Source of the DNA: an uncultured Bacteroidales bacterium
GTDB taxonomy: Bacteria > Bacteroidota > Bacteroidia > Bacteroidales > UBA932
Length of the DNA stretch: 64,000 nucleotides
NCBI GenBank assembly: GCA_947306365.1
Contig: CAMZGD010000002.1
Location: 1 to 64,000 of the forward strand
Reading direction: 5' to 3'
Made by a program: the position numbers and the translations under genes
Shown: in pieces, positions 1 to 64,000 of the stretch
How the letters are laid out: each line of letters begins with the position of its first letter
Numbering within the stretch: the first letter of the stretch is position 1
Notes under the pieces: generated by a model
What the model saw: only the letters and a program-made list of their open reading frames with translations
Databases searched by the model: none
Told to the model about the DNA's origin: nothing

Positions 1-35
1 GCTACACCAAGTGGGAGAGTAGGTTGCCGCCACCT
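1..35 (+). rRNA. rrf: 5S ribosomal RNA, 3' end only (partial)
   Basis: GTGGGAGAGTAGGTTGCCGCC resembles the conserved 3' end of Bacteroidota 5S rRNA; followed at once by a strong terminator. Confidence 0.7.
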
Positions 36-38
36 TTG

Positions 39-71
39 AGCCCCGGGCTAAAAAAGCCTGGGGCTTTTTTT
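39..71 (+). terminator. Rho-independent terminator after 5S rRNA
   Basis: AGCCCCGGGCT-aaaaa-AGCCTGGGGCT followed by TTTTTTT. Confidence 0.85.
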
Positions 72-145
72 ATGCCCGAGATGGGGCTCAAAGGCGGCGG
101 CAAGTGCCGCCTCTTTCCACCGTGGGCTCTGCCCCCGAACCCCCG

Positions 146-184
146 CGTTGCTTCGCAACGGCCCGCTGATGCGGGCTTTTTTTT
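146..184 (+). terminator. Tandem hairpins CGTTGC-TTC-GCAACG and GCCCGC-TGAT-GCGGGC with T8 tract
   Basis: Inverted repeats plus T-run. Confidence 0.7.
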
Positions 185-259
185 GCTTTGTGACGCAATA
201 TTTTGGCAATGGTTACATCTTATTGTTAGAATGCTTATTTTTGTACAAGGTTTACTGCC

Positions 260-1492
260 ATGAAAAAGACATATCTCTCCCGGATGCTGCTGCTCGTGCC
301 GTTCTTCTTCCTGCTGGCCGGATGCCAGGAAATGCCTGAAGGTGACGACGGCGTGACGGCAAAACCCATCGTGCTGACGAAGAGCCAGCAGACCGTACTG
401 AACAAGGGTAATGACTTTTCCTTCAATCTGTTGAAAGAAACGTACCGCGAGAATCTGGGCGGCAACCTGTTTCTTTCCCCGATGGGGGTGACCATCGTGT
501 CGAGCATGCTCGCCAATGGCGCCAACGGCCCGACGTACGACGAGATCGTCGCGGCCATCGGCATGAAGGGCAGTTCGCTGGACCAGATCAACGAATGCTA
601 CGCAACGATGGTGGACGCCCTCGTCAAGGTGGATTCGAGCGTGGGCCTGTCGCTGGCCAATTCCATCTGGCTGGGCAATGGCCTGAGCCTGCGCAAGAAG
701 TTCAGCAACAATATGGCAAAAGTCTTCGACGCCGAATCGTTCACCGTCGATTTCGGTGCATCCGGAACGCTCGACCAGGTCAACGCCTGGTGCAGCAAGA
801 AGACGTCCGGCCTGATACCCAAAATGTTCGAACAGCTTAGTGCCCAGGTGCGGATGCTCCTGATCAACGCGCTGTATTTCAAGGGAGACTGGGTTTACAC
901 CTTCCCCGAAGCCGATACGAAGGAAGATGTGTTCGTGACTTCGACCGGTTCCGTCCGGATGCCGTTCATGCACCTGACCGCCGAACTGGAGGGCTACCAG
1001 GACGAGACGGTTTCTGTCGTGAAAATGCCCTACGGCAACGGCGCGTTCATGATGGAGGCAGTTGCCCCGTCCGGCGATTTCGACGCATTCCTGTCGGGCC
1101 TTTCGCTCGAGAAACTGCAGCAGTGGGACCGTGCGGCCAAGAAGACGACCGTCATCCTTTCTTTCCCGAAATTCACGGCGGAATTCGATACTGAAGAAAT
1201 GCTGGTGCCCGTCCTGAACCGGCTGGGCATGGTGCGTGCGTTCGGCAGTATGGCCGATTTCTCCAATATGACGGATGAGTCGCTCTATGTGGACAAGTTC
1301 CGGCAGAAGACCTATGTATCTGTCGATGAGAAGGGTACCAAGGCTGCCGCCGTTACCGTCGCGGAAATGCGGAAGAATGTCGGAGGTCCTTCGCAGGATG
1401 TCCTGACCTTGAACTTCAACAGGCCGTTCGTCTACCTCATCCGGGAAACCAGTACCGGAGCCATCCTCTTTATCGGAACGAAAGTAAAGTAG
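260..1492 (+). CDS. Serpin family protein (lipoprotein)
   Basis: 410 aa; lipobox LLAGC; serpin-like NLFLSPMGV, NALYFKGDW, FNRPFVYLIRE motifs. Confidence 0.93.
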   Translation: MKKTYLSRMLLLVPFFFLLAGCQEMPEGDDGVTAKPIVLTKSQQTVLNKGNDFSFNLLKETYRENLGGNLFLSPMGVTIVSSMLANGANGPTYDEIVAAIGMKGSSLDQINECYATMVDALVKVDSSVGLSLANSIWLGNGLSLRKKFSNNMAKVFDAESFTVDFGASGTLDQVNAWCSKKTSGLIPKMFEQLSAQVRMLLINALYFKGDWVYTFPEADTKEDVFVTSTGSVRMPFMHLTAELEGYQDETVSVVKMPYGNGAFMMEAVAPSGDFDAFLSGLSLEKLQQWDRAAKKTTVILSFPKFTAEFDTEEMLVPVLNRLGMVRAFGSMADFSNMTDESLYVDKFRQKTYVSVDEKGTKAAAVTVAEMRKNVGGPSQDVLTLNFNRPFVYLIRETSTGAILFIGTKVK

Positions 1493-1538
1493 CGCCCGGT
1501 TTTTTTCGTACCTTTATCGGTTGAAAAACACTTGAATC

Positions 1539-3230
1539 ATGTTCAAAGGTCAACCGAAAGGTCTTTATGCGCTGGCGCTCGCCAATACGGGCGAGCGTTT
1601 CGGCTATTATACGATGCTGGCCATCTTCATGCTGTTCCTCCAGGCCAAGTTCGGCTGGGAGCAGGCTGCGGCCAGCCAGCTGTACGCCATTTTCCTGGCG
1701 GTCGTCTATTTCATGCCGGTGGTCGGCGGCTGGGTCGCCGACAAGATCGGTTACGGCAAATGCGTGGTAACGGGCGTCTGTGTGATGTTCCTGGGCTATG
1801 TGCTGCTGACGATACCGACGGCCCCGAACGCACTGGGCATCGCGCTGATGATCGGCGCGCTGCTGCTCATTGCCCTGGGCACGGGCCTGTTCAAGGGAAA
1901 CCTGCAGGTGATGATCGGCAACCTCTATGACGAGCCCAAATACGCGTCCCGCCGCGACGCCGCCTTCAGCTTGTTCTATATGGCCATCAACATCGGTGCG
2001 ATGTTCGCCCCCTTTGCCGCGACGGCCATCACCAACCGCTTCCTCGCCAAATCCGGCCTGATCTACAAGGCGGACATTCCGGCGCTATCGCACCAGCTGC
2101 TGGGCGGAACCATCACGCCCGACAACGCGGCGCACCTGGTCGAACTGCAGGGACAGATGCCCGATGCGACCGTTGCCGCCATGGATCCGGCCGCTTTCAG
2201 CAGTTACTATATCGAGCATCTTTCTTCCTCGTATAACATGGGCTTCGCCGTTGCGTGCGTGTCGCTGATCCTGTCGATGGCCATCTATTTCGCCTGCCGT
2301 CCGTGGTTCAGGCACGCCGACGTGAATGCGAAGCAGGCGGCCGCCGCCAACGCGCCCGTGGCTGAACTTACGCCCAAACAGACGAAGGAGCGCATCGTCG
2401 CCCTCTGCATGGTCTTCGCCGTGGTGATCTTCTTCTGGATGGCTTTCCACCAGAACGGGCAGTCGCTCACCTGGTTTGCCCGCGACTATACGCAGGATAC
2501 CGTGAGCGGTTGGCCCAAGGCCGGATTCAACATCTGGATCCTGGCGCTGCTGGCCGCCTCCATCTATACGCTGTTCGGCGTCTTCCAGTCTGAGAAGAAT
2601 ACGGCCCGGATCCTCTGCGGCATCGTAACGGCCGCGTTCTGGGCCGGAGCCTGGTACATCTACAAGGGAATGCCGTCGGTGCTCGACATCCAGCCGCAGC
2701 TCTTCCAGCAGTTCAACCCGTTCTTCGTGGTGTTCCTGACCCCGGTCATCATGGCGATTTTCAGCGCATTGGCTGGTAAGAAAGATGCGGCGCACCCCGA
2801 AGGGCGCGAACCGTCCGCCCCGATGAAGATCGGTATCGGCATGTTCGTGGCCGCGCTGGGCTACCTGATCATGATCTTCGGATCGGTGGGACAGGCTTCG
2901 CCCGCGGCGTTGGCGGGAACGGTCTCGCCCGATCCGGTGGTCCCGATGTACCTGATGAGCACGTATCTTGTGCTGACGTTCGCCGAACTGCTGCTCAGCC
3001 CGATGGGCATCTCGTTCGTGTCGAAGGTGGCGCCGCCCAAGATGAAGGGCCTGATGATGGGGTTGTGGTTCGCCGCATCGGCCATCGGCAACTACCTGAG
3101 TTCGATTCCGGGCCTGCTCTGGATGCGCGTGCCGCTCTGGGCCAACTGGGCCATCCTTTCCGTCCTCTGCGCCGTGGCGGGCATCATCATGTTCGCGATG
3201 CTCCGCCGCATCGAGGCAGCGACGAAATAG
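1539..3230 (+). CDS. POT-family peptide MFS transporter
   Basis: 563 aa polytopic; GERFGYYTM and FxxFYxxINxG-type motifs. Confidence 0.92.
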   Translation: MFKGQPKGLYALALANTGERFGYYTMLAIFMLFLQAKFGWEQAAASQLYAIFLAVVYFMPVVGGWVADKIGYGKCVVTGVCVMFLGYVLLTIPTAPNALGIALMIGALLLIALGTGLFKGNLQVMIGNLYDEPKYASRRDAAFSLFYMAINIGAMFAPFAATAITNRFLAKSGLIYKADIPALSHQLLGGTITPDNAAHLVELQGQMPDATVAAMDPAAFSSYYIEHLSSSYNMGFAVACVSLILSMAIYFACRPWFRHADVNAKQAAAANAPVAELTPKQTKERIVALCMVFAVVIFFWMAFHQNGQSLTWFARDYTQDTVSGWPKAGFNIWILALLAASIYTLFGVFQSEKNTARILCGIVTAAFWAGAWYIYKGMPSVLDIQPQLFQQFNPFFVVFLTPVIMAIFSALAGKKDAAHPEGREPSAPMKIGIGMFVAALGYLIMIFGSVGQASPAALAGTVSPDPVVPMYLMSTYLVLTFAELLLSPMGISFVSKVAPPKMKGLMMGLWFAASAIGNYLSSIPGLLWMRVPLWANWAILSVLCAVAGIIMFAMLRRIEAATK

Positions 3231-3231
3231 G

Positions 3232-4899
3232 TTACAGGGCAGCCAGGATAAGGATCTGGGCGGAAACCACCCGGAGAAACATCGTAAGGGGATAGACGGT
3301 GGAATAACTCACCGCGGGAATGTCGTTGGGCGAGGTGCTCGTGACGAACGACAGGGCGATGGGATTGGTCATGCTGCCGGCCAGGGTGCCCATCAGGGCG
3401 AAGTAGTCGAGCTTGAAGACCAGCCGCCCCAGGATGCCCATCACCAGGATCGGAATGACGGTGATCAGGAAGCCGTAGCCTACCCAGACGTAGCCGCCGC
3501 CCTGGAGCGTGCTGACGAATTCCGGACCGGCCGACAGGCCGACGGCCGCCAGGAAGAGCGAGATGCCGATTTCGCGCAGCATCAGGCTGGCGCTGATGGT
3601 CGTATAGGTGACCAGGTGGAACCGGGCGCCGAAACGGCTCAGCAGGATGGCCACGATGAGCGGGCCGCCCGCCAGGCCGAGTTTCACCGGCAGGGGGATG
3701 CCGCTGATGTGGAACGGGATCATGCCGACCAGCACGCCGAGCAGGATGCCGATGAACATCGGGATCAGATTGGGTTCGCGCAGCTGTTTCTGCGAGTTGC
3801 CCAGCAGGCCGGCCACTTCCTGGAGGGCGCTCTCTGCGCCGACGACCGTGACGCGGTCGCCGAGCAGCAGTTCCAGGGAGGGCGACGCGATAAGGTCGAC
3901 GCCGGAACGGTTCACGCGGGTGACGTTTACCTTGAAGTGATTGCGGAGCTGCAGCGAGCCGAGTTGTTTGCCATTGATGCTGCTGCGCGTGACCAGGATG
4001 CGCCGCGAAGTGAGTTCCGTACTTTTGCTTTTCTCGTCCCAGACTTCCTGCGGCATCTCGATCTGCCGTCCCAGAAAGGCTACCACGGCTTCGGTGTCGT
4101 GCGGGTCGGAGACGAAGAACACCTTGTCATTGAGAGAAATGACGGTCTGGGCATCGGCCAGGACCGGCTCAGCGCCCTCCTTGAGCACGCGTGAGATGAC
4201 GAACGGCCGGTTGAGCAGGCGTGCCAGTTCATACACTTTCTTCCCGTCCACCTGCGGATTGGTGATGACGACCGTAATCCGGTCCGGCTCGTGCGTCTCG
4301 ATGACGTGTTCCCGGTGCAGCCGTTCGTCTTCCCGGACCGGATCGACGCGGAACAGTTTGCGAAGCAGCAGCAGGGCCAGGATCAGGCCGATGACGCCGA
4401 GGGGATAGGCGACGGCGTAGCCCAGGGCGATGGAGGGTTCGTTGACACCCATCGTGTCAAGATACGTCTGTTGGGCGGAACCCAGCGCCGGCGTGTTGGT
4501 CACGGCGCCCGACATCACGCCGGTCAGGGTGACCAGGCCGGTGCCGCTCGCCGCGGCGATCACGCAGGTGACAAGGATGCCGATAAGGATGACGCCCAGC
4601 GATACCAGGTTGAGTTTCAGGCCATTCTTCTTGAGCGAGGAGAAAAAGCCCGGTCCCACCTGCATACCCACCGAATAGATGAAGAGGATCAGGCCGAATT
4701 CCTTGACGAAGCCGAGCACCTTCGGGTCGATGCCCATCTTGAAATGGCCGAAGGCGATACCTACGAACAGGATCCAGGTGATGCCCAGCGAAATGCCGCC
4801 GATCTTCACCTTGCCCAGCAGGGTGCCCAGCGCGATGGTGGCCGCCAGGATGAAGATGATATGGGCGGTGCCGCTTCCGAAAAGGAGTTCCGTAAACAT
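3232..4899 (-). CDS. AspT/YidE/YbjL-type putative transporter with TrkA-C domains
   Basis: 555 aa; duplicated membrane domain flanking two RCK_C-like regions; VGMQVGPGFF motif. Confidence 0.88.
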   Translation of the reverse strand: MFTELLFGSGTAHIIFILAATIALGTLLGKVKIGGISLGITWILFVGIAFGHFKMGIDPKVLGFVKEFGLILFIYSVGMQVGPGFFSSLKKNGLKLNLVSLGVILIGILVTCVIAAASGTGLVTLTGVMSGAVTNTPALGSAQQTYLDTMGVNEPSIALGYAVAYPLGVIGLILALLLLRKLFRVDPVREDERLHREHVIETHEPDRITVVITNPQVDGKKVYELARLLNRPFVISRVLKEGAEPVLADAQTVISLNDKVFFVSDPHDTEAVVAFLGRQIEMPQEVWDEKSKSTELTSRRILVTRSSINGKQLGSLQLRNHFKVNVTRVNRSGVDLIASPSLELLLGDRVTVVGAESALQEVAGLLGNSQKQLREPNLIPMFIGILLGVLVGMIPFHISGIPLPVKLGLAGGPLIVAILLSRFGARFHLVTYTTISASLMLREIGISLFLAAVGLSAGPEFVSTLQGGGYVWVGYGFLITVIPILVMGILGRLVFKLDYFALMGTLAGSMTNPIALSFVTSTSPNDIPAVSYSTVYPLTMFLRVVSAQILILAAL

Positions 4900-4911
4900 G
4901 GCCGGCGGGTA

Positions 4912-6888
4912 TCAGTCGATGATCAGGACGAAGCCTCCGCCGGGTGCCATACGCACGAGGAACGGTTTCTTGGACTGGATTTCGACGGATTCCAGACGGT
5001 AGTCCGTGGCGTTGCGCGTGGCATTGACGCCGTCGCGGAACAGGACGGCGTCGTGCTGGCCCTTGACGAGGCTGCTCAGGTCGAGCGACAGGTCGCGTGC
5101 ATCCCAGTTGGTGAGGCCGCCGACGTACCAGCGCTCCCCGCTGCGGCGGGCCGTGACGATGAACTTTCCGATCGATCCCTGCAGGATGCGGGTCTCGTCC
5201 CAGACGGTGGGAAGGGCCGTGATGAAATCGGTGGTCTCCTGTTCCTTCCGGTAGGCCTCGGGGTTGTCGCAAAGCATCACGAAGGGCGAGTCGAAGACAA
5301 TGTATTCCGCGACCTGGCGGGCGCGGGTTCCCTGGCTCATCGGGTTGCTGTTGTTGGGGACGTATTCGTTCCGGAGCGCGTTCCGCATGGCGCCCTGCGT
5401 ATAGTCGACCGGGCCGGAGAGCATCCGGATGAAGGGGAAGGTAACGTCGTATTCCACGATGTCCTCGGTCGTCCATTTCAGCTGCTCAAGACCCCAGACG
5501 CCTTCGAAGTTGAGCACATTGGGCCAGGTCCGGTTCATTCCGGCCGGCTTGTACATCCCGTGGTAGTCGATGATCATCTGGTAGCGGGCCGCGGTCGACG
5601 CGATGCGGTAGAGCTGCTCGGTGACTTCCTGGTCGTCGCGGTTCATGAAATCGACCTTGAACCCTTTGATGCCCATCTTGGCGTAGGTCTGGCAGGCCTT
5701 TTCCAGGTCTTTGTCGAGCACGTAGCTGACGGCCCAGAGCACGAGGCCCACGTTCTTTTCCTCCGCATACCGGGCAAGTTCCTTCAGGTCGATGTCTGAA
5801 TTGACCTTCAGGATGTCGAGCGGGGCGGACCAGCCCTCGTCGAGTATCACGTATTCAATGCCGTTTTCCGACGCAAAGTCGATATAGTGCTTGTAGGTCT
5901 GCGTATTGATGCCCGACTTGAAGTCCACGCCGGTTATGTTCCAGTCGTTCCACCAGTCCCAGGCCACCTTGCCCGGCCTGATCCAGGAGGTGTCGCCGAT
6001 GCGGTTCGGCGAGGCGAGCAGCCAGACAAGGTTGTTGGTCGGCAGGTTCGTCTCGCTCTCTGCGATGGCCAGCACGCGCCAGGGGAAATTGCGCGGGGCC
6101 TTCTTGGTGGCGTTTTCCTTGATGACGGCCAGGTTGTCGGTGTAAGTGTCGACGACCACCTGTCCGCGGCGCGGCGTTTCGTGAACCATGCCGGGTACCG
6201 GCGCGAAGTCGCCCACCAGCGAGAAGCCCTCGCCCTTCTTGAGGAACATGCCCGGGTAGGATTCGATGTCCGAATCGGTGATGGCGACGCGCATGCCGTT
6301 GTCGAGGCAGACGAGCAGCGGCGAGAAGGCGACGGCGTCGTTCCGGAAGCGGCTCAGCGGTGCGACGGTGTATTTGCTTTCAAACGAAGTGGCGTAGGGA
6401 TGCTGCGTATCGTTGTTGTAGGGCACGTAGGCGAGGAAGTCCCGGTCGAAATTGAATTCAACCCGTTCGGCGGTCACGCAATCACCCTTCAGGACCTCGT
6501 TGGCGGAGAAGCGGTAGGCGACGCCCTGGCCGTCGTACGCGCGGAAGATCAGGCTCCAGCCGTCGGCGAGGTTCAGCGTGAGCTGGTTGTAGCGTTCCTC
6601 TATGAAGTCCTGCCGCCAGAACGGGGCGGGGATGATGGTCCGGATTTTCTTGATGTCGTCCGACTTGACCTTGGCGTTATAGCCGATCACCTGGCCGGAC
6701 ACGGTCATCGAAATGACCGAAGGCGCAAGGACGCGCTGGCCGTTGTGCGTGACGGACCAGGTAATCTGCCGCTGGACGTCGATATCGACGGTCGTACGGC
6801 CGTCGGGAGATGTGACCCGGTATGGTTTGGCCTGCAATCCTGCCGCGGCGAGCGCGCACAGGAGGAGGAAAGTGAAAATCCTTTTCAT
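4912..6888 (-). CDS. Glycoside hydrolase family 97 protein
   Basis: Signal peptide start MKRIFTFLLLCALAAAGLQA; GIEYVILDEGWS, GIKGFKVDFMNRDDQ, IDYHGMYKPAGMNRTWPN motifs. Confidence 0.92.
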   Translation of the reverse strand: MKRIFTFLLLCALAAAGLQAKPYRVTSPDGRTTVDIDVQRQITWSVTHNGQRVLAPSVISMTVSGQVIGYNAKVKSDDIKKIRTIIPAPFWRQDFIEERYNQLTLNLADGWSLIFRAYDGQGVAYRFSANEVLKGDCVTAERVEFNFDRDFLAYVPYNNDTQHPYATSFESKYTVAPLSRFRNDAVAFSPLLVCLDNGMRVAITDSDIESYPGMFLKKGEGFSLVGDFAPVPGMVHETPRRGQVVVDTYTDNLAVIKENATKKAPRNFPWRVLAIAESETNLPTNNLVWLLASPNRIGDTSWIRPGKVAWDWWNDWNITGVDFKSGINTQTYKHYIDFASENGIEYVILDEGWSAPLDILKVNSDIDLKELARYAEEKNVGLVLWAVSYVLDKDLEKACQTYAKMGIKGFKVDFMNRDDQEVTEQLYRIASTAARYQMIIDYHGMYKPAGMNRTWPNVLNFEGVWGLEQLKWTTEDIVEYDVTFPFIRMLSGPVDYTQGAMRNALRNEYVPNNSNPMSQGTRARQVAEYIVFDSPFVMLCDNPEAYRKEQETTDFITALPTVWDETRILQGSIGKFIVTARRSGERWYVGGLTNWDARDLSLDLSSLVKGQHDAVLFRDGVNATRNATDYRLESVEIQSKKPFLVRMAPGGGFVLIID

Positions 6889-6961
6889 AATCTGCACCAT
6901 TAGAGTGACAAAAATACGAAGAATCTTGTTAACTTTGTAGTCATTCAAACCATTTTCGACT

Positions 6962-7837
6962 ATGAAACTCGAAGGAAGACGCGAAAGCACGAATGTAGAC
7001 GACCGCAGGGGCAGAGGCGCCTCGGTCGGAACGATCGGCGGCCTGGGCATCGGCGGCCTCATCATTGTTGGACTTCTCACCTGGCTGCTGGGCGGCGATC
7101 CCACTACGGTCATCCAGGAGGCGGGCCAGGCCATGGGCACGGGCGGCCAGACGACGGGCTCCTATACGCCGACCGCGGAAGAAGAGGAACTGGCTGTTTT
7201 CTCCAAGCAGATCCTGGCGGGTACGGAAGATGTCTGGACCAAGATCTTCAAGGCGAACGGCCTGACCTACACCCCGCCGAAGCTTGTGCTCTTCTCCGGT
7301 TCCGTGCAGTCCGGCTGCGGCGGTGCCACCGCGCAGTCCGGTCCGTTCTATTGCAGCGCCGACCAGTGCGTCTACCTGGATCTCTCGTTCTTCACTTCGA
7401 TGAAGAAACAGATCGGGGCCGACGGCGACTTCGCCTATGCGTATGTGATCGCCCACGAGGTGGGACACCACGTCCAGAACCTGCTGGGTACGCTGGGAAA
7501 GGCCCATCAGCAGATGTCGCGCTACAAGGCCAACAGCAAGGAATACAACCAGATCAGTGTCCGTCTCGAACTGCAGGCCGACTTCTATGCCGGCGTGTGG
7601 GCGCACCACGACAACGCGATGTTCGGCTCCCTCGAGGAAGGTGACATCGAAGAAGGCCTTGCGGTGGCCGCGAAGATCGGCGACGACTACCTGCAGAAGC
7701 AGGCCTATGGCTACACGGTTCCCGACTCCTTCAACCACGGCACTTCCGCCCAGCGGGCGAGGTGGCTCAAGAAAGGCATCGCTACCGGCGACCCGTCCCA
7801 GGGCGACACGTTCTCCATCGCATACAACGCCCTGTAG
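6962..7837 (+). CDS. ypfJ: Neutral zinc metallopeptidase, YpfJ family
   Basis: KLEGRRES N-terminus, one TM, AHEVGHHVQNLLG, LELQADFYAGVWAHH. Confidence 0.92.
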   Translation: MKLEGRRESTNVDDRRGRGASVGTIGGLGIGGLIIVGLLTWLLGGDPTTVIQEAGQAMGTGGQTTGSYTPTAEEEELAVFSKQILAGTEDVWTKIFKANGLTYTPPKLVLFSGSVQSGCGGATAQSGPFYCSADQCVYLDLSFFTSMKKQIGADGDFAYAYVIAHEVGHHVQNLLGTLGKAHQQMSRYKANSKEYNQISVRLELQADFYAGVWAHHDNAMFGSLEEGDIEEGLAVAAKIGDDYLQKQAYGYTVPDSFNHGTSAQRARWLKKGIATGDPSQGDTFSIAYNAL

Positions 7838-7849
7838 TCCGATCCCGGT

Positions 7850-9097
7850 ATGAACAGCGAGATCCGTAATCTTGACCTGTGGCCGGACGGCGCACTCAAG
7901 ATCGAATGGGTGCGTCACCATATGCCGCTGCTCAGCGGCCTGGAGGCGGAATTCCGCACGGAAAAGCCGTTTTCCGGCTGCCGCATCGCCCTGTCCGTCC
8001 ATCTGGAAGCCAAGACAGCCTATCTGTGCAAGGTGCTCGCCGCCGGCGGTGCCGAGATGTATGTCACGGGCAGCAATCCGCTTTCCACGCAGGACGACGT
8101 GGCGGCTGCGCTCGTGCACGACGGACTCAACGTCTTTGCCTGGCACGGCGCTACGCCGGAAGAATATGAGGCGCACATCCGCCGGGTGCTCGAGATCGGG
8201 CCGAACGTCATCATCGACGACGGCGGCGACCTCGTGGCGCTGATGCACGCGGAATACCGCGACCTGCTGCCCGGCGTGATCGGCGGATGCGAGGAAACGA
8301 CGACGGGCATCCTGCGGCTGCTGGCGATGAACCGGGCGAAAAAGCTGGAATTCCCGATGATGCTGGTCAACAACGCCGACTGCAAGCACCTGTTCGACAA
8401 CCGGTACGGTACGGGCCAGTCGGTCTGGGACGGCATCAACCGGACCACCAACCTGATCGTGGCGGGCAAGACCGTTGTCGTGGCGGGATATGGCTGGTGC
8501 GGCAAAGGCGTGGCGATGCGGGCAAAGGGCCTGGGCGCCAAGGTGGTGGTCACGGAAGTCGATCCGGTCAAGGCCATGGAGGCGGTGATGGACGGCTTCT
8601 CGGTGATGCCGATGGCGCAGGCCGCCCGCGAAGGTGACCTGTTCGTCACGGTCACCGGCTGTTCGGGCGTGATCACGCGTGAACATTTCCTGGCGATGAA
8701 AGACGGCGCCATCTGCTGCAATGCGGGCCATTTCGACGTGGAGGTGGATGTCGCAGGCCTGCGGGAAATGGCTGTCGAAGCGGCGCCCGCCCGTCACAAC
8801 ATCATGGGATACCGGCTCGAGAATGGCCACAAGATCTATGTCATCGCCGAGGGCCGTCTGGTCAATCTGGCGGCCGGCGACGGCCATCCGGCCGAGATCA
8901 TGGACATGTCGTTCGCCATCCAGGCACTCAGCGCCCGGTATCTGGTGCAGCATCGTACGCTGCCGCGCAAGGCCGGGGAGATGGTCCACGACGTTCCCCG
9001 CGAGATTGACGAGGAAGTCGCCCGCCGCAAGCTTGCCTACTGGGGCTGTGCCATCGACACGCTCACCCCGGAGCAGCACCGTTACCTGTTCGGATAA
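7850..9097 (+). CDS. ahcY: Adenosylhomocysteinase-like (short, archaeal/Thermotoga-type)
   Basis: 415 aa; VVAGYGWCGKGVAMRAKGLGA NAD-binding motif; NNADCKHLFDNRYGTGQS. Confidence 0.88.
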   Translation: MNSEIRNLDLWPDGALKIEWVRHHMPLLSGLEAEFRTEKPFSGCRIALSVHLEAKTAYLCKVLAAGGAEMYVTGSNPLSTQDDVAAALVHDGLNVFAWHGATPEEYEAHIRRVLEIGPNVIIDDGGDLVALMHAEYRDLLPGVIGGCEETTTGILRLLAMNRAKKLEFPMMLVNNADCKHLFDNRYGTGQSVWDGINRTTNLIVAGKTVVVAGYGWCGKGVAMRAKGLGAKVVVTEVDPVKAMEAVMDGFSVMPMAQAAREGDLFVTVTGCSGVITREHFLAMKDGAICCNAGHFDVEVDVAGLREMAVEAAPARHNIMGYRLENGHKIYVIAEGRLVNLAAGDGHPAEIMDMSFAIQALSARYLVQHRTLPRKAGEMVHDVPREIDEEVARRKLAYWGCAIDTLTPEQHRYLFG

Positions 9098-9537
9098 GTC
9101 AGCGTGGCGAGAAGACGGGTCAGATAAGTTTCATCCACGGCGTCGAAAGCATCGGTCTCGGCGCTGTCGATGTCCAGTTCGGCGAATACGGCGCCTTTTC
9201 GGAGAAGCGGGATGACGATCTCGCTCTTTGAAAAGGCGCTGCAGGCTATGTGCCCCGGGAACTGTTCCACGTCGGGAACGATCAGGGTACGGCCTTCCTT
9301 CCAGGCTGTTCCGCAGACACCGCGTCCCCGGCGGATGCGCGTGCAGGCGACCGGTCCCTGGAACGGCCCCAGTACAAGTTCATCGCCGGCCACGCGGTAG
9401 AAGCCGGTCCAGTGGAAGCCCATTTTGGCGTGAATGGCCGCGGCGATGTTCGCCATATTGGCGATTTCATCGGTTTCCGCAGCGGTCAGGGCCTCCACTT
9501 CCTGCAGAAGCTCCCGGTATTTCTCTTCTTTTGTCAT
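9082..9537 (-). CDS. GAF-domain protein, free methionine-R-sulfoxide reductase-like
   Basis: HAKMGFHWTGFYRV, GPFQGPVACTRIRRGRGVCGTAW, conserved Cys pattern. Confidence 0.88.
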   Translation of the reverse strand: MTKEEKYRELLQEVEALTAAETDEIANMANIAAAIHAKMGFHWTGFYRVAGDELVLGPFQGPVACTRIRRGRGVCGTAWKEGRTLIVPDVEQFPGHIACSAFSKSEIVIPLLRKGAVFAELDIDSAETDAFDAVDETYLTRLLATLTYPNR

Positions 9538-9559
9538 CGCGCATTTTTTCGTATATTTG
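9530..9559 (+). promoter_or_regulatory. Candidate Bacteroidota promoter (TTTG-N18-TATATTTG)
   Basis: Match to TTTG/TAnnTTTG pattern upstream of 9578 CDS. Confidence 0.45.
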
Positions 9560-9577
9560 TAAAAATACAGATTATTC

Positions 9578-11587
9578 TTGAAAATGAAACGTTTCTTCGG
9601 TTTATTCATGTTGATTGTCATGGCAGCTGCCTGTAATTCCGGCCGGCCTTCCGGTACCAAGGCCCTGGCTGTCAAGCCTGTAAAAGTAGAATCGGCGGAT
9701 TGCCAGCGCGGCATCGACCAATGCGCGGCCCTCTGGCGGGCGGAAGACGGCACGCAGGCCGACTTCGAAGCTTTTGTCAAGGAATGGCTTGCACCGACGC
9801 CGGAGGCGCGGTATGTGCTTTTCGAGAAGATTTCCCGTGCGTTGGAAATCTTCAGCACGCAGGCCAACCAGCTCACCATCGAGCTGGGTCGGCCGACGGT
9901 GCTCGCCGAAGGGGAGCCGGGCGAAATCGACTATCTGCTGAGCAGTTACGACGCCACCGCGCACCTGTCTGACGACCTGTTCGCCAACAAGCTGGCGTTC
10001 ATCACGGTGTTGAATTTCCCCCATTATACGCTGGAAGAGAAGAATCAGCTGGGGCCCGGATGGGACCGGCTCCAGTGGGCCTATGCGCGGCTCGGCGACC
10101 AGTTTACCGAACGGGTGCCCGCTTCGGTGAGCCAGGCGATGACGGCGGCGCGCAGCGCGGCGGAGGCGTATGTGGATACCTACAACATCAAGATGGGACA
10201 CCTGCTGACCGAGGAAGGGGAGCGTCTCTTCCCGGAGGATATGTCACTGCTCTCGCACTGGAACTTGCGCGACGAACTCAAGTCGAATTATGCCGACGTG
10301 CCGCACGCCAATGAGAAGCAGGAGATGATCTACCGGGTGATGGAACGCATCGTCACCCAGGAGATTCCCGCAGCGGTGGTGAACAATCCCGAATACGACT
10401 GGGCCCCGTATTCCAACCGGACCTGGAAGGATGGCAAGGAAGTCTCGCTGCCGGCGGAGGGCGACGTGCGATACAGCCATATCCTCAATCAGTATCACAC
10501 GTATCAGGAACTGGACCGCTGGTGCCCGTCGATGCCGACGGCCATCGTCCGCAATTTCGAAGGAAGCATCGAGATGGGCGACCGGGAGGTGGAGGAACTC
10601 TTCATCCGTTTCATTACGTCCGATCAGGTGCGCCGCGTCGGGGCGCTGATCGCGGAGCGGCTCGGCCGCGGCCTGCGGCCGTACGACATCTGGTACGACG
10701 GTTTCAAGAGCCGTTCCGCCATCTCCGAAGACAAGCTGACCGCCGAGACGCGCCGCCGCTATCCCGATGCCGAAGCGTTCCATCGCGACATGCCGCGGAT
10801 GTTGCGCAACCTGGGCTTCGATCCGGCGGAGGCACAGTTCCTCGCCGACCACATCGTGGTCGAGTCGGCCCGCGGCTCCGGCCACGCCTGGGAGTGCGTG
10901 GGCCGCACCGAGTCGGCCCGCCTGCGCACCCGCATCGGCGCCGAAGGAATGGACTACAAGGGCTACAACATCGCCGTCCACGAATTCGGCCACAATGTGG
11001 AGCAGGTCACCGACCTCTACCACATCGACTACTATCCGCTCGCCGGCGTTCCCAATACGGCCATCACCGAGTCGATGGCCTTCCTGTTCCAGGTGCGCGA
11101 CCTGCAGCTGCTCGGCTACGGCCGGCAGGAGATCGACGCCAACGCCACGCTCGACATCTTCTGGGGCATGTACGAGATCATGGGCGTCAGCCTGGTGGAT
11201 ATGTATACCTGGCGCTGGCTCTATGGTCATCCCCAAGCGACGGCGTCCGAACTGCGCGATGCCGTGCTGTCCGTTGCACGGGATGTCTGGAACAAGTATT
11301 ACGAGCCGGTGCTCGGGACCCACGATTCCCCGCTGCTTGCCATCTACTCCCATATGCTCGATTATCCGATGTATCTGCCGAACTATCCGATCGGGCACAT
11401 CGTGCACTACCAGCTGGAAGAACACCTGGCGAAGAGCGCCGACGACGCGGCCTTCGCCACGGAATTGCAGCGCATCTATCGGCAGGGCCGCCTGACGCCG
11501 CAATGCTGGATGCAGGGTGCGGTCGGTGCGCCCATCAGCGTCGACCCGATCCTGGCGGCCGTCAGCCGGATCCTTTCCGGCGAGTAA
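9578..11587 (+). CDS. Predicted zinc metallopeptidase lipoprotein (HEFGH)
   Basis: 669 aa, lipobox MAAAC; HEFGHN with downstream TES glutamate, M3-like spacing. Confidence 0.7.
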   Translation: MKMKRFFGLFMLIVMAAACNSGRPSGTKALAVKPVKVESADCQRGIDQCAALWRAEDGTQADFEAFVKEWLAPTPEARYVLFEKISRALEIFSTQANQLTIELGRPTVLAEGEPGEIDYLLSSYDATAHLSDDLFANKLAFITVLNFPHYTLEEKNQLGPGWDRLQWAYARLGDQFTERVPASVSQAMTAARSAAEAYVDTYNIKMGHLLTEEGERLFPEDMSLLSHWNLRDELKSNYADVPHANEKQEMIYRVMERIVTQEIPAAVVNNPEYDWAPYSNRTWKDGKEVSLPAEGDVRYSHILNQYHTYQELDRWCPSMPTAIVRNFEGSIEMGDREVEELFIRFITSDQVRRVGALIAERLGRGLRPYDIWYDGFKSRSAISEDKLTAETRRRYPDAEAFHRDMPRMLRNLGFDPAEAQFLADHIVVESARGSGHAWECVGRTESARLRTRIGAEGMDYKGYNIAVHEFGHNVEQVTDLYHIDYYPLAGVPNTAITESMAFLFQVRDLQLLGYGRQEIDANATLDIFWGMYEIMGVSLVDMYTWRWLYGHPQATASELRDAVLSVARDVWNKYYEPVLGTHDSPLLAIYSHMLDYPMYLPNYPIGHIVHYQLEEHLAKSADDAAFATELQRIYRQGRLTPQCWMQGAVGAPISVDPILAAVSRILSGE

Positions 11588-11591
11588 TGCG

Positions 11592-11966
11592 TTATAGCCG
11601 GGCGGTGGCGTCCTTGCTGCGGGTCAGCAGGAGGGTGAGCGCTATGATGCCGCCGGCGACGGGGATGAGCAGATAGTTTTTCCAGGTATTGAGGAAGACG
11701 CGGATGCTGTCCAGTTTGCCGTCGCCCACGGTCGACAGGTCGATGGGATAGAGGTATGCGAGGACGGTGACGGAGATGCCGGCCACCAGGCCGATGGCCA
11801 GCGTGAGGATGAGCGCCAGGTGACCGTGACGGCGCTGGCGGTCCACTTCGTTTTTGATGCCTTCCACCTCGCGCATCCGCCGCTGGGTCTCCAGCAGGAA
11901 AGTGGGATCGTCTTTGACCTCCGGGCGGTTGTTGCGGAGGAATTCTTCGATGGGCTGGTCGTTCAT
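11592..11966 (-). CDS. Small membrane protein in ECF sigma operon
   Basis: Two predicted TM segments; ATGA-type overlap with upstream sigma gene. Confidence 0.7.
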   Translation of the reverse strand: MNDQPIEEFLRNNRPEVKDDPTFLLETQRRMREVEGIKNEVDRQRRHGHLALILTLAIGLVAGISVTVLAYLYPIDLSTVGDGKLDSIRVFLNTWKNYLLIPVAGGIIALTLLLTRSKDATARL

Positions 11967-12448
11967 AGGCGGATAAGCTGTTTGAGGTGGGTTCTCCCCG
12001 AAGAGAGATGATACTTGACCGTGCCGGACGGGATTTGCAGGATGGAAGCGATCTCCTTGATGCTGCGGTCTTCGAAATAGAACAGGATGATGGCGGTTTT
12101 CTCTTTTTCGGGCAGTTTGTCCAGACCGCCGTACAGCTGCTGGTAGCGGAACGCGGCGTCGGGAGCGTTGTCCGATGCGATGCTCAGGACTACGCGTCCT
12201 TCGAGGGATACCTGTTCCGGATGCGGTTTCCGGCAATGGTCGATGAAGCAGTTGTAGGCGATCCGGAACAGCCAGGTTCGGAATTTCGCGAGGCCGAGGA
12301 AGGAACCGGAAGCCACATAGGCCCGCACCAGGGCGTCCTGGGCGATGTCATCGGCCAAGGCGGCGTTGCCGCTGCACAGCGCAAGCAGGAACCTTCTCAA
12401 AGGCTCCTGCTCCTCTCGCACGAGGCCGATGAACCGCTCCTGCGTCAT
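11963..12448 (-). CDS. ECF RNA polymerase sigma factor
   Basis: DDIAQDALVRAY region 2 and SIKEIASILQIPSGTVKYHLSSGRTHLK region 4. Confidence 0.93.
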   Translation of the reverse strand: MTQERFIGLVREEQEPLRRFLLALCSGNAALADDIAQDALVRAYVASGSFLGLAKFRTWLFRIAYNCFIDHCRKPHPEQVSLEGRVVLSIASDNAPDAAFRYQQLYGGLDKLPEKEKTAIILFYFEDRSIKEIASILQIPSGTVKYHLSSGRTHLKQLIRL

Positions 12449-12907
12449 TTATTCCCTGGGGTTTTCCAAGGCTTTTTCTTCGGCCTCGATTTCCTTGGCC
12501 AGCAATTTCTTACCGACGAAGTAGGTGATGAAGAGGGCGATGCCGACAGCCAGGAGAGTGGCGCCCACCATCAATACGTAGGGAATCACAAGGTTGAAGA
12601 GATCATTGTTGTTCAGGAGGCCCAGCACGATGAAGGCAGCGCCCATCAGACTGGTCACGCAAGCACCGCTCATCTTTTTCAGGAGCCTCTCCTTAGTACC
12701 CTTCGTGGTCTTTTCCGGCATCTTGAAATACTCGATGTCGTTGACGTTGGTACCACTTTCAATAGCCTTGAGCAGGGCTTCGGTTTTCTTGTCGGTTTCA
12801 TTCTGCCGGGCGCGCATCGCCATCCAGACGATGGTAACGGGAAGGACGACGACGATGCATAAAGGGAGTAAAAAATGTGTAAAAAAAACTGGCAAATCAA
12901 CTTCCAT
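12449..12907 (-). CDS. DUF6249-like membrane protein
   Basis: 152 aa; N-terminal TM plus two C-terminal TM helices; abuts sigma factor gene. Confidence 0.6.
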   Translation of the reverse strand: MEVDLPVFFTHFLLPLCIVVVLPVTIVWMAMRARQNETDKKTEALLKAIESGTNVNDIEYFKMPEKTTKGTKERLLKKMSGACVTSLMGAAFIVLGLLNNNDLFNLVIPYVLMVGATLLAVGIALFITYFVGKKLLAKEIEAEEKALENPRE

Positions 12908-12931
12908 AGCCTATAACTATTTAGGTGTTTA

Positions 12932-13000
12932 TAAAATTCCAACCTTTTAATGCGGTTTCACAAGTTAGACGGAAGAACCGGTCAAAAGGTTGGAATTTTA
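12932..13000. repeat. Long inverted repeat with 17-bp perfect arms
   Basis: TAAAATTCCAACCTTTT (12932-12948) / AAAAGGTTGGAATTTTA (12984-13000). Confidence 0.9.
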
Positions 13001-13016
13001 AACGCGGAGCCGGAAG

Positions 13017-15035
13017 TTATTTCAGTCCGCGGGCGCGCAGCAGGGCGTCGGGATCGGGTTCGGCGCCGCGGAACTGCTTGTAGAGCGTCATCGGTTCTTC
13101 GCTGCCGCCTTTTTCAAGGATGTTGTGGCGGAAGCTCATCGCCGTCTCGGGATCGAAGATGCCTTTCTGCTTGAACAGCTCGAAAGCGTCCTTGTCGAGG
13201 ACCTCGGCCCACAGGTAGCTGTAGTAGCCGGCGCTGTAGCCGCTGTTGAAGATGTGGTTGAAGTAGGTCGTCCGGTAACGCGGGATGATCTCGTCGATCA
13301 GGCCCATCTCCCGGCAGGCTTTCTGCTCGAATTCCGCGATGTCGATGCCTTCCACGGACGCGAGTTCATGCCATTTCATGTCGAGGATCGAGGCGGCGCA
13401 GAGTTCGGTGGTCATGAAGCCCTGGTTGAAGTTGCCGGCGGCGATGATCTTCTCGACCAGTTCGTCGGGAATGACCTCGCCGGTCTGGTAATGCTTCGCA
13501 TAACCGGCGAGCACCTCTTTCTGGAAGGCCCAGTTCTCGTTGATCTGCGAGGGCAGTTCCACGAAGTCGCGGGCGACGGAAGTGCCGCTGACCGTGGTGT
13601 AATGGCACTGGCTGAGCAGGCCGTGCAGCGCATGGCCGAATTCGTGGAACATCGTCTCGACGTTGTCAAGGCTCAGCAGCGAAGGCGCGTCGGCCGTCGG
13701 TTTGTTGAAGTTGCCCACATTGACGATGATGGGGCGCACCATCTGGCCGTCGGCGGTCACGTACTGGTCGCGGATGTTGTTCATCCAGGCGCCGCCCCGC
13801 TTGCTCTCACGCGGGAAATAGTCGGTAGTCAGCACGCCGATCAGCGAGCCGTCCGCATCGGTCACCTTGAAGGCTTCCACGTCGGGATTGTATTTCGGGG
13901 CGTTCTCAATCTTCTCGAATTGCAGCCCGTACAGTTTCGAAGCGGTGTTGAAGACCCCCTCGCGGACGTTCTCCATCTGGAAGTACGGTTTGGTGATCTC
14001 CTCGTCGAGGTCGTACTTGGCCTTGCGGACCCGTTCCGCATAGTAGAACCAGTCCCACGGCTGGATCGTGGCGCCCGTCTCGACCTTGCCGGCTTTGATG
14101 TCCTCGTCCATCACCTGCTGCATGTCTTTCACCTCCTCCTTTGCACGGGCGACGGCATACTTGAAGATATTGGCCAGGAAGGCATCCACGGTCTCGGGTG
14201 TCTTGGCCATCTTGTCGCTCAGGATGTGCGCGGCCGGATTCTCGTAACCCAGGAGCCTGGCTTTTTCTTCTTTGAGCTTGAGGATGTTGAGGATGATTTC
14301 CTTGGTGTCGGTCTCATTGCCGTTGTTGCCCCGGTTCGAGTAGGCGCGGAACATCTCTTCACGTTTGGCACGGTCTTCTTCCGTCGTCATGGCCTCGGTG
14401 TACTCCGAGACGGCGACGCCGAACTTCGCCTTGAAGGCGTTGTTTTCCTTGAGCAGGTAGTTGCCGAAGCGGTTGCTCAGGGCGGAGAGTTCGGTATTGA
14501 TCTCCTTCATCCGGGCCTGTCCGGCCTCGTCGAGGGCGATGCCTTCGTCCGCGAAGGAGCGGTAGATCTTGTCGAGCACCATCTCCTGCTCGCGGGTCAG
14601 GTCGAGCGAGGCTTTCTGGTTGTTGACGGCTTCGACCTTGGCGAAGAGATCCTTGTTGAAAGTGATGTCGTTGGCGTGCCGGGAAATCAGGTCGGTGGCC
14701 TCTTCGACAATCTTCTCGAGGGTCGGGGTGTTGTCGGTCTCGGCGAGGTTGAAGAGCACGCCGACAATCTTGTTGAGCAGGCCGCCGGACAGGTCATAGG
14801 CGGTGATCACATTGTCGAAGGTCGGAGCTTCGGGATTGTTGACGATGGCTTCGATCTCGGCATCGTGTTGCCGGATGCCTTCCTGGATGGCGGGGATGTA
14901 GTCGGCTTCCCGGATCTGTTCGAACGGGGGAATGCCGAACGGCGTATCCCATTCAGCGAAGAACGGGTTCGTGCGGTTGCTGGTGCAAGCTGTCATAGCG
15001 AAAAGTGCCAATGCGATTGCGAATACTTTTTTCAT
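13017..15035 (-). CDS. dcp: M3 family metallopeptidase (peptidyl-dipeptidase Dcp-like), lipoprotein
   Basis: 672 aa; FHEFGHALHGLLSQ; lipobox MTAC. Confidence 0.93.
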   Translation of the reverse strand: MKKVFAIALALFAMTACTSNRTNPFFAEWDTPFGIPPFEQIREADYIPAIQEGIRQHDAEIEAIVNNPEAPTFDNVITAYDLSGGLLNKIVGVLFNLAETDNTPTLEKIVEEATDLISRHANDITFNKDLFAKVEAVNNQKASLDLTREQEMVLDKIYRSFADEGIALDEAGQARMKEINTELSALSNRFGNYLLKENNAFKAKFGVAVSEYTEAMTTEEDRAKREEMFRAYSNRGNNGNETDTKEIILNILKLKEEKARLLGYENPAAHILSDKMAKTPETVDAFLANIFKYAVARAKEEVKDMQQVMDEDIKAGKVETGATIQPWDWFYYAERVRKAKYDLDEEITKPYFQMENVREGVFNTASKLYGLQFEKIENAPKYNPDVEAFKVTDADGSLIGVLTTDYFPRESKRGGAWMNNIRDQYVTADGQMVRPIIVNVGNFNKPTADAPSLLSLDNVETMFHEFGHALHGLLSQCHYTTVSGTSVARDFVELPSQINENWAFQKEVLAGYAKHYQTGEVIPDELVEKIIAAGNFNQGFMTTELCAASILDMKWHELASVEGIDIAEFEQKACREMGLIDEIIPRYRTTYFNHIFNSGYSAGYYSYLWAEVLDKDAFELFKQKGIFDPETAMSFRHNILEKGGSEEPMTLYKQFRGAEPDPDALLRARGLK

Positions 15036-15124
15036 AAGAAGCGGTGCTGTGTTATTAGTCGTTTTATGGGATTAATCTTACAAATTTACTATTTTTGCAC
15101 ATTCAACCGACAAAAATCATAATT

Positions 15125-16309
15125 ATGGTCAAAGATATTACCACTTCCGTTAAATTCATCGGTGTCGACGACCTCGAAATCGATCTCTTCGAGAGCCAGT
15201 ATGCCGTCCCCGAGGGGATGTCCTACAATTCCTATGTGATCCTCGACGAGCGGATCGCCGTGCTCGACACGGCCGATGCGCGCAAGGGCGACGACTGGAA
15301 GGCCAACCTGGCCGAAGCGCTTGGCGACCGCGTACCCGACTACCTGGTCGTCCATCACATGGAGCCTGACCATTCGGCCCTCATCGCCTGGATGCTGGAA
15401 ACCTATCCGTCCGTCACGCTCGTGGCTACGGCGGCTGCCCTGAAGATGCTGCCGCAGTTCTTCGAAGGCATCGCCCTCGAGGGGCGCACCCTTGCCGTCA
15501 AGGAAGGCGACGCCCTGTCCCTGGGCGCGCACACGCTGCGTTTCAGCCTGGCGCCGATGGTCCACTGGCCGGAAGTGATGGTGTCGTACGAGTCTTCCGA
15601 AAGGCTCCTTTTTTCGGCCGACGCCTTCGGCCGGTTCGGCGCGATGGCCCACACGGGATTCCTCGTTTCGGAAGATGACGACTGGGCCTGCGAAGCCCGC
15701 CGCTACTACTTCAACATTTGCGGCAAATACGGCGTCCAGGTGCAGAACCTGCTCAAGAAGCTGGACGGTGTGGACATCGCGATGATCTGTCCGCTCCACG
15801 GCCCGATTCTCAACGAGAACCTCGGCTATCACCTCGGGCTCTACCAGACCTGGAGCCGGTATGAAGTGGAGACGGAAGGTGTCTTCGTGGCCTATGCCTC
15901 CATTCACGGCGGTACGGCCGCCGCGGCCGAACGCCTGGCGGACCTGCTCCGCGAAAAGGGCTGCCCGAAAGTCGCCGTGGCCGACATCACCCGTTCGGAC
16001 CTGGCCGAGTGTGTGGAAGACGCGTTCCGCTACGGCCGGATGGTCCTGGCCGCATCGTCGTACGACGCCGGCGTCTTCACGCCGATGCACGACTTCCTCT
16101 ACCGCCTGCAGGCCAAGGGCTATCAGCAGCGGAAGGTGGGCCTGGTCGAGAACGGAAGCTGGGCGCCCAGTGCCGGTCGCGTGATGAAGGAGATGCTCGG
16201 CGCGATGAAAGGCATCACGGTCGTCGAGCCGCTGGTCACGATCCGCAGCCGGATGCACGCCGAAGACGTTCCCCGGCTGGCTGCGCTGGCCGAAGCGATG
16301 CTGGCTTAA
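15125..16309 (+). CDS. FprA family A-type flavoprotein (flavodiiron)
   Basis: HHMEPDHSALI and CPLHGPIL metal-ligand motifs; C-terminal flavodoxin domain. Confidence 0.92.
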   Translation: MVKDITTSVKFIGVDDLEIDLFESQYAVPEGMSYNSYVILDERIAVLDTADARKGDDWKANLAEALGDRVPDYLVVHHMEPDHSALIAWMLETYPSVTLVATAAALKMLPQFFEGIALEGRTLAVKEGDALSLGAHTLRFSLAPMVHWPEVMVSYESSERLLFSADAFGRFGAMAHTGFLVSEDDDWACEARRYYFNICGKYGVQVQNLLKKLDGVDIAMICPLHGPILNENLGYHLGLYQTWSRYEVETEGVFVAYASIHGGTAAAAERLADLLREKGCPKVAVADITRSDLAECVEDAFRYGRMVLAASSYDAGVFTPMHDFLYRLQAKGYQQRKVGLVENGSWAPSAGRVMKEMLGAMKGITVVEPLVTIRSRMHAEDVPRLAALAEAMLA

Positions 16310-16938
16310 AGCAGTTCCCGCAAATCGTCGATGATGCGGGTGGGAGAAGCGCCGGACAACTGTCCGGCGTTTTGGTTTCCATAGGTTACGCCGCAGGTGA
16401 GGCAGCCTGCGTTGCGCCCCATTTCGAGATCGAAGGTGGTGTCGCCCACGACCATCGTTTCGTCGGGACGGAGCCCAAGTTCCTTGAGGATGAACAGCAC
16501 CAGGTCGGGCGCGGGCTTGGGCCGGGCCACCTTTCCTTCGCCGTAGACGCGGGAGAGGGGGATGTACCGTTCAAGCTGCAGGTGTCGCATCAACCCTTCG
16601 AGCGAACGTTGGCCGCGGGAAGAGGCGACGGCCATCGGCACCCCGCGTGCAGCCAGCGCGGAGAGCGCTTCCGATACGCCCGGGAAGCACGTGATGGTCG
16701 GGACGGCAATCACTTCGAAGACTTCGCGGTAGAGGGTCACTGCCCGGTCGGCGTCCGCGTCGGGAAGCCCGGCCCCGCGCGTGAAGTTCTCGCGCAGCGG
16801 AAGCCCGATGGTGGCGGCGAGGGCCCGTTCGTCGGCCGCCGGCCGGCCCATCCGCCGCAGCACTTCCTGTGCCGTGGCGAGGATGCCGCGCTGCGTATCG
16901 GCAAGCGTACCGTCGAAATCGAAGATGAGGGCGTGCAT
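16306..16938 (-). CDS. HAD family hydrolase (phosphoglycolate phosphatase-like)
   Basis: MHALIFDFDGTLADT; MVVGDTTFDLEMGRNAG. Confidence 0.92.
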   Translation of the reverse strand: MHALIFDFDGTLADTQRGILATAQEVLRRMGRPAADERALAATIGLPLRENFTRGAGLPDADADRAVTLYREVFEVIAVPTITCFPGVSEALSALAARGVPMAVASSRGQRSLEGLMRHLQLERYIPLSRVYGEGKVARPKPAPDLVLFILKELGLRPDETMVVGDTTFDLEMGRNAGCLTCGVTYGNQNAGQLSGASPTRIIDDLRELL

Positions 16939-18329
16939 TACAGCGGCGAGGTGTCCCGCAGGAGGTTTTCCGTGTAGGCTTCGATGCGCCGCATCTGGCC
17001 GGGAATGCGGATCCGTTGCGGGCAGGCGTCCAGGCACTGGCCGCAGCCGATGCAATGGTCCGCCTGGCGCAGCTTGTCGAGATTCCGGCCGAGCGAGACC
17101 AGGTAGGCGCGCCGGGCCTTGCGGTAGCCCGGATCCTGCCGGTCTTCTTCGATCAGGGCCTCGTTGACGCACTTGTTGTAGTGTGCGAAGACGCCCGGGA
17201 TGTCGACCCCGTAGGGGCAGGGCATGCAGTACTTGCAGTCGGTGCAGGGCACGACGGGATGGTTGACGTAGTCTTCCGCGATCTTTTCGAGCAGCGCGAT
17301 GTCTTCCTCCGTCAGCGGGTCCAGCGGACAGAATGTCTTCAGGTTGTCTTCCAGGTGCTCCTTGTAGGTCATCCCGCTGAGGACGCACAGGACGCCCGGG
17401 AACGTGCCGCAGAAACGGAACGCCCACGAGGCGAGCGAAGATCCCGGATCGCGCTGCAGCAGCTGGTCGGCGGCGTGTTGCGGCAGGTTGGCCAGGCGGC
17501 CGCCGAGCAGCGGTTCCATGATGACGACGCCGATGCCCCGGCGCTCGAGTTCGTGATAGAGATATTCGGCATTGACTTCGCGCTGCGAGCGGACCTGGGC
17601 CATCTTCCAGTCCACATAGTTCATCTGGATCTGCACGAAGTCCCAGAGCGGCCGCTGTCCGGCGGCGACGGCCTCGTCGTGGCGCTGCAGCAGGTAGTCG
17701 AACACCTGCTGGTCGCCGTGGAACGAGAAGCCCAGGTGCCGGATGCGGCCGGCTTCGCGTTCCTTGAGCAGGAAATCGAGCACCCCGTTGTCGAAGAAGC
17801 GCTTCTGCAGCACTTCCATGCTGCCTGTCTCGCCGCTGCTTCCGCCGACGGAATGAAGGAGGTAATAGTCGAGGTAGTCGACCTGCAGCTGCTCGAAGGA
17901 ATTCCGGTACATCTTGAGCGCGGCTTCCTTCGACCAGTCTCCGCGCTGGTTCGACAGTTTGGTGGCGATCGTGAAGGCAGACCGGGGGTGCCGTTTCAGG
18001 GCGATGCCGGTGACGCGCTCCGAGGCCCCCTGTCCATAGACGGGCGCCGTGTCGAAATAGGTGATGCCGTGTTCGATGGCGTAGTCCACGAGTTCATTGA
18101 CCTGTTCCTGGTCGATGACGGTCTGTCCCTGGTCGTCGGTGGTGGTGGGCCAGCGCATGCAGCCATAGCCGAGCAGCGACACGTCGTCGCCGAGCGCGCT
18201 CTTGCGGAGGGTCATGCTTCCGGGTTCCTTTTTCCGGCCGGCGGCCTCGGGTTTTTTCCCCGTGCACGCGGCGACGGCAGCCGTAGCCGCGCCCGCGCCG
18301 AACAACTTGAAGAAATCTCGTCTTTCCAT
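16938..18329 (-). CDS. Aldo/keto reductase with C-terminal 4Fe-4S domain and Tat-like signal
   Basis: RRDFFKLFGAGAATAAVAAC; CTDCKYCMPCPYGV and CIGCGQCLDACPQ. Confidence 0.92.
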   Translation of the reverse strand: MERRDFFKLFGAGAATAAVAACTGKKPEAAGRKKEPGSMTLRKSALGDDVSLLGYGCMRWPTTTDDQGQTVIDQEQVNELVDYAIEHGITYFDTAPVYGQGASERVTGIALKRHPRSAFTIATKLSNQRGDWSKEAALKMYRNSFEQLQVDYLDYYLLHSVGGSSGETGSMEVLQKRFFDNGVLDFLLKEREAGRIRHLGFSFHGDQQVFDYLLQRHDEAVAAGQRPLWDFVQIQMNYVDWKMAQVRSQREVNAEYLYHELERRGIGVVIMEPLLGGRLANLPQHAADQLLQRDPGSSLASWAFRFCGTFPGVLCVLSGMTYKEHLEDNLKTFCPLDPLTEEDIALLEKIAEDYVNHPVVPCTDCKYCMPCPYGVDIPGVFAHYNKCVNEALIEEDRQDPGYRKARRAYLVSLGRNLDKLRQADHCIGCGQCLDACPQRIRIPGQMRRIEAYTENLLRDTSPL

Positions 18330-18334
18330 AGGGC

Positions 18335-19831
18335 TTATCTTTCTTTGTGGACATCGTGTCCTTCGACATAGATGGCGCTGACCGGCCGGGCCGGGCAGTG
18401 GTATTCACAGGCACCGCAGCCGATGCACTGTTCCGGGTTGACGGCGGGCACCCGCAGCGTGTCGTTGTCGGGAGCGGGCACCATCGTGATGGCGCCGACC
18501 GGACAGTGGCGCGCGCAGTTGCCACAGCTGACGCCGTCGCGGCTGGCGACGCAGTTCTCTGGAATCACCACGGCGTGTCCGATCTGGATGGCACTCTTGT
18601 CGGCGGCGCTTTCCACCAGGCGGATGGCGCCGGTAGGGCAGACTTCCGAGCAGCGGGTGCATTCGACGCGGCAGAATCCCTTGTCGAAGTGCATCTCGGG
18701 CTGCATCAGCGTGGCAAGGCGGGCGGAGGGCCGCAGCACGTCGTTCGGGCATTCACTGACACAAAGCTGGCAGGCGGTGCAGTGCTGGTAAAAATGCTTG
18801 CGGCTGACGGCACCGGCCGGAACCGGTGTCACCTCGCGGGGCGGAAGCGTCTTTTCCTGTAGTGCTGCCACCCCTTCGGCGAGCTTCTTCTTTTTGGCTT
18901 CGACAGTTGCGGCGCCGGCCAGGAGGGCGGTGCCGGCCAGGAAGGCCCGCCGCTGTGCATCGTGACTGCGTTCCGTTTCCTTTCCGGTCGGGGCGGAGCC
19001 CTTCTTTCCGCGGACAAGCCGGTAGCTGATCGCGTGGCTGCTGCAGTTTTCGATGCAGTCGAAGCAGGCCACGCAGCGGCTGTAGTCGATGGCGTGGTTC
19101 TTCGTGTCGATGCAGGATGCCTTGCAGCGTTTCCCGCAGAGGGAGCAGTTCACGCATTTGTCCGTGTCGATCACGGGACGGAAGAGCGCGAAGCGCGACA
19201 GCAGGCCGAGCGTCGTGCCGACCGGGCAGACCGTGTTGCACCAGGTCCGTCCGCCGCGCCAGGCCAGGACGACGATGACGATGAGCGTGGCAAGGGCGAC
19301 CAGGAGGACCGGCAGGCTCTTGAGCCAGACTTCCGTAGGGTAAAAGGCATAGCTGCCGAAATGGGCCGCGATGGCGGCCAGCAGGTTGTTGCACCAGCCG
19401 TAGACAGGGGCGAACAGGCTGGTCACGATCCGGCCGTAGGCGCTGTACGGGGCGATGAGGGTGGCGATGGCGTTCAGCCCGGCAACCAGCAGCAGGATGA
19501 ACAGGACCAGCATCCCGTAGCGGAGCCATTTCATTTCTTTTTTATAGGTGAAATGGTTCTTTTTCCCCTTGCGGCGGCCGCTGAGCCACGAAACGATGTC
19601 CTGGAAGACGCCCAGCGGGCAGATGACCGAGCAGTACACCCTTCCGAAGAGCAGGGTGAGTACGGCCAGGCCGGCGATGACGGCGACGTTCAGGGCCAGC
19701 ACGGCCGGCAGCAGCTGGATCTTGGCCATCCAGCCGAACCAGGTATGGACCGCTCCCGTGAAGTCGAGGAACAGCAGTGTGATCAGCGTGAAGAACAGCA
19801 CGGCTGCTACGATTCGGATAGTTCGAAGCAT
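18335..19831 (-). CDS. NapH-like membrane 4Fe-4S polyferredoxin
   Basis: N-terminal TM helices with FGRVYCSVICPLGVFQD and RTWCNTVCPVGT; multiple CxxCxxCxxxC motifs. Confidence 0.9.
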   Translation of the reverse strand: MLRTIRIVAAVLFFTLITLLFLDFTGAVHTWFGWMAKIQLLPAVLALNVAVIAGLAVLTLLFGRVYCSVICPLGVFQDIVSWLSGRRKGKKNHFTYKKEMKWLRYGMLVLFILLLVAGLNAIATLIAPYSAYGRIVTSLFAPVYGWCNNLLAAIAAHFGSYAFYPTEVWLKSLPVLLVALATLIVIVVLAWRGGRTWCNTVCPVGTTLGLLSRFALFRPVIDTDKCVNCSLCGKRCKASCIDTKNHAIDYSRCVACFDCIENCSSHAISYRLVRGKKGSAPTGKETERSHDAQRRAFLAGTALLAGAATVEAKKKKLAEGVAALQEKTLPPREVTPVPAGAVSRKHFYQHCTACQLCVSECPNDVLRPSARLATLMQPEMHFDKGFCRVECTRCSEVCPTGAIRLVESAADKSAIQIGHAVVIPENCVASRDGVSCGNCARHCPVGAITMVPAPDNDTLRVPAVNPEQCIGCGACEYHCPARPVSAIYVEGHDVHKER

Positions 19832-19896
19832 GTTGTTGATTTTTTTACAAAGATAGCCGAAAAAGTGAAGTACACGCAAAAAGTTGACTTTCCATA

Positions 19897-19927
19897 TTTG
19901 AATTCCCAAAAAAGATTCCTAACTTTG
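19897..19927 (+). promoter_or_regulatory. Bacteroidota-type promoter TTTG-N19-TAACTTTG
   Basis: Match to consensus spacing upstream of 20009 CDS. Confidence 0.75.
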
Positions 19928-20008
19928 GGGTTGCTAAGTATGTTAGGATGATACCGTACTGGGCAAATTTGTGTAAATAATTAATAATTAACTAAATAAA
20001 CAAAAAAC

Positions 20009-21481
20009 ATGAAAAAATTGAGTACCTTGTTCGCAGCGGTGGCTTTGCTGCTCGTTGCAACATTCTCTGCTTCTGCAGTGGAAAACGCTTACAAGGTCGG
20101 CAACGGTAAAGTTACGGTAACGATCTCCGATCTTGCTCCGAACGCTGACGGTACGGCGCTCATCGCCTGCTACAACATCGACGTGGCGGCCGATGCCATC
20201 GACGAATGCTCTTCGCTGGTTCTCACCCCGCTGGTGCGTGACAACAACAATAACAAGAAGCTGATCGAGATGATCGTGGTCAACGGCGAGTCCCGGAGAA
20301 TCAATACCGAGTGGCTGCAGCGCGTATGCTACGGCGTGTGCGATCCCAACAGCGTCCGTTTCTTCACCGTGAAGGAAGGCGAGGCGCTGCACGTGAAGAC
20401 CTGCACGCAGGTTCCGTATGAGGAATGGATGGACGACGGCGCCGCCTTCTATGTGACGACCCAGAAGGCCACCTACAAGCCGAACTGCATCCACAACTAT
20501 CCGGGCGAGGAATACATCTGCGACATCCCGTATCTCTCCGAGCCGCTCGTGGTCGATCCGGTTCTCGCTCCTGTTCCGATGGAAGCCAATCTGGAAGGTA
20601 CCCGCGTCCTCCGCACGAAACTCTTCTATCCGGTCAACGTGACCAAGAAGGTGGACAACTATCTCGAGAACGCCGAAGCGCTCGCGCTCCTCAAGACGCT
20701 CGACCAGGGTAACTTCGAAGTCACCTCCGTCTCGATCGAGGGCTGGGCTTCTCCGGAAGCGACGGTTCCTTACAACCAGAACCTCTCCAACAACCGTGCG
20801 AAGACGGTCAAGAACATCATCTCCGAGCAGTACAGCTTCCCGCAGGATGTCTATTCCGTGAAGGGCAACGGTGAGTACTGGGATTCCGTGATCGACTATG
20901 TCGACAACACCGAAGAGCCGATCGTGGCCGAGAACCGTGCCGCCATCCAGGAAGCCATCGCAGCCAACGGCGACCTCGACAAGCGTGAGGCAGCCATCAA
21001 GAAGATCGCCGGCGGCAAGCCGTACAAGGCCATCTTCGACGCCGTCTATCCGCGCAGCCGTTTCGCCGAGGCTGTCGTGACCTTCCGCAACAAGGGCTAC
21101 AACAAGGCCGATGCAATGGCGCTCTACAATGCCGACCCGGCTCACATCTCCGCCGATGAATACGTGCTGATGATTCAGGACAATGCACCGCAGAATGTGA
21201 TCGACAGCGCCGTCGAACTCTATCCGAACGATCCGCGCGTGGCCGCCGTGGCCGCTGAGCGTGCGTTTGCCGACGGCAACATCGACAAGGCCATCGAGCT
21301 CTACAAGAAGGCCGGCAACTCCGAGGAAGTGATGAACAACCTCGCTTGCTGCTACCTCAAGAAGGGTGACTTCGACAACGCGAAGGCCTGCCTGGAGAAA
21401 GCCGAGAACCTCAAGATTGCGGAAACCAACGCCAACGAGCTCCGCAAGGTGTATCTCAACAACAAGTTCTTCGGCAAATAA
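20009..21481 (+). CDS. DUF3868/OmpA-like domain protein with C-terminal TPR, exported
   Basis: Signal peptide; OmpA-like EGWASPEATVPYNQNLSNNRAKTVKNII; TPR-like C-terminus. Confidence 0.72.
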   Translation: MKKLSTLFAAVALLLVATFSASAVENAYKVGNGKVTVTISDLAPNADGTALIACYNIDVAADAIDECSSLVLTPLVRDNNNNKKLIEMIVVNGESRRINTEWLQRVCYGVCDPNSVRFFTVKEGEALHVKTCTQVPYEEWMDDGAAFYVTTQKATYKPNCIHNYPGEEYICDIPYLSEPLVVDPVLAPVPMEANLEGTRVLRTKLFYPVNVTKKVDNYLENAEALALLKTLDQGNFEVTSVSIEGWASPEATVPYNQNLSNNRAKTVKNIISEQYSFPQDVYSVKGNGEYWDSVIDYVDNTEEPIVAENRAAIQEAIAANGDLDKREAAIKKIAGGKPYKAIFDAVYPRSRFAEAVVTFRNKGYNKADAMALYNADPAHISADEYVLMIQDNAPQNVIDSAVELYPNDPRVAAVAAERAFADGNIDKAIELYKKAGNSEEVMNNLACCYLKKGDFDNAKACLEKAENLKIAETNANELRKVYLNNKFFGK

Positions 21482-21508
21482 TTGCTGAAGCCTTGTCAGG
21501 CTGAACCG

Positions 21509-21542
21509 AAGGGGGAGGGTCGCCCGACCTTCCCCCTTTTTT
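21509..21542 (+). terminator. Rho-independent terminator
   Basis: AAGGGGGAGGGTC-gcc-cGACCTTCCCCCTTTTTT. Confidence 0.88.
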
Positions 21543-21565
21543 CAAACCGGGGACCCGTCCCCGAC

Positions 21566-21650
21566 GCCTTGGTGGTGGAATGGTAGACACGAGGGACTTA
21601 AAATCCCTTGGCCCGAAACGGCCGTGCGGGTTCGAGTCCCGCCCGGGGCA
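21566..21650 (+). tRNA. tRNA-Leu (anticodon TAA)
   Basis: Acceptor GCCTTGG/CCGGGGC, anticodon arm AGGGA-CTTAAAA-TCCCT, long variable arm, T-arm GCGGG-TTCGAGT-CCCGC; CCA not encoded. Confidence 0.95.
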
Positions 21651-21696
21651 CAAAAATAGACCGGCTCGCGAGCCGGTCTATTTTTGTGCCCCGGGC
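21641..21696. terminator. Perfect 56-nt palindrome overlapping the tRNA-Leu 3' end; probable terminator
   Basis: GCCCGGGGCACAAAAATAGACCGGCTCG followed by its exact reverse complement. Confidence 0.9.
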
Positions 21697-21743
21697 ACCG
21701 TTTCTACGGGTGGCACAGCCCCCCGAAGCCCCTCGGCCTTCGG

Positions 21744-21826
21744 CCGTCCACGCTGGAGGCCGTTTTTGTGGACGGAGTTTTGTTTTTCGGCCGTCCGTCC
21801 ACGTTTGAGGCTGTTTTTGTGGACGG
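21744..21826. repeat. Two tandem CCGTCCAC...GTGGACGG hairpins
   Basis: 21744-21775 and 21795-21826. Confidence 0.85.
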
Positions 21827-21834
21827 GAGACGGT

Positions 21835-22899
21835 TTAATGGGCAGCAATCTGGTGGAGATAGCCGGAGAACTCCTCAGAACGCGATTCCAGGAGGCCGTG
21901 CGTGGCATTTTTCATCACGAACAGCTGCTTTTTGGGAGCGTTCACCTGCTTGAAATACTCGCAGGCAATCTCGAAGTTGGTCTGATAATCCATGTCGCCA
22001 TTTATGTTATAATAGGGCATGGCATAATCGTATCTTCCCAGCAAAGACATCTCTTTTAATCCTTTGGCTGCCGCAAGAGGCATGTACTGTTCGAATACAT
22101 CCTCCTGGGAATTGAGAAAAGTCCGGATACCCCCCAGCGAGTAGCAGGAATTGAACAGAACCGTAGTAAGCAGGTTATAATCGGTGCCGTCCTTCATCAT
22201 CCCATAGCCGTATCTCTTCATTATGGCGTTTCTCAAATCGAATACCTCCGAGTCTCCCGCGTTCCTGTTCGGCGCCCATTTTTCCACCATCTCGCGCCCT
22301 TCCGGATCGTTTTCCGACCAGGTCAAGGCGGCTTCGTACAGCCGGTTTTCATTCTCTTCCCAGTCGATGAACTGCCCCGTGCCGATGAAGGCGTCGTAGT
22401 AATCCGGGTGGGCGAGGGCCAGGTTGGCACCGAAATACGAACCCCAGGAGTGCCCCAGGAGCGTAATCTTTTCCACCTGCAGATAGTCGCGCAGGAACTC
22501 GGTCATGGCTTTTCCGTCCTGCATCAAAATGCCGGCCGTGATGGTTTGCGGATGCTCCTTGTCGTAGCTCTTTCCGCATCCGCGCTGATCCCATGTGACG
22601 ACGGTATAGACATCTGCCCACTTACGCGTAAAAGCATAATCATAAAGACTCGAGGCGCTCCCGGGCCCGCCGTGCAGATAGAGCAGGACAGGATTATCCA
22701 TGTCTTTTCCGTAGATGCTTATCCACTGCTTCGACCCGTTGATATCGACGTACATCGACTTGTTGATGCCACCCTTGGGCGTAATCTTATTTACACCCTG
22801 GCCGATCCACCGGGTGGCGAAGAATAGCACGACGAGCGAGAGAAGGACAATTCCCACCCATTTCAGAATCTTTAACGAAACTTTAGCAATACGGTTCAT
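21835..22899 (-). CDS. Alpha/beta hydrolase (prolyl aminopeptidase-like)
   Basis: LYLHGGPGSASS, LLGHSWGSYFG, THGLLESRSEEF. Confidence 0.9.
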   Translation of the reverse strand: MNRIAKVSLKILKWVGIVLLSLVVLFFATRWIGQGVNKITPKGGINKSMYVDINGSKQWISIYGKDMDNPVLLYLHGGPGSASSLYDYAFTRKWADVYTVVTWDQRGCGKSYDKEHPQTITAGILMQDGKAMTEFLRDYLQVEKITLLGHSWGSYFGANLALAHPDYYDAFIGTGQFIDWEENENRLYEAALTWSENDPEGREMVEKWAPNRNAGDSEVFDLRNAIMKRYGYGMMKDGTDYNLLTTVLFNSCYSLGGIRTFLNSQEDVFEQYMPLAAAKGLKEMSLLGRYDYAMPYYNINGDMDYQTNFEIACEYFKQVNAPKKQLFVMKNATHGLLESRSEEFSGYLHQIAAH

Positions 22900-22911
22900 A
22901 TCAGCTTAGTC

Positions 22912-23208
22912 TTATAGGTGTCTTTGATAGTCCATCTTCTCATGGAGAATACGATCTACACAGATGGAACCATCTTGGTATTTCTTGTAGAAAACGATGT
23001 GATGCCCGATTTTGTAACCAGATAGCCCAGGCTTTATGACATCATATCCCTTTTCAAGGAAAACGGGCAAACTGTTCAACCCTTGAATAGTGGTGTAAAT
23101 CTGCCGATAATAAATGACAGCCTGTTCTTCTGACCAGGTTTCAACGGTATAGTCCCAAATGCTGTCCAGATCGGCAATGGCCTTTCTGGATAATCTGATC
23201 TTAGCCAT
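22912..23208 (-). CDS. RelE/ParE family toxin
   Basis: 98 aa; LSRKAIADLDSIWDYTVETWSEEQAVIYYRQI; overlaps antitoxin gene. Confidence 0.9.
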   Translation of the reverse strand: MAKIRLSRKAIADLDSIWDYTVETWSEEQAVIYYRQIYTTIQGLNSLPVFLEKGYDVIKPGLSGYKIGHHIVFYKKYQDGSICVDRILHEKMDYQRHL

Positions 23209-23449
23209 TCTTCTTCCGTTTTGCCTTCAACTCCTCCAAGTGGGACTCGAAGTCAAAGTCTTCGACATACCCGCTTGCTTCGCCTTCCTCTATGGCAGCA
23301 CGGAGAGCCGCTATTTTTTGCTCATCCTCCTCCAGCCTCCTGAGCCCGGCACGAATCACCTCGCTGGCGTTTGTATAGCGACCGCCCTGGACGCTGGCTT
23401 GGATAAATGCGTCGAAATGAGATCCTAATGCAACAGTAGTTGTTTTCAT
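23201..23449 (-). CDS. ParD-like type II antitoxin
   Basis: 82 aa; VALGSHFDAFIQASVQGGRYTNASEVIRAGLRRLEEDE. Confidence 0.92.
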   Translation of the reverse strand: MKTTTVALGSHFDAFIQASVQGGRYTNASEVIRAGLRRLEEDEQKIAALRAAIEEGEASGYVEDFDFESHLEELKAKRKKNG

Positions 23450-23471
23450 TTCAATCTATATTTGCCACAAA

Positions 23472-23490
23472 TATAAGAAATATTCTTATA
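23472..23490. promoter_or_regulatory. Candidate TA operator palindrome
   Basis: TATAAGAA-ata-TTCTTATA 23 bp upstream of antitoxin start. Confidence 0.6.
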
Positions 23491-23689
23491 CCTAACAACT
23501 GTTTTCACTCCACATCATTGTGGACCACAAAAAAGTGGACCAACTCGCATTGATAGATTATTCGGTCGCATTTGGTCGCATTTTCCGCTCATTATTTGAA
23601 TACACTGGTGGTTTGATTCAACCACTTGATAGACAAAACCTTCAGTAGCCACCAAGAATACACGATAGCCACCAGTCTTCTAGCTCCTG

Positions 23690-23824
23690 CTCGAGGCACG
23701 AAAAATAGACCGGCTCGCGAGCCGGTCTATTTTTGTGCCTGAGGCACCTTTTCTACGTGTGGCACAGCCCCCCGAACCCCCTCGGCCTTTGGCCGTCCAC
23801 GCTGGAGGCCTTTTTTGTGGACGG
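23690..23824. repeat. Second copy of tRNA-adjacent palindrome/GC-box/hairpin repeat
   Basis: Near-identical to 21647-21775; core AAAAATAGACCGGCTCGCGAGCCGGTCTATTTTT at 23701-23734. Confidence 0.92.
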
Positions 23825-23832
23825 GAAACTGA

Positions 23833-24102
23833 TTAATAGGCGGCAATCCGATGGAGATAGCTTGAGAACTCCTCTGAGCGAGATGCCAGAAGGCCATGCG
23901 TGTCGTCTTTCATGACGAACATATGTTTCACGGATGCCTGATCTTTTTCAAAATACTCGCAGGCAAGCGAATAATTAGCTTGATAGTCGAGATTGCCGTT
24001 GATGTTGTAAAATGGCATCGTGTAGTCGTATCTTCCCAGGAGAGACATCTCCTTGAATCCAACCGACGCCATAAAGACCGAAAAGGGTGCGAAAGCGTCC
24101 AT
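23833..24102 (-). pseudogene. C-terminal remnant of alpha/beta hydrolase paralogous to 21835-22899
   Basis: FKEMSLLGRYDYTMPFYNINGNLDYQ...THGLLASRSEEFSSYLHRIAAY aligns with the intact copy; N-terminal domain and catalytic Ser motif absent. Confidence 0.88.
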
Positions 24103-24147
24103 CCCATCTTTCGTATTTTTTGTTAAAAATGACGCCCTGGCGGAGAC

Positions 24148-26457
24148 TCAGAATTCGATCTTGTAGGCTAGGTTGGGGAGGGAGAGCGTGAATGCGCCCG
24201 GTTCAACCATGCCGGTGCGCTCATTGTATTCGTGTCCGTAGTAGCTGGGCGTGCCGGTGGCGTTGATGTGCTTGATGGAAAACTCGTGCGTACAATGGCG
24301 GGTGTTCAGGCGGTAAGCGATCGTATAGTGCAGGATGAACATGGGCGGATACTGCTCTTCAAAGGCACGGGTGTCATCGTACCGGACCGTATGGGACGTG
24401 TCGGCCCTTGTCGCTTCCAGGTCAACGGGAGAGGTGCGGTCTCCACCTTGAAAGGTTGCTTTCAGGTTCACGGAAAACACCCGGCGTCCACTCTGGAATT
24501 CCCATTCCTTTCCAGCAAGTCCGTTCAGGATATATCCCCGGTCATACCGCGTGCTGTGCCAGATCCCATCGCCTCCTGCATATGTTGACGATAACAGGGA
24601 GGCACTGGCCATCCCGTACCATCCGCCGGCCAAATAGCGTTCCAGCGTAATGTCCAGCCCGTAGTTCCGCCCTAGTCCGTCATTCTCAAGTGCCTTGTCC
24701 AGGAAGAAATCGACCCGGTTGAGAACGCTGTAGGAAGTGCCCGCCTCCACGGGCACATCGAACAGGTACTGGTAGTACGGTTCCACCTTCAGGTTCCAGT
24801 TTTCGGCTGGCTTCCATCCCCAGGAAAGCATCAGGTGATGGGCTTTGGTAAACCCCAGGTTCCGGTTCACGTAGGCATCGTCAATTTTGACAAAATAGAC
24901 GTCCGTCTTTTCGGCACGGCTGTGAAGGCCGTATCCGGCACTGACAGTCATTGCATCCGTCGGCTGCCAGACGATTCCCAACCGGGGCTCCAGCACCTGC
25001 GATCCGTTAAGGCCCAGATACTGGTAATTCAAGCCGAAATGCAACGTCCATGCTAAGGACGGGCGCCAGGAATGGGAGGTGTACGCTTTCAGGAGGCCGC
25101 TGTGTCCGTTTCCGTCATAGACCTGCAGCAGGGGTGTCATCCCCAGTCCGGGCGCCATGTCCATATTCATGGCATAGAACATCTGTGTGTACTGGATGCC
25201 GGCCTGTGCGGTAAGGCGCGCCGAACATTTGTGTGTATAAGCACTCTTGGCGATCAGGTTCGTGTAGTCGTGAAGAATGTTCATGTAAGGGGAAAGTGTC
25301 CTGGCTTCGTTCCACCACTCCTCGCCGGAGTCTTCTTTGAAATAGTTTGTGGCCAGCGTCGATTTCAACGTCCCTTTCCCCAGGAACAGCGTATGGGTGA
25401 GACCCCCCGCAAACATCCACTGTCGGGCATACGACTGCATATAGTCTTTCCGGTACTGCCGCTTTTCCTCCGGCGTAAAGGATTCATAGCGGTCAATCAG
25501 CCCCGTTCCCCACAAAGCGAAGGTGCCGGCTTTCCCGGCAGGCAGGTTTACCTTGAAATTCAGATCCTGGTAATGAAGTGACTGTCCGTCCATATCGATC
25601 AGCCCGAGCTGGTCCACCAGACCCGTCAAGGAATACCGGTAATTAACGATATAGGAACCCCCTTTTCGGTTGACAGGCCCTTCGGATGCGAGGTCGATGC
25701 CTGCCACGCCCACTTGTGCCGTATGCTCGTGGGTGCAGGCATTGCCGGTCTTGAGCTTTATATCAAAGACACCGGAAACGGCGTTGCTGTACTCCGCAGG
25801 GAAGGCGCTCGTCAGAAAGTCGGAATTGCCGATGACCTGGGCGCTCAGCGAGGAAAAGATACCGCCACCCAGCGCGGAGATATCGGCAAAATGGTTGGGA
25901 TTGGGGATTTCCACGCCCTCCAGACACCATAGAAGCAGGTGCGGCGCGTTACCGTGAATGGAGATCCCATTTGTCGTGCCTCCGGAGGAAACGCCGGCGA
26001 ATGCCGTTGCCAGCCGTGCCGGATCGTCGAAGCCGCCGGCATAGCGGGCTGCTTCCTCTACAGAGAACATCCTGCCGCCAACCGAAACCATTCTGTTCAG
26101 CGGTTGCATCTTGTTGATCTGTGGACGTACTACGGCCGCTTCCAACTGTTCCGGGGATTCGGTAAGCCGGACGTCCAGCACGGTTTCCTTTGCGGCCGTC
26201 ACAGAGATTTCCTTAAAGATGGCGCTTTCATATCCGAAGCAGGAGACTTCAATGGTATGGCGTCCAAGCGAGACTCCGGACAGAAGGAAGATTCCGTCCT
26301 CGTCTGTCTGAACGCCAGCCTGTTCGCCAATCAGTCGGACAAAGGCAAAGGGGATTGTTTCGCCGGAGGCCGCATCGCGGATGCTGCCGCGTATGACTTG
26401 GGCAGGGAGGCTTGCACAGGCAAGCAGCAGAAATAAGGTAAGCGTAACTGTTTTCAT
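24148..26457 (-). CDS. TonB-dependent receptor with N-terminal carboxypeptidase-like domain
   Basis: Signal peptide; GSIRDAASGETIPFAFVRLIGEQAGVQTDEDGIF; plug GISIHGNAPHLLLWCLEGVEIPNPNHF. Confidence 0.9.
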   Translation of the reverse strand: MKTVTLTLFLLLACASLPAQVIRGSIRDAASGETIPFAFVRLIGEQAGVQTDEDGIFLLSGVSLGRHTIEVSCFGYESAIFKEISVTAAKETVLDVRLTESPEQLEAAVVRPQINKMQPLNRMVSVGGRMFSVEEAARYAGGFDDPARLATAFAGVSSGGTTNGISIHGNAPHLLLWCLEGVEIPNPNHFADISALGGGIFSSLSAQVIGNSDFLTSAFPAEYSNAVSGVFDIKLKTGNACTHEHTAQVGVAGIDLASEGPVNRKGGSYIVNYRYSLTGLVDQLGLIDMDGQSLHYQDLNFKVNLPAGKAGTFALWGTGLIDRYESFTPEEKRQYRKDYMQSYARQWMFAGGLTHTLFLGKGTLKSTLATNYFKEDSGEEWWNEARTLSPYMNILHDYTNLIAKSAYTHKCSARLTAQAGIQYTQMFYAMNMDMAPGLGMTPLLQVYDGNGHSGLLKAYTSHSWRPSLAWTLHFGLNYQYLGLNGSQVLEPRLGIVWQPTDAMTVSAGYGLHSRAEKTDVYFVKIDDAYVNRNLGFTKAHHLMLSWGWKPAENWNLKVEPYYQYLFDVPVEAGTSYSVLNRVDFFLDKALENDGLGRNYGLDITLERYLAGGWYGMASASLLSSTYAGGDGIWHSTRYDRGYILNGLAGKEWEFQSGRRVFSVNLKATFQGGDRTSPVDLEATRADTSHTVRYDDTRAFEEQYPPMFILHYTIAYRLNTRHCTHEFSIKHINATGTPSYYGHEYNERTGMVEPGAFTLSLPNLAYKIEF

Positions 26458-26537
26458 TCGTTTTTTTCTGCAAAGAAGATGCTTTCCGGCCCAAATGTCA
26501 AGAAAGCGCTGTTTACATAGCGTTTGATTTCCGCTAT

Positions 26538-26569
26538 TTTGCGTAGCATCCGAAAAACGCGTATCTTTG
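26538..26569 (+). promoter_or_regulatory. Bacteroidota-type promoter TTTG-N20-TATCTTTG
   Basis: Consensus match upstream of HTH gene; followed by TGCTAC-ggaaa-GTAGCA hairpin. Confidence 0.7.
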
Positions 26570-26671
26570 CTACGGAAAGTAGCATAATAATCGGGCGATG
26601 GAAAGAAGGGATGCTTGTGGCTTGTCGTCCGATGCGCTAGTTTTGCATCAGAAATAAAAAAAGATACTCGT

Positions 26672-27523
26672 ATGAAGCTTTCCGATAAAATACGGACGCT
26701 CCGGAAAAATGCCGGTCTTACCCAGGAGCAGCTGGGAGACAAACTGAATGTATCACGCCAGGCTATTACCAAATGGGAGCGCGGCGACGGTATCCCGGAC
26801 ATCTATAACCTGGTTGCGCTGTCGAACTTGTTCGGCTTGTCGCTGGACGAACTCATGGCCAAAGAAAAGGCGGTGGCCGAGAAGCGATTCCTTTATGAAA
26901 GCCACACGGAACACGACATTGACGCACCGTGCTGCTTCGACCTTCACTTGCACGCCGCATCGAGTCTGGTTGTCCGTTCCGGCGACAGTGAGAAACTGAA
27001 GGTCTATGCCGGCTCGTCCGACATTCCCGAACTGGAGAAAGCGGTCAAGGTAAAGGTTGATACGGATGGGGGCCGCTGTGATGTGCAGGTTCGAACAAAA
27101 CTCTCCGAAGCCCGGTGCCGGCAATCACTGGTTCTGGAAATCGTCCTTCCCGAGAAATATGTCCGGCATATTGAGGTTGCAGCCAAGGTCGGAAAGGCCC
27201 AGCTGAAAAACATCCGGTGCGAAACCATTGAAGTGGATGCCCGTTGCGGCGAATTGACGCTTGAAGACATCCATGCCACCGTGGACGTTACCAGTTCTTC
27301 TGATATGTCGATCCGATTCGTTACCCTGGACGGAAATCTTTCCGTAAACCAGCACGGCGCCGTATCCCGCGTCCTGTTGCCGGAAGGAGCCGCTGTGCGT
27401 ACGAGGTGCCGCGGCATTCATACCCGGCTGTTGACCGCTTTGCCCGACCTGGTCTCTCCGGATGCCGCTTACGAGGTGGAACTCAACGGCGTCAATGCCG
27501 AATTGACGGTCAGCCGCCAATAA
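26672..27523 (+). CDS. XRE-family HTH regulator with C-terminal DUF4097-like domain
   Basis: LSDKIRTLRKNAGLTQEQLGDKLNVSRQAITKWERG; C-terminal repetitive beta pattern. Confidence 0.9.
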   Translation: MKLSDKIRTLRKNAGLTQEQLGDKLNVSRQAITKWERGDGIPDIYNLVALSNLFGLSLDELMAKEKAVAEKRFLYESHTEHDIDAPCCFDLHLHAASSLVVRSGDSEKLKVYAGSSDIPELEKAVKVKVDTDGGRCDVQVRTKLSEARCRQSLVLEIVLPEKYVRHIEVAAKVGKAQLKNIRCETIEVDARCGELTLEDIHATVDVTSSSDMSIRFVTLDGNLSVNQHGAVSRVLLPEGAAVRTRCRGIHTRLLTALPDLVSPDAAYEVELNGVNAELTVSRQ

Positions 27524-27540
27524 GGATGCTGCCGAAGCAC

Positions 27541-27571
27541 AAAAAGAGCAGCGGGTCCCGCTGCTCTTTTT
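27541..27571. terminator. Bidirectional terminator
   Basis: AAAAAGAGCAGCGGG-t-CCCGCTGCTCTTTTT. Confidence 0.92.
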
Positions 27572-27608
27572 GCGTCTGAATGCTTGATGCATTAGGGGAG
27601 AACCGGGC

Positions 27609-27938
27609 TCAGATCCTGGGCTTTTGGATAACGCGGATTACCAGGGAGACGAAGTAAACGATGAGGCCGTAAAGGACGGTGACAAGATTCACTTTGACGC
27701 CAGCCCAGATAATACTGGGAGAGAGATCAGTGTGTACCTCGATATAGTCGGCCGCCTGCATGAAGCCCAGGAGTGTCCAGAAGACACCTACGACCAGGGC
27801 GCCGATGCCGATTTCCTTGACCCAGCGGGGAGCCTTCCAGGCAGCGAAGAAGAGGCCGATGAAAAGAAGGGTGATGGTGATCATTCCGACAGGACCGCCG
27901 GCGATGAAAAGCGTGAAAAGATCTGTTAAAGGTAACAT
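27609..27938 (-). CDS. MotA/TolQ/ExbB-like small membrane protein
   Basis: 109 aa, three TM helices. Confidence 0.6.
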   Translation of the reverse strand: MLPLTDLFTLFIAGGPVGMITITLLFIGLFFAAWKAPRWVKEIGIGALVVGVFWTLLGFMQAADYIEVHTDLSPSIIWAGVKVNLVTVLYGLIVYFVSLVIRVIQKPRI

Positions 27939-28118
27939 GGTAAACAGAGTTTTTAGTTCAACTTTCAGTTACGGAATTCCTTGATGCAAAGGTACGAACG
28001 AAGCGGGAAGAAAAGCAAAGTAGAATCCCTGCGACCTTCTGTCAAATCCCCATAACCTGCCTTATGAACAGGTTTTGGTGCTTGTTTTCCATGCAGAATG
28101 CGTAATTTTGTACCTGGA

Positions 28119-28856
28119 ATGAAGAAAGGAATCATCATCGTCTCCTACTGGCTGGCCGCCATCTTTTTGACGGCCCAACTGCTCACAAGTCTGGACTATG
28201 ACTTGTGGCAGGCCGTCCTGATGAGCCTGTCGTTCCTGCCGGCCGCCATGGCGCTGTCCTTCTTCCTCCCTAAAGTGGAAAGGGATTCCCAAGGGAAAAG
28301 GCGCATCCTGGATACCATTTACATTATACTGGGTGTGATGATGCTGACCTTTTTCCTTATTTTCTTGTGGCAGTGGCTGTTTATTTCCGTAAATGGACGT
28401 GAAGGCTGGAGCGTCCGCTCAATACCCGCCATGCTGGGCAACCCCGTTTTCGTGGCCGCCATCCTGGCTATCCTGGCCTATGGATACTATCTGCTGGCCA
28501 AATGGCTGGAGAAGAAGTATCCTTCGGAACGTCCCATCACCTTCACATCGGACTACAAGAAAGTCTCCCTTAAAAAGGAAGACATTCTTTACGTGGACTC
28601 GCGCGATTCGGAAGTATGGATCATCACCCGCGGCGGAGAGCAGTACCGAAACCGGACCGGAATCAGCCAGTGGGAAAACCTTCTGGGCCCCGGATTCCTC
28701 CGCATCCACCGGTCTTTCCTGGTCAATCTGGCTGATGCCACGCTTGCCTCACCGGAATCCGTCCGCGTCGGGGGCAAGGAGCTTCCCGTTTCACGCAAGT
28801 ACAAAGACAGCGTAAGGGCTGTGCTGACGGATTCCCAGACGGCTACGGGAGGATGA
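28119..28856 (+). CDS. Membrane-anchored LytTR-family transcriptional regulator
   Basis: Four predicted TM helices then ILYVDSRDSEVWI...WENLLGPGFLRIHRSFLVNL LytTR motif. Confidence 0.9.
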   Translation: MKKGIIIVSYWLAAIFLTAQLLTSLDYDLWQAVLMSLSFLPAAMALSFFLPKVERDSQGKRRILDTIYIILGVMMLTFFLIFLWQWLFISVNGREGWSVRSIPAMLGNPVFVAAILAILAYGYYLLAKWLEKKYPSERPITFTSDYKKVSLKKEDILYVDSRDSEVWIITRGGEQYRNRTGISQWENLLGPGFLRIHRSFLVNLADATLASPESVRVGGKELPVSRKYKDSVRAVLTDSQTATGG

Positions 28857-29481
28857 GTTCCTGGAGGACTTGGGAGGAGGTCAGTTTGCCTTTCTTGTCG
28901 AAGGTGTCTGTGCGGACGACGCCGATGCCGCGGGCGTACCAGGCTTTCGTGCTGGCGGTCGTCTTTATGCCCAAAACCTTGGCCGTATAGCGGCGCTCCA
29001 CCACGTAGCATTCAAAGGTACCGGCGGGGACGGTCAGGTCCTCTTTGGCCACCACCTCGTGGAAAGTGATGTCCTGCTTGTTCTTGATGCCCAGTATCTC
29101 TACGGTCACTTCCCCTTTCGGGAGTTGCAGGCCAACGTCCATGTGCTTGGGAAGAACGAATCCGACGCCTTCGGCCGCGACGGTGAGGCCGCCGCCGAAA
29201 TCAACGAAAACGTCTCCGTCTTTCACGGTGGCGACGGTCTCGACCGGCTCGGTCAAAGCGGTGCCGCCGATATACATACTGGTCAACTGGGTAATGGAGT
29301 AGTTGTCCCCCGAGGATGTCACATGGATGATTTCCATCTCGGTCCGGCCGCTTTCGTTGCCCTTGGCATCCGTGGTCACGTAAACGAGTTTTGCGCCATC
29401 GGTCGTACAGATGAAAGGGCGCTGGGCCAGGACCGTCAACGAAAGGCCGAGGCAGGCGAAAAGTAAAAGTGCTTTTTTCAT
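28843..29481 (-). CDS. DUF3108/TapB-like exported protein
   Basis: Signal peptide; VPAGTFECYVVERRYTAKV and KAWYARGIGVVRTDTFDKKGKL. Confidence 0.72.
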   Translation of the reverse strand: MKKALLLFACLGLSLTVLAQRPFICTTDGAKLVYVTTDAKGNESGRTEMEIIHVTSSGDNYSITQLTSMYIGGTALTEPVETVATVKDGDVFVDFGGGLTVAAEGVGFVLPKHMDVGLQLPKGEVTVEILGIKNKQDITFHEVVAKEDLTVPAGTFECYVVERRYTAKVLGIKTTASTKAWYARGIGVVRTDTFDKKGKLTSSQVLQELILP

Positions 29482-29491
29482 AAGGGCAGCA

Positions 29492-29794
29492 TTACGCCTT
29501 TGCGTTCTTCTTCTCCTTGAATTCCTCGATCTTGTCTTTGGCTTTGTCGGCCAGGTTCACGGCTTCCGCGCGGGCCTTGCCGGCCAGTTCGGTGGCGTTT
29601 TCCTTCATCTCGGAATAAATTTCCTTGGCTTTCGGAGCGGCCTTGGCATAGAGGTCCTTGGCGTTTTCCTTCATTTCATCGGCTACTTCGCTGAGTTTCT
29701 CGCCTGCCTTGCCGGCGGCGTACTTGATTTTCTCTTCCAGCGTGACCTTGCCGTCACCGTTGAGGTCGCGGGGATCTTTGATTTCTTCGCTCAT
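29492..29794 (-). CDS. Small protein with EF-hand-like loop and LEA-like helix
   Basis: DLNGDGKVTLEEKI followed by K/A/E-rich amphipathic repeats. Confidence 0.75.
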   Translation of the reverse strand: MSEEIKDPRDLNGDGKVTLEEKIKYAAGKAGEKLSEVADEMKENAKDLYAKAAPKAKEIYSEMKENATELAGKARAEAVNLADKAKDKIEEFKEKKNAKA

Positions 29795-29821
29795 GGTAGT
29801 ATGGATTAAGGTTTGTTAGGA

Positions 29822-31378
29822 TTATTCTTTGTACAGGCCCTGTCGTGAGAGCAGGTGGTCGAGGTTGGCGATGCCGTAAAGGACGACGGCCGTGACCACG
29901 GCGGAGTGCTCCATGTATTCCGGAATCAGCTTGTTGAAGATATCGCGCTCGGTGTGCCAGATTTCGCGGTAGTCGAAATCATAGCCCTTCGGGTCCGTCT
30001 CACGGAAGGAAATCGTGGGCACGCCGTTCATGGCAAAATAGGCATGGTCGCTGCCGCCGGCCCGGGTCGGACGCGGCTGAGGCGGCCCTTCGCGCCGGCT
30101 GACGGTAAACGGAATGTCGGGGTTGAGGCCGGCGAGCGGCTTGCAGACTTCCACGAAATCGTCGTACATCGCATCCGGGACGCTGACGCCGGTAGCCATC
30201 AGCGGCCCGCCGTCGCGGTTGAAATAGTTGGAAATCCTGTCAAGCGGAACGGTCTTGTTCTCCACGAAGAATTTCGAGCCGAGCAGGCCGAATTCCTCGC
30301 CGGTCCAGATGCAGAAGAGGATCGTGCGTTTGGGCTTGGCGCCGGACGTGGCCAGCAGACGCGCCGCTTCCATCGTGACGGAGGTTCCGTTTCCGTCGTC
30401 CACGGCGCCGCATCCGATGTCGTAGGCATCGAGATGGCCGCCGGCCATCACGTATTCTTTGGGATACTTGCTGCCGCGCAGGATGCCGATCACGTTGTGG
30501 TACTTGACCGGGCCGCGGTAGAAGTGGTTGCGGATATCGAATTCAAGCTGGAAGATGTCCTTGCGCAGGACCTTTTCGCGGATTACCTTGAATTGCGCCT
30601 CGTCCAGCAGGATGTCGCAGGTCTTCGGCAGCCGGTCCATCGTGATGTCGAAGCAGTTCGGCCGGTCGTACAGCACCTGGAGGGGCACTTTCGCGGAACG
30701 GATGAACCCGGCCACGCCCGCATCCACCATTTCCTGATAGAACAGGGCCGTGGCGGTTTCGTACTTCAGCATTTCCCTGGGGGCCTCGTCTCGGTGTTCG
30801 AAGTTCCAGCGGCGGATCTCGTTGTTCTGCCGGTCGATTTCCTCGTTCTTGGCGATGACCTCGGCCCTGGCTTCGTTGGCCTTGTCGGAACCGTCGATCG
30901 CCATGCCGTTGGACTCAGCGTCGAGCAGCACCCAGGCGCCCTTGAGTACGCCCTTCATCCGGTCCAGGTCCCGCCGGGTCTTCGGCTCGATCAGCACGCG
31001 CCCGGCCTGCTTTCCGCGCGTTCCGGCGGTGTAGGCAGGCGTTCCGAAATGGAGCATCATCCCGTCTTCGCTGAGCATCCGTCCGAACCACGGGCCGCGG
31101 TTGAAGCCTACGTTGATCTCGCCGGCTTCCTGCACCATCACCTCGAGTCCCCACGATTCGAACTGTTCCTTCACCCAGGCTTCGGCCTCGGTGAGGGCGG
31201 CGGAACCGATCAGGCGTCCGCCGATGACGTTGGCCAGGAAATCAGCGTGCTCCATGGTCCGGTTGTCGGTCGTGCCGGTTTCAATGATTTTCTTGACGAC
31301 TTTGTCTTGCGCCAGGGAGCCGGACGGGCAGCCGATGGCAAGCAGGATCACGAATGCGAAGGAAAGATAACGCTTCAT
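29822..31378 (-). CDS. M28 family peptidase
   Basis: Signal peptide; GGHLDAYDIGCGAVDDGNGTSV, WTGEEFGLLGS, GGSDHAYFAMNGVPT. Confidence 0.93.
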   Translation of the reverse strand: MKRYLSFAFVILLAIGCPSGSLAQDKVVKKIIETGTTDNRTMEHADFLANVIGGRLIGSAALTEAEAWVKEQFESWGLEVMVQEAGEINVGFNRGPWFGRMLSEDGMMLHFGTPAYTAGTRGKQAGRVLIEPKTRRDLDRMKGVLKGAWVLLDAESNGMAIDGSDKANEARAEVIAKNEEIDRQNNEIRRWNFEHRDEAPREMLKYETATALFYQEMVDAGVAGFIRSAKVPLQVLYDRPNCFDITMDRLPKTCDILLDEAQFKVIREKVLRKDIFQLEFDIRNHFYRGPVKYHNVIGILRGSKYPKEYVMAGGHLDAYDIGCGAVDDGNGTSVTMEAARLLATSGAKPKRTILFCIWTGEEFGLLGSKFFVENKTVPLDRISNYFNRDGGPLMATGVSVPDAMYDDFVEVCKPLAGLNPDIPFTVSRREGPPQPRPTRAGGSDHAYFAMNGVPTISFRETDPKGYDFDYREIWHTERDIFNKLIPEYMEHSAVVTAVVLYGIANLDHLLSRQGLYKE

Positions 31379-31512
31379 GGGCTGATTTTTTAAGGATAAC
31401 CCTACAAAGTTAGAAAAAAACCGGGACGCTGGCAAAAGATTCCGACAGGGATTGCATGGCGTAATTTTTGTGGTATATTTGCGCTTTCATCCCGGAAATA
31501 TCATTACGCAAA

Positions 31513-32811
31513 ATGAGGGAATTCATATTCAATATCAGCCTTTTCGTGCTTTCCGTCCTGCTTTGTCTTCCGGCGTCCGCACAGGGGCGGCCCGACCGGA
31601 TGGCGCTTTCGCTCGAAGAGGCGCAGCAATACGCCGTCGAGCACAATCGTACGCTGGCCAATGCCTCGATCGACATCCAGAAGGCCCAGGCAAGTCGCTG
31701 GCAGGCCATTGCGGGCATGCTGCCGCAGGTAACCGCGAGCGGATCCTATTCCAATATGATGGGCTACAAGATGGACCTGGGCGCGATGCAGCTGTCGATG
31801 CCGCCGTATGCCACTTTCAACGTTTCCACCTCCCTGGCCCTGAGCGGCGCGCAGGTCGTTTCCGTCGGCATCGCCGACGTATCCCGGAAGATGGCCGACC
31901 TGACGCTCGAGAAGAGTGAACGTGAAATCGCGGACCAGGTGGAAACCCTCTACTTCACCGCCCTGGTGACGGAGGCCACCGTCCTCCTGCTGGAAGGGAA
32001 TCTGGAGCGCATGCGCAGGCTGCACGAGATCACGCAGGCTTCCGTGGATGCGGGCGTCGCAGAACAGACCGATGCCGACCAGCTCCAGGTGCAGGCGGCG
32101 ATGATGGAGAACACCCTCAGCAGCACCCGCCGCTCGCTGGAGATGGTCTACAACTCCCTGCGGCTCCAGCTCTGTCTCGACGAGGACGTGGATCTCGTGC
32201 TGACCGACGGGATTGACGACCTGCTGAACCTGGGCACGACCGCTTCCCTGCTGGCGTCCGAGTTCGACGTCGAAGACAACTACGACTACCGGCTCCTGAA
32301 GGAATCGACCGAGCTGAGCCGCCGCCAGATCGCCCTTACGGGCTGGTCGAACGGTCCGACGTTCAGTATCTATCACCAGTACAGCGGCCGCCACAACTTC
32401 AGCGACGAGCCGACGATGAACATGACCCCGCCGAACATGCTCGGCGCGCAGCTCAACATTCCGCTCTTCACTTCGGGCAAGGCCCGCGCCGCGGTCAAGG
32501 ACGCCCGTCTGGCCTACAAGAAGCAGCTCAACACCTTGCAGGATACCGAGCTGGCCCTCAATGTCCAGCACCGGCAGCTGGTCTATAACCTGCGCACGGC
32601 CATCGACAAGTACACCGTCCAGAAGCAGAACATGGAGGTGGCCGGCCGCGTGTTCGCCAACATCGCCCGCAAATACGAGCTCGGCGTCGCGTCGAGCCTC
32701 GACGTGACCAACGCGGGCACCAGCCTGATCTCAGCCCAGAGCAGCTACGTGCAGTCACTGCTCGACATCATCAGCGCACAGGTATCCCTCGAACAACTCC
32801 TGAACAAATAG
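31513..32811 (+). CDS. TolC family outer membrane efflux protein
   Basis: ALSLEEAQQYAVEHNRTLANA; upstream of RND genes. Confidence 0.92.
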   Translation: MREFIFNISLFVLSVLLCLPASAQGRPDRMALSLEEAQQYAVEHNRTLANASIDIQKAQASRWQAIAGMLPQVTASGSYSNMMGYKMDLGAMQLSMPPYATFNVSTSLALSGAQVVSVGIADVSRKMADLTLEKSEREIADQVETLYFTALVTEATVLLLEGNLERMRRLHEITQASVDAGVAEQTDADQLQVQAAMMENTLSSTRRSLEMVYNSLRLQLCLDEDVDLVLTDGIDDLLNLGTTASLLASEFDVEDNYDYRLLKESTELSRRQIALTGWSNGPTFSIYHQYSGRHNFSDEPTMNMTPPNMLGAQLNIPLFTSGKARAAVKDARLAYKKQLNTLQDTELALNVQHRQLVYNLRTAIDKYTVQKQNMEVAGRVFANIARKYELGVASSLDVTNAGTSLISAQSSYVQSLLDIISAQVSLEQLLNK

Positions 32812-32821
32812 CAGATACGAT

Positions 32822-33838
32822 ATGAAAAGCAGAATCCTCTCCCTTTTGCTCCTTGCGGCTTTCGTGACGGCCGCCTGTGGCGGAAAGCAGATGCAGCAGC
32901 AGGCTGAACAGCGCGTGGAACTGGTCGAGACGACCGCTTTGGCCACTTCCGACATCTCCCGGGAACTTGAGTTCTCCACCACGCTGGAAGGCTGGCAGAC
33001 GCTCAACGTGGCGCCGTCCCTGACCGGCAAGATTGAACATATCTATGTGGAGGTGGGAACGTCCGTGGACGCGGGTTCGATGCTGGTGCGGATGGACCAG
33101 AACCAGTATACCACCACGAAGCTCACCTATGCCAACCTCGGTGTCGAACTGCAGCGGATGGAATCGCTGCGCGAGAGCGGCGCGGTGTCCCAACAGGCTT
33201 ACGACCAGACGAAACTCAACTATGAGCAGACGAAGGAGTCGCTCGCTTTCCTGGAGAAGAACACCTACGTGCGGGCGCCTTTCGCCGGCGTGATTTCGGC
33301 GAAGAACTATGAGGACGGCGAGCTCTACAGCGGCCAGCCGATCCTCGTGCTGACGCAGATCTACACGCTCAAGGCCCTGATCGCCATCCCTGAGAACTAC
33401 TATCCGCTCGTGAAGAAAGGGATGCAGGTCAATCTCTCTTCGGAGATCTATCCGGGCGAGACGTTCCCCGCGACCGTCGAAGTGGTCTATCCGACCGTCG
33501 ATCCGGCCTCCCATACGTTCCAGGCGAAGCTGCGGATTCCCAACAGCGGGCTGAAGCTCCGGCCGGGCATGTATGTCAAGACGCGGATGTCGCTGGGCAT
33601 GGCCCGCGCGATGGTGGTGCCCTACCAGGCCGTCCTGAAACTCACCGGCTCCAATGACCGCTACGTCTTCGTGGATGACGGCGGCGTGGCCCGGCGCGTG
33701 TTCGTGAAGCTCGGCCAGCGGTTCGACGAGAACATCGAGATCATCAGCGACGAGCTGCAGGAAGGCGACCGGCTGGTCACCGTCGGCCAGGCTAAGCTGG
33801 TGGACGGGTCGAAGTTGAACGTAACCAAGGAGAACTGA
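32822..33838 (+). CDS. RND efflux periplasmic adaptor subunit
   Basis: Lipobox TAACGGK; VRAPFAGVIS hairpin-domain motif. Confidence 0.94.
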   Translation: MKSRILSLLLLAAFVTAACGGKQMQQQAEQRVELVETTALATSDISRELEFSTTLEGWQTLNVAPSLTGKIEHIYVEVGTSVDAGSMLVRMDQNQYTTTKLTYANLGVELQRMESLRESGAVSQQAYDQTKLNYEQTKESLAFLEKNTYVRAPFAGVISAKNYEDGELYSGQPILVLTQIYTLKALIAIPENYYPLVKKGMQVNLSSEIYPGETFPATVEVVYPTVDPASHTFQAKLRIPNSGLKLRPGMYVKTRMSLGMARAMVVPYQAVLKLTGSNDRYVFVDDGGVARRVFVKLGQRFDENIEIISDELQEGDRLVTVGQAKLVDGSKLNVTKEN

Positions 33839-33842
33839 CCCG

Positions 33843-36800
33843 ATGAGCATCTACAAGTCAGCGATCCAGAAGCCGGTCACGACGGCGCTGATCTTTGTGG
33901 CGGTCATCGTCATCGGCCTGTTCTCGCTCTCGCGGCTGCCGATCGACCAGTTCCCGGAGATGGAACCGCCGTACATCACGGTGATGACCACCTATGCGGG
34001 TGCTTCCGCCAGCGAGATCGAGACCAATGTGACCAAGATCATCGAGAACAGCCTCACGTCGGTCGACGGCCTGAAGGAACTGACGTCTTCTTCGCGCGAC
34101 AACATGTCGGTCGTTTCCCTGGAGCTCGAGTGGGGATCGGACCGTGACGAGGCGGCCAACGACATCCGGTCGTACATCGACATGATCAAGAGCAACCTGC
34201 CGGACGGCTGCTCCAGCCCCGTGATGTTCAAGCTCAATTCGAGCCTGATGCCGATCATCCAGTATTCCGTGATGGCCCGCGAAAGCTATCCGGGCCTGGA
34301 GAAGATCCTCAACGACGAGGTGGTGCCGCAGCTCAACCGCATCGACGGCATCGGTTCCGTGTCTGTCTCCGGCGCGCCCGACCGGTACGTGTACATCGAC
34401 ATCGACCAGGCGAAGCTCGACGCCTACAACCTGACGGTCGAGCAGGTGGCCAATGCGATCAGCGTCAACAACCTGAACCTGTCGAGCGGTACGGTGAAGA
34501 TGGACAGGGAGCAGTACCAGATGCAGGTGCGCGGCGAATACGCGCAGAGCGCCGACATCGCCGACATCGTGGTTTCGACCACGCTGCTCGGGCAGAAGGT
34601 GTTCGTGCGCGACCTGGCTGCCGTGCGCGATACGATCAAGGACCTTTCGCTCGACGAGAAAGTGGACAGCAAGGATGCCGTCCGCCTGATCGTCGCCAAG
34701 AAATCCGGTTCCAATACCGTGCAGGTGTGCAAGGACGTGCGCAAGGAACTCGCGAAGATCCAGCACTCGCTGCCTTCCGACGTGGAGATCAAGCTCATCT
34801 ACGACTCTTCCGAGGAAATCGAGAATGCCATCGGCTCGCTGGAGGAATCCATCCTCTATGCCCTGCTGTTCGTGGTGCTGGTGGTCTTCTTCTTCCTGGG
34901 CAAGTGGCGCGCGACGCTGATCATCGGCCTGACCATCCCGATTGCCCTGATCGTGGCGTTCGTCTATCTGCTGATGACCGGCAGTTCGCTGAACATCATT
35001 TCCCTGTCGGCGCTGACCGTGGCCATCGGCATGGTGGTGGACGATGCCATCGTGGTGTTGGAAAACATCTCCAAGCACATCGACCGCGGCAGTTCGCCGC
35101 ACGAGGCGGCCATCTACGCGACGAACGAGGTGTGGACCTCGGTCATCGCGACGACGCTCGTCATCGCGGCCGTGTTCATTCCGCTGACGATGCTTTCCGG
35201 CATGGCCGGTATCCTCTTCAAGGAGCTGGGCTGGATCGTGACCATCGTGGTGTCGACGTCGACGGTAGTGGCCATTTCCCTGATTCCGATGCTCTGTTCC
35301 AAGCTGCTCAAGGCCAACAGCGTTGAAATCGACGAAGATGGCCAGCTCGTGGAAGTCAGGGACAGGAAGGGCTGGTACGACCGCATCGTGGTGGGCTTCC
35401 TCGACAAGGTGGACAAGGTCTATGCGAAGCTGCTTCGCTGGTGTCTCGGCCACAAGCTGGTGACCATCCTCATCGCCCTGGCTTTCTTCGTCCTCTCGAT
35501 GTTGCCGATGATCATGGGCAAGATCGGTACCGACTTCATGCAGACCAGCGACAACGGCCGGCTCAGCGTGACGGTCGAACTGCAGCCGGGTACGCGTGTA
35601 GAAAGGTCGGTTGCGCTCGCCCGCGTGCTGGAGGACCGTATCCGAACCCTGGTGCCGGAGGTTCAGCGCATCTCCACGTCTACCGGCTCCAACGACGAGA
35701 ATTCGATCGGCGTGCTCTTCTCTTCGACCACCAACTACAAGATTTCGATGACGGTGGTCTGCAACAAGAAATACGATCGTACCCGCAGTATCGACGAGAT
35801 CGCCGAAGTCATCCGTCAGGAACTTGCGCAGTATCCCGAGATCATCGAGTATCAGTGCATGGCTTCCGGCGGAATGGGCATGGGCGGCGGTTCCACGGTC
35901 GACGTGGAAATCTATGGATACGACTTCGACGAGACCAGCCTCTATGCGGAGGAAATCCGCCAGGCCATCGTCGACAGCATTCCGGGTGCCCGCAACGTGC
36001 GCGTCACCCGCGACAAGGACCGGCCCGAACTGAAGCTCGTGGTCGACAAGGAAAAGGCCGCCGAGCACGGCTTGAACACGGCGACGGTGTCGCAGTACGT
36101 GCGCAACCGCGTGGCGGGCTACACGGCCGGTTATCTGAAGGAGGACGGCGATGAGTACAACATCGTGGTCCGGCTCAAGGAAGAGGACCGCAACTCCCTG
36201 AGCGACATTCAGGACCTCTCGATTCCGACTGCGACGGGCGCCCGCATCAAGCTGGGCGAGATCGCCGCCATCGAAGAATACTGGGCGCCGCAGACCATCG
36301 ACCGCAAGAGCCGCCAGCGCTACGTCCGCGTGACGGCGCTTCCGTACAAGACTTCGCTCGGTGAGCTGGCCCAGCAGATCCAGGTGCAGATTGACCGGAA
36401 TACACCGCCCTCGGGCATCTCGGTCGTCCTTGCGGGTGACTACGAAGACCAGCAGAAGACCTTCAAGGACATCATCATGCTGGCGTTGCTGATCATCCTG
36501 CTTGTCTATATCGTGATGGCCTCGCAGTTCGAGAGTCTCGGCAAGCCGGCGGTGATCCTGCTCGCCATTCCGTTCGCCCTTTCAGGCGTGGTGCTGGCAC
36601 TCTGGATCACGGGCACGTCGCTCGACATGATCGGCGCGCTGGGCGTGGTGATGCTCATCGGCATCGTGGTCAAGAACGGCATCGTGCTGGTGGATTACAC
36701 CAACCTGATGCGTGACCGCGGCTACCGGCTCAACGACGCCATCGCCCTGTCGGGCGCCTCGCGTCTGCGCCCGGTGCTGATGACCGCCTTCACGACGCTG

Positions 36801-37028
36801 CTCGGCATGCTGCCGATGGCGCTCAGCCAGGGTGAGGGTTCCGAGATGTGGCATCCGTTGGGTATCGTGGTGATCGGCGGCCTGCTGGTCTCGACCTTCA
36901 TCACGCTGATCATCGTGCCGGTGGTCTATGGCCTGATCTCCCGCAGCGGCGAGCGTGACAAGGAAGAAAAGCGCCGCAAGGAATTCATCTTTATGAAACT
37001 GAACCCCGACCAGAAGAAGAAATCGTGA
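33843..37028 (+). CDS. RND efflux permease subunit
   Basis: 1061 aa; AcrB-like; IGMVVDDAIVVLENI; GIVVKNGIVLVDYTN. Confidence 0.96.
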   Translation: MSIYKSAIQKPVTTALIFVAVIVIGLFSLSRLPIDQFPEMEPPYITVMTTYAGASASEIETNVTKIIENSLTSVDGLKELTSSSRDNMSVVSLELEWGSDRDEAANDIRSYIDMIKSNLPDGCSSPVMFKLNSSLMPIIQYSVMARESYPGLEKILNDEVVPQLNRIDGIGSVSVSGAPDRYVYIDIDQAKLDAYNLTVEQVANAISVNNLNLSSGTVKMDREQYQMQVRGEYAQSADIADIVVSTTLLGQKVFVRDLAAVRDTIKDLSLDEKVDSKDAVRLIVAKKSGSNTVQVCKDVRKELAKIQHSLPSDVEIKLIYDSSEEIENAIGSLEESILYALLFVVLVVFFFLGKWRATLIIGLTIPIALIVAFVYLLMTGSSLNIISLSALTVAIGMVVDDAIVVLENISKHIDRGSSPHEAAIYATNEVWTSVIATTLVIAAVFIPLTMLSGMAGILFKELGWIVTIVVSTSTVVAISLIPMLCSKLLKANSVEIDEDGQLVEVRDRKGWYDRIVVGFLDKVDKVYAKLLRWCLGHKLVTILIALAFFVLSMLPMIMGKIGTDFMQTSDNGRLSVTVELQPGTRVERSVALARVLEDRIRTLVPEVQRISTSTGSNDENSIGVLFSSTTNYKISMTVVCNKKYDRTRSIDEIAEVIRQELAQYPEIIEYQCMASGGMGMGGGSTVDVEIYGYDFDETSLYAEEIRQAIVDSIPGARNVRVTRDKDRPELKLVVDKEKAAEHGLNTATVSQYVRNRVAGYTAGYLKEDGDEYNIVVRLKEEDRNSLSDIQDLSIPTATGARIKLGEIAAIEEYWAPQTIDRKSRQRYVRVTALPYKTSLGELAQQIQVQIDRNTPPSGISVVLAGDYEDQQKTFKDIIMLALLIILLVYIVMASQFESLGKPAVILLAIPFALSGVVLALWITGTSLDMIGALGVVMLIGIVVKNGIVLVDYTNLMRDRGYRLNDAIALSGASRLRPVLMTAFTTLLGMLPMALSQGEGSEMWHPLGIVVIGGLLVSTFITLIIVPVVYGLISRSGERDKEEKRRKEFIFMKLNPDQKKKS

Positions 37029-37321
37029 TGAAAAGTGTATTTATCGTATTCAACCAGGCTTTCACCTCGCGGGTGGAATATATGCTGGAGGAGTTGGGCA
37101 TCAGGGGATTCACCTTCTTTGAACAAGTGCAGGGACAGGGTTCCGTCACGGGCGAGCCGCACCGGGGCACCCACACCTGGCCGGAGATGAACTCGGCCGT
37201 GATGACCGTCGTCCCCGACGAAAAAGTGGATGAACTGCTCCTGACAGTCCGCAAGCTGGATGCGCGCAACCAGTCGGTCGGCGTACGCGCCTTCGTCTGG
37301 AATATCGAGCAATGCGTCTGA
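37028..37321 (+). CDS. PII-like small protein in RND operon
   Basis: 97 aa; overlaps permease stop; ferredoxin-like VFIVFNQAF...GEPHRGTHTWPEMNSAVMTVV. Confidence 0.6.
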   Translation: MKSVFIVFNQAFTSRVEYMLEELGIRGFTFFEQVQGQGSVTGEPHRGTHTWPEMNSAVMTVVPDEKVDELLLTVRKLDARNQSVGVRAFVWNIEQCV

Positions 37322-37376
37322 CATATCATTATTTTGTGTATCTTTATCGCAGAAATCAACAAACAGAACGAACAAT

Positions 37377-37694
37377 ATGGCACAAGCATTAACCGATTCC
37401 AATTTTGACGAGATCGTCAACCGGAACGAACGTCCCGTCGTCGTCGACTTCTGGGCAACCTGGTGCGGCCCCTGCCGCATGATTTCCCCGATCATCGATA
37501 AACTGGCCGAGAAGTACGAAGGCCGGGTTTCCGTCGTCAAGTGCAACGTCGACGAAAGCTCGGACATCCCGATGAAGTTCGGAATCCGAAACATCCCGAC
37601 CATCCTCTTTTTCAAGGGTGGGGAACTGGTCGACAAGACGGTCGGCGCCGTTCCGCAGGCTGAAATCGAGAAGAAAATCGAAGCATTACTGTAA
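37377..37694 (+). CDS. trxA: Thioredoxin
   Basis: VVDFWATWCGPCRMISPII. Confidence 0.96.
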   Translation: MAQALTDSNFDEIVNRNERPVVVDFWATWCGPCRMISPIIDKLAEKYEGRVSVVKCNVDESSDIPMKFGIRNIPTILFFKGGELVDKTVGAVPQAEIEKKIEALL

Positions 37695-37705
37695 AACATT
37701 GCAAT

Positions 37706-38302
37706 ATGAAGAAAGTCGCTTTATTCCTGGCCGGCCTGCTCCTTCTGGGAGGCCTGACAGCCAATGCACAGAGTGTTATCGTAAAGGCTGGTTACAACTA
37801 TTCCAACCTGACGGTCGACAAGAGCACCACGGTCTCCGACCTCAAGACGGGCCGCTCCGGCTGGCAGGTCGGCGTCGGTTATCAGTCCGAATCGGTCATG
37901 GGCTTCTCCTTCCAGCCCGAACTGATCTATAAGGTCAAGGGCCTCAAGCTTGAGGATGCGAAGAATCTGAATCTAGGCTATGTCGAAGTCCCGTTCAACG
38001 TGCAGTGGGGACCGGACTTGCTGATTGCCCGGCCCTTCATCTTCGCGGGCCCGTACGTGGGTGTGAAGGTAAGCAACCAGTTCCGGGGAAGCAGTTGGAC
38101 CGATACCGACCGGGAAACGGTCATCAACGGCCTTAAGAAGGCGGAGTGGGGTCTGGGCATTGGCCTGGGCGTCAATTTCCTGAGGCTGCAGGTCACCGGC
38201 AAGTACAACTGGAATTTCGGTCCTGTCGCCGATGCGAAGGAGGTCCCGGCACTGGGCAATTCGCCGCGTACCTTCGAGCTTTCCCTCGGTCTCAAGTTCT
38301 GA
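37706..38302 (+). CDS. Outer membrane beta-barrel protein (porin/PorT-like)
   Basis: Signal peptide; GWQVGVGYQ...FQPELIYKVKG...NLGYVEVPFNVQW. Confidence 0.8.
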   Translation: MKKVALFLAGLLLLGGLTANAQSVIVKAGYNYSNLTVDKSTTVSDLKTGRSGWQVGVGYQSESVMGFSFQPELIYKVKGLKLEDAKNLNLGYVEVPFNVQWGPDLLIARPFIFAGPYVGVKVSNQFRGSSWTDTDRETVINGLKKAEWGLGIGLGVNFLRLQVTGKYNWNFGPVADAKEVPALGNSPRTFELSLGLKF

Positions 38303-38308
38303 CGACGG

Positions 38309-39286
38309 TTGTACAAGTCGCCGTACCAGGAGGTCCAGCAGTATCTGGGACAGGACTGGGATGATTTCCAGCACCTGTTCGGCGGCAGCACCGCCTCGGA
38401 CATCCCGTTGCTTGACAAGGCGAACCGCTTCATTCACGCACACGGCGGCAAGAAACTTCGTCCGCTTTTTACGCTGCTCATTGCAAGGGCCCTTCGGGGG
38501 ACTTGCAATGAGCGCGTTGTTCGTTGTGCCGCGGCGTCCGAGCTGCTGCATACGGCGACCCTGCTGCACGACGACGTGGCCGACAATGCCCCGACCCGCC
38601 GGGGCGCGCCGACCGTGATGGCGCTCTATTCGCCCACCACGGCCGTCCTGTTGGGGGACTTCTGGCTGTCCCGGGCGATGAACCTGATCATCGACCATCC
38701 CGACAAGCGGGTGCTCCACATTTTCGCAAAATGCCTCGGCGACCTGGCCGAAGGCGAGATGATCCAGCTGGAAAAGGCCCGGAAGGCCGATACCACCGAG
38801 GCGGACTACCGCCGGATCATCTATTGCAAGACGACATCGCTCTTTGAGGCCGCCATGGTCAGCGCGGCGTATTCGGTCGATGCCGGCGAGGCGGAAGTCG
38901 CGTGCTGCCGACAGTACGCCTTCCATATCGGACAGGCGTTCCAGATGATGGACGACCTGCTCGATTATTCCCCGGAGCTGTCTACCGGCAAGCCGGCGGG
39001 GCAGGACCTGTTGGAGAAAAAGATTACGCTGCCGCTGTTCGGGGTGTTTTCGCGTGCGCCCGGCAAGGTCGTCCGTGAAATCCGGCGGCGGCTGCAGGAC
39101 CCCGATCCGGAACTGGTTCCGGATGTCTTTGCCCTGGTGCGGCAGTACGACGCCCTGGGCTATGCCCGCGCACAACTGGCGGAGGAGGTCCGCCAGGCCG
39201 TGGAGGCACTCGCGCCGGTTCCGGCGTCCGAGGCGAAAGACTATCTGACAGAATTGGCCGGGCTGATGGCCGTCAGGACCGCGTAA
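38309..39286 (+). CDS. Polyprenyl synthetase family protein (TTG start)
   Basis: GGKKLRPLFTLLIA, LLHDDVADNAPTRRG, QMMDDLLDY. Confidence 0.95.
   Translation: MYKSPYQEVQQYLGQDWDDFQHLFGGSTASDIPLLDKANRFIHAHGGKKLRPLFTLLIARALRGTCNERVVRCAAASELLHTATLLHDDVADNAPTRRGAPTVMALYSPTTAVLLGDFWLSRAMNLIIDHPDKRVLHIFAKCLGDLAEGEMIQLEKARKADTTEADYRRIIYCKTTSLFEAAMVSAAYSVDAGEAEVACCRQYAFHIGQAFQMMDDLLDYSPELSTGKPAGQDLLEKKITLPLFGVFSRAPGKVVREIRRRLQDPDPELVPDVFALVRQYDALGYARAQLAEEVRQAVEALAPVPASEAKDYLTELAGLMAVRTA
38476..38513. repeat. Inverted repeat inside CDS, 12-bp perfect arms
   Basis: GCTCATTGCAAG (38476-38487) / CTTGCAATGAGC (38502-38513). Confidence 0.92.
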
Positions 39287-40010
39287 GCGTCTTGTAGGTC
39301 TGCTCGTAGGGCTGCTGGTCCCACTCCGGTTCGGCGAGCGGGCCGTCCTTGTCGAGCCGGAAGGCCAGGTAGGTGATCGGTATGCCCTGGGCGCGGAAAT
39401 TCTTCTCGTAGAAAGTCTGGATCGACAGGAGCTCGTCGGCCATGCCGCTTCCATAGATGTCTTCGCCATGCCGGAGCACGGTCAGGCCGTTCTGGCGGGC
39501 CGTCTCCAGGGTGAAATGGTGGAGCAGCCGGCTGTCGGTCTTCAGGTGGATGATGCCGCCCGGCACCAGGATGTTGCGGTAGCGTTCGAGGAAGCGGGGA
39601 TGGGTGAGCCGCTTGCGGGGCTTGCGCTCCTGCGGGTCGGCGAACGTGATCCAGATCTCGTCGATCTCGTCCTGGGCGAACAGCGATTCGATGAATTCGA
39701 CACGGGCCCGGATGAAGGCCACGTTGCCCAGCGCCTGCTGCGTGGCGTATTTGGCGCCTTTCCAGAGGCGTGCGCCCTTGATGTCGATGCCGATGTAATT
39801 CTTTTCCGGGAATCTTTCCGCCAGCGCGACGGTGTATTCCCCCTTGCCGCAGCCCAGTTCCAGCACGATCGGGTTGCCGTTGCGGAACACCTGTTCCTTC
39901 CAGTGCCCCTTCAGCGGGTGGTCAAGGCCCAGCAGGTCTTCCGTGGCCGGCTGGATGAGGCACGAAAAAGTCTTGTTTTCCTGGAATTTCTTCAGTTTCC
40001 CTTTTCCCAT
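39273..40010 (-). CDS. trmB: tRNA (guanosine(46)-N7)-methyltransferase
   Basis: VLELGCGKGEYTVALA, FADPQERKPRKRLTHPRFL. Confidence 0.95.
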   Translation of the reverse strand: MGKGKLKKFQENKTFSCLIQPATEDLLGLDHPLKGHWKEQVFRNGNPIVLELGCGKGEYTVALAERFPEKNYIGIDIKGARLWKGAKYATQQALGNVAFIRARVEFIESLFAQDEIDEIWITFADPQERKPRKRLTHPRFLERYRNILVPGGIIHLKTDSRLLHHFTLETARQNGLTVLRHGEDIYGSGMADELLSIQTFYEKNFRAQGIPITYLAFRLDKDGPLAEPEWDQQPYEQTYKTLTRS

Positions 40011-40486
40011 GGCATCACTTCGTAAGAAAAGCCCAGACCGTAGAGGGCGTCCAGCAGGTCCGGGTCGGTGGGTGTAACAGAGATTCGCCAGCGGCCCGTT
40101 TCGGCGCCGCTTACCTGGAATCCGGTCCGCCAGGGCCAGGCGAAATCGACGAGCGATCCGCTGCCCGCCCGGGCCCGTACGCCGTCGGCGGGGTACAGGG
40201 GAAACGTGCCGCGCTCGATGGTGGTCTCCCCGATGGGCGATGTGACATGGATGTCGAAGGCGAGGGCGTTGCCGGGGACCCGGCTGGTGACCACGCGGGC
40301 GGCCAGGGTGGTGGAGTAGCGGCAGGTGGTGTCGTCGAGGTCCATCGTGAAGTCGAAGCTGCCTTCGTGCAGCCGGGCCGTCTCCGTGGAGACGAGGAAA
40401 TAGTCGCCGGAAGGCTTGGCGCACCCGGTCAGGAGCAGGCCTCCCAGCACCCCCAGCAGGAGTATCAGACTATTTCTGGCCTTCAT
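39992..40486 (-). CDS. gldH: Gliding motility lipoprotein GldH
   Basis: Lipobox LLLTGC; location between ricT-like and trmB genes; size. Confidence 0.8.
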   Translation of the reverse strand: MKARNSLILLLGVLGGLLLTGCAKPSGDYFLVSTETARLHEGSFDFTMDLDDTTCRYSTTLAARVVTSRVPGNALAFDIHVTSPIGETTIERGTFPLYPADGVRARAGSGSLVDFAWPWRTGFQVSGAETGRWRISVTPTDPDLLDALYGLGFSYEVMPWEKGN

Positions 40487-41684
40487 TCCCCCTTTCCTTT
40501 CCGTTTCTGCGTTTTCCGTTGTTGTTCTTGCGGGCGTTGTTCCCGTTTCTCCGCCGTCCGTTGTTCCTCCGTTTCTTCTGTTCATCGAAGCGGGTGATGC
40601 TGTCGTCGCCCACGGCGCTGATGAAATCGGACTGGCGTACGCCTGCGCCGTTCTCCTGGAGCGACGCCGGCTTGATTCCGTTCCGGTTGTCGGCCAGGAT
40701 CTCGCGGACGCGGGAGGCGGGCAGGGGATAGAGGTTCGACAGGCTGCCCTGCTCATAGGAGAAGTACATGATCCCCTTGAGGATGTCGGTCTTCATCAGC
40801 CAGGCGGGGCCGTCTTCCAGTTCGATCGGGCCGCGGAGTTCGGGCAGCTGGCGCTGGGCGTCCACGTAGGTGGAGGCTTCGTAGTTGATGCAGCATTTGA
40901 GTTTGCTGCACTGGCCGGCGAGTTTCTGCGGATTCAGCGAAAGGTCCTGGCAGCGGGCCGCCTGCGTGGTGATCGACTGGAAGTCGGACATGTACTTCGA
41001 GCAGCAGAGCGCCCGTCCGCACACGCCGATGCCGCCGATCAGGCCGGCCTCCTGCCGCGCCCCGATCTGCTTCATTTCCACGCGGATGTGGAATTCCTCG
41101 GCGAAGTCCTTGATCAGCTGCCGGAAGTCCACGCGTTCGTCGGCGATGTAGTAGAAGATGGCCTTGGTGCCGTCGCCCTGGAATTCCACGTCGCCGATCT
41201 TCATGTCGAGACCGAGGCGGGCCGCCAGCTGGCGGGCGCGGATCATGGTCTTGTGCTCGCGGGCGATGGCTTCCTGCCAGCGCTCGATGTCGAGGATCTT
41301 GGCCTTGCGGTAGATCCGGCGGAATTCGTAAGTGTCGGGGTCGATGCGGTGGCGGGCCAGCTGCTCGAGCACGACCGGTCCTTCGAGCGTCACGATGCCC
41401 AGGTCGTGCCCGTTCTGGGCTTCCACGACCACGAGGTCTCCCTTCTTGATGATCTGTCCGGAAGTGTTCCGGAAGAAGATCTTGCGGGTATTCTTGAACC
41501 GGACTTCGAAGAGGTCGCTGTAGCGGTTCTGGCTGATGCCTTCCATCCAGTTGTAGCTGCTGAGCTTGCAGCAGCGGGGATTGTACTGGACTTTCAGTTC
41601 GCCGATGGGCGTCCGCTCCACTTCGCAACCGCGGGAGCAGTCATATTGCCGGGTTCCTTTTTCCTTGATTTGAATGTCTTCCAT
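40470..41684 (-). CDS. ricT: PSP1-domain protein, RicT/YaaT-like
   Basis: GVCGRALCCSKYMSDFQSITTQAARCQDLSLNPQKLAGQCSKLKCCINYE. Confidence 0.93.
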   Translation of the reverse strand: MEDIQIKEKGTRQYDCSRGCEVERTPIGELKVQYNPRCCKLSSYNWMEGISQNRYSDLFEVRFKNTRKIFFRNTSGQIIKKGDLVVVEAQNGHDLGIVTLEGPVVLEQLARHRIDPDTYEFRRIYRKAKILDIERWQEAIAREHKTMIRARQLAARLGLDMKIGDVEFQGDGTKAIFYYIADERVDFRQLIKDFAEEFHIRVEMKQIGARQEAGLIGGIGVCGRALCCSKYMSDFQSITTQAARCQDLSLNPQKLAGQCSKLKCCINYEASTYVDAQRQLPELRGPIELEDGPAWLMKTDILKGIMYFSYEQGSLSNLYPLPASRVREILADNRNGIKPASLQENGAGVRQSDFISAVGDDSITRFDEQKKRRNNGRRRNGNNARKNNNGKRRNGKERGNEGQK

Positions 41685-41687
41685 ATG

Positions 41688-42749
41688 CTACATGGCCAAA
41701 AGCATCCGGTTGCACAGGTCGCAGAACGTCAGTTTCGGGTTGACGTTGCTGCCGATGGCCGAAAGCGTCTCCTCCAGGGCCGTGAAGGCCCGTTCGTAGA
41801 ACGTCGGCCGGATCTTCGCGGCGAAATCCCGGACCGAGGCCTCTTCCTGTTGTGACAGGTCGGCCAGCCGGTCGAGTCCGCGGGCAACCAGCAGGGTTTT
41901 TCTCAAATAGTTCTCCGTATACAGGCACCAGTCCCGTTGTTTTTCCCGCCCCAGTTCGGCGAGCATCTCCCATTGTGGGAAGAGGTCGATGATGCGCTTG
42001 TCCAGTCCGGCCTGCAGGATGGAACGGGTGATCTCGCGGAATTCCGCATCGTCCGGGCGCTCGCCTTCGACCAGACGGCGCTCCGCGCGGGTGAGCGGTT
42101 GCAGGCCGATGGGCTGGCAGCGGGACCGGATAGTCGGCAGCAGCCGTTCCGGGTTGTGCGAGACCAGCAGGAACAGCGTCCCCTGCGGCGGCTCTTCCAG
42201 CAGTTTGAGGAGCTTGTTGGCCGCTTCCAGGTTCATCTTTTCCGGCAGGAAGACGATCATCGTCTTCCACAGCCCTTCCGCCGCCCGCAGCGAAAGCTTC
42301 TCGTAGATGCGACGGGCTTCGTGCACGTTGATCAGGCCGCTCTTGTTCTCGATGCCGATGGCCTCGTAGAGCTGCTGTTCCGTGAAATAGGGATTGGACA
42401 GGGCAAGTTCCTTGAATGCGGGCAGGAAGTAATCGGAGATCGGCGCTTTCTTCTCACTTTCGGAAAGGGCGTTGCCGCTGCTCACCGGAAAGACGAAGTG
42501 CAGGTCGGGATGGATCAGTTTCCGGTACTTGTGGCAGGAGGAGCAAACACCGCACGCGTCTTCTTCCCCGGGTTCCCGGCAGTTGACATACTGGGCCAGG
42601 GCGAGGGCGAAGGCAAAGGCACCGCCGCCATTCTCCTCCGTGAAGAGAATGGCGTGCCCAAGCCGGTTCCCCCGGACCATCCGGACCAGCGACGCCTTGA
42701 GCGCATCATTGCCGATGATTTCCGAAAAGCGCATAGCCGCACGGCGCAT
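41688..42749 (-). CDS. holB: DNA polymerase III subunit delta'
   Basis: GNDALKASLVRMVRGNRLGHAILF; zinc-module cysteines; NKLLKLLEEPPQGTLFLLVSHNPERLLPTIRSRC. Confidence 0.92.
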   Translation of the reverse strand: MRRAAMRFSEIIGNDALKASLVRMVRGNRLGHAILFTEENGGGAFAFALALAQYVNCREPGEEDACGVCSSCHKYRKLIHPDLHFVFPVSSGNALSESEKKAPISDYFLPAFKELALSNPYFTEQQLYEAIGIENKSGLINVHEARRIYEKLSLRAAEGLWKTMIVFLPEKMNLEAANKLLKLLEEPPQGTLFLLVSHNPERLLPTIRSRCQPIGLQPLTRAERRLVEGERPDDAEFREITRSILQAGLDKRIIDLFPQWEMLAELGREKQRDWCLYTENYLRKTLLVARGLDRLADLSQQEEASVRDFAAKIRPTFYERAFTALEETLSAIGSNVNPKLTFCDLCNRMLLAM

Positions 42750-42773
42750 CCGGGCGGGATTCCGCCCCGTCGC

Positions 42774-43337
42774 CTAAACCGTCATCATTTCTTTCTCCTT
42801 GGCGGAGAGAATCTCGTCGACTTTCTTGATGAAGGAGTCGGTCAGTTTCTGGACCTCATCTTCGAAATCCTTCTCGGAATCTTCGGGGAGGCCTTCCTTC
42901 TGGAGCTTCTTCAGCGCCTCGATGGCGTCGCGGCGGGCGTTTCGGACACCGACCTTGGCGTTTTCACCGGCCGTGCGGGCCTTCTTGACCAGTTCCTTCC
43001 GGCGCTCTTCGGTAAGCGCGGGCACGTTGATGCGGATCATCTCGCCGTTGTTCTGCGGCGTGAAGCCGAGATTGGCGTCCATGATGGCCTTCTCCACCGT
43101 GTGGAGCAGGTTGCGGTCCCACGGCTGGATGAGCATCGTCTTGGCATCGGGCGTGCTGATGCTGGCTACCTGCGGGATGGGGGTCATCGTGCCGTAGTAG
43201 TTCACCACGACGTTGTTGAAGACGGCCGGATTGGCCTTGCCCGCCCGGTAGGTCTTCAGGTCTTCGTCCAGGTAGGTGACGGCGCCCTGCATCTTTTCCT
43301 TGATGGCGGCAATCACTTCTTTTGCTTTATCGAACAT
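42774..43337 (-). CDS. frr: Ribosome recycling factor
   Basis: 187 aa; YRAGKANPAVFNNVVVNYYG, RRDAIEALKK. Confidence 0.97.
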   Translation of the reverse strand: MFDKAKEVIAAIKEKMQGAVTYLDEDLKTYRAGKANPAVFNNVVVNYYGTMTPIPQVASISTPDAKTMLIQPWDRNLLHTVEKAIMDANLGFTPQNNGEMIRINVPALTEERRKELVKKARTAGENAKVGVRNARRDAIEALKKLQKEGLPEDSEKDFEDEVQKLTDSFIKKVDEILSAKEKEMMTV

Positions 43338-43351
43338 AGCGGTATCGGTTT

Positions 43352-44062
43352 TTATTCATTGCACAATACGGTGCACCGGCCGGTTCCGGCAACCACTTTT
43401 TCGAGCGTGCCTTCGTCGTTCATGTTGAAGACGATGATCGGCATGCCGTTTTCCTTGCAGAGCGTGAACGCCGTCTGGTCCATAACCTTGAGGTTGTCGG
43501 CGATCGCCTTGTCGAAGGTCAGGGTGTCGTAGCGCTTCGCTCCGGGGTGCTTCACCGGATCGGCGTCGTACACGCCGTCAACTTTCGTGCCTTTCAGCAA
43601 TGCATCGCAGCGAAGTTCGCAGGCGCGGAGCGCCGCGGCGGAGTCGGTGGTGAAAAACGGGTTGCCCGTTCCGCCGGCGATCACGGCCACGCCGCCCTCT
43701 TTCAGGAAGGCGTCGACCTCGTCGCGCATATAGTATTTCGCCATCGGGCGCATCGGCGTGGAGGTGAACACCTCGGCGTCGAGGCCGGCGTTGCGGAGCG
43801 AAAGGGAGAGGCCGATGCTGTTGATCACCGTGGCCAGCATGCCCATCTGGTCGCCGCGGACACGGTCGAAGCCGCGCTGCGTGCCGCTCAGGCCGCGGAA
43901 GATGTTGCCGCCGCCGATGACGATCGCCACCTGGGCGCCCTGGTTCACCACGGCAGCGATCTGCCGGGCATAGGCGGCCATCACGTTCTCGTCGAGGCCG
44001 ACGCCGTCCGGACCGCCGATCGCCTCGCCGCTCAGTTTGAGGAGGATTCTGTTGTATTTCAT
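43352..44062 (-). CDS. pyrH: UMP kinase
   Basis: RILLKLSGEAIGG, VIGGGNIFRG, GTGNPFFTTDSAAALRA. Confidence 0.97.
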   Translation of the reverse strand: MKYNRILLKLSGEAIGGPDGVGLDENVMAAYARQIAAVVNQGAQVAIVIGGGNIFRGLSGTQRGFDRVRGDQMGMLATVINSIGLSLSLRNAGLDAEVFTSTPMRPMAKYYMRDEVDAFLKEGGVAVIAGGTGNPFFTTDSAAALRACELRCDALLKGTKVDGVYDADPVKHPGAKRYDTLTFDKAIADNLKVMDQTAFTLCKENGMPIIVFNMNDEGTLEKVVAGTGRCTVLCNE

Positions 44063-44147
44063 AAAACAAAAGTAGCCATTTATTATGATTTTATCAAGTT
44101 TCGGATTATCTTTGCATAATCAATCCGATACAAACAAACTGCAGATT

Positions 44148-44819
44148 ATGGCAAGCATATTCAAGTCTTCCATCGGCAAGAAGCTGATCATGAGCGTCAG
44201 CGGCATCTGCCTCATCCTCTTCCTCACCTTCCATATGGTGATGAACCTGACGTATGTGTTCGATCAGGAGAGCGTGGTGTACGGCACCATCTGCGAGATC
44301 CTCTCGATGGGCTGGGTCAATGTGGTCGTGCCCGTCCTGGCCGCCCTCTTCGTGGTCCACATTGTGTATGCCTTCATCCTGACCATCGGAAACCTCCGCG
44401 CCCGCGGAGAACAGCGCTATGCGGTTCCGAACAAGGCGAAGACCGACTCCTGGTCCGCCCGCAATATGTTTGTCCTGGGCCTGATCGTGCTGCTGGGCAT
44501 CGGCCTCCATCTGGTCAACTTCTGGTCGAAGATGCAGTTGCAGAACTGGCTCGGCGGCGCCGAAGCCGATCCCTATGTGCTGATGGAGAACATCCTCGGC
44601 AAGTGGTGGTACCTGTGCCTGTACATCATCTGGTTTGCCGCGCTGTGGTTCCACCTCACCCACGGCTTCTGGAGTGCGCTCCAGACGCTGGGCTGGAACA
44701 ATCAGATCTGGTTCAAGCGCTGGAAATGGATCGGCTTCATCTATGTGACCCTGCTGATCCTCGGTTTCATCGTCGTGGCCATCTACGCCTACTGCAAGGC
44801 GAACGGCTGCTTCGCTTAG
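44148..44819 (+). CDS. sdhC: Succinate dehydrogenase/fumarate reductase cytochrome b subunit
   Basis: SSIGKKLIMSVSGICLILFLTFHMVMN; five-TM pattern. Confidence 0.93.
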   Translation: MASIFKSSIGKKLIMSVSGICLILFLTFHMVMNLTYVFDQESVVYGTICEILSMGWVNVVVPVLAALFVVHIVYAFILTIGNLRARGEQRYAVPNKAKTDSWSARNMFVLGLIVLLGIGLHLVNFWSKMQLQNWLGGAEADPYVLMENILGKWWYLCLYIIWFAALWFHLTHGFWSALQTLGWNNQIWFKRWKWIGFIYVTLLILGFIVVAIYAYCKANGCFA

Positions 44820-45880
44820 GCGGGGAACAGCCGGCCGACGATCCAGTCCGAAACGAAGAGCGATTCCTTCGGGATCCGGATCCGGTCCGCTTCCACAATC
44901 AGTTTACCGGCCCTGGAGAGTTCCTCCAGGGTCGTTTGTTTCAGCGCCGCCCGTTCCGCTGGCGAGAGCGTCGCCAGCGGGAGCCCCTGTACGGTCCGGA
45001 GCCCGAGCATCAGCTTCTCCTCGAGGATCTCCCGGTCGGAAAGCGTTTCGGCGGCGCCGGGGCGGGAAGCGAGGTAGGCGTCGACGTCGGGCGTGTTCCA
45101 GCTGCGTCGCCGGTCTCCGTCGAACGAGTGGGCGCCGGCGCCGAAGCCGAGATAGGGCGCCCGCGACCAGTAGCCGCGGTTGTGGCGCGATTCGAATCCC
45201 GGCAGGGCGAAGTTCGCGATTTCATACTGGCCGTAGCCGGCAGCGGCAAGCCGTTCCTGCAGCAGGCCGTACTGCCGCCGGCACCGCTCCTCGTCGCCGT
45301 CGGCCCACCGGCCGGTCATCTGGTAGCAGGAGATGTGTTCCGGCCGCAGCGCGGTCGCGGCCGCGAGGTTCCGTTCCCACTGGGCGTCGTCCAGTCCGGC
45401 AAAGCCGAAAATCAGGTCGATCGACAGGTTGCCGAATCCGGCGTGCCGCAGTGTCGCAAAGGCTTCCGCGGCCTGGGTGGCGGTGTGCCGGCGGCGCATC
45501 CAGCGAAGGTGGTCGTCGCAGAACGACTGCACGCCCATGCTGATGCGGCCGGCTCCCGTTTCGCGGAGCGCCGCGGCCTTCTCCTCCGTGATGTCGTCGG
45601 GATTGGCTTCGACGGTGAATTCGGAAAAAGCGTCGACGCCGAACGCCGTCCGGGCCGCCTCCGCCACGCGGGCCAGCAGCGGCACGGGCAGAAGGGAAGG
45701 CGTCCCCCCGCCGAAGTAAAGCGTCGTCGGGAGAACGCCCTTGAGATCAGACCGCCTGTCGGCGATTTCCTGCAGCAATGCCTCCACGTAGGGTTTCCAG
45801 TCCCGTCTCACGCGCGCGTAGAAGTCGCAGTAGATGCATTTCGCGGCGCAGAAGGGAAAGTGGACGTAGAGGCCCGCCAT
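44816..45880 (-). CDS. hemW: Radical SAM family heme chaperone HemW
   Basis: YVHFPFCAAKCIYCDFYA; YFGGGTPSLL; GVQSFCDDHLRWMRRRH. Confidence 0.94.
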   Translation of the reverse strand: MAGLYVHFPFCAAKCIYCDFYARVRRDWKPYVEALLQEIADRRSDLKGVLPTTLYFGGGTPSLLPVPLLARVAEAARTAFGVDAFSEFTVEANPDDITEEKAAALRETGAGRISMGVQSFCDDHLRWMRRRHTATQAAEAFATLRHAGFGNLSIDLIFGFAGLDDAQWERNLAAATALRPEHISCYQMTGRWADGDEERCRRQYGLLQERLAAAGYGQYEIANFALPGFESRHNRGYWSRAPYLGFGAGAHSFDGDRRRSWNTPDVDAYLASRPGAAETLSDREILEEKLMLGLRTVQGLPLATLSPAERAALKQTTLEELSRAGKLIVEADRIRIPKESLFVSDWIVGRLFPA

Positions 45881-45884
45881 AGAC

Positions 45885-46823
45885 CTACTTCAAGATCATC
45901 TCGGCGGTGCCGAGCCTGGTCTCGTCGGTGTAGATGTCCACGGTGTACTTGCCTTTCTCGAAGCCTTGCGTGGTGGCGAAGTAGAGGCAGATTTCCACTT
46001 CCTCGCCCTGGTAGTCCACCTCGCGCGAGGCGGAATAGATCAGCTGTTCGCCGCCGCAGGTGAAGACTTTTCCGCTGTCATCGGTCATCAGGATGTCGTC
46101 CGGACCCTTGATCCGGATGTAGACCGTCCGCCATCCGCGTTCCGCGATCGAATTCTCGATCAGGCTGAGGCATGCCCTGAGCTTGCGGGCGCGGCTGCTT
46201 CGGTCGGTCACCTTGTTCGATTCGTTGATGGCCACCAGGTTGAATCCGCGTCCCTTGACCACTGCGCCGGCCGAAGCCTTCTTGGAAAGCTGGTCGGTCG
46301 TGGTCCGCAGGTTCTCATACTGCCGCTTGCTTTCCTGGGCTTCGCGACGGGCTTCCGTCGCCTCGTTCCTGAGGGAGATGTTCAGTGTATTGAGGGAGTC
46401 GATCTGCCGGATGTATCCCTTCATGATGGAGCGGAGCGTTCCGAGTTCCTGCTCATATTCGCGGATCTTCGCGCGGTTGGTCGCCTCGGTCTTCTGCAAC
46501 CGTTCGATCAGCTGCCCGACCTTCTCCTTTTCGACGTTGAGCGAGTCGTTGATGGCAGCGTTGGTGGTGTTCAGGGCCTCGTAGTCGCCCTGCAGCGCGA
46601 TCAGTTCATTGGTGAGGTTCTGCTTGTCGATGTTCAGATCGTTCACCAGGGCTCTTTTCTTGACCGCCATCACGAGGAGGGTGGCCAGCAAAGCTACGGC
46701 GACGGCCGCGAGGGCGATGGCCAGGATGCGCAGGTTTCCGCCATTGCCGCTGCCTCCGCCGCTGCTTTTCTTGCTCGGGTGATCCTTTTCAAACTGGATC
46801 ATTTCTTCATCGAGTTCTTCCAT
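45885..46823 (-). CDS. Coiled-coil membrane-anchored protein, conserved Bacteroidota type
   Basis: Acidic N-terminus, one TM, long heptad-like segment. Confidence 0.7.
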   Translation of the reverse strand: MEELDEEMIQFEKDHPSKKSSGGGSGNGGNLRILAIALAAVAVALLATLLVMAVKKRALVNDLNIDKQNLTNELIALQGDYEALNTTNAAINDSLNVEKEKVGQLIERLQKTEATNRAKIREYEQELGTLRSIMKGYIRQIDSLNTLNISLRNEATEARREAQESKRQYENLRTTTDQLSKKASAGAVVKGRGFNLVAINESNKVTDRSSRARKLRACLSLIENSIAERGWRTVYIRIKGPDDILMTDDSGKVFTCGGEQLIYSASREVDYQGEEVEICLYFATTQGFEKGKYTVDIYTDETRLGTAEMILK

Positions 46824-46894
46824 AACTTTACTCTTTTTTAGCCGTTAGTTCTGCAAAATTAGTTAAATTTGTGAAGATTAACAACGGGAATGCC

Positions 46895-47380
46895 ATGAGA
46901 TACCTGATCCGCGCACTCAAATACCTGGTCTACTTCGCCATCATTTTCTTCCTGATCGTCGGCATCGTCTACCTGTTCTCGGCCCAGAAGATGGCCGGCA
47001 TTTCGTTCGCCGGTCTGTTCAAGGAGGGTTCGCTGCCGAAGATCGCGCTCTTCTTCGTGGCCGTCTCGGCCATCTATCCGAAACTGAGCTTTTACAAGAA
47101 GGAGTTGTACCTCAACGGAGACTTCACAAAATATGCCGGAATGATCGGCGACGTGATGAAAAGCCTCGGCTATGTGCCAGAATCCTCGGAACCTGGCCTC
47201 GTCACCTACCGGAAGGAAGGTACGTATGCGCGGCTGACCCGTATGTTCGAGGACCGCATCACGTTTGAAACCGCAGGAAATCCGGTCCGGGTGGAAGGCT
47301 ACCGCAAGGACCTGATGCGCATCCTGAGCGCCATCAGTTACCGCGTCCGCCAGGAGGACCGGGAACAGGAAACCAATTAA
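46895..47380 (+). CDS. Membrane-anchored hypothetical protein
   Basis: Two N-terminal TM helices; 161 aa from ATG. Confidence 0.6.
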   Translation: MRYLIRALKYLVYFAIIFFLIVGIVYLFSAQKMAGISFAGLFKEGSLPKIALFFVAVSAIYPKLSFYKKELYLNGDFTKYAGMIGDVMKSLGYVPESSEPGLVTYRKEGTYARLTRMFEDRITFETAGNPVRVEGYRKDLMRILSAISYRVRQEDREQETN

Positions 47381-47398
47381 AACGGGAGGAACCCAGCC

Positions 47399-47620
47399 AT
47401 GATGAAAGTTGTCGCAGAATTCATTTACGAGTACGAGGCTGAAATCGCGAAGGGCCGCCTCGAAAGCGAGGGCATCGAAGCCGTGATCTCCAATGTAAAC
47501 AGTCCGTATCCCGGCTTGCAGCTGGGCAGGCACGGCGTCCAGCTGCTGGTCCACGATTACGACCTGGAATCCGCGCAGATGCTGCTCGACGAGGAAGCGA
47601 CGCCGGAGAGCTCCGAATAG
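47399..47620 (+). CDS. DUF2007-type putative signal-transducing protein
   Basis: 73 aa; YEYEAEIAKGRLESEGIEAVISN...GVQLLVHDYDLESAQMLL. Confidence 0.82.
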   Translation: MMKVVAEFIYEYEAEIAKGRLESEGIEAVISNVNSPYPGLQLGRHGVQLLVHDYDLESAQMLLDEEATPESSE

Positions 47621-48165
47621 AAGGCTTCTCCGTATGCGTCGATAAGCGGCTGCCGCAGGAATTCGTAAACGCGGATTCCTTCGCGGCGGCCTTTTTCAAA
47701 CGCGCACTTGCAGATCTCCCAGCGGTGGAGGTTGAGGGCGGTCAGCCCGTTGCGGAGCACGCTGGCGCGGATGGGGTAGAGGCGGCAGGAGATGGGCTTG
47801 ACGAAGCGGCAGCGTCCGGCGCAATGGGCGCGTTCGATGGCGCAGAAGCACCCCGTATCCTCGAAGCAGGTGTAGGCGCACTCCTCGCCCCCGTGCAGCA
47901 GCGGCGTCACCAGGTCCCCGTCGCGGTCCACTTCAAAAAAACCGGTCTCCGCCACTTTCTCGCGTCCGGCGGGACTCATCCACCCTTCGTATTCCGGGTA
48001 ATGCCGATCCAGCAGTTCCGTCTCGTGTTCCTGCAGCGGCGCACCGCTGTCGCCGATGATGCAGCAGGCCCCGCGGCACGCATTGTAATCGCAGCAGAAG
48101 TACTCCGTGAGCACTTCCGAAGACACCAGAATGTCCCCGATTTGGAGGATGGAAGGCACGTTCAT
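47557..48165 (-). CDS. DUF3109 family Cys-rich protein
   Basis: YFCCDYNACRGACCIIGDSGAPL; CFCAIERAHCAGRCRFVKPISCRLYPIR. Confidence 0.9.
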   Translation of the reverse strand: MNVPSILQIGDILVSSEVLTEYFCCDYNACRGACCIIGDSGAPLQEHETELLDRHYPEYEGWMSPAGREKVAETGFFEVDRDGDLVTPLLHGGEECAYTCFEDTGCFCAIERAHCAGRCRFVKPISCRLYPIRASVLRNGLTALNLHRWEICKCAFEKGRREGIRVYEFLRQPLIDAYGEAFYSELSGVASSSSSICADSRS

Positions 48166-48175
48166 GACGAAAATC

Positions 48176-48207
48176 TTTGCAAATTTAGTCAAATGTTGAT
48201 AAATTTG
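48176..48207 (+). promoter_or_regulatory. Bacteroidota-type promoter TTTG-N20-TAAATTTG
   Basis: Consensus match upstream of TPR gene. Confidence 0.7.
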
Positions 48208-48260
48208 GCAGCTTTTATGCATAGCCCCTTATCTGAATCAAAAACAAAAACGCATAAACG

Positions 48261-49199
48261 ATGAAAAAGGTTTTCTTAACGGTAATGGTCGCCCTCTTCA
48301 CGATGGGCGCCGTTGCAGCGCAAGATCTGGAAAAAGCAACGGAAATCTACAACAACGCCGCTGCGGCAATCGAGAGCAACAAGGCGGAAGCCATCAACCT
48401 GTTTGAACAGGCACTCGAGATGGCCGGTACGCTGGGGGAGGAAGGAGCTGAAATCGCGGCTCAGTGCAAGGGTATTCTTCCGAAGCTCTATATCTCCCTG
48501 GGCAAGGAACTCTATCAGGAAAAGAATATCGAGGAGGCCGTCGCCAAGTTCAGGAAGGCCGCCGAGGTCGGTGCCGCTTTCGGTGACGCCGACGTGGTGG
48601 AAGAGGCCAACGGCCTGATCCCGCAGCTGCTGATGGCCGATGCCAACGGTCTGCTCAAGGACAAGAATTTCGAAGCCGCAGCCGCCGCCTACCAGAAGGT
48701 GATCGACGCCGATCCGACGAACGGCAACGCGCATCTGCGCAAGGGCCAGGCGCTTTCTCAGCTCGGCAAGGTGGACGATGCCATCAAGGCGTTCGAGCTC
48801 GCTTCTGAGAACGGCCAGGAGGAGCAGGCTGCCAAGCAGCTCTCCAACCTTTATGTAAAGAAGGCCGTCGAATGCCAGAAAGCGAAGGATATGAAGGGCG
48901 CGCTTGAAAACGCCCAGAAGTCGACCCAGTACGTCGACAACGCCAACGCCCAGAAGATCATCGGCATGAGCGCCATGCAGCTCAAGCAGAACAAGGTGGC
49001 GGCCGATGCCTTCGAGGCCTATCTGGCGATGAATCCCAACGCCATCACGAAGGATGCGGGCGTGGTCTACAACCTGGGTACGGCCCTGGTCGCCCTCGGC
49101 GAGAACGACAAGGCCTGCGGCTATTTCCAGAAGATTGCGCAGGACGCCAAGTTTGGCGAGGGTGCCCGTTACCAGATCACCCAGCTCAAATGCAAATAG
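48261..49199 (+). CDS. Tetratricopeptide repeat protein, exported
   Basis: Signal peptide; several TPR-like motifs. Confidence 0.85.
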   Translation: MKKVFLTVMVALFTMGAVAAQDLEKATEIYNNAAAAIESNKAEAINLFEQALEMAGTLGEEGAEIAAQCKGILPKLYISLGKELYQEKNIEEAVAKFRKAAEVGAAFGDADVVEEANGLIPQLLMADANGLLKDKNFEAAAAAYQKVIDADPTNGNAHLRKGQALSQLGKVDDAIKAFELASENGQEEQAAKQLSNLYVKKAVECQKAKDMKGALENAQKSTQYVDNANAQKIIGMSAMQLKQNKVAADAFEAYLAMNPNAITKDAGVVYNLGTALVALGENDKACGYFQKIAQDAKFGEGARYQITQLKCK

Positions 49200-50947
49200 C
49201 CCTCGAGCTTCTCGCACCTGCGAGAAATGCGGATATCGGCATCGCAGCGATCGACTGTGGTGCCGATGCCGTTTATATCGCGGGGCCTGCGTTCGGCGCC
49301 CGTGCGGCGGCGGGCAATCCGGTCGCGGATATCGCCCGTCTCTGCCGCTACGCACACCTGTACGGTGCGAAGGTCCACGCGACCGTCAACACGCTGTTGC
49401 AGGACGGGGAGCTCGAACAGGCAAGAACGTTGATGTGGGACCTCTATGAGGCCGGCATCGATGTCTTCATCATCCAGGACCTGCAGCTGCTTGCGCTGGA
49501 CCTGCCGCCCGTGGAGCTGCACGCTTCGACACAGACGGCCATCCGGACGCCGCAGCGGGCAAGGGAACTTGCCGCGCTCGGCTTCTCGCGGCTGGTGCTG
49601 GAACGCCAGCTCACGCTCGAAGAGATTCGCGCCATCCGTGCGGCCGTGGACTGCGACCTGGAGTTTTTCATCCACGGCGCCCTTTGCGTGGGTTACAGCG
49701 GGGAGTGCTACCTGAGCCAGCACCTGACGGGCCGCAGCGCCAACCGCGGTGTCTGCGCCCAGGCCTGCCGGTCGCGCTACGACCTGACGGATGCCGACGG
49801 CCGCGTGCTGGTGCGCGACCGGACGCTGCTTTCGCCCAGGGACCTGCGCTTCGACCGGTACTTGCCGCAACTGGTGGAGGCCGGCATCACGTCGTTCAAG
49901 ATAGAAGGACGGCTCAAGAACGCCTCCTATGTGAAGAATGTCGTGCGGCATTACCGGCAGGTGATCGACGCTTTCATCGCCTCGTCCGTCACGACCGACG
50001 CATCCGGGCCGCATTACTGTCGCGCTTCGGCCGGACACCTGGAGGGTGGCTTCACGCCCGATCCCGACAAGACGTTCCAGCGCGGCTATTCCGGCGGTTT
50101 CCTCGACGGACATCCGGCCACGATGCAGTCGGTCGATGCGGCCAAGGCGCTCGGCGAGTATCTCGGCGATGTCGTCTCGGTCCGCGGCCGGATCGTGGAA
50201 ATCCGTACGGACAAGCCGATGGCCAATGGCGACGGCCTGTCTTTCGTCAACCGAGAGGGTGAGGTCACGGGCGGCCGTGCGGAGGTGGTGCAAGGCAATC
50301 GCGTGACGCTGCGCGACCCTGCAGGACTGGCATCCGGAATGCGGGTATACCGCAATCTTGACATCCGTTTCGAACGGGAGCTGGAAAAGAATATGCCGCA
50401 ACGGGTGCTGGACGTAAAGCTCGAATGGCGTTCGGAGGGTGAAAAGACGTGCGTGACGGCTTCTTCGCAGGGTCTCGTCGTAGAACGTCGCTTCGCTGAT
50501 GATGCGCCCGTAGCCGAAAAGCCCGTGGCTGCGCTCGATAATCTGCGCCGACAGCTGGGTAAGCACAGCGGGCCTTTCGCCTTTATGGTCGATGCAGTGG
50601 AAGCCGATCCTGTCCGTTTCTACTCCCCGGCCTTCCTCAACCAGATCCGGCGCGACCTGGCCGCGGATCTTCAAGAGAAACTGGAGCTTCGCCCACGAAA
50701 GGAAACGCCTCACACGCCGCGGCCCGATGCCGCCTCGTTGAACCGTTCGACGCTCGCCGTTCCCGAAGAACTGCTCCGCAGCCGCTGCTGTATCCGCTGG
50801 GAGCTGGGCCTCTGCCCGAAGCAGCATCCGGCCAAGCCCGGGATGACGACGGCTCTCCCCCGCGAACCGCTCTACCTCGTCAACCAGTCCAACCGCCTCC
50901 GCCTCGCCTTCGACTGCAAGAACTGCGAGATGGTCGTCCTGTCGTAG
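49190..50947 (+). CDS. Peptidase U32 family protein
   Basis: LELLAPARNADIGIAAIDCGADAVYI; GYSGECYLSQHLTGRSANRGVCAQACR. Confidence 0.94.
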   Translation: MQIALELLAPARNADIGIAAIDCGADAVYIAGPAFGARAAAGNPVADIARLCRYAHLYGAKVHATVNTLLQDGELEQARTLMWDLYEAGIDVFIIQDLQLLALDLPPVELHASTQTAIRTPQRARELAALGFSRLVLERQLTLEEIRAIRAAVDCDLEFFIHGALCVGYSGECYLSQHLTGRSANRGVCAQACRSRYDLTDADGRVLVRDRTLLSPRDLRFDRYLPQLVEAGITSFKIEGRLKNASYVKNVVRHYRQVIDAFIASSVTTDASGPHYCRASAGHLEGGFTPDPDKTFQRGYSGGFLDGHPATMQSVDAAKALGEYLGDVVSVRGRIVEIRTDKPMANGDGLSFVNREGEVTGGRAEVVQGNRVTLRDPAGLASGMRVYRNLDIRFERELEKNMPQRVLDVKLEWRSEGEKTCVTASSQGLVVERRFADDAPVAEKPVAALDNLRRQLGKHSGPFAFMVDAVEADPVRFYSPAFLNQIRRDLAADLQEKLELRPRKETPHTPRPDAASLNRSTLAVPEELLRSRCCIRWELGLCPKQHPAKPGMTTALPREPLYLVNQSNRLRLAFDCKNCEMVVLS

Positions 50948-50965
50948 CTGGTGGCGCTTAATTAG

Positions 50966-51041
50966 CTGATTGTCTGCCATTTATGATAAATCGCTTGCGT
51001 AAAAATGCGCAAGCGATTATGCGTAAAGCTCAGACAATCAG
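50966..51041. repeat. Nested inverted repeats (outer 11 bp, inner 11 bp)
   Basis: CTGATTGTCTG/CAGACAATCAG enclosing AATCGCTTGCG/CGCAAGCGATT. Confidence 0.92.
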
Positions 51042-51059
51042 GGATTTATCTGCCACGAT

Positions 51060-52157
51060 TTATTTTTGTCTGAGATGGCGCAGGAACTCCTCGGACATCC
51101 GCAGGAAGCCCAGGTCGGTCTGGTGGCAGCCGTCGACGGCGCCTTCGCCGTCGGGACCGGTCAGCCGGTCGGCCGGGATGTAGCGGAAATTGTCGTAGCC
51201 TTCTTTCCGGAGCTTCGAATAGATTTCGTGCCAATAGGCGTTCTTCTCGGCAATCTGGTCGTGGACGTCCTTATTGACGGCCGAATGGGAGAACCAGATG
51301 TGCTCGACCAGATAGATCGGGGCGTCAGGCCGCCGTTTCGCCAGGTACGTCAGAAAATACCAGGCGCTGTCCTGCATCACTTTCAGCGTGCAGTTCTCCA
51401 AGCAGTCGATCACGTACTGCTCCGCGTCGATCCGCGCCACGGCTTCCGCCATCGACTTGTCCATCCGGGCATTCCCGCTGAAGCCCAGGTTGACGCATTC
51501 CTTTTGCAAGGCCCGGCTGATGATGGAGGTATAGACCATGCCCGGACGTGAGGCGCAGCCGCCCTGGGTGATGCTCGTTCCGTAGAAGACCAGGGGCTTT
51601 TCCCGGCCCTTGACCAGCACGTCGCGGTGCGGCTTCCCGACCGAGGCGTCCTTTGTCACCCCGACCTCGACTTTCGTAACGCCGTCGTAGAGGGGAAGAT
51701 AAGCCATATAGTCGTGGTCGCGGCCGTCCATCCCGCTGACAGCGATCTGCACCTTGGTGGAATCTTTCCCGTTGGGGATGGCCGTTCCGATGAACTGCCA
51801 GTGGTCATTCTCGTCGAGTCGGTAGAGGTCGATGCCGCGGATGCCCGTTCCGGCCATATGGTGCATGATGAAGTTGTTGAGCAAAGTCCAGCGGAATCCG
51901 ATAACCCGGCTGTTGCTCGAGAAACGGACGGCCAGGCCTGCCGAATTCAGGCCGAGGTCCCATACGCCCTGGCGGATGACGGGTTTCAGGTCTTCCGGCA
52001 GGCGGGAATAGTACAGCGCGGTGTTGTCGTAGCCCTGGTTGATGAGCATCAGGTTGCGGGCGTCGACATACTTGAGTTCCGAGGCTTTTTGCGCGGAACC
52101 GGTGGCCGGCAGCAACAGCAGTGCAAGGGCCGGCAGCAGCAGGAACATTCTTTTCAT
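51060..52157 (-). CDS. SGNH/GDSL hydrolase family protein
   Basis: VFYGTSITQGGCASRPGMVY; LGFSGNARMD; DGCHQTDLGF. Confidence 0.92.
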   Translation of the reverse strand: MKRMFLLLPALALLLLPATGSAQKASELKYVDARNLMLINQGYDNTALYYSRLPEDLKPVIRQGVWDLGLNSAGLAVRFSSNSRVIGFRWTLLNNFIMHHMAGTGIRGIDLYRLDENDHWQFIGTAIPNGKDSTKVQIAVSGMDGRDHDYMAYLPLYDGVTKVEVGVTKDASVGKPHRDVLVKGREKPLVFYGTSITQGGCASRPGMVYTSIISRALQKECVNLGFSGNARMDKSMAEAVARIDAEQYVIDCLENCTLKVMQDSAWYFLTYLAKRRPDAPIYLVEHIWFSHSAVNKDVHDQIAEKNAYWHEIYSKLRKEGYDNFRYIPADRLTGPDGEGAVDGCHQTDLGFLRMSEEFLRHLRQK

Positions 52158-53017
52158 GCGGGGGATATCCATTCGATTTTGATTCCTTTGCGCTCCATTC
52201 CGCGGAACCAGGTCATCTGCCGCTTGGCAAACTGGTGGATGGCGGTCTGCAGCCGGTCGACCATTTCGTCGTAGGCGAGGGCGCCGGTGAGGTAGAGCGT
52301 CACGTATTTGTATTCTAGGCCGTAGTACAGCAGGTCTTCGGGGCGGAGACCGCTTTCGAGCAGGCCGCGCACTTCTTCCACGAGCCCTTCGTCGAGCCGG
52401 GTGCGCAGCCGCCGGTCGATCCGTGCGTTGCGTTCCTCGCGCGAGACGGCGATGCCGATGTAGCGGGTGTTCCGCGGCAGGAAAGCCGTGCGGGTCACAG
52501 GGTGCGTCGTTTCATAGACGGCGATTTCCAGCGCGCGGATCAGGCGCTGGCGGGTGTCGTAGTCCGTGGTGTTGTGGGGCGTGCGGAGCGCTTCGTACCG
52601 GGCGATCAGTGTTTCCGTCGGCAGCGTCTCCAGTTCGGCGCGCAGCGCCGGGTCGGGCGGGACGTCGGGCAGGTGGTAGCCGCAGGTGGCGGCCTCGATG
52701 TAGAGGCCGCTGCCGCCGCAGAGGATCGGCGTGCGGCCGCGTTCCACGATGTCGCGGTACGCGCGTTCAAAGTCGTGCTGGTACTGGAAGATGTTGTATT
52801 TCGTTCCGGCGTCCACGATGTCGATCAGGTGGTAGGGAACCTCGCCGTATTCGGCCAGGTCCTTGCCCGTACCGATGTCCATGCCGCGGTACACCTGGCG
52901 CGAGTCGCCGGAGAGGATCTCCCCGTCGAGCGTCCGGGCCAGCTGCACGGCATAGCGGGTCTTGCCGGAGGCGGTGGGGCCGAGGACACAGATCAGATCG
53001 TAGCCCCCGTCCATCAT
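52154..53017 (-). CDS. miaA: tRNA dimethylallyltransferase
   Basis: GPTASGKTRYAVQLA; GDSRQVYRGMDIGTGK. Confidence 0.95.
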   Translation of the reverse strand: MMDGGYDLICVLGPTASGKTRYAVQLARTLDGEILSGDSRQVYRGMDIGTGKDLAEYGEVPYHLIDIVDAGTKYNIFQYQHDFERAYRDIVERGRTPILCGGSGLYIEAATCGYHLPDVPPDPALRAELETLPTETLIARYEALRTPHNTTDYDTRQRLIRALEIAVYETTHPVTRTAFLPRNTRYIGIAVSREERNARIDRRLRTRLDEGLVEEVRGLLESGLRPEDLLYYGLEYKYVTLYLTGALAYDEMVDRLQTAIHQFAKRQMTWFRGMERKGIKIEWISPA

Positions 53018-54087
53018 TCGGCGTCGGTATCGGGAAGCTGGATTTCCTTGAAACGCTTGGCGCGCTGTTTCCAGCGTTCGCGGGCATACTGCTGCATGTC
53101 GCTCACCTCGTCGTTCTCGTCGATGATTTCCAGGCCGAGGATCGTCTCGATGATGTCTTCGAGCGTCAGGATGCCCTGGAAGCAGCCGTATTCGTCGATG
53201 ATCAGGCCGATCTGCTCCTTCTTGGCCAGCAGCGTGTCCCAGATGTCGGCCACGGACTGCTCCTCGTTGAAGAAGGTGATGTCGCGCTTGATCTCGCTCA
53301 GGCGCATGTCGAACTTGTCTTCGGCCAGGCATTCGAGCGCTTCGCTGCGGAGGATGTAGCCCGTGATGTATTCGGGCGATTCGGAATAGACCGGAATGCG
53401 GGAATAGTGCTCGAAGTCCTTGTCCTTGTAGAAATTCTTCAGGGTCATGTTCTCCGAGGCGGTCTGCGCGACCACGCGGGGCGTCATCACGTCGTAGGCT
53501 TTCACGCCGTCGAGCTTGATGACGTTCTGGATGATGCGGTTCTCGTCTTCGTCGATCACGCCTTCCTCTTCGCCCACGTTGGCCATCGCCGACACTTCCT
53601 CGCGGCTCACGGACGCTTCGTCGTCGTCTTTCTGGAAGATCCGGGAGATGAGTTCGATGAGGATGACGATCGGGTACATCAGCACGATCAGCGCCCGCAG
53701 TACGCGCGTGGTGAAGCCCATCAGGCTGCGATAGTACGATGTGCCGATGGTCTTCGGGATGATCTCGGCGAAGACCAGGATGAGCAGGGTGGTGATGGCC
53801 GATACCCAGCCGAACAGCTCGGATCCCCAGAGCAGGGTGGCCTGCCGGCCCACGCCGGCCGCACCGATGGTGTTGGCGATGGTGTTGAGGGCCAGGATCG
53901 CGGCCAGCGGGCGGGCGCTCTCCTCCTTATATTGCATGAACCGGGTGGCGGGCTTGTAGCCTTCGTCCTCCCGCATCGTGATATAGGAGATGGGCGTGGA
54001 CAGCAGCACCGACTCGAGGATCGAGCACAGGAAGGAGATGCCCATCGCACCCAGAAGGAAAAGCAGCAGAAGTGACAGAGGTGACAT
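53014..54087 (-). CDS. Hemolysin family protein (DUF21/CNNM plus CBS)
   Basis: DUF21 TM domain; VMTPRVV; CBS-like GYILRSEALE. Confidence 0.92.
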   Translation of the reverse strand: MSPLSLLLLFLLGAMGISFLCSILESVLLSTPISYITMREDEGYKPATRFMQYKEESARPLAAILALNTIANTIGAAGVGRQATLLWGSELFGWVSAITTLLILVFAEIIPKTIGTSYYRSLMGFTTRVLRALIVLMYPIVILIELISRIFQKDDDEASVSREEVSAMANVGEEEGVIDEDENRIIQNVIKLDGVKAYDVMTPRVVAQTASENMTLKNFYKDKDFEHYSRIPVYSESPEYITGYILRSEALECLAEDKFDMRLSEIKRDITFFNEEQSVADIWDTLLAKKEQIGLIIDEYGCFQGILTLEDIIETILGLEIIDENDEVSDMQQYARERWKQRAKRFKEIQLPDTDAE

Positions 54088-55130
54088 TATTGCGTTTTTC
54101 TAGTCAAAGTTCCGTCGTCGGAGATATCCAGTCCGTACTGGCCGCGGAAATCGGCCTCCGAGAGGCTGCGCATATGCTGCGCCACGCGGTCGGTCGGATC
54201 GAGGCGCGGGCCGGTGCCCTGGGTCTGGATGAAGGAGTGGATGCGGCCGTCCACGAAGCGGCCGTCGCGGGTGATCCGGGCGACCAGCACCGGGGCGTAA
54301 CCGTTTACGCCGGCCAGGTTTACGCCGAAGGTGGTGCAGAAGTTGCCGAGGCTGTAGGCGATGAGCCGGTCGCGGTAGCATTCCACGGCCCGCGTGACGT
54401 GGGGGCCGTGGCCGAACACCAGGTCGGCGCCCAGGTCGACGCACCGGTGGGCGAAGGCCCGGAGGTCGCCGCGGTTCTCGCCGAGATAGGTCTCGGGACC
54501 GTCGGGCAGGTGGGAGAATTTTGCGCCTTCCGCGCCGCCGTGGAAGGTGACGACCAGGATGTCGCATTGCGGCCGCAGGTCGGTGAGGATCCGCGTCACG
54601 GACGCCGTGTCGGTGTGTTTCAAGGTATAGGCGTTGTGTCCGAACGAGCAGACGCCGTAGCGGATGCCGTCCTTTTCGATGACCGCGGATTCGCAGTCGG
54701 GCAGGCCGCTGTAGCGGATTCCCTGGCTGTCGAGCACTTCCTGCGTGCGGAGCAGGCCGTAGGTTCCGAAGTCATTGGTGTGGTTGTTGGCCAGGTTGAG
54801 ATAGTCGAATCCGGCCTCCTTGAGCAGGTGCGCATAGCTCTCGGGCATCCGGAAGGCGTAGTTGTTGGCCTTGCCGGTGTCCTTGGTGCACGCCCCGCCT
54901 TCGCAGATCACGCCTTCCAGGTTTCCGGCCGAGAGGTCTGCGTCGAGAAAGAGCTGCTTCACGTCGGCGAAGATGTCGGCGCCGTCGTTTGCGGGAAGCC
55001 GGACGGTGGGATAGGTGGTGCCCATCATGATGTCGCCGCACATCGCGACGGTGAGCAGCGAATCGGTTTCCTGCGCCGGGGCGGCGGCGCAGCAGAGCGT
55101 CAGGAGGCAGACGGTCAGCAGGCGTTTCAT
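54087..55130 (-). CDS. CapA family protein
   Basis: VAMCGDIMMGTTYP; LANNHTNDFG; FGHGPHVTRAVECY. Confidence 0.92.
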   Translation of the reverse strand: MKRLLTVCLLTLCCAAAPAQETDSLLTVAMCGDIMMGTTYPTVRLPANDGADIFADVKQLFLDADLSAGNLEGVICEGGACTKDTGKANNYAFRMPESYAHLLKEAGFDYLNLANNHTNDFGTYGLLRTQEVLDSQGIRYSGLPDCESAVIEKDGIRYGVCSFGHNAYTLKHTDTASVTRILTDLRPQCDILVVTFHGGAEGAKFSHLPDGPETYLGENRGDLRAFAHRCVDLGADLVFGHGPHVTRAVECYRDRLIAYSLGNFCTTFGVNLAGVNGYAPVLVARITRDGRFVDGRIHSFIQTQGTGPRLDPTDRVAQHMRSLSEADFRGQYGLDISDDGTLTRKTQ

Positions 55131-55996
55131 TGCCGGTTCTTCTTAGGTGCGCAGTAGTGGGTTTTCGCCGGTTCCGTCCGTCGGGCGGGTATTTTCCGGA
55201 TATGGGCGACGACGATCAGCGCAATGCCGGCCAGGATGAACGGGATGCTGAGCAGCTGGCCCATATTGAGGAGCATATTCTCTTCGAAGCCCACCTGCGG
55301 CTCCTTGATGAACTCGATGAGGAAGCGCATGCCGAAGCAGATCAGGAAGAACATGCCGAAGAACCAGCCGCGGTAGCGCTTGTCCAGCCGGTGATTGTAG
55401 TTCCACAGCAGGAGCAGGCCCAGCAGCAGGTAGGTGAGCGCCTCATAGATCTGCGTGGGATGCTTGGGCAGCGTCTCGCCGCGCCGTTCGAAGATGAAGC
55501 CCCACGGCAGGTTGGTGACGTCGCCGTAGATTTCCGAATTGAAGAGGTTGCCCAGGCGGATGAAGCAGCCGGCGAAGGCCACCGCGATTACGAGCCGGTC
55601 GAACACCCACAGCAGGTCGAAGCCGTTCTGCTTGCCGTAACGGTGGACATACCACCAGACGGCCAGCATCACGCCGATGGCGCCGCCGTGCGAAGCCAGC
55701 CCGCCCTTCCAGGGCTTGAAGATCTCCACCCAGTGCTCGCTGGTGAGATAGTAAGATGGCTCATAGAAGAGGCAATGGCCGAGCCGTGCGCCCACGATCG
55801 TGCCGATGAGCAGCGCATAGAGCAGCGGCTCGAGCAGTTTCGTGTCGACGCCCTCGCGCTTGTAGAAGCGGTCGAAGAGCCAGTATCCCAGCGGGAAGCC
55901 GGCCACGAACAGGAGCGAATACCATCGCAGGGTCAGCGGTCCGAGCTTGAAGATGATCGGATCGACGTTCCAGGTAACCGAAAGGAAATCTATCAT
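55127..55996 (-). CDS. lgt: Prolipoprotein diacylglyceryl transferase
   Basis: GGLASHGGAIGVMLA; RLGNLFNSEIYG. Confidence 0.96.
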   Translation of the reverse strand: MIDFLSVTWNVDPIIFKLGPLTLRWYSLLFVAGFPLGYWLFDRFYKREGVDTKLLEPLLYALLIGTIVGARLGHCLFYEPSYYLTSEHWVEIFKPWKGGLASHGGAIGVMLAVWWYVHRYGKQNGFDLLWVFDRLVIAVAFAGCFIRLGNLFNSEIYGDVTNLPWGFIFERRGETLPKHPTQIYEALTYLLLGLLLLWNYNHRLDKRYRGWFFGMFFLICFGMRFLIEFIKEPQVGFEENMLLNMGQLLSIPFILAGIALIVVAHIRKIPARRTEPAKTHYCAPKKNRQ

Positions 55997-56010
55997 AGTG
56001 TGTTTCTTTT

Positions 56011-56135
56011 TGATGATTTGTTACCGTTTCAAGACTACGGCCCCTTTGGGGCCTATCCCTCCCATCGTTCCGATGGGCCCCTCCCACTCACGGCTGCGTG
56101 GGCGCAGACGGTCTTGAAACGGTAACAAATCATCA
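56011..56135. repeat. Large structured inverted repeat, 25-bp perfect arms enclosing three hairpins
   Basis: TGATGATTTGTTACCGTTTCAAGAC (56011-56035) / exact reverse complement (56111-56135); inner GGCCCC-TTT-GGGGCC, CCCATCG-TTC-CGATGGG and CCCAC...GTGGG. Confidence 0.95.
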
Positions 56136-56138
56136 TAA

Positions 56139-57041
56139 TTATCTGATTAATCGTGAAAAAACACTCAGGGGCAATGCCTTGCCGGCGCGGTCGCGCAGCA
56201 CGAGCTCGCCGTAGTCAAGGCTTTCGAACTTCGTGCCGAACGCACTGCGGACCAGCGTGTCGGCCAGGACGGCCGAGTAGCCGTTGGAATAGAGGTTCAG
56301 CACCAGGAAGCTGTTTTCCGGCGCCAGGATGGCAGCACACTGCTGCATCAGTTCGAAGAGGCACTCGTCGAGTTTCCAGCGCTCGCCGTCGGGACCGTGC
56401 CCGTAGGCGGGCGGGTCGAGGATCAGGCCCTGGTAGCGATTTCCGCGGCGGGCTTCCCGCCGGGCGAACTTGAGGGCGTCTTCGATGACCCACCGTATGC
56501 CGTCCAGGCCGCTGAGTTCCATGTTGCCCCGGGCCCAGGTCACCACCTGGCGGACGGCGTCGAGATGCGTCACCTCGGCACCGGCCTTTCGCGCCGCGAG
56601 CGAGGCGGCGCCGGTATAGGCGAAGAGATTGAGCACTTTCGGCGGCGTGGCCTGACGGGCGGCGATGTCGCGGACCGTACGGTAGATGAAATCCCAGTTC
56701 GGCGCCTGTTCGGGGAACACGCCCACGTGCTTGAAGGCTGTCAGGCCGAGCCGCAGGTTGAAGCCCACGGCCGGATAGGCGATCGTCCATTGTTCCTGCA
56801 TCTTGCGGAGCATGTTCCAGGTTCCGCTGTCTTCCTTTCCCGCCTTGCCGAAGCCGGCGCCCGGCTTGAATTCGGTATGCGCCGTCCGCCGCCACTCCTC
56901 GTCGGAGAGCGTCCGGGTCCAGAGGGCTTTCGGTTCGGGCCGGATGGTCACATACGGGCCGAACCGCTCGAGCTTCAGGAAGTCGCCCGAGTCGATCAGC
57001 TCGTAGTCTTTCCACGCAGCAGATGGCTGTTCAATCGTCAT
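56139..57041 (-). CDS. Class I SAM-dependent methyltransferase (RlmI-like)
   Basis: VLNLFAYTGAASLAARKAGAEVTHLDA; LILDPPAYGHGPDGERW. Confidence 0.93.
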   Translation of the reverse strand: MTIEQPSAAWKDYELIDSGDFLKLERFGPYVTIRPEPKALWTRTLSDEEWRRTAHTEFKPGAGFGKAGKEDSGTWNMLRKMQEQWTIAYPAVGFNLRLGLTAFKHVGVFPEQAPNWDFIYRTVRDIAARQATPPKVLNLFAYTGAASLAARKAGAEVTHLDAVRQVVTWARGNMELSGLDGIRWVIEDALKFARREARRGNRYQGLILDPPAYGHGPDGERWKLDECLFELMQQCAAILAPENSFLVLNLYSNGYSAVLADTLVRSAFGTKFESLDYGELVLRDRAGKALPLSVFSRLIR

Positions 57042-57173
57042 AACTTACAAAGATAAGCAAATTCCGTGATTTCCCTTCTGTGGCTGTCGTTTTTGCCCAT
57101 AACGCAAGAGATGACGCTTACGGTGTCAGGCTCGCCTCGTGGCGCTTACTGCGCTGATTTATAGGAGCTTGCG

Positions 57174-57209
57174 AGAATTACCTATACACGATTGTGTATA
57201 GGTAATTCT
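57174..57209. repeat. Hairpin with perfect 16-bp stem and 4-nt loop
   Basis: AGAATTACCTATACAC-GATT-GTGTATAGGTAATTCT. Confidence 0.95.
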
Positions 57210-57456
57210 TATAAGGCGTTGTATATTAGGACGATAGCCACCACGGGCGGCACCTTTCATCTGCGCTGTTCCTGTGGCTGTTCCTGTTGCTGTACTTGAT
57301 GTTGTGACACGGCTGGGGGTCCCGGTTGGGATGTGTCACAGCCTGATTTTGGCCGAAAAGGTCCGATTTGTCCCTGTGAAACAGCCTGGACAGACGAATC
57401 AGCCGTGTCGCGGATGTTGCGCGGCTATAAGTGACCGCACAATAATCAGAAAGAAA

Positions 57457-57484
57457 GCCACCTGCTTCATTTTAGGCAGGTGGC
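57457..57484 (-). terminator. Candidate terminator downstream of fimbrillin-like gene
   Basis: GCCACCTGC...GCAGGTGGC, followed on the minus strand by TTTCTTTC. Confidence 0.65.
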
Positions 57485-57544
57485 ATTCGTGTAAAAGGAT
57501 TAGCGTTATTTGCATTCACGCACAGGGCGGACGGTTTCCGCCGG

Positions 57545-59980
57545 TTACAGCGTGGAGTCGCGGACACCGCGAATAGCATTGGCTACATATATACCATCAA
57601 AGTACCAGGCAAAGGAGAGAAACAAATCAAAAGAGGTGTTGGTGTTAATTCCAATACTGGTTGCAACAGTCCCATCCCGGTTGGAGGAAGACCAATAACG
57701 CGCAAAATAATAATCCAATGGTTCCTCTGGCGCAATCCCTGAAATACCACGTTGACCTACTCCGGGCAGGAATAACCCATTTGAATGTGTTCTTCCTCCC
57801 GGACAAGTTTCCGTTGCCGCTGTCGGCAGAAAGCTATTCTTATTTATAGCCTTCCAAACCACAGCGAGAGGCACTTGGAATCCGACGGGATTCGGATCAT
57901 AGATTGTCTTTTTTGAAACCATCATGGGGTTCGAAAGATTGGTGTCGTCTATTTCCCGGTCATCCGTGCTCGTGTTCCATAAATTATAATAATCCGTCGC
58001 CATCCATGTTGCCTCATACTGCTGAGGACAATAGAGTGTGCATGGTTGCTGAATGGTAGTACCGACCGCCACTTTCAAATTATCGACTACTAGCAGCACA
58101 TCGGAAGGATAATAGACTTTATCGTTCCCTTTCCCGTTGCTGGCTTGCAGCGGGTCTTTGCGTCCCCACTGGAATAGCGTCGAATTCCCAAGGGTTTCGA
58201 TGGTTTTCTCCTCCTGGACGATCGTTGCCGTTTCGGAAACCAGCCCTGAACCGTCCTGAACGGCCCGGACTTGGCAGGAACGGCCGGGATAAACCTCGGT
58301 TTTTCCATCGCACCAGCCGATGTTGACCGGGGCGAAGAGGAAGTCCCCGTCTGCCCTTTGCGTGACGGTCAAATCGTCATCGGTTACCCATATATGCCAA
58401 CTCCAGACGATCACATTGTCGGCCAGGAGCGCCACAAGCGCATTCCCCTGGCAGATCCGGTCACGGGGAACGGAGAAAGACAGGTATGCGTTTTGCCCGG
58501 TACCGGAAACGCTCACATCCTTCACGAGTCCGATGGCATCGGTCCAGAGAAGCCGTGCCGTCAATGTCTTCCCGCTGACGGAAGGCTGGAGAGCGATGTA
58601 GGGTTGTTGGATAGGGGCATCAGTATGGTCGAAAAGGTACTCGGGGAATCGCTCGTCAGTGACGGTCTCTTGCTGCCGGTGATAAGCCGCGTCGTTGGTC
58701 TCACCCAGATTGAGCGCATTTCCATAGACCAGCGGGAACCTATAGGTACCCGGAGCCTGGACGACGTAGCAGTTGGCGGTAGTCGTGGCAATTCCCGACG
58801 CACCCGTTGCCGGGTTGACAGTAGACAGGTCCAGGTTGTCCTTGTCAACTGGAATCAGCAGGTTCGCCCGGTGTGGATCATCGCCAGCGTTGTACTGAGG
58901 TTCCATTTCAAGCGTGAGCACTTCACCCCCGACGCTGCCGGCAGATGTGGTCGGGGCCTCCGGAAGCCAGTCGGGGGCTTCGGTGCTCCAGGTCTCTCCA
59001 TCGAGGGAATACTCGACCACATAGGGGACTTTCTCCTGCGTCTCACCGCGATAGCGGTAGCTCTGGAATCCTGAGGCCAGGGTGACGTCGCCGCCCGAAT
59101 AGGGGACGGTGCCGTCGGTGAGTGTTCCGAACACATAGACCCAACCGAAGTCGTCGTCGGTGAGCTTCTTGCCGCGTGCGCGGGCGCAGTTCCAACTGAA
59201 CGTGGGAGAATCCGAGCCAAGAACATTGTTGTCGCCGTCGTACGCCGTGACGGTGACGCTTTCATAGGATCCGGTAGGGACGGGGAGGTTCAGGACCATG
59301 TTGTCGGGGACAGGGGAGGGCACGAGGAATTTCGTGACGTTCGAGCCGCCGGTAATCTCGTCGGTGTTGCTGATGTAGCTGCCGTCGCTTTCGAGATGGA
59401 CGGGGAAGATGCCGTTGATGGGCTTGCCGAGGTCGACGGTCACGTAGCTGGTACCTGCAGGCAGGTCGCCGAGGGTGATGCGGAGCAGTCCGCCTAGGTG
59501 CATGAATGCAAGGTCCTGTCCCTCGTTGTTGATGGCAATCATCGGCAGGGGGGAATAGTCCGCGCCGACTGCAGTGAAGTCGTATTCGGCGGGGAGTTTC
59601 ACCTTGAGCGAGCCAGCGGTCGCGGCCTCGGCAACTCCGATGATGGCGGGATATACCGCATAGTTGCTGCGGGTCCCGGAGAGCGAGATCTGGTAGGTGT
59701 TGCCGCCGGCATAGGCATCGGACTCATAGTATTGTCCGCTTCCTTCGCTGCCGGCCCAGACGGCGATCTTGTCGCCGGCGGTCCAGCTGAATACCAGTTC
59801 ATCGCTGATTTCGGCCTTGGTGCCGGCCCCTTCGGCCGAGACGCCGACGGTCACGGTGCGCAGGCCCTCGTCAGGGGTGAGCTGCGCGCCCAGGTCTTCC
59901 GGCTCGCAGCCCAGGAGGAATGCGGTCGACAAAACTGCAAGTCCAAGACTCATCCGCAAGAAAGGAAAATACAATTTCAT
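57545..59980 (-). CDS. Fimbrillin family (Mfa-like) lipoprotein with C-terminal FISUMP-like region
   Basis: Lipobox FLLGC; GTKAEISDELVFSWTAGDKIAVW; C-terminal YWSSSNRDG...IRGVRD. Confidence 0.78.
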   Translation of the reverse strand: MKLYFPFLRMSLGLAVLSTAFLLGCEPEDLGAQLTPDEGLRTVTVGVSAEGAGTKAEISDELVFSWTAGDKIAVWAGSEGSGQYYESDAYAGGNTYQISLSGTRSNYAVYPAIIGVAEAATAGSLKVKLPAEYDFTAVGADYSPLPMIAINNEGQDLAFMHLGGLLRITLGDLPAGTSYVTVDLGKPINGIFPVHLESDGSYISNTDEITGGSNVTKFLVPSPVPDNMVLNLPVPTGSYESVTVTAYDGDNNVLGSDSPTFSWNCARARGKKLTDDDFGWVYVFGTLTDGTVPYSGGDVTLASGFQSYRYRGETQEKVPYVVEYSLDGETWSTEAPDWLPEAPTTSAGSVGGEVLTLEMEPQYNAGDDPHRANLLIPVDKDNLDLSTVNPATGASGIATTTANCYVVQAPGTYRFPLVYGNALNLGETNDAAYHRQQETVTDERFPEYLFDHTDAPIQQPYIALQPSVSGKTLTARLLWTDAIGLVKDVSVSGTGQNAYLSFSVPRDRICQGNALVALLADNVIVWSWHIWVTDDDLTVTQRADGDFLFAPVNIGWCDGKTEVYPGRSCQVRAVQDGSGLVSETATIVQEEKTIETLGNSTLFQWGRKDPLQASNGKGNDKVYYPSDVLLVVDNLKVAVGTTIQQPCTLYCPQQYEATWMATDYYNLWNTSTDDREIDDTNLSNPMMVSKKTIYDPNPVGFQVPLAVVWKAINKNSFLPTAATETCPGGRTHSNGLFLPGVGQRGISGIAPEEPLDYYFARYWSSSNRDGTVATSIGINTNTSFDLFLSFAWYFDGIYVANAIRGVRDSTL

Positions 59981-60006
59981 TCGCTGAGTGATTAAATCCA
60001 TTTTAT

Positions 60007-60558
60007 TTATAGCAGTCTTTCCAGTTTGTAGCCCAGCAGGAAAAGTTCCATTGAGGCTCCGATGCGGAAAAAGACCCGGACCGTCCGGGTGAAGACGTGG
60101 TAGGCACGGGGACTTTGGGGCTCGATATGCTCGTGGCGGATTATCGTGAGGGCCGCCACGGCGCAGCTTGAGAACACATCCGCGAGGCGCCGGGCCGGCT
60201 CACCATCAAGTTCGTAGCCCAGAACCTGTGCGGTGATGCGCTCGTCCATATCGTCGAAACCGCGCGATCCCAGCAGATCCGCATAGCTTACCTGCTGGAA
60301 GGCCTGCCAGTCGGCGTCCCATAACTTGGCGACGGCCATGCCGAGATAGCCGGCCCAGGCTACGGCAGCCTCGGGGTATTGCTGGTACTCGCGTACGGCG
60401 TCGGCAAGATAGGGCTGTGCCAGGGTTTCGGCGAACTTGCCCGCAAGGTCGTCATTTCCCAGCAGCATGCCGCCCATCAGCCCGTGGCCCGTACAAAGGT
60501 TGACCAAGGCGTCCTGAAGCCGGTGCTCGTATTGATCGAGGTACGCTTGCTCGTCCAT
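60007..60558 (-). CDS. Hypothetical protein
   Basis: 183 aa uninterrupted ORF in intergene between fimbrillin and pgk; starts MDEQAYLDQYEHRL. Confidence 0.7.
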   Translation of the reverse strand: MDEQAYLDQYEHRLQDALVNLCTGHGLMGGMLLGNDDLAGKFAETLAQPYLADAVREYQQYPEAAVAWAGYLGMAVAKLWDADWQAFQQVSYADLLGSRGFDDMDERITAQVLGYELDGEPARRLADVFSSCAVAALTIIRHEHIEPQSPRAYHVFTRTVRVFFRIGASMELFLLGYKLERLL

Positions 60559-60574
60559 CCGGAACCTTCGGGCA

Positions 60575-61828
60575 CTAGTCTTCGCGGATTGCGGCGATGC
60601 CGGGCAGGACTTTGCCTTCGATGGCCTCAAGCATGGCGCCGCCGCCGGTGGAGACGTAGCTCACCTTGTCGGCGTAGCCCATCTGGCTGACCGCTGCGAC
60701 CGAGTCGCCGCCGCCCACCAGCGTGTATGCGCCCGCAGCCGTCGCTTCGGCCAGCGCATCGGCGATCTGGAGCGTTCCCTTGGCAAAATTCGGCATCTCG
60801 AATACGCCCACCGGCCCGTTCCAGAGGACGGTCTTGGAGTTGAGGATGATGCTCTTCCAGTTTTCGATCGATGCAGGACCGGCATCCATTCCCTGCCAGC
60901 CGTCGGGAATCTCGTGCGAAGGCACGGTCCGGACATTGGCATCGTTGCTGAAGTCGTCGGCCACGCGGGTCTGGACGGAAAGGGAGAGATTGACGCCGCG
61001 CTCCTTGGCCAGGCGGATGATCTCCAGTGCGTCGGGAATCAGGTCGTCCTCGTGCAGCGAGTTGCCGATCCGGCCGCCTTCGGCCTTGATGAAGGTGTAG
61101 CCCATGCCGCCGCCGATGATCAGGTTGTCCACCTTGGTCACCAGGTTCTTGAGCACCTCAAGTTTCGAAGAGACTTTCGAACCGCCGATGATGGCCGTGA
61201 AAGGATGCTGCGCGTTCTTGAGCACATTGTCGATGGCGCGGATTTCTCCCTCCATCAGGTAACCGAACATCTTGTCTTCCGGGAAATACTTGGCGATGAG
61301 GGCTGTGGAGGCGTGGGCGCGATGCGCGGTGCCGAATGCGTCGTTGATGTAGCAGTCGGCATAGGAGGCGAGCTTCTTCGTGAAGGCTTTCTGGCTCTCC
61401 TTGACGGCGGCCTTCGCGGCCTTCTTCTCCTCGTCGGTGGCATCGTCGGCCAGGCCGCGGGGTTTTCCCTCCTCTTCGGCGTAGAAGCGCAGGTTCTCGA
61501 GCACGAGCACTTCGCCCGGCTTGAGGGCGGCTGCTTCGGCGTCGGCCTTCTGGCAGTCGGGTGCGAATTTCACCGGTACGCCCAGGTACTGTTCCACGCG
61601 GGCGAGGATGTGCTTGAGGGAGTATTTCTCCGAAGGTCCCTTCGGGCGGCCGAGGTGCGACATGATGATCAGCGCACCGCCGCCGGCGAGCACTTTCTTC
61701 AGGGTGGGGATGGCAGCCCGGATGCGGGTGTCGTCGGTAATCTCGAACTGTTCGTTCAGGGGAACGTTGAAATCGACGCGGACGATGGCTTTCTTGCCGC
61801 GGAAATCGTAGGAATCAATCTGTTTCAT
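60575..61828 (-). CDS. pgk: Phosphoglycerate kinase
   Basis: [31 protein letters not shown]. Confidence 0.97.
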
Positions 61829-61875
61829 AGCGTATTTGATTATCTTGTCTCTTGCCGTGCAAAACACAAAGATAA

Positions 61876-62034
61876 TCATTTTTTCTTTCGGCCCGCGCGC
61901 GCGAGGGCCTCGTCGATGATCCACTGCAGCTGCCCGTTGGTGCTGCGGAATTCATCGGAGGCCCATCGTTCGAGCGCTTCGAAAGTGTTCGCGTCGATCC
62001 GCAGGACGAAATTCTTGGTTCCTTCCTTCGCCAT
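61876..62034 (-). CDS. Arc-like ribbon-helix-helix DNA-binding protein
   Basis: [38 protein letters not shown]. Confidence 0.85.
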
Positions 62035-62041
62035 CGGAGCG

Positions 62042-62983
62042 TCAGTTGTACAGGGATCCGGTATTGACGATCGGCTGGGCGTTGTCCTCGGCGCAGAGCA
62101 CGACGAGCAGGTTGCTGACCATCGCGGCCTTGCGTTCCTCGTCGAGTTCCACGACGCCTTCTTCCTTGAGATGGTCGAGGGCAAGCTTCACCATCGAGAC
62201 GGCGCCTTCCACGATCTTTTCGCGGGCAGCGATGATGGCATCGGCCTGCTGGCGGCGGAGCATCACGGCAGCGATCTCAGGGGCGTAGGCCAGGTAATTG
62301 ATCCGGGCCTCCACGGCCTCGATGCCGGCGATGGAAAGCCGTTCGTTGAGGGTGTTGGTCAGCACGTCGTTGATTTCCTCGGCGCCGGAACGGAGCGTAA
62401 TATCGCCTTCCTTCGTCGGACCGCCGTTTTCATCGTAATTATAGTTGCCGGCCACCTGACGAAGCGCCGCGTCGGCCTGCACCTTGACGAAGCTTTCGAA
62501 AGCCTTCATCGTGGAACTCAGGCTGCCCTGCGTGCTCATCGTCTGCGAGTCGATCTCGAAGAGGCTCTTGTACACGTCCTTCACGCGCCAGACCAGCACC
62601 AGGCCGATGAGGATCGGGTTGCCGCTCTTGTCGTTGACCTTGATGGCTTCAGCGTCAAAGTTGCGGGCGCGCAGCGAAACCTTCTTCTTGGAATAGAAAG
62701 GATTGACCCACCAGAATCCGTTTTCTCGGAACGTGCCGCTGTACCGTCCGAAGAACACCAGCGCGCGGGCTTCATTGGGTTCGAGCTTTACCATGCCGAT
62801 GGCCAGCAGGATGATCAGCAGCATGGAAATGGGGAAGGTGAGCCCCAGAATGAGGTCTGCGCGGGGCGCGTCGCTGGCATTGACGGCGATGATGATGTCG
62901 GCCGCGATAATGGCGAGAATGAGGAACAGCGCGATGAATCCGCTGGTTTTGAATCCTTTGAATTCGAATTCTTTGGTTTCCAT
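62042..62983 (-). CDS. SPFH domain-containing membrane protein
   Basis: Two N-terminal TMs; SPFH/band-7-like EPNEARALVFFGRYSGTFRENGFWWVNPF. Confidence 0.93.
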   Translation of the reverse strand: METKEFEFKGFKTSGFIALFLILAIIAADIIIAVNASDAPRADLILGLTFPISMLLIILLAIGMVKLEPNEARALVFFGRYSGTFRENGFWWVNPFYSKKKVSLRARNFDAEAIKVNDKSGNPILIGLVLVWRVKDVYKSLFEIDSQTMSTQGSLSSTMKAFESFVKVQADAALRQVAGNYNYDENGGPTKEGDITLRSGAEEINDVLTNTLNERLSIAGIEAVEARINYLAYAPEIAAVMLRRQQADAIIAAREKIVEGAVSMVKLALDHLKEEGVVELDEERKAAMVSNLLVVLCAEDNAQPIVNTGSLYN

Positions 62984-63019
62984 AAATGTAATTATTAAAA
63001 TGATATCCTTTTGATATTA

Positions 63020-63050
63020 CAAAGATATTATAAAAAAATGAATATCCAAA
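63020..63050 (-). promoter_or_regulatory. Bacteroidota-type promoter (minus) TTTG-N19-TATCTTTG
   Basis: Plus-strand CAAAGATA...CAAA at consensus spacing upstream of SPFH gene. Confidence 0.65.
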
Positions 63051-63053
63051 AAT

Positions 63054-63120
63054 ATTGTCTGCTTCTATTTCAAAACCGTCTGCGCCCACGCAGCCGTGAG
63101 TGGAAACAGAAGCAGACAAT
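63054..63120. repeat. Inverted repeat with 18-bp arms (one mismatch) around 29-nt core shared with 56084-56112
   Basis: ATTGTCTGCTTCTATTTC / GAAACAGAAGCAGACAAT; core ACCGTCTGCGCCCACGCAGCCGTGAGTGG. Confidence 0.95.
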
Positions 63121-63147
63121 CATAAATTTTATACCTTTGCACGACGT

Positions 63148-63606
63148 ATGGCAAAGGAAAAGAAAAAAAGCACCGTCGAGATCCGTAACAAGAAAGCCGG
63201 GTTCGAGTATGAGTTTCTCGAACGCTTCACGGCCGGTATCGTGCTCAACGGAACGGAGATCAAGTCGATCCGTGCGGGCAAGGCCTCGCTCGTGGACAGC
63301 TGGTGCTATTTCGCAGGCGGCGAGCTGTATGTCAAGAATATGAACGTGGCGGAATACTGGTGGGGGTCGGCGTTCAGCCGCCAGGATCCCCGGCGTGACC
63401 GCAAACTGCTTCTCACGAAAAAGGAGCTCCGGAAACTGGACCGCGCCGTCAAGGAGAAAGGCCTCACCATCGTGGCCACGCGGCTGTTCATCGCCGAGAA
63501 CGGCTATGCGAAACTGGATATCGCGCTGGCCCGCGGCAAGCGGGAATTCGACAAGCGGGAATCCATCAAGGAAAAAGACCTTCGCCGTGACAGCGAACGG
63601 TCTTAG
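63148..63606 (+). CDS. smpB: SsrA-binding protein
   Basis: [43 protein letters not shown]. Confidence 0.97.
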
Positions 63607-63617
63607 CCCCCTTTCAC

Positions 63618-64000
63618 TTATCCGCGCTTCCGCAGGTGGCGCAGCCGCTGCTTCAGCTCTTCCAGGTTGGGGAAGGTAAGGTGACGGCGCGTCTTCTCAG
63701 GATGCATCTCGTCGAACTTGATGAGGATGCCCGCCTCGATCACGTCGCCGAACTCGTCATTGATGCCGGCGCCGAACGACCGCATCGTCGGCGACAGGTT
63801 CATATAGGTATTGACCAGCGGCGGGATGTTGACGCCCATCTGCTGGATCTCGCGCTTGAGGATTTTGTAGTCTTCCCGGAAATCGTTGCCCGTGAAAACC
63901 TTGCCGAGTTCGCGCGACAGTTTGATCTTGACCGGTTTCTTGGGAATCACCATCCGGTCGATCCGGCCGCGCAGGTCGCTCTCCCACCTGCCGAAGTGCT
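63618..64000 (-). CDS. Conserved Bacteroidota acyltransferase/hemolysin-like protein, C-terminal part (partial)
   Basis: Frame remains open to the window edge: HFGRWESDLRGRIDRMVIPKKPVKIKLSRELGKVFTGNDF. Confidence 0.5.
   Translation of the reverse strand, partial: HFGRWESDLRGRIDRMVIPKKPVKIKLSRELGKVFTGNDFREDYKILKREIQQMGVNIPPLVNTYMNLSPTMRSFGAGINDEFGDVIEAGILIKFDEMHPEKTRRHLTFPNLEELKQRLRHLRKRG

Follow-up and report, generated by a model that had tools for sequence, protein, structure and literature searches.

The 3′ end of the tRNA-Leu(TAA) gene in the DNA analysed here (hereafter the window, a stretch of 64,000 nt from an uncultured Bacteroidales genome) lies within a perfect palindrome of 56 nt. 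This palindrome is confirmed and belongs to a pattern of mirrored stable-RNA ends that extends across the lineage. It is probably the mutational footprint of fold-back template switching at stable-RNA terminators, with an apparent lack of SbcCD that would let the arms persist. Template switching is ranked as the most likely explanation, followed by a selected read-through safeguard and, in third place, by the insertion of an element.

In the window, the inverted-repeat search places the palindrome at 21641–21696 (no strand), with two arms of 28 nt each (21641–21668 and 21669–21696) that are 100% complementary and have no loop, as the preliminary description had stated. At the base composition of the window, such a palindrome is expected by chance about 2e-12 times per 64 kb. 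The tRNA-Leu(TAA) gene occupies 21566–21651 on the plus strand; ARAGORN and Rfam agree on the start at 21566 and end it at 21650/51, and only the first C of CCA is encoded. The left arm contains the last two T-stem bases (21641–42), the acceptor 3′ strand CCGGGGC (21643–49), and the discriminator A73 (21650), so that the earlier reading of the first 10 nt as T-stem, acceptor, and discriminator is exact; C74 (21651) is also situated within the palindrome. Abutting the tRNA end, the core of a bidirectional intrinsic terminator (21652–21685, no strand) is formed by an A-tract, a GC stem, and a T-tract (21680–21685). Both the sequence and the fold prediction give a GC-rich stem and then a T-tract at the predicted transcript end. 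Distal to this T-tract, the mirror of the tRNA 3′ end (21686–21696, plus strand) is the reverse complement of 21641–21651. Thus, the acceptor strand is part of the terminator stem, as previously proposed, in the DNA and in the read-through RNA. An alpha/beta hydrolase gene (21835–22899, minus strand) is convergent with the tRNA. The tRNA is the sole Rfam family to pass the gathering threshold, and none passes for the palindrome; matches to mir-B8 and mir-8489 fall below the Rfam threshold and look like generic long hairpins. A retroelement primer-binding site was rejected: the mirror corresponds to the genomic AC-AAA sequence and not to the mature CCA end. The window gene is intron-free, and in six genomes of the same genus (G018, G024, G033, G034, G037, and G038) an insert of roughly 215–720 nt interrupts tRNA-Leu(TAA) at query position 35 and represents an anticodon-loop intron, possibly of group I.

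Besides 21641–21696, the window contains two tight, near-perfect inverted repeats with arms of at least 17 nt, at 23701–23734 and at 24–44/83–103, and a fourth pair of such arm length (12932–13000) has a loop of 35 nt. A further inverted repeat of 49 nt at 50951–51056 is 73% complementary, with an 8-nt loop. The pair at 24–44/83–103 belongs to a probable 5S rRNA 3′ end (24–103, plus strand), where 24–44 is mirrored at 83–103 around a terminator. The motif GTGGGAGAGTAGGTTGCCGCC at 11–31 is what we take to mark the 3′ end of 5S rRNA, the incomplete piece not being scorable by Rfam.

Recurrence was read in all tRNA genes found, together with their flanks, in the genome of the window (G000) and three others of the genus (G018, G036, and G019), in which terminators frequently begin at the first base past the tRNA. 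A free local mirror search over 95 nt was noisy and was replaced by a register-fixed test, in which the hairpin register was held with a slip of at most 3 nt and a locus was counted if at least the last 6 bases of the tRNA itself continued the stem. Own-tRNA mirrors of at least 6 nt are present at 23 of the 111 terminator-bearing tRNA genes of the four genomes (3/23, 6/29, 6/28, and 8/31), counts that are uncorrected for shared ancestry and do not represent independent events. In the control, with the ends of other tRNAs substituted in the same register, 0–0.43% are mirrored. The mirrors range from 4 to 18 nt without a fixed boundary; the longest belongs to Lys-TTT in G019 (18 nt), followed by Lys-CTT in G019 and His and Ser-TGA in G036 (17 nt), and by Pro-CGG in G019 and Arg-CCG in G036 (16 nt). 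Each mirror is specific to its tRNA, sporadic between orthologues, and often decayed, with indels breaking many of them (Asp and Cys in G000; Val-cac and Ser-tga in G036; Phe in G018). Within the genus, mirrors are carried by 3 of 25 Leu-TAA loci and, as judged by eye, by about 10 of 21 Phe loci, and the hairpin cores at these orthologous loci are wholly different between species. Since an orthologous locus may carry a mirror in one species and lack it in another, the mirror state is gained and lost. Outside the genus, mirrors occur at 3 of 49 loci from six further genera of this family, each of the three in a single genus (genome G048), and at none of 40 in six genomes from other families of the order. 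The preliminary description regarded a terminator lacking the mirror in relatives, and a lack of other mirrored copies, as signs against its reading. A terminator or flank without a mirror is indeed found at 22 of the 25 Leu-TAA loci; many other tRNAs are mirrored, and the idea stands.

We infer a replication mechanism behind these mirrors. The starting point is an intrinsic terminator directly after the tRNA, in which the T-tract pairs with an A-tract that abuts the tRNA. During DNA synthesis, the nascent strand would fold at the terminator inverted repeat and either serve as its own primer or move to the other strand; copying would then replace the downstream arm by the complement of the upstream arm and continue into the upstream neighbour, namely the tRNA 3′ end, after which the strand would go back to its own template. 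With the tRNA fixed by selection and the 3′ flank free, the flank would turn into a mirror. The product would be a longer, perfect, bidirectional terminator, whose mirror probably has no required function and decays. As template switching predicts, the reverse complementarity of the two arms crosses the old hairpin border in register, and the copied sequence is the local upstream neighbour, both at the tRNAs (own versus other tRNAs) and at the probable 5S end. A mutational origin also fits the sporadic presence, free length, locus-specific sequence, and decay of the mirrors and their presence at a probable rRNA end. Furthermore, many mirrors bear indels, unlike a maintained structure, which counts for template switching. 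Orthologues differ in mirror presence and core; the comparison turned up no near-identical before/after pair, which counts against this reading. A single template-switch event can create an RNA hairpin or a long stem (PMC8794818). In yeast, switching lengthens the identity shared by imperfect arms where the DNA is highly transcribed (PMC3820800), and quasipalindrome template switching is linked there to high transcription (PMC7202029, PMC3820800).

The persistence of long arms may be related to SbcCD, a nuclease that removes hairpins and palindromes; its hairpin nuclease subunit SbcD is the bacterial Mre11 homologue. In the SbcD model search, none of nine genus genomes, several of them 95–98% complete, exceeds the family cut-off, and four of five outgroups from other families of the order do. 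Judged from this search, the genus appears to be without SbcCD, a lack that would let palindromic arms persist, and the distribution fits a template-switch origin. The fifth outgroup, G041, falls below the SbcD cut-off and has no mirrors in the few tRNAs read; hence, the loss is not sufficient and the link is correlative. A causal role of SbcCD loss in the mirrors is likewise our inference. Inverted duplications at inverted repeats arise in E. coli without SbcCD and RecA (PMC3315005) and in yeast without the Mre11 nuclease (PMC10622511).

Position 69 of the tRNA bears on whether such copying feeds back into the gene. The acceptor stem of the window tRNA-Leu(TAA) contains two adjacent U–G wobbles (4–69 and 5–68). 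A second copy of the locus, described below, has A at position 69 and T in its mirror, and four relatives with an identical 5′ acceptor strand also have A69, paired with U4. The window gene has G at 69 and C in the mirror, so that the palindrome is perfect and the tRNA has two adjacent U–G pairs. In this single case, G69 and the matching mirror may reflect either both arms changing in concert or a chimaeric 3′ end from the duplication. The G–U content of the acceptor stem at mirrored loci is 0.70 vs. 0.46; mirrored stems are not generally more wobble-rich, and feedback into the tRNAs is therefore at most occasional. A broader form of the hypothesis, in which SbcCD loss exposed the 3′ flanks of stable RNAs to continuous fold-back conversion, with the result that terminators mirror their genes and changes even pass between the acceptor strand and its mirror (A69 to G), is advanced only tentatively.

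A less probable explanation is that the mirror was selected, either as a read-through safeguard, whereby only terminated precursors become tRNA, or as a stronger two-way terminator between convergent units. Read-through is predicted to fold the acceptor strand into a hairpin of 26–28 bp, with a switch of about 22 kcal/mol (−81.5 vs. −59.1 kcal/mol); in addition, the adjoining hydrolase gene is convergent and mirrors recur in many species of the genus. However, the mirror lies past the T-tract and is absent from the terminated RNA. For a transcript ending at the T-tract, the predicted minimum-energy fold keeps the acceptor stem, and it flips only once the mirror is transcribed. Because the T-tract precedes the mirror, competition within the precursor is expected only on read-through, and the earlier suggestion that tRNA folding and the hairpin compete, coupling 3′ processing to termination, finds no support for the terminated RNA. 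Selection is also difficult to reconcile with the absence of the mirror at most tRNAs, including orthologues in close relatives, with lengths of 4 to 18 nt and the many mirrors broken by indels, and with the mirroring of the probable 5S rRNA end.

Many mirrors lead into a second structure, element E, which is common to the flanks of many tRNAs and lies at 21693–21746 (plus strand) in the window as GGCACC-TTTCTAC-GG(G)NGGCACAGCCCCC-GAAnCCCC-hairpin. Its general form is TTTCTAC-GGGGGCacaGCCCCC-GAnCCCC-hairpin, GC-rich and preceded by another hairpin and a T-rich run. With a covariance model trained on tRNA flanks, strong matches are located directly 3′ of tRNAs, at the probable 5S end (106–155, plus strand, after the 5S mirror), and at remnants of tRNA 3′ ends, of which the first is located in G018, 7.9 kb downstream of tRNA-Asp, and the second adjoins a tyrosine integrase gene on contig C22; the 5S site and both remnant sites are outside the training set. 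Only three matches in the window are significant, and no E was seen by the model in outgroup loci. Mirrors and E are associated yet separable (15 loci with both, 22 with a mirror only, 6 with E only, and 114 with neither; p = 6e-7), an association not expected from simple template switching. Tandem units that combine a terminator arm, a mirror, and E also occur: after tRNA-Leu(CAG) in G019 (locus L123, 771–1082), an array carries 3.6 copies of an 86-nt unit, each with a terminator arm, an acceptor mirror, and E. Element E may plausibly act as several back-up terminators in series. In G018 (L251 and L257), a longer, related intergenic repeat (GGCCGGGAGGCGCGGGGTTCGGGGCAGCGCCCCG...) recurs away from tRNAs.

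Such recurrence 3′ of tRNAs, at the probable 5S end and at two tRNA-end remnants, together with the statistical link to mirrors and the tandem units, could suggest a mobile or self-spreading palindromic element, composed of E and the terminator, whose insertion at the 3′ ends of stable RNAs would generate the mirror. This explanation is rather improbable, since terminator cores and mirrors are locus-specific and not copies of one element, and mirrors without E and E without mirrors both exist. Viral contigs contain no exact match to the 34-nt core or to one E variant, and we know of no insertion mechanism that copies the inverted sequence of its target. A RAYT/REP origin was rejected: the Y1 transposase homologues are weak, the loci of four of them contain no E except for one 10.9-bit match, and strong E matches cluster at stable-RNA ends.

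The second copy of the locus, 2.05 kb downstream, relates to another proposal of the preliminary description, the scar of an inverted duplication at a tRNA attachment site. Alignment of the two core copies reveals a decayed duplication, in which 21631 onward aligns with 23678 onward. The duplicated unit starts in the tRNA T-loop with a degenerate tRNA-Leu 3′ end (TTCTAGCTCCTGCTCGAGGCACG; 23678–23700, plus strand) that keeps A at position 69, spans an exact second copy of the 34-nt terminator palindrome (23701–23734, no strand) and a second copy of element E (23742–23795, plus strand, a covariance-model match), and reaches the 3′ part of the hydrolase gene, a truncated paralogue (23833–24102, minus strand) forming its 3′ end. 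An exact search of the whole genome finds the 34-nt core only in these two window copies, which rules out a dispersed repeat. A ParE/ParD toxin–antitoxin pair (22912–23449, minus strand) lies between the two tRNA 3′-end copies. In G018, an orphan 3′ end of tRNA-Asp (L254, contig C1, about 139.7 kb) is accompanied by a terminator, a mirror, and E; it has the same strand as tRNA-Asp, lies 7.9 kb downstream of that gene, and is the probable far end of an integrated element. On contig C22 of G000 (L046, 1330–1460), a mirrored tRNA-end remnant (CATCTCCAC) and E beside the tyrosine integrase gene mark a probable attachment site. Site-specific recombination, with the tRNA 3′ end as the integrase attachment site and the inverted copy as an inverted att remnant, draws on all three: the degenerate ends beginning in the T-loop, both in the window and downstream of tRNA-Asp in G018, and the remnant adjoining the integrase gene. 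The window holds a direct repeat of the tRNA 3′ end, bounding 2.05 kb; however, no integrase gene was seen among the ORFs of that interval. Moreover, integration at an attachment site gives direct repeats, and the mirrors here abut the terminator stem in register, so that this origin of the palindrome is very improbable. The inverted-duplication part of the earlier interpretation is the better one and is supported by recurrence at many tRNAs, and the attachment-site part retains some support from the degenerate tRNA end that opens the second copy, against which stands the direct orientation of integrase repeats. An assembly or amplification artefact is scarcely credible: fold-back chimeras are a known artefact and the genomes include metagenome-assembled ones, but the mirrors, found at the stable-RNA ends of four separate genomes, vary in length, have a sequence particular to each locus, and show decay, and outgroup genomes read in the same way lack them.

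Most knowledge of template switching at inverted repeats comes from reporters and alignments, and no description of mirrored tRNA ends was found in the open-access literature. Here, about one-fifth of the terminator-bearing tRNA genes in a natural rumen Bacteroidales lineage carry an apparent template-switch footprint, and the lineage comes with a candidate genetic cause and clean outgroups. This opens questions on the origin of perfect hairpins, on whether SbcCD is what normally prevents them, and on whether such copying may feed back into tRNA sequence.

Compared with known systems, the mirrors resemble the quasipalindrome template-switch mutations of E. coli and yeast, where imperfect inverted repeats become longer and perfect by fold-back copying; the footprint here, however, is natural, is seen repeatedly within a single bacterial lineage, and extends into functional tRNA genes. 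In the case of template-switch RNA hairpins (PMC8794818), a single event likewise makes a long perfect stem, but those were derived from RNA sequence alignments, whereas the present stems belong to terminators next to stable RNA genes. Intrinsic (Rho-independent) bidirectional terminators share the GC stem, A-tract, and T-tract, but the stem here continues 11 bp beyond the T-tract pairing into the tRNA, which is unneeded for termination. The tRNA attachment sites of integrative elements likewise duplicate the tRNA 3′ end from the T-loop onward; in contrast, the defining repeat here is inverted and adjacent. Like REP/REPIN sequences (PMC3733652), E is a GC-rich extragenic hairpin in several copies, with CTAC beside the hairpin, but it is restricted to stable-RNA 3′ ends, with locus-specific arms and no linked RAYT found.

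What the first reader, a model, noticed from the sequence alone, without database searches (positions are those of the whole stretch)
56011..56135. 125-nt cloverleaf-like element upstream of lgt with 25-bp perfect arms
The 25-bp arms are exact complements and enclose three further GC-rich hairpins, two with TTT/TTC triloops and one CCCAC/GTGGG stem. It is far larger than a simple terminator and sits between lgt (start 55996) and a methyltransferase stop (56139). Its inner 29 nt recur exactly, inverted, at 63075-63103. It could be a structured RNA, a REP/MITE-like element or a protein-binding site.
Basis: partly seen in the sequence, partly recalled or inferred. Interest (0 to 1): 0.75.

Follow-up and report, generated by a model that had tools for sequence, protein, structure and literature searches.

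The report
Palindromic repeat with self-matching, site-specific arms
The hairpin upstream of lgt is one copy of an apparently undescribed family of scattered, mobile-looking DNA elements in (mostly ruminant) gut Bacteroidales: the 70-90 nt core is almost the same everywhere, while the ~25-bp arms differ at every site yet always match each other, which makes it a natural record of how DNA replication builds and repairs palindromes.

Summary
In detail: 56011-56135 has exact 25-bp arms around a hairpin-rich core. It is not a one-off. The genome has 10 exact core copies and about 8 diverged ones; I collected 85 copies from about 20 Bacteroidales MAGs, and a covariance model finds relatives in 11 of 26 genera of the family. 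The core (short hairpins plus ultraconserved linkers) is constant. The arms are site-specific, self-complementary, mostly 22-32 bp, without a second copy in the genome. Empty orthologous sites (pyrD-pyrF, methyltransferase-lgt, several others) lack core and arms, so this is an insertion. Between orthologous sites arms change on both sides with pairing kept (133 positions vs 40 one-sided), core orientation flips, core stems show almost no one-sided intermediates, and arm mismatches show no sense-strand G-U bias. That fits DNA template switching (arm homogenisation, spacer inversion) better than selection on a transcribed RNA. In seven species the element is read in frame inside the signal peptide of a GH2 enzyme, in both orientations. 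Best reading: a non-autonomous, MITE/RPE-like palindromic element whose arms are made and renewed by template switching. Mobiliser unknown. New variant of a known kind.

The parts
56011..56135 (+). whole palindromic element, copy 1, between the methyltransferase gene and lgt (both on the - strand)
   Evidence: empty in close relatives
56011..56035 (+). left arm, 25 nt: inner TTTCAAGAC is common in this genus, outer ~16 nt are specific to this site
   Evidence: no second copy in the genome
56039..56053 (+). hairpin H1 GGCCCC-TTT-GGGGCC, covarying between copies
56054..56064 (+). conserved linker TATCCCTCCCA (its end overlaps the H2 stem)
56061..56077 (+). hairpin H2, variable in length and sequence but self-complementary in every family
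56075..56111 (+). ultraconserved segment GGGCCCCTCCCACTCACGGCTGCGTGGGCGCAGACGG including H3 (56083-56102)
56111..56135 (+). right arm, exact reverse complement of the left arm
63054..63120 (-). copy 2 in the window: left half of the core deleted, own 18-nt arms (63054-63071 / 63103-63120), upstream of smpB-like gene
55127..55996 (-). lgt, the gene downstream in transcription
56139..57041 (-). SAM-dependent methyltransferase gene upstream in transcription

Best explanation
The feature is one copy of a dispersed, non-autonomous palindromic element (MITE/RPE-like). SHOWN: a ~70-90 nt core with conserved linkers and hairpins is present at many sites in either orientation, mostly between co-directional genes; close relatives have empty sites; the arms are not part of the conserved sequence but are unique to each site and self-complementary; at orthologous sites both arms change together and the core can be flipped. 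INFERRED: the core spreads as a DNA element using an unknown mobiliser. Once in place its hairpins bring the two flanks together, and replication template switching copies one flank onto the other in inverted orientation. That builds, and keeps re-perfecting, ~25-bp arms (partly out of native flanking sequence, even codons) and now and then inverts the core. The host tolerates it in operon junctions, and where it lies inside an ORF the reading frame is kept open.
For: 10 exact core copies in the genome, 18 with the covariance model; 85 distinct copies in relatives, 75 of 250 family genomes positive. Empty sites without core or arms at pyrD-pyrF, lgt and clade-2 junctions. Arms unique in the genome, mostly 22-32 bp. 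133 both-sided changes with the pair kept vs 40 one-sided at orthologous sites; 67 double vs 2 one-sided changes in core stems. No sense G-U excess: 10 G-U, 14 A-C, 19 other. Core orientation flipped between orthologous junctions. One arm holds inverted native flank at L169 and inverted gene-end codons at L001/L022. Precedent for arm homogenisation and spacer inversion by template switching: PMC8604942, PMC8794818.
Against: No mobiliser found; RAYT-type genes are present but do not track the element. No consistent target-site duplication. Linkers are far more conserved (98.3%) than flanking coding DNA (80%) at orthologous sites, more than expected of dead selfish copies. The narrow arm-length range is not explained by template switching alone, and at L165 and L150 the arms are wholly new sequence. 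All genomes are draft MAGs.
Confidence: 0.62

Rival explanations
1. A structured RNA element (RNase III processing site, attenuator or mRNA stabiliser) in operon junctions, whose stem is kept by selection on RNA pairing.
For: Very stable fold; co-directional junctions in 71 of 85 copies; covariation in stems.
Against: Either orientation equally frequent although the linker sequence is conserved on one strand; no G-U excess on the sense strand; almost no one-sided intermediates in core stems; read as protein in the GH2 gene; absent from close relatives at the same junctions.
Confidence: 0.12
2. An actively mobile element whose integration step itself makes the site-specific inverted arms (enzyme-driven inverted copying of the target flank), with repeated independent insertion into favoured junctions instead of vertical descent.
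For: Narrow arm length; arms differ completely at the same junction in different species; L169 right arm is an inverted copy of native left flank; near-identical cores.
Against: Close species share arms at orthologous sites; six of seven GH2-site copies share a private H2 variant, i.e. descent; no candidate enzyme; arms at L165 are not native.
Confidence: 0.16
3. A chromosomal DNA-binding or architecture site (linkers bound by a host protein), spread and kept because it is useful.
For: Orientation independence with extreme linker conservation.
Against: Copy number from none to about 17 per genome with absence in close relatives; no positional pattern could be tested because contigs are unordered.
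Confidence: 0.07

Closest known systems
Rickettsia palindromic elements (RPE)
   Same: ~100-150 nt palindromic dispersed element that can sit in frame inside protein-coding genes; mobiliser unknown (PMC10969869)
   Different: Mostly between genes here; core unrelated by Rfam/collection searches; arms differ at every site. A direct sequence comparison with RPE families was not run.
[quoted passage not shown]
   Same: Short, non-coding, dispersed, with inverted repeats and empty sites
   Different: Terminal repeats are not shared between copies; no constant target duplication; no parent transposon found
CGTC- and GTAG-tagged REPs (PMC3733652)
   Same: Palindromic, intergenic; a CGTC precedes a small hairpin on one strand
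   Different: Published CGTC units have 8-9 bp stems with AT at the first two positions and a CCA-like tail; ours is a 4-5 bp GC stem, and GTAG follows rather than precedes its hairpin; whole element ~125 nt
Template-switched (quasi)palindromes, e.g. yeast inverted repeats (PMC8604942) and Nematomorpha coding palindromes (PMC6649704)
   Same: Arm homogenisation, spacer inversion, concerted double changes, palindromes inside coding sequence
   Different: There the palindromes are incidental; here they surround a repeated, conserved, dispersed core

Membership tests
MITE | dispersed short copies with empty orthologous sites | tested here: met
MITE | terminal inverted repeats shared by the family | tested here: not met
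   arms unique per site; only in genome G336 are arms near-constant, inside a larger composite repeat
MITE | short target-site duplication | tested here: inconclusive
   no overall signal (p = 0.77); weak in outer flanks (p = 0.03); one clear-looking case, L157
MITE | mobilised by a known transposase | tested here: inconclusive
   only Y1/RAYT genes tested
Rickettsia palindromic elements | in-frame presence inside proteins | tested here: met
   met at one locus in seven species; most copies are intergenic
Rickettsia palindromic elements | sequence homology to an RPE family | not tested
   no RPE sequences were fetched
CGTC REP | CGTC tag, 8-9 bp stem starting with AT pairs, CCA-like tail | tested here: not met
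   sequence at 56083-56111 against the definition in PMC3733652 section 6
GTAG REP with RAYT | GTAG 5' of the hairpin and copies next to a RAYT gene | tested here: not met
   GTAG lies 3' of H1; no core within the RAYT loci searched with the model
Rfam structured RNA | match to a curated family | tested here: not met
   (only microRNA-precursor models far below their gathering scores)
template-switched palindrome | double changes in arms without one-sided intermediates, and spacer inversion | tested here: met

The most novel reading that the evidence does not exclude
A mobile element whose inverted repeats are not its own: the core directs (by its folded shape, with or without an enzyme) inverted copying of whatever flanks it, so each insertion makes and renews site-specific ~25-bp terminal repeats, while the linkers are kept by a trans-acting recogniser.
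Probability: 0.3. Interest if true: 0.85.

Novelty: new variant of a known kind. Interest (0 to 1): 0.62.

Why it matters
Dispersed repeats are normally recognised by their shared ends; this family has shared middles and private ends, so standard repeat finders and RNA covariation tests can misread it. It offers about 85 natural replicates for measuring template switching (arm homogenisation, spacer inversion, overwriting of flanks including codons) in bacteria, warns that perfect covariation need not mean a functional RNA, and adds another bacterial lineage, besides Rickettsia, in which a palindromic element is read in frame inside a protein.

Tried and rejected
Phage and plasmid collections: no match. 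Rfam: none above threshold. Arms taken from elsewhere in the genome: none found. Long target-site duplication suspected from the pyrF/lgt flanks: not supported overall (p = 0.77; outer flanks only, p = 0.03, few cases). RAYT as mobiliser: no correlation with carriers, no core at the RAYT loci. Leader-ORF idea (an ATG in the arm opens a frame through the element): sense 33/46 vs antisense 20/46 in clade 1 (p = 0.011) but 5/21 vs 5/21 in clade 2, so not general. L146 and L180, with arms over 61 nt at contig ends, were set aside as probable assembly fold-backs. The composite repeat of G336 was checked for a shared long (transposase-sized) stretch by self-comparison only; nothing shared beyond about 370 nt.

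Full report
1. Observation. The 125-nt feature is real and exact: arms 56011-56035 and 56111-56135, hairpins H1 (56039-56053), H2 (56061-56077) and H3 (56083-56102), z = -9.5 against shuffles. The 29-nt repeat at 63075-63103 is real, and that copy has its own, unrelated palindromic arms. This was the first clue that core and arms have different histories.

2. Copies. The own genome (2.14 Mb draft) has 10 exact 28-nt cores, five on each strand. Printed with flanks, nine are full length: the inner part is nearly constant, H1 and H2 vary but stay self-complementary, and the outer arms differ at every site while remaining complementary to each other. A covariance model finds 18 members in the genome. 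Among 198 genomes (own included) the near-exact core occurs in 10, all of the same genus. A scan of GTDB species genomes gave 67 loci, all Bacteroidales/Bacteroidia MAGs, many with sample names that point to rumen, omasum or reticulum. Merging gives 85 distinct copies. With the covariance model R1, 75 of 250 genomes of the family and 11 of 26 genera carry relatives with a recognisably related core and, where inspected, again site-specific complementary arms, commonly 25-31 bp. No phage or plasmid match and no Rfam match above threshold.

3. Placement. By codon usage, 71 of 85 copies lie between co-directional genes, with element orientation 38 vs 33 relative to transcription. Arms typically begin shortly after a stop codon and end some 10-25 nt before the next start codon.

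4. Empty sites. At pyrD-pyrF, five species carry full copies (one in opposite orientation) and one a remnant; G036 and G023 have overlapping or 3-nt-spaced genes with neither core nor arms. At the lgt junction G000 and G029 are filled and the other relatives inspected are empty, the close ones with only a few nt between the genes. In clade 2, the related genomes G198/G199 give filled/empty pairs at L150, L165, L169 and L157, an arm-only remnant at L174, and a both-filled but inverted pair at L172. So the feature is an insertion, not an ancestral terminator. At L169 the right arm contains the reverse complement of the native left flank (GTGTCAGAAGTAC). At L001 the arm contains the neighbouring gene's last codons and stop, and in the orthologous L022 the far arm again follows that species' own version of the gene end. 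At L165 and L150 the arms are new sequence. No consistent direct target duplication was found, although L157 looks like one.

5. How the arms behave. They have no second copy in the own genome. Lengths are mostly 22-32 bp with a mode of 24-28; the few very short or over-long values come from register problems, deletions or contig ends. Arm sequences are shared only between orthologous sites of close species. In 23 orthologous comparisons (some within the same cluster, so not independent), 133 arm positions changed on both sides with the pair intact, 17 on both sides with the pair lost in one species, and 40 on one side, 14 of these from a register shift in L018/L031. In the core-model alignment 67 cells show a double change and only 2 a one-sided change, with 97% of cells paired against 87% in shuffles. 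Arm mismatches on the sense strand are 10 G-U, 14 A-C and 19 other. Selection on a transcribed hairpin should leave G-U intermediates; a DNA copying process need not. Template switching between inverted repeats is reported to homogenise arms and to invert the spacer (PMC8604942) and to create and maintain hairpins (PMC8794818); both outcomes are seen here, including core flips at orthologous junctions. Template switching itself is inferred, not observed.

6. What stays constant. Linkers are 98.3% identical between orthologous sites while flanking coding DNA is 80% identical. In the GH2 cluster, six of seven copies share a private H2 variant (vertical descent) but have different arms and two orientations. 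So linkers are constrained, homogenised between copies, or the copies are renewed; I cannot separate these. A DNA-level recogniser is the simplest guess because orientation does not matter.

7. Protein read-through. The GH2-type gene (PF02837) starts with a short signal peptide in nine relatives without the element (e.g. MKKSLLSLVLLLALLPAAA). In seven filled species an ATG near the native start position is followed by about 35-45 element-encoded residues, in frame, and then by the hydrophobic signal-peptide core, whichever way round the element lies. This resembles Rickettsia palindromic elements, described as in-frame insertions of ~150 bp (PMC10969869). A general leader-ORF role is not supported: clade 1 sense 33/46 vs antisense 20/46, clade 2 5/21 vs 5/21. 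Translation itself is inferred from the open frame.

8. Relatives in kind. The same junctions in sister species often carry other palindromes with different cores (for example a CATAAAACATGGGAAAAGG-type core in L188, L195, L226, L231, or variants with GAGGGAGGGGCCC in L194, L196, L198, L229), so several such elements use these junctions. The published REP classification does not fit: the CGTC-adjacent stem is too short and GTAG is on the wrong side. RAYT genes are present but unrelated in distribution and position.

9. Verdict. It works like a MITE/RPE-type dispersed palindromic element; it is not a formal member of MITEs (unshared ends, no constant duplication) nor of CGTC/GTAG REPs, and homology to RPEs was not tested. 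New variant of a known kind, with an unusual division between a constant middle and private, co-evolving ends. All genomes are MAGs, so errors in single copies are possible, but similar arms recur at orthologous sites in independently assembled genomes.

Noticed in passing
window 21641-21696 and 23701-23734: A perfect 56-bp palindrome directly after a tRNA gene (21566-21650): the terminator-like hairpin's far arm contains an inverted copy of the tRNA 3' end (GCCCGGGGCACA). The hairpin recurs at 23701-23734 within a 124-nt direct repeat (94%) followed by a 268-nt repeat (75%), about 2 kb away. It looks like the same arm-extension process acting on an ordinary hairpin.
   Followed up: partly
window 12932-13000: Another palindrome with exact 17-nt arms (TAAAATTCCAACCTTTT) around an unrelated 35-nt core; single copy in the genome.
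   Followed up: partly
L188, L195, L224, L225, L226, L231, L211, L222: A second palindromic family with a CATAAAACATGGGAAAAGG-type loop between long site-specific arms, occupying the same orthologous junctions in sister species.
   Followed up: no
L289-L296 (genome G336): Here the core sits with nearly constant arms inside a larger composite repeat with ends CCGGAATGCTGCTCGCAGG / CCTGCGAGCAGCATTCCGG, sometimes with extra palindromic modules; several copies lie at contig ends.
   Followed up: partly
L297 4408-4653: Two diverged copies in opposite orientation about 80 nt apart inside a long open frame, one with arms of about 43 nt with indels; probably a coding insertion.
   Followed up: no
L041 722-960 (same as L163): A copy whose H2 loop has been replaced by another palindromic repeat (GGGGCAGAGCCCC type): nested palindromes.
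   Followed up: no
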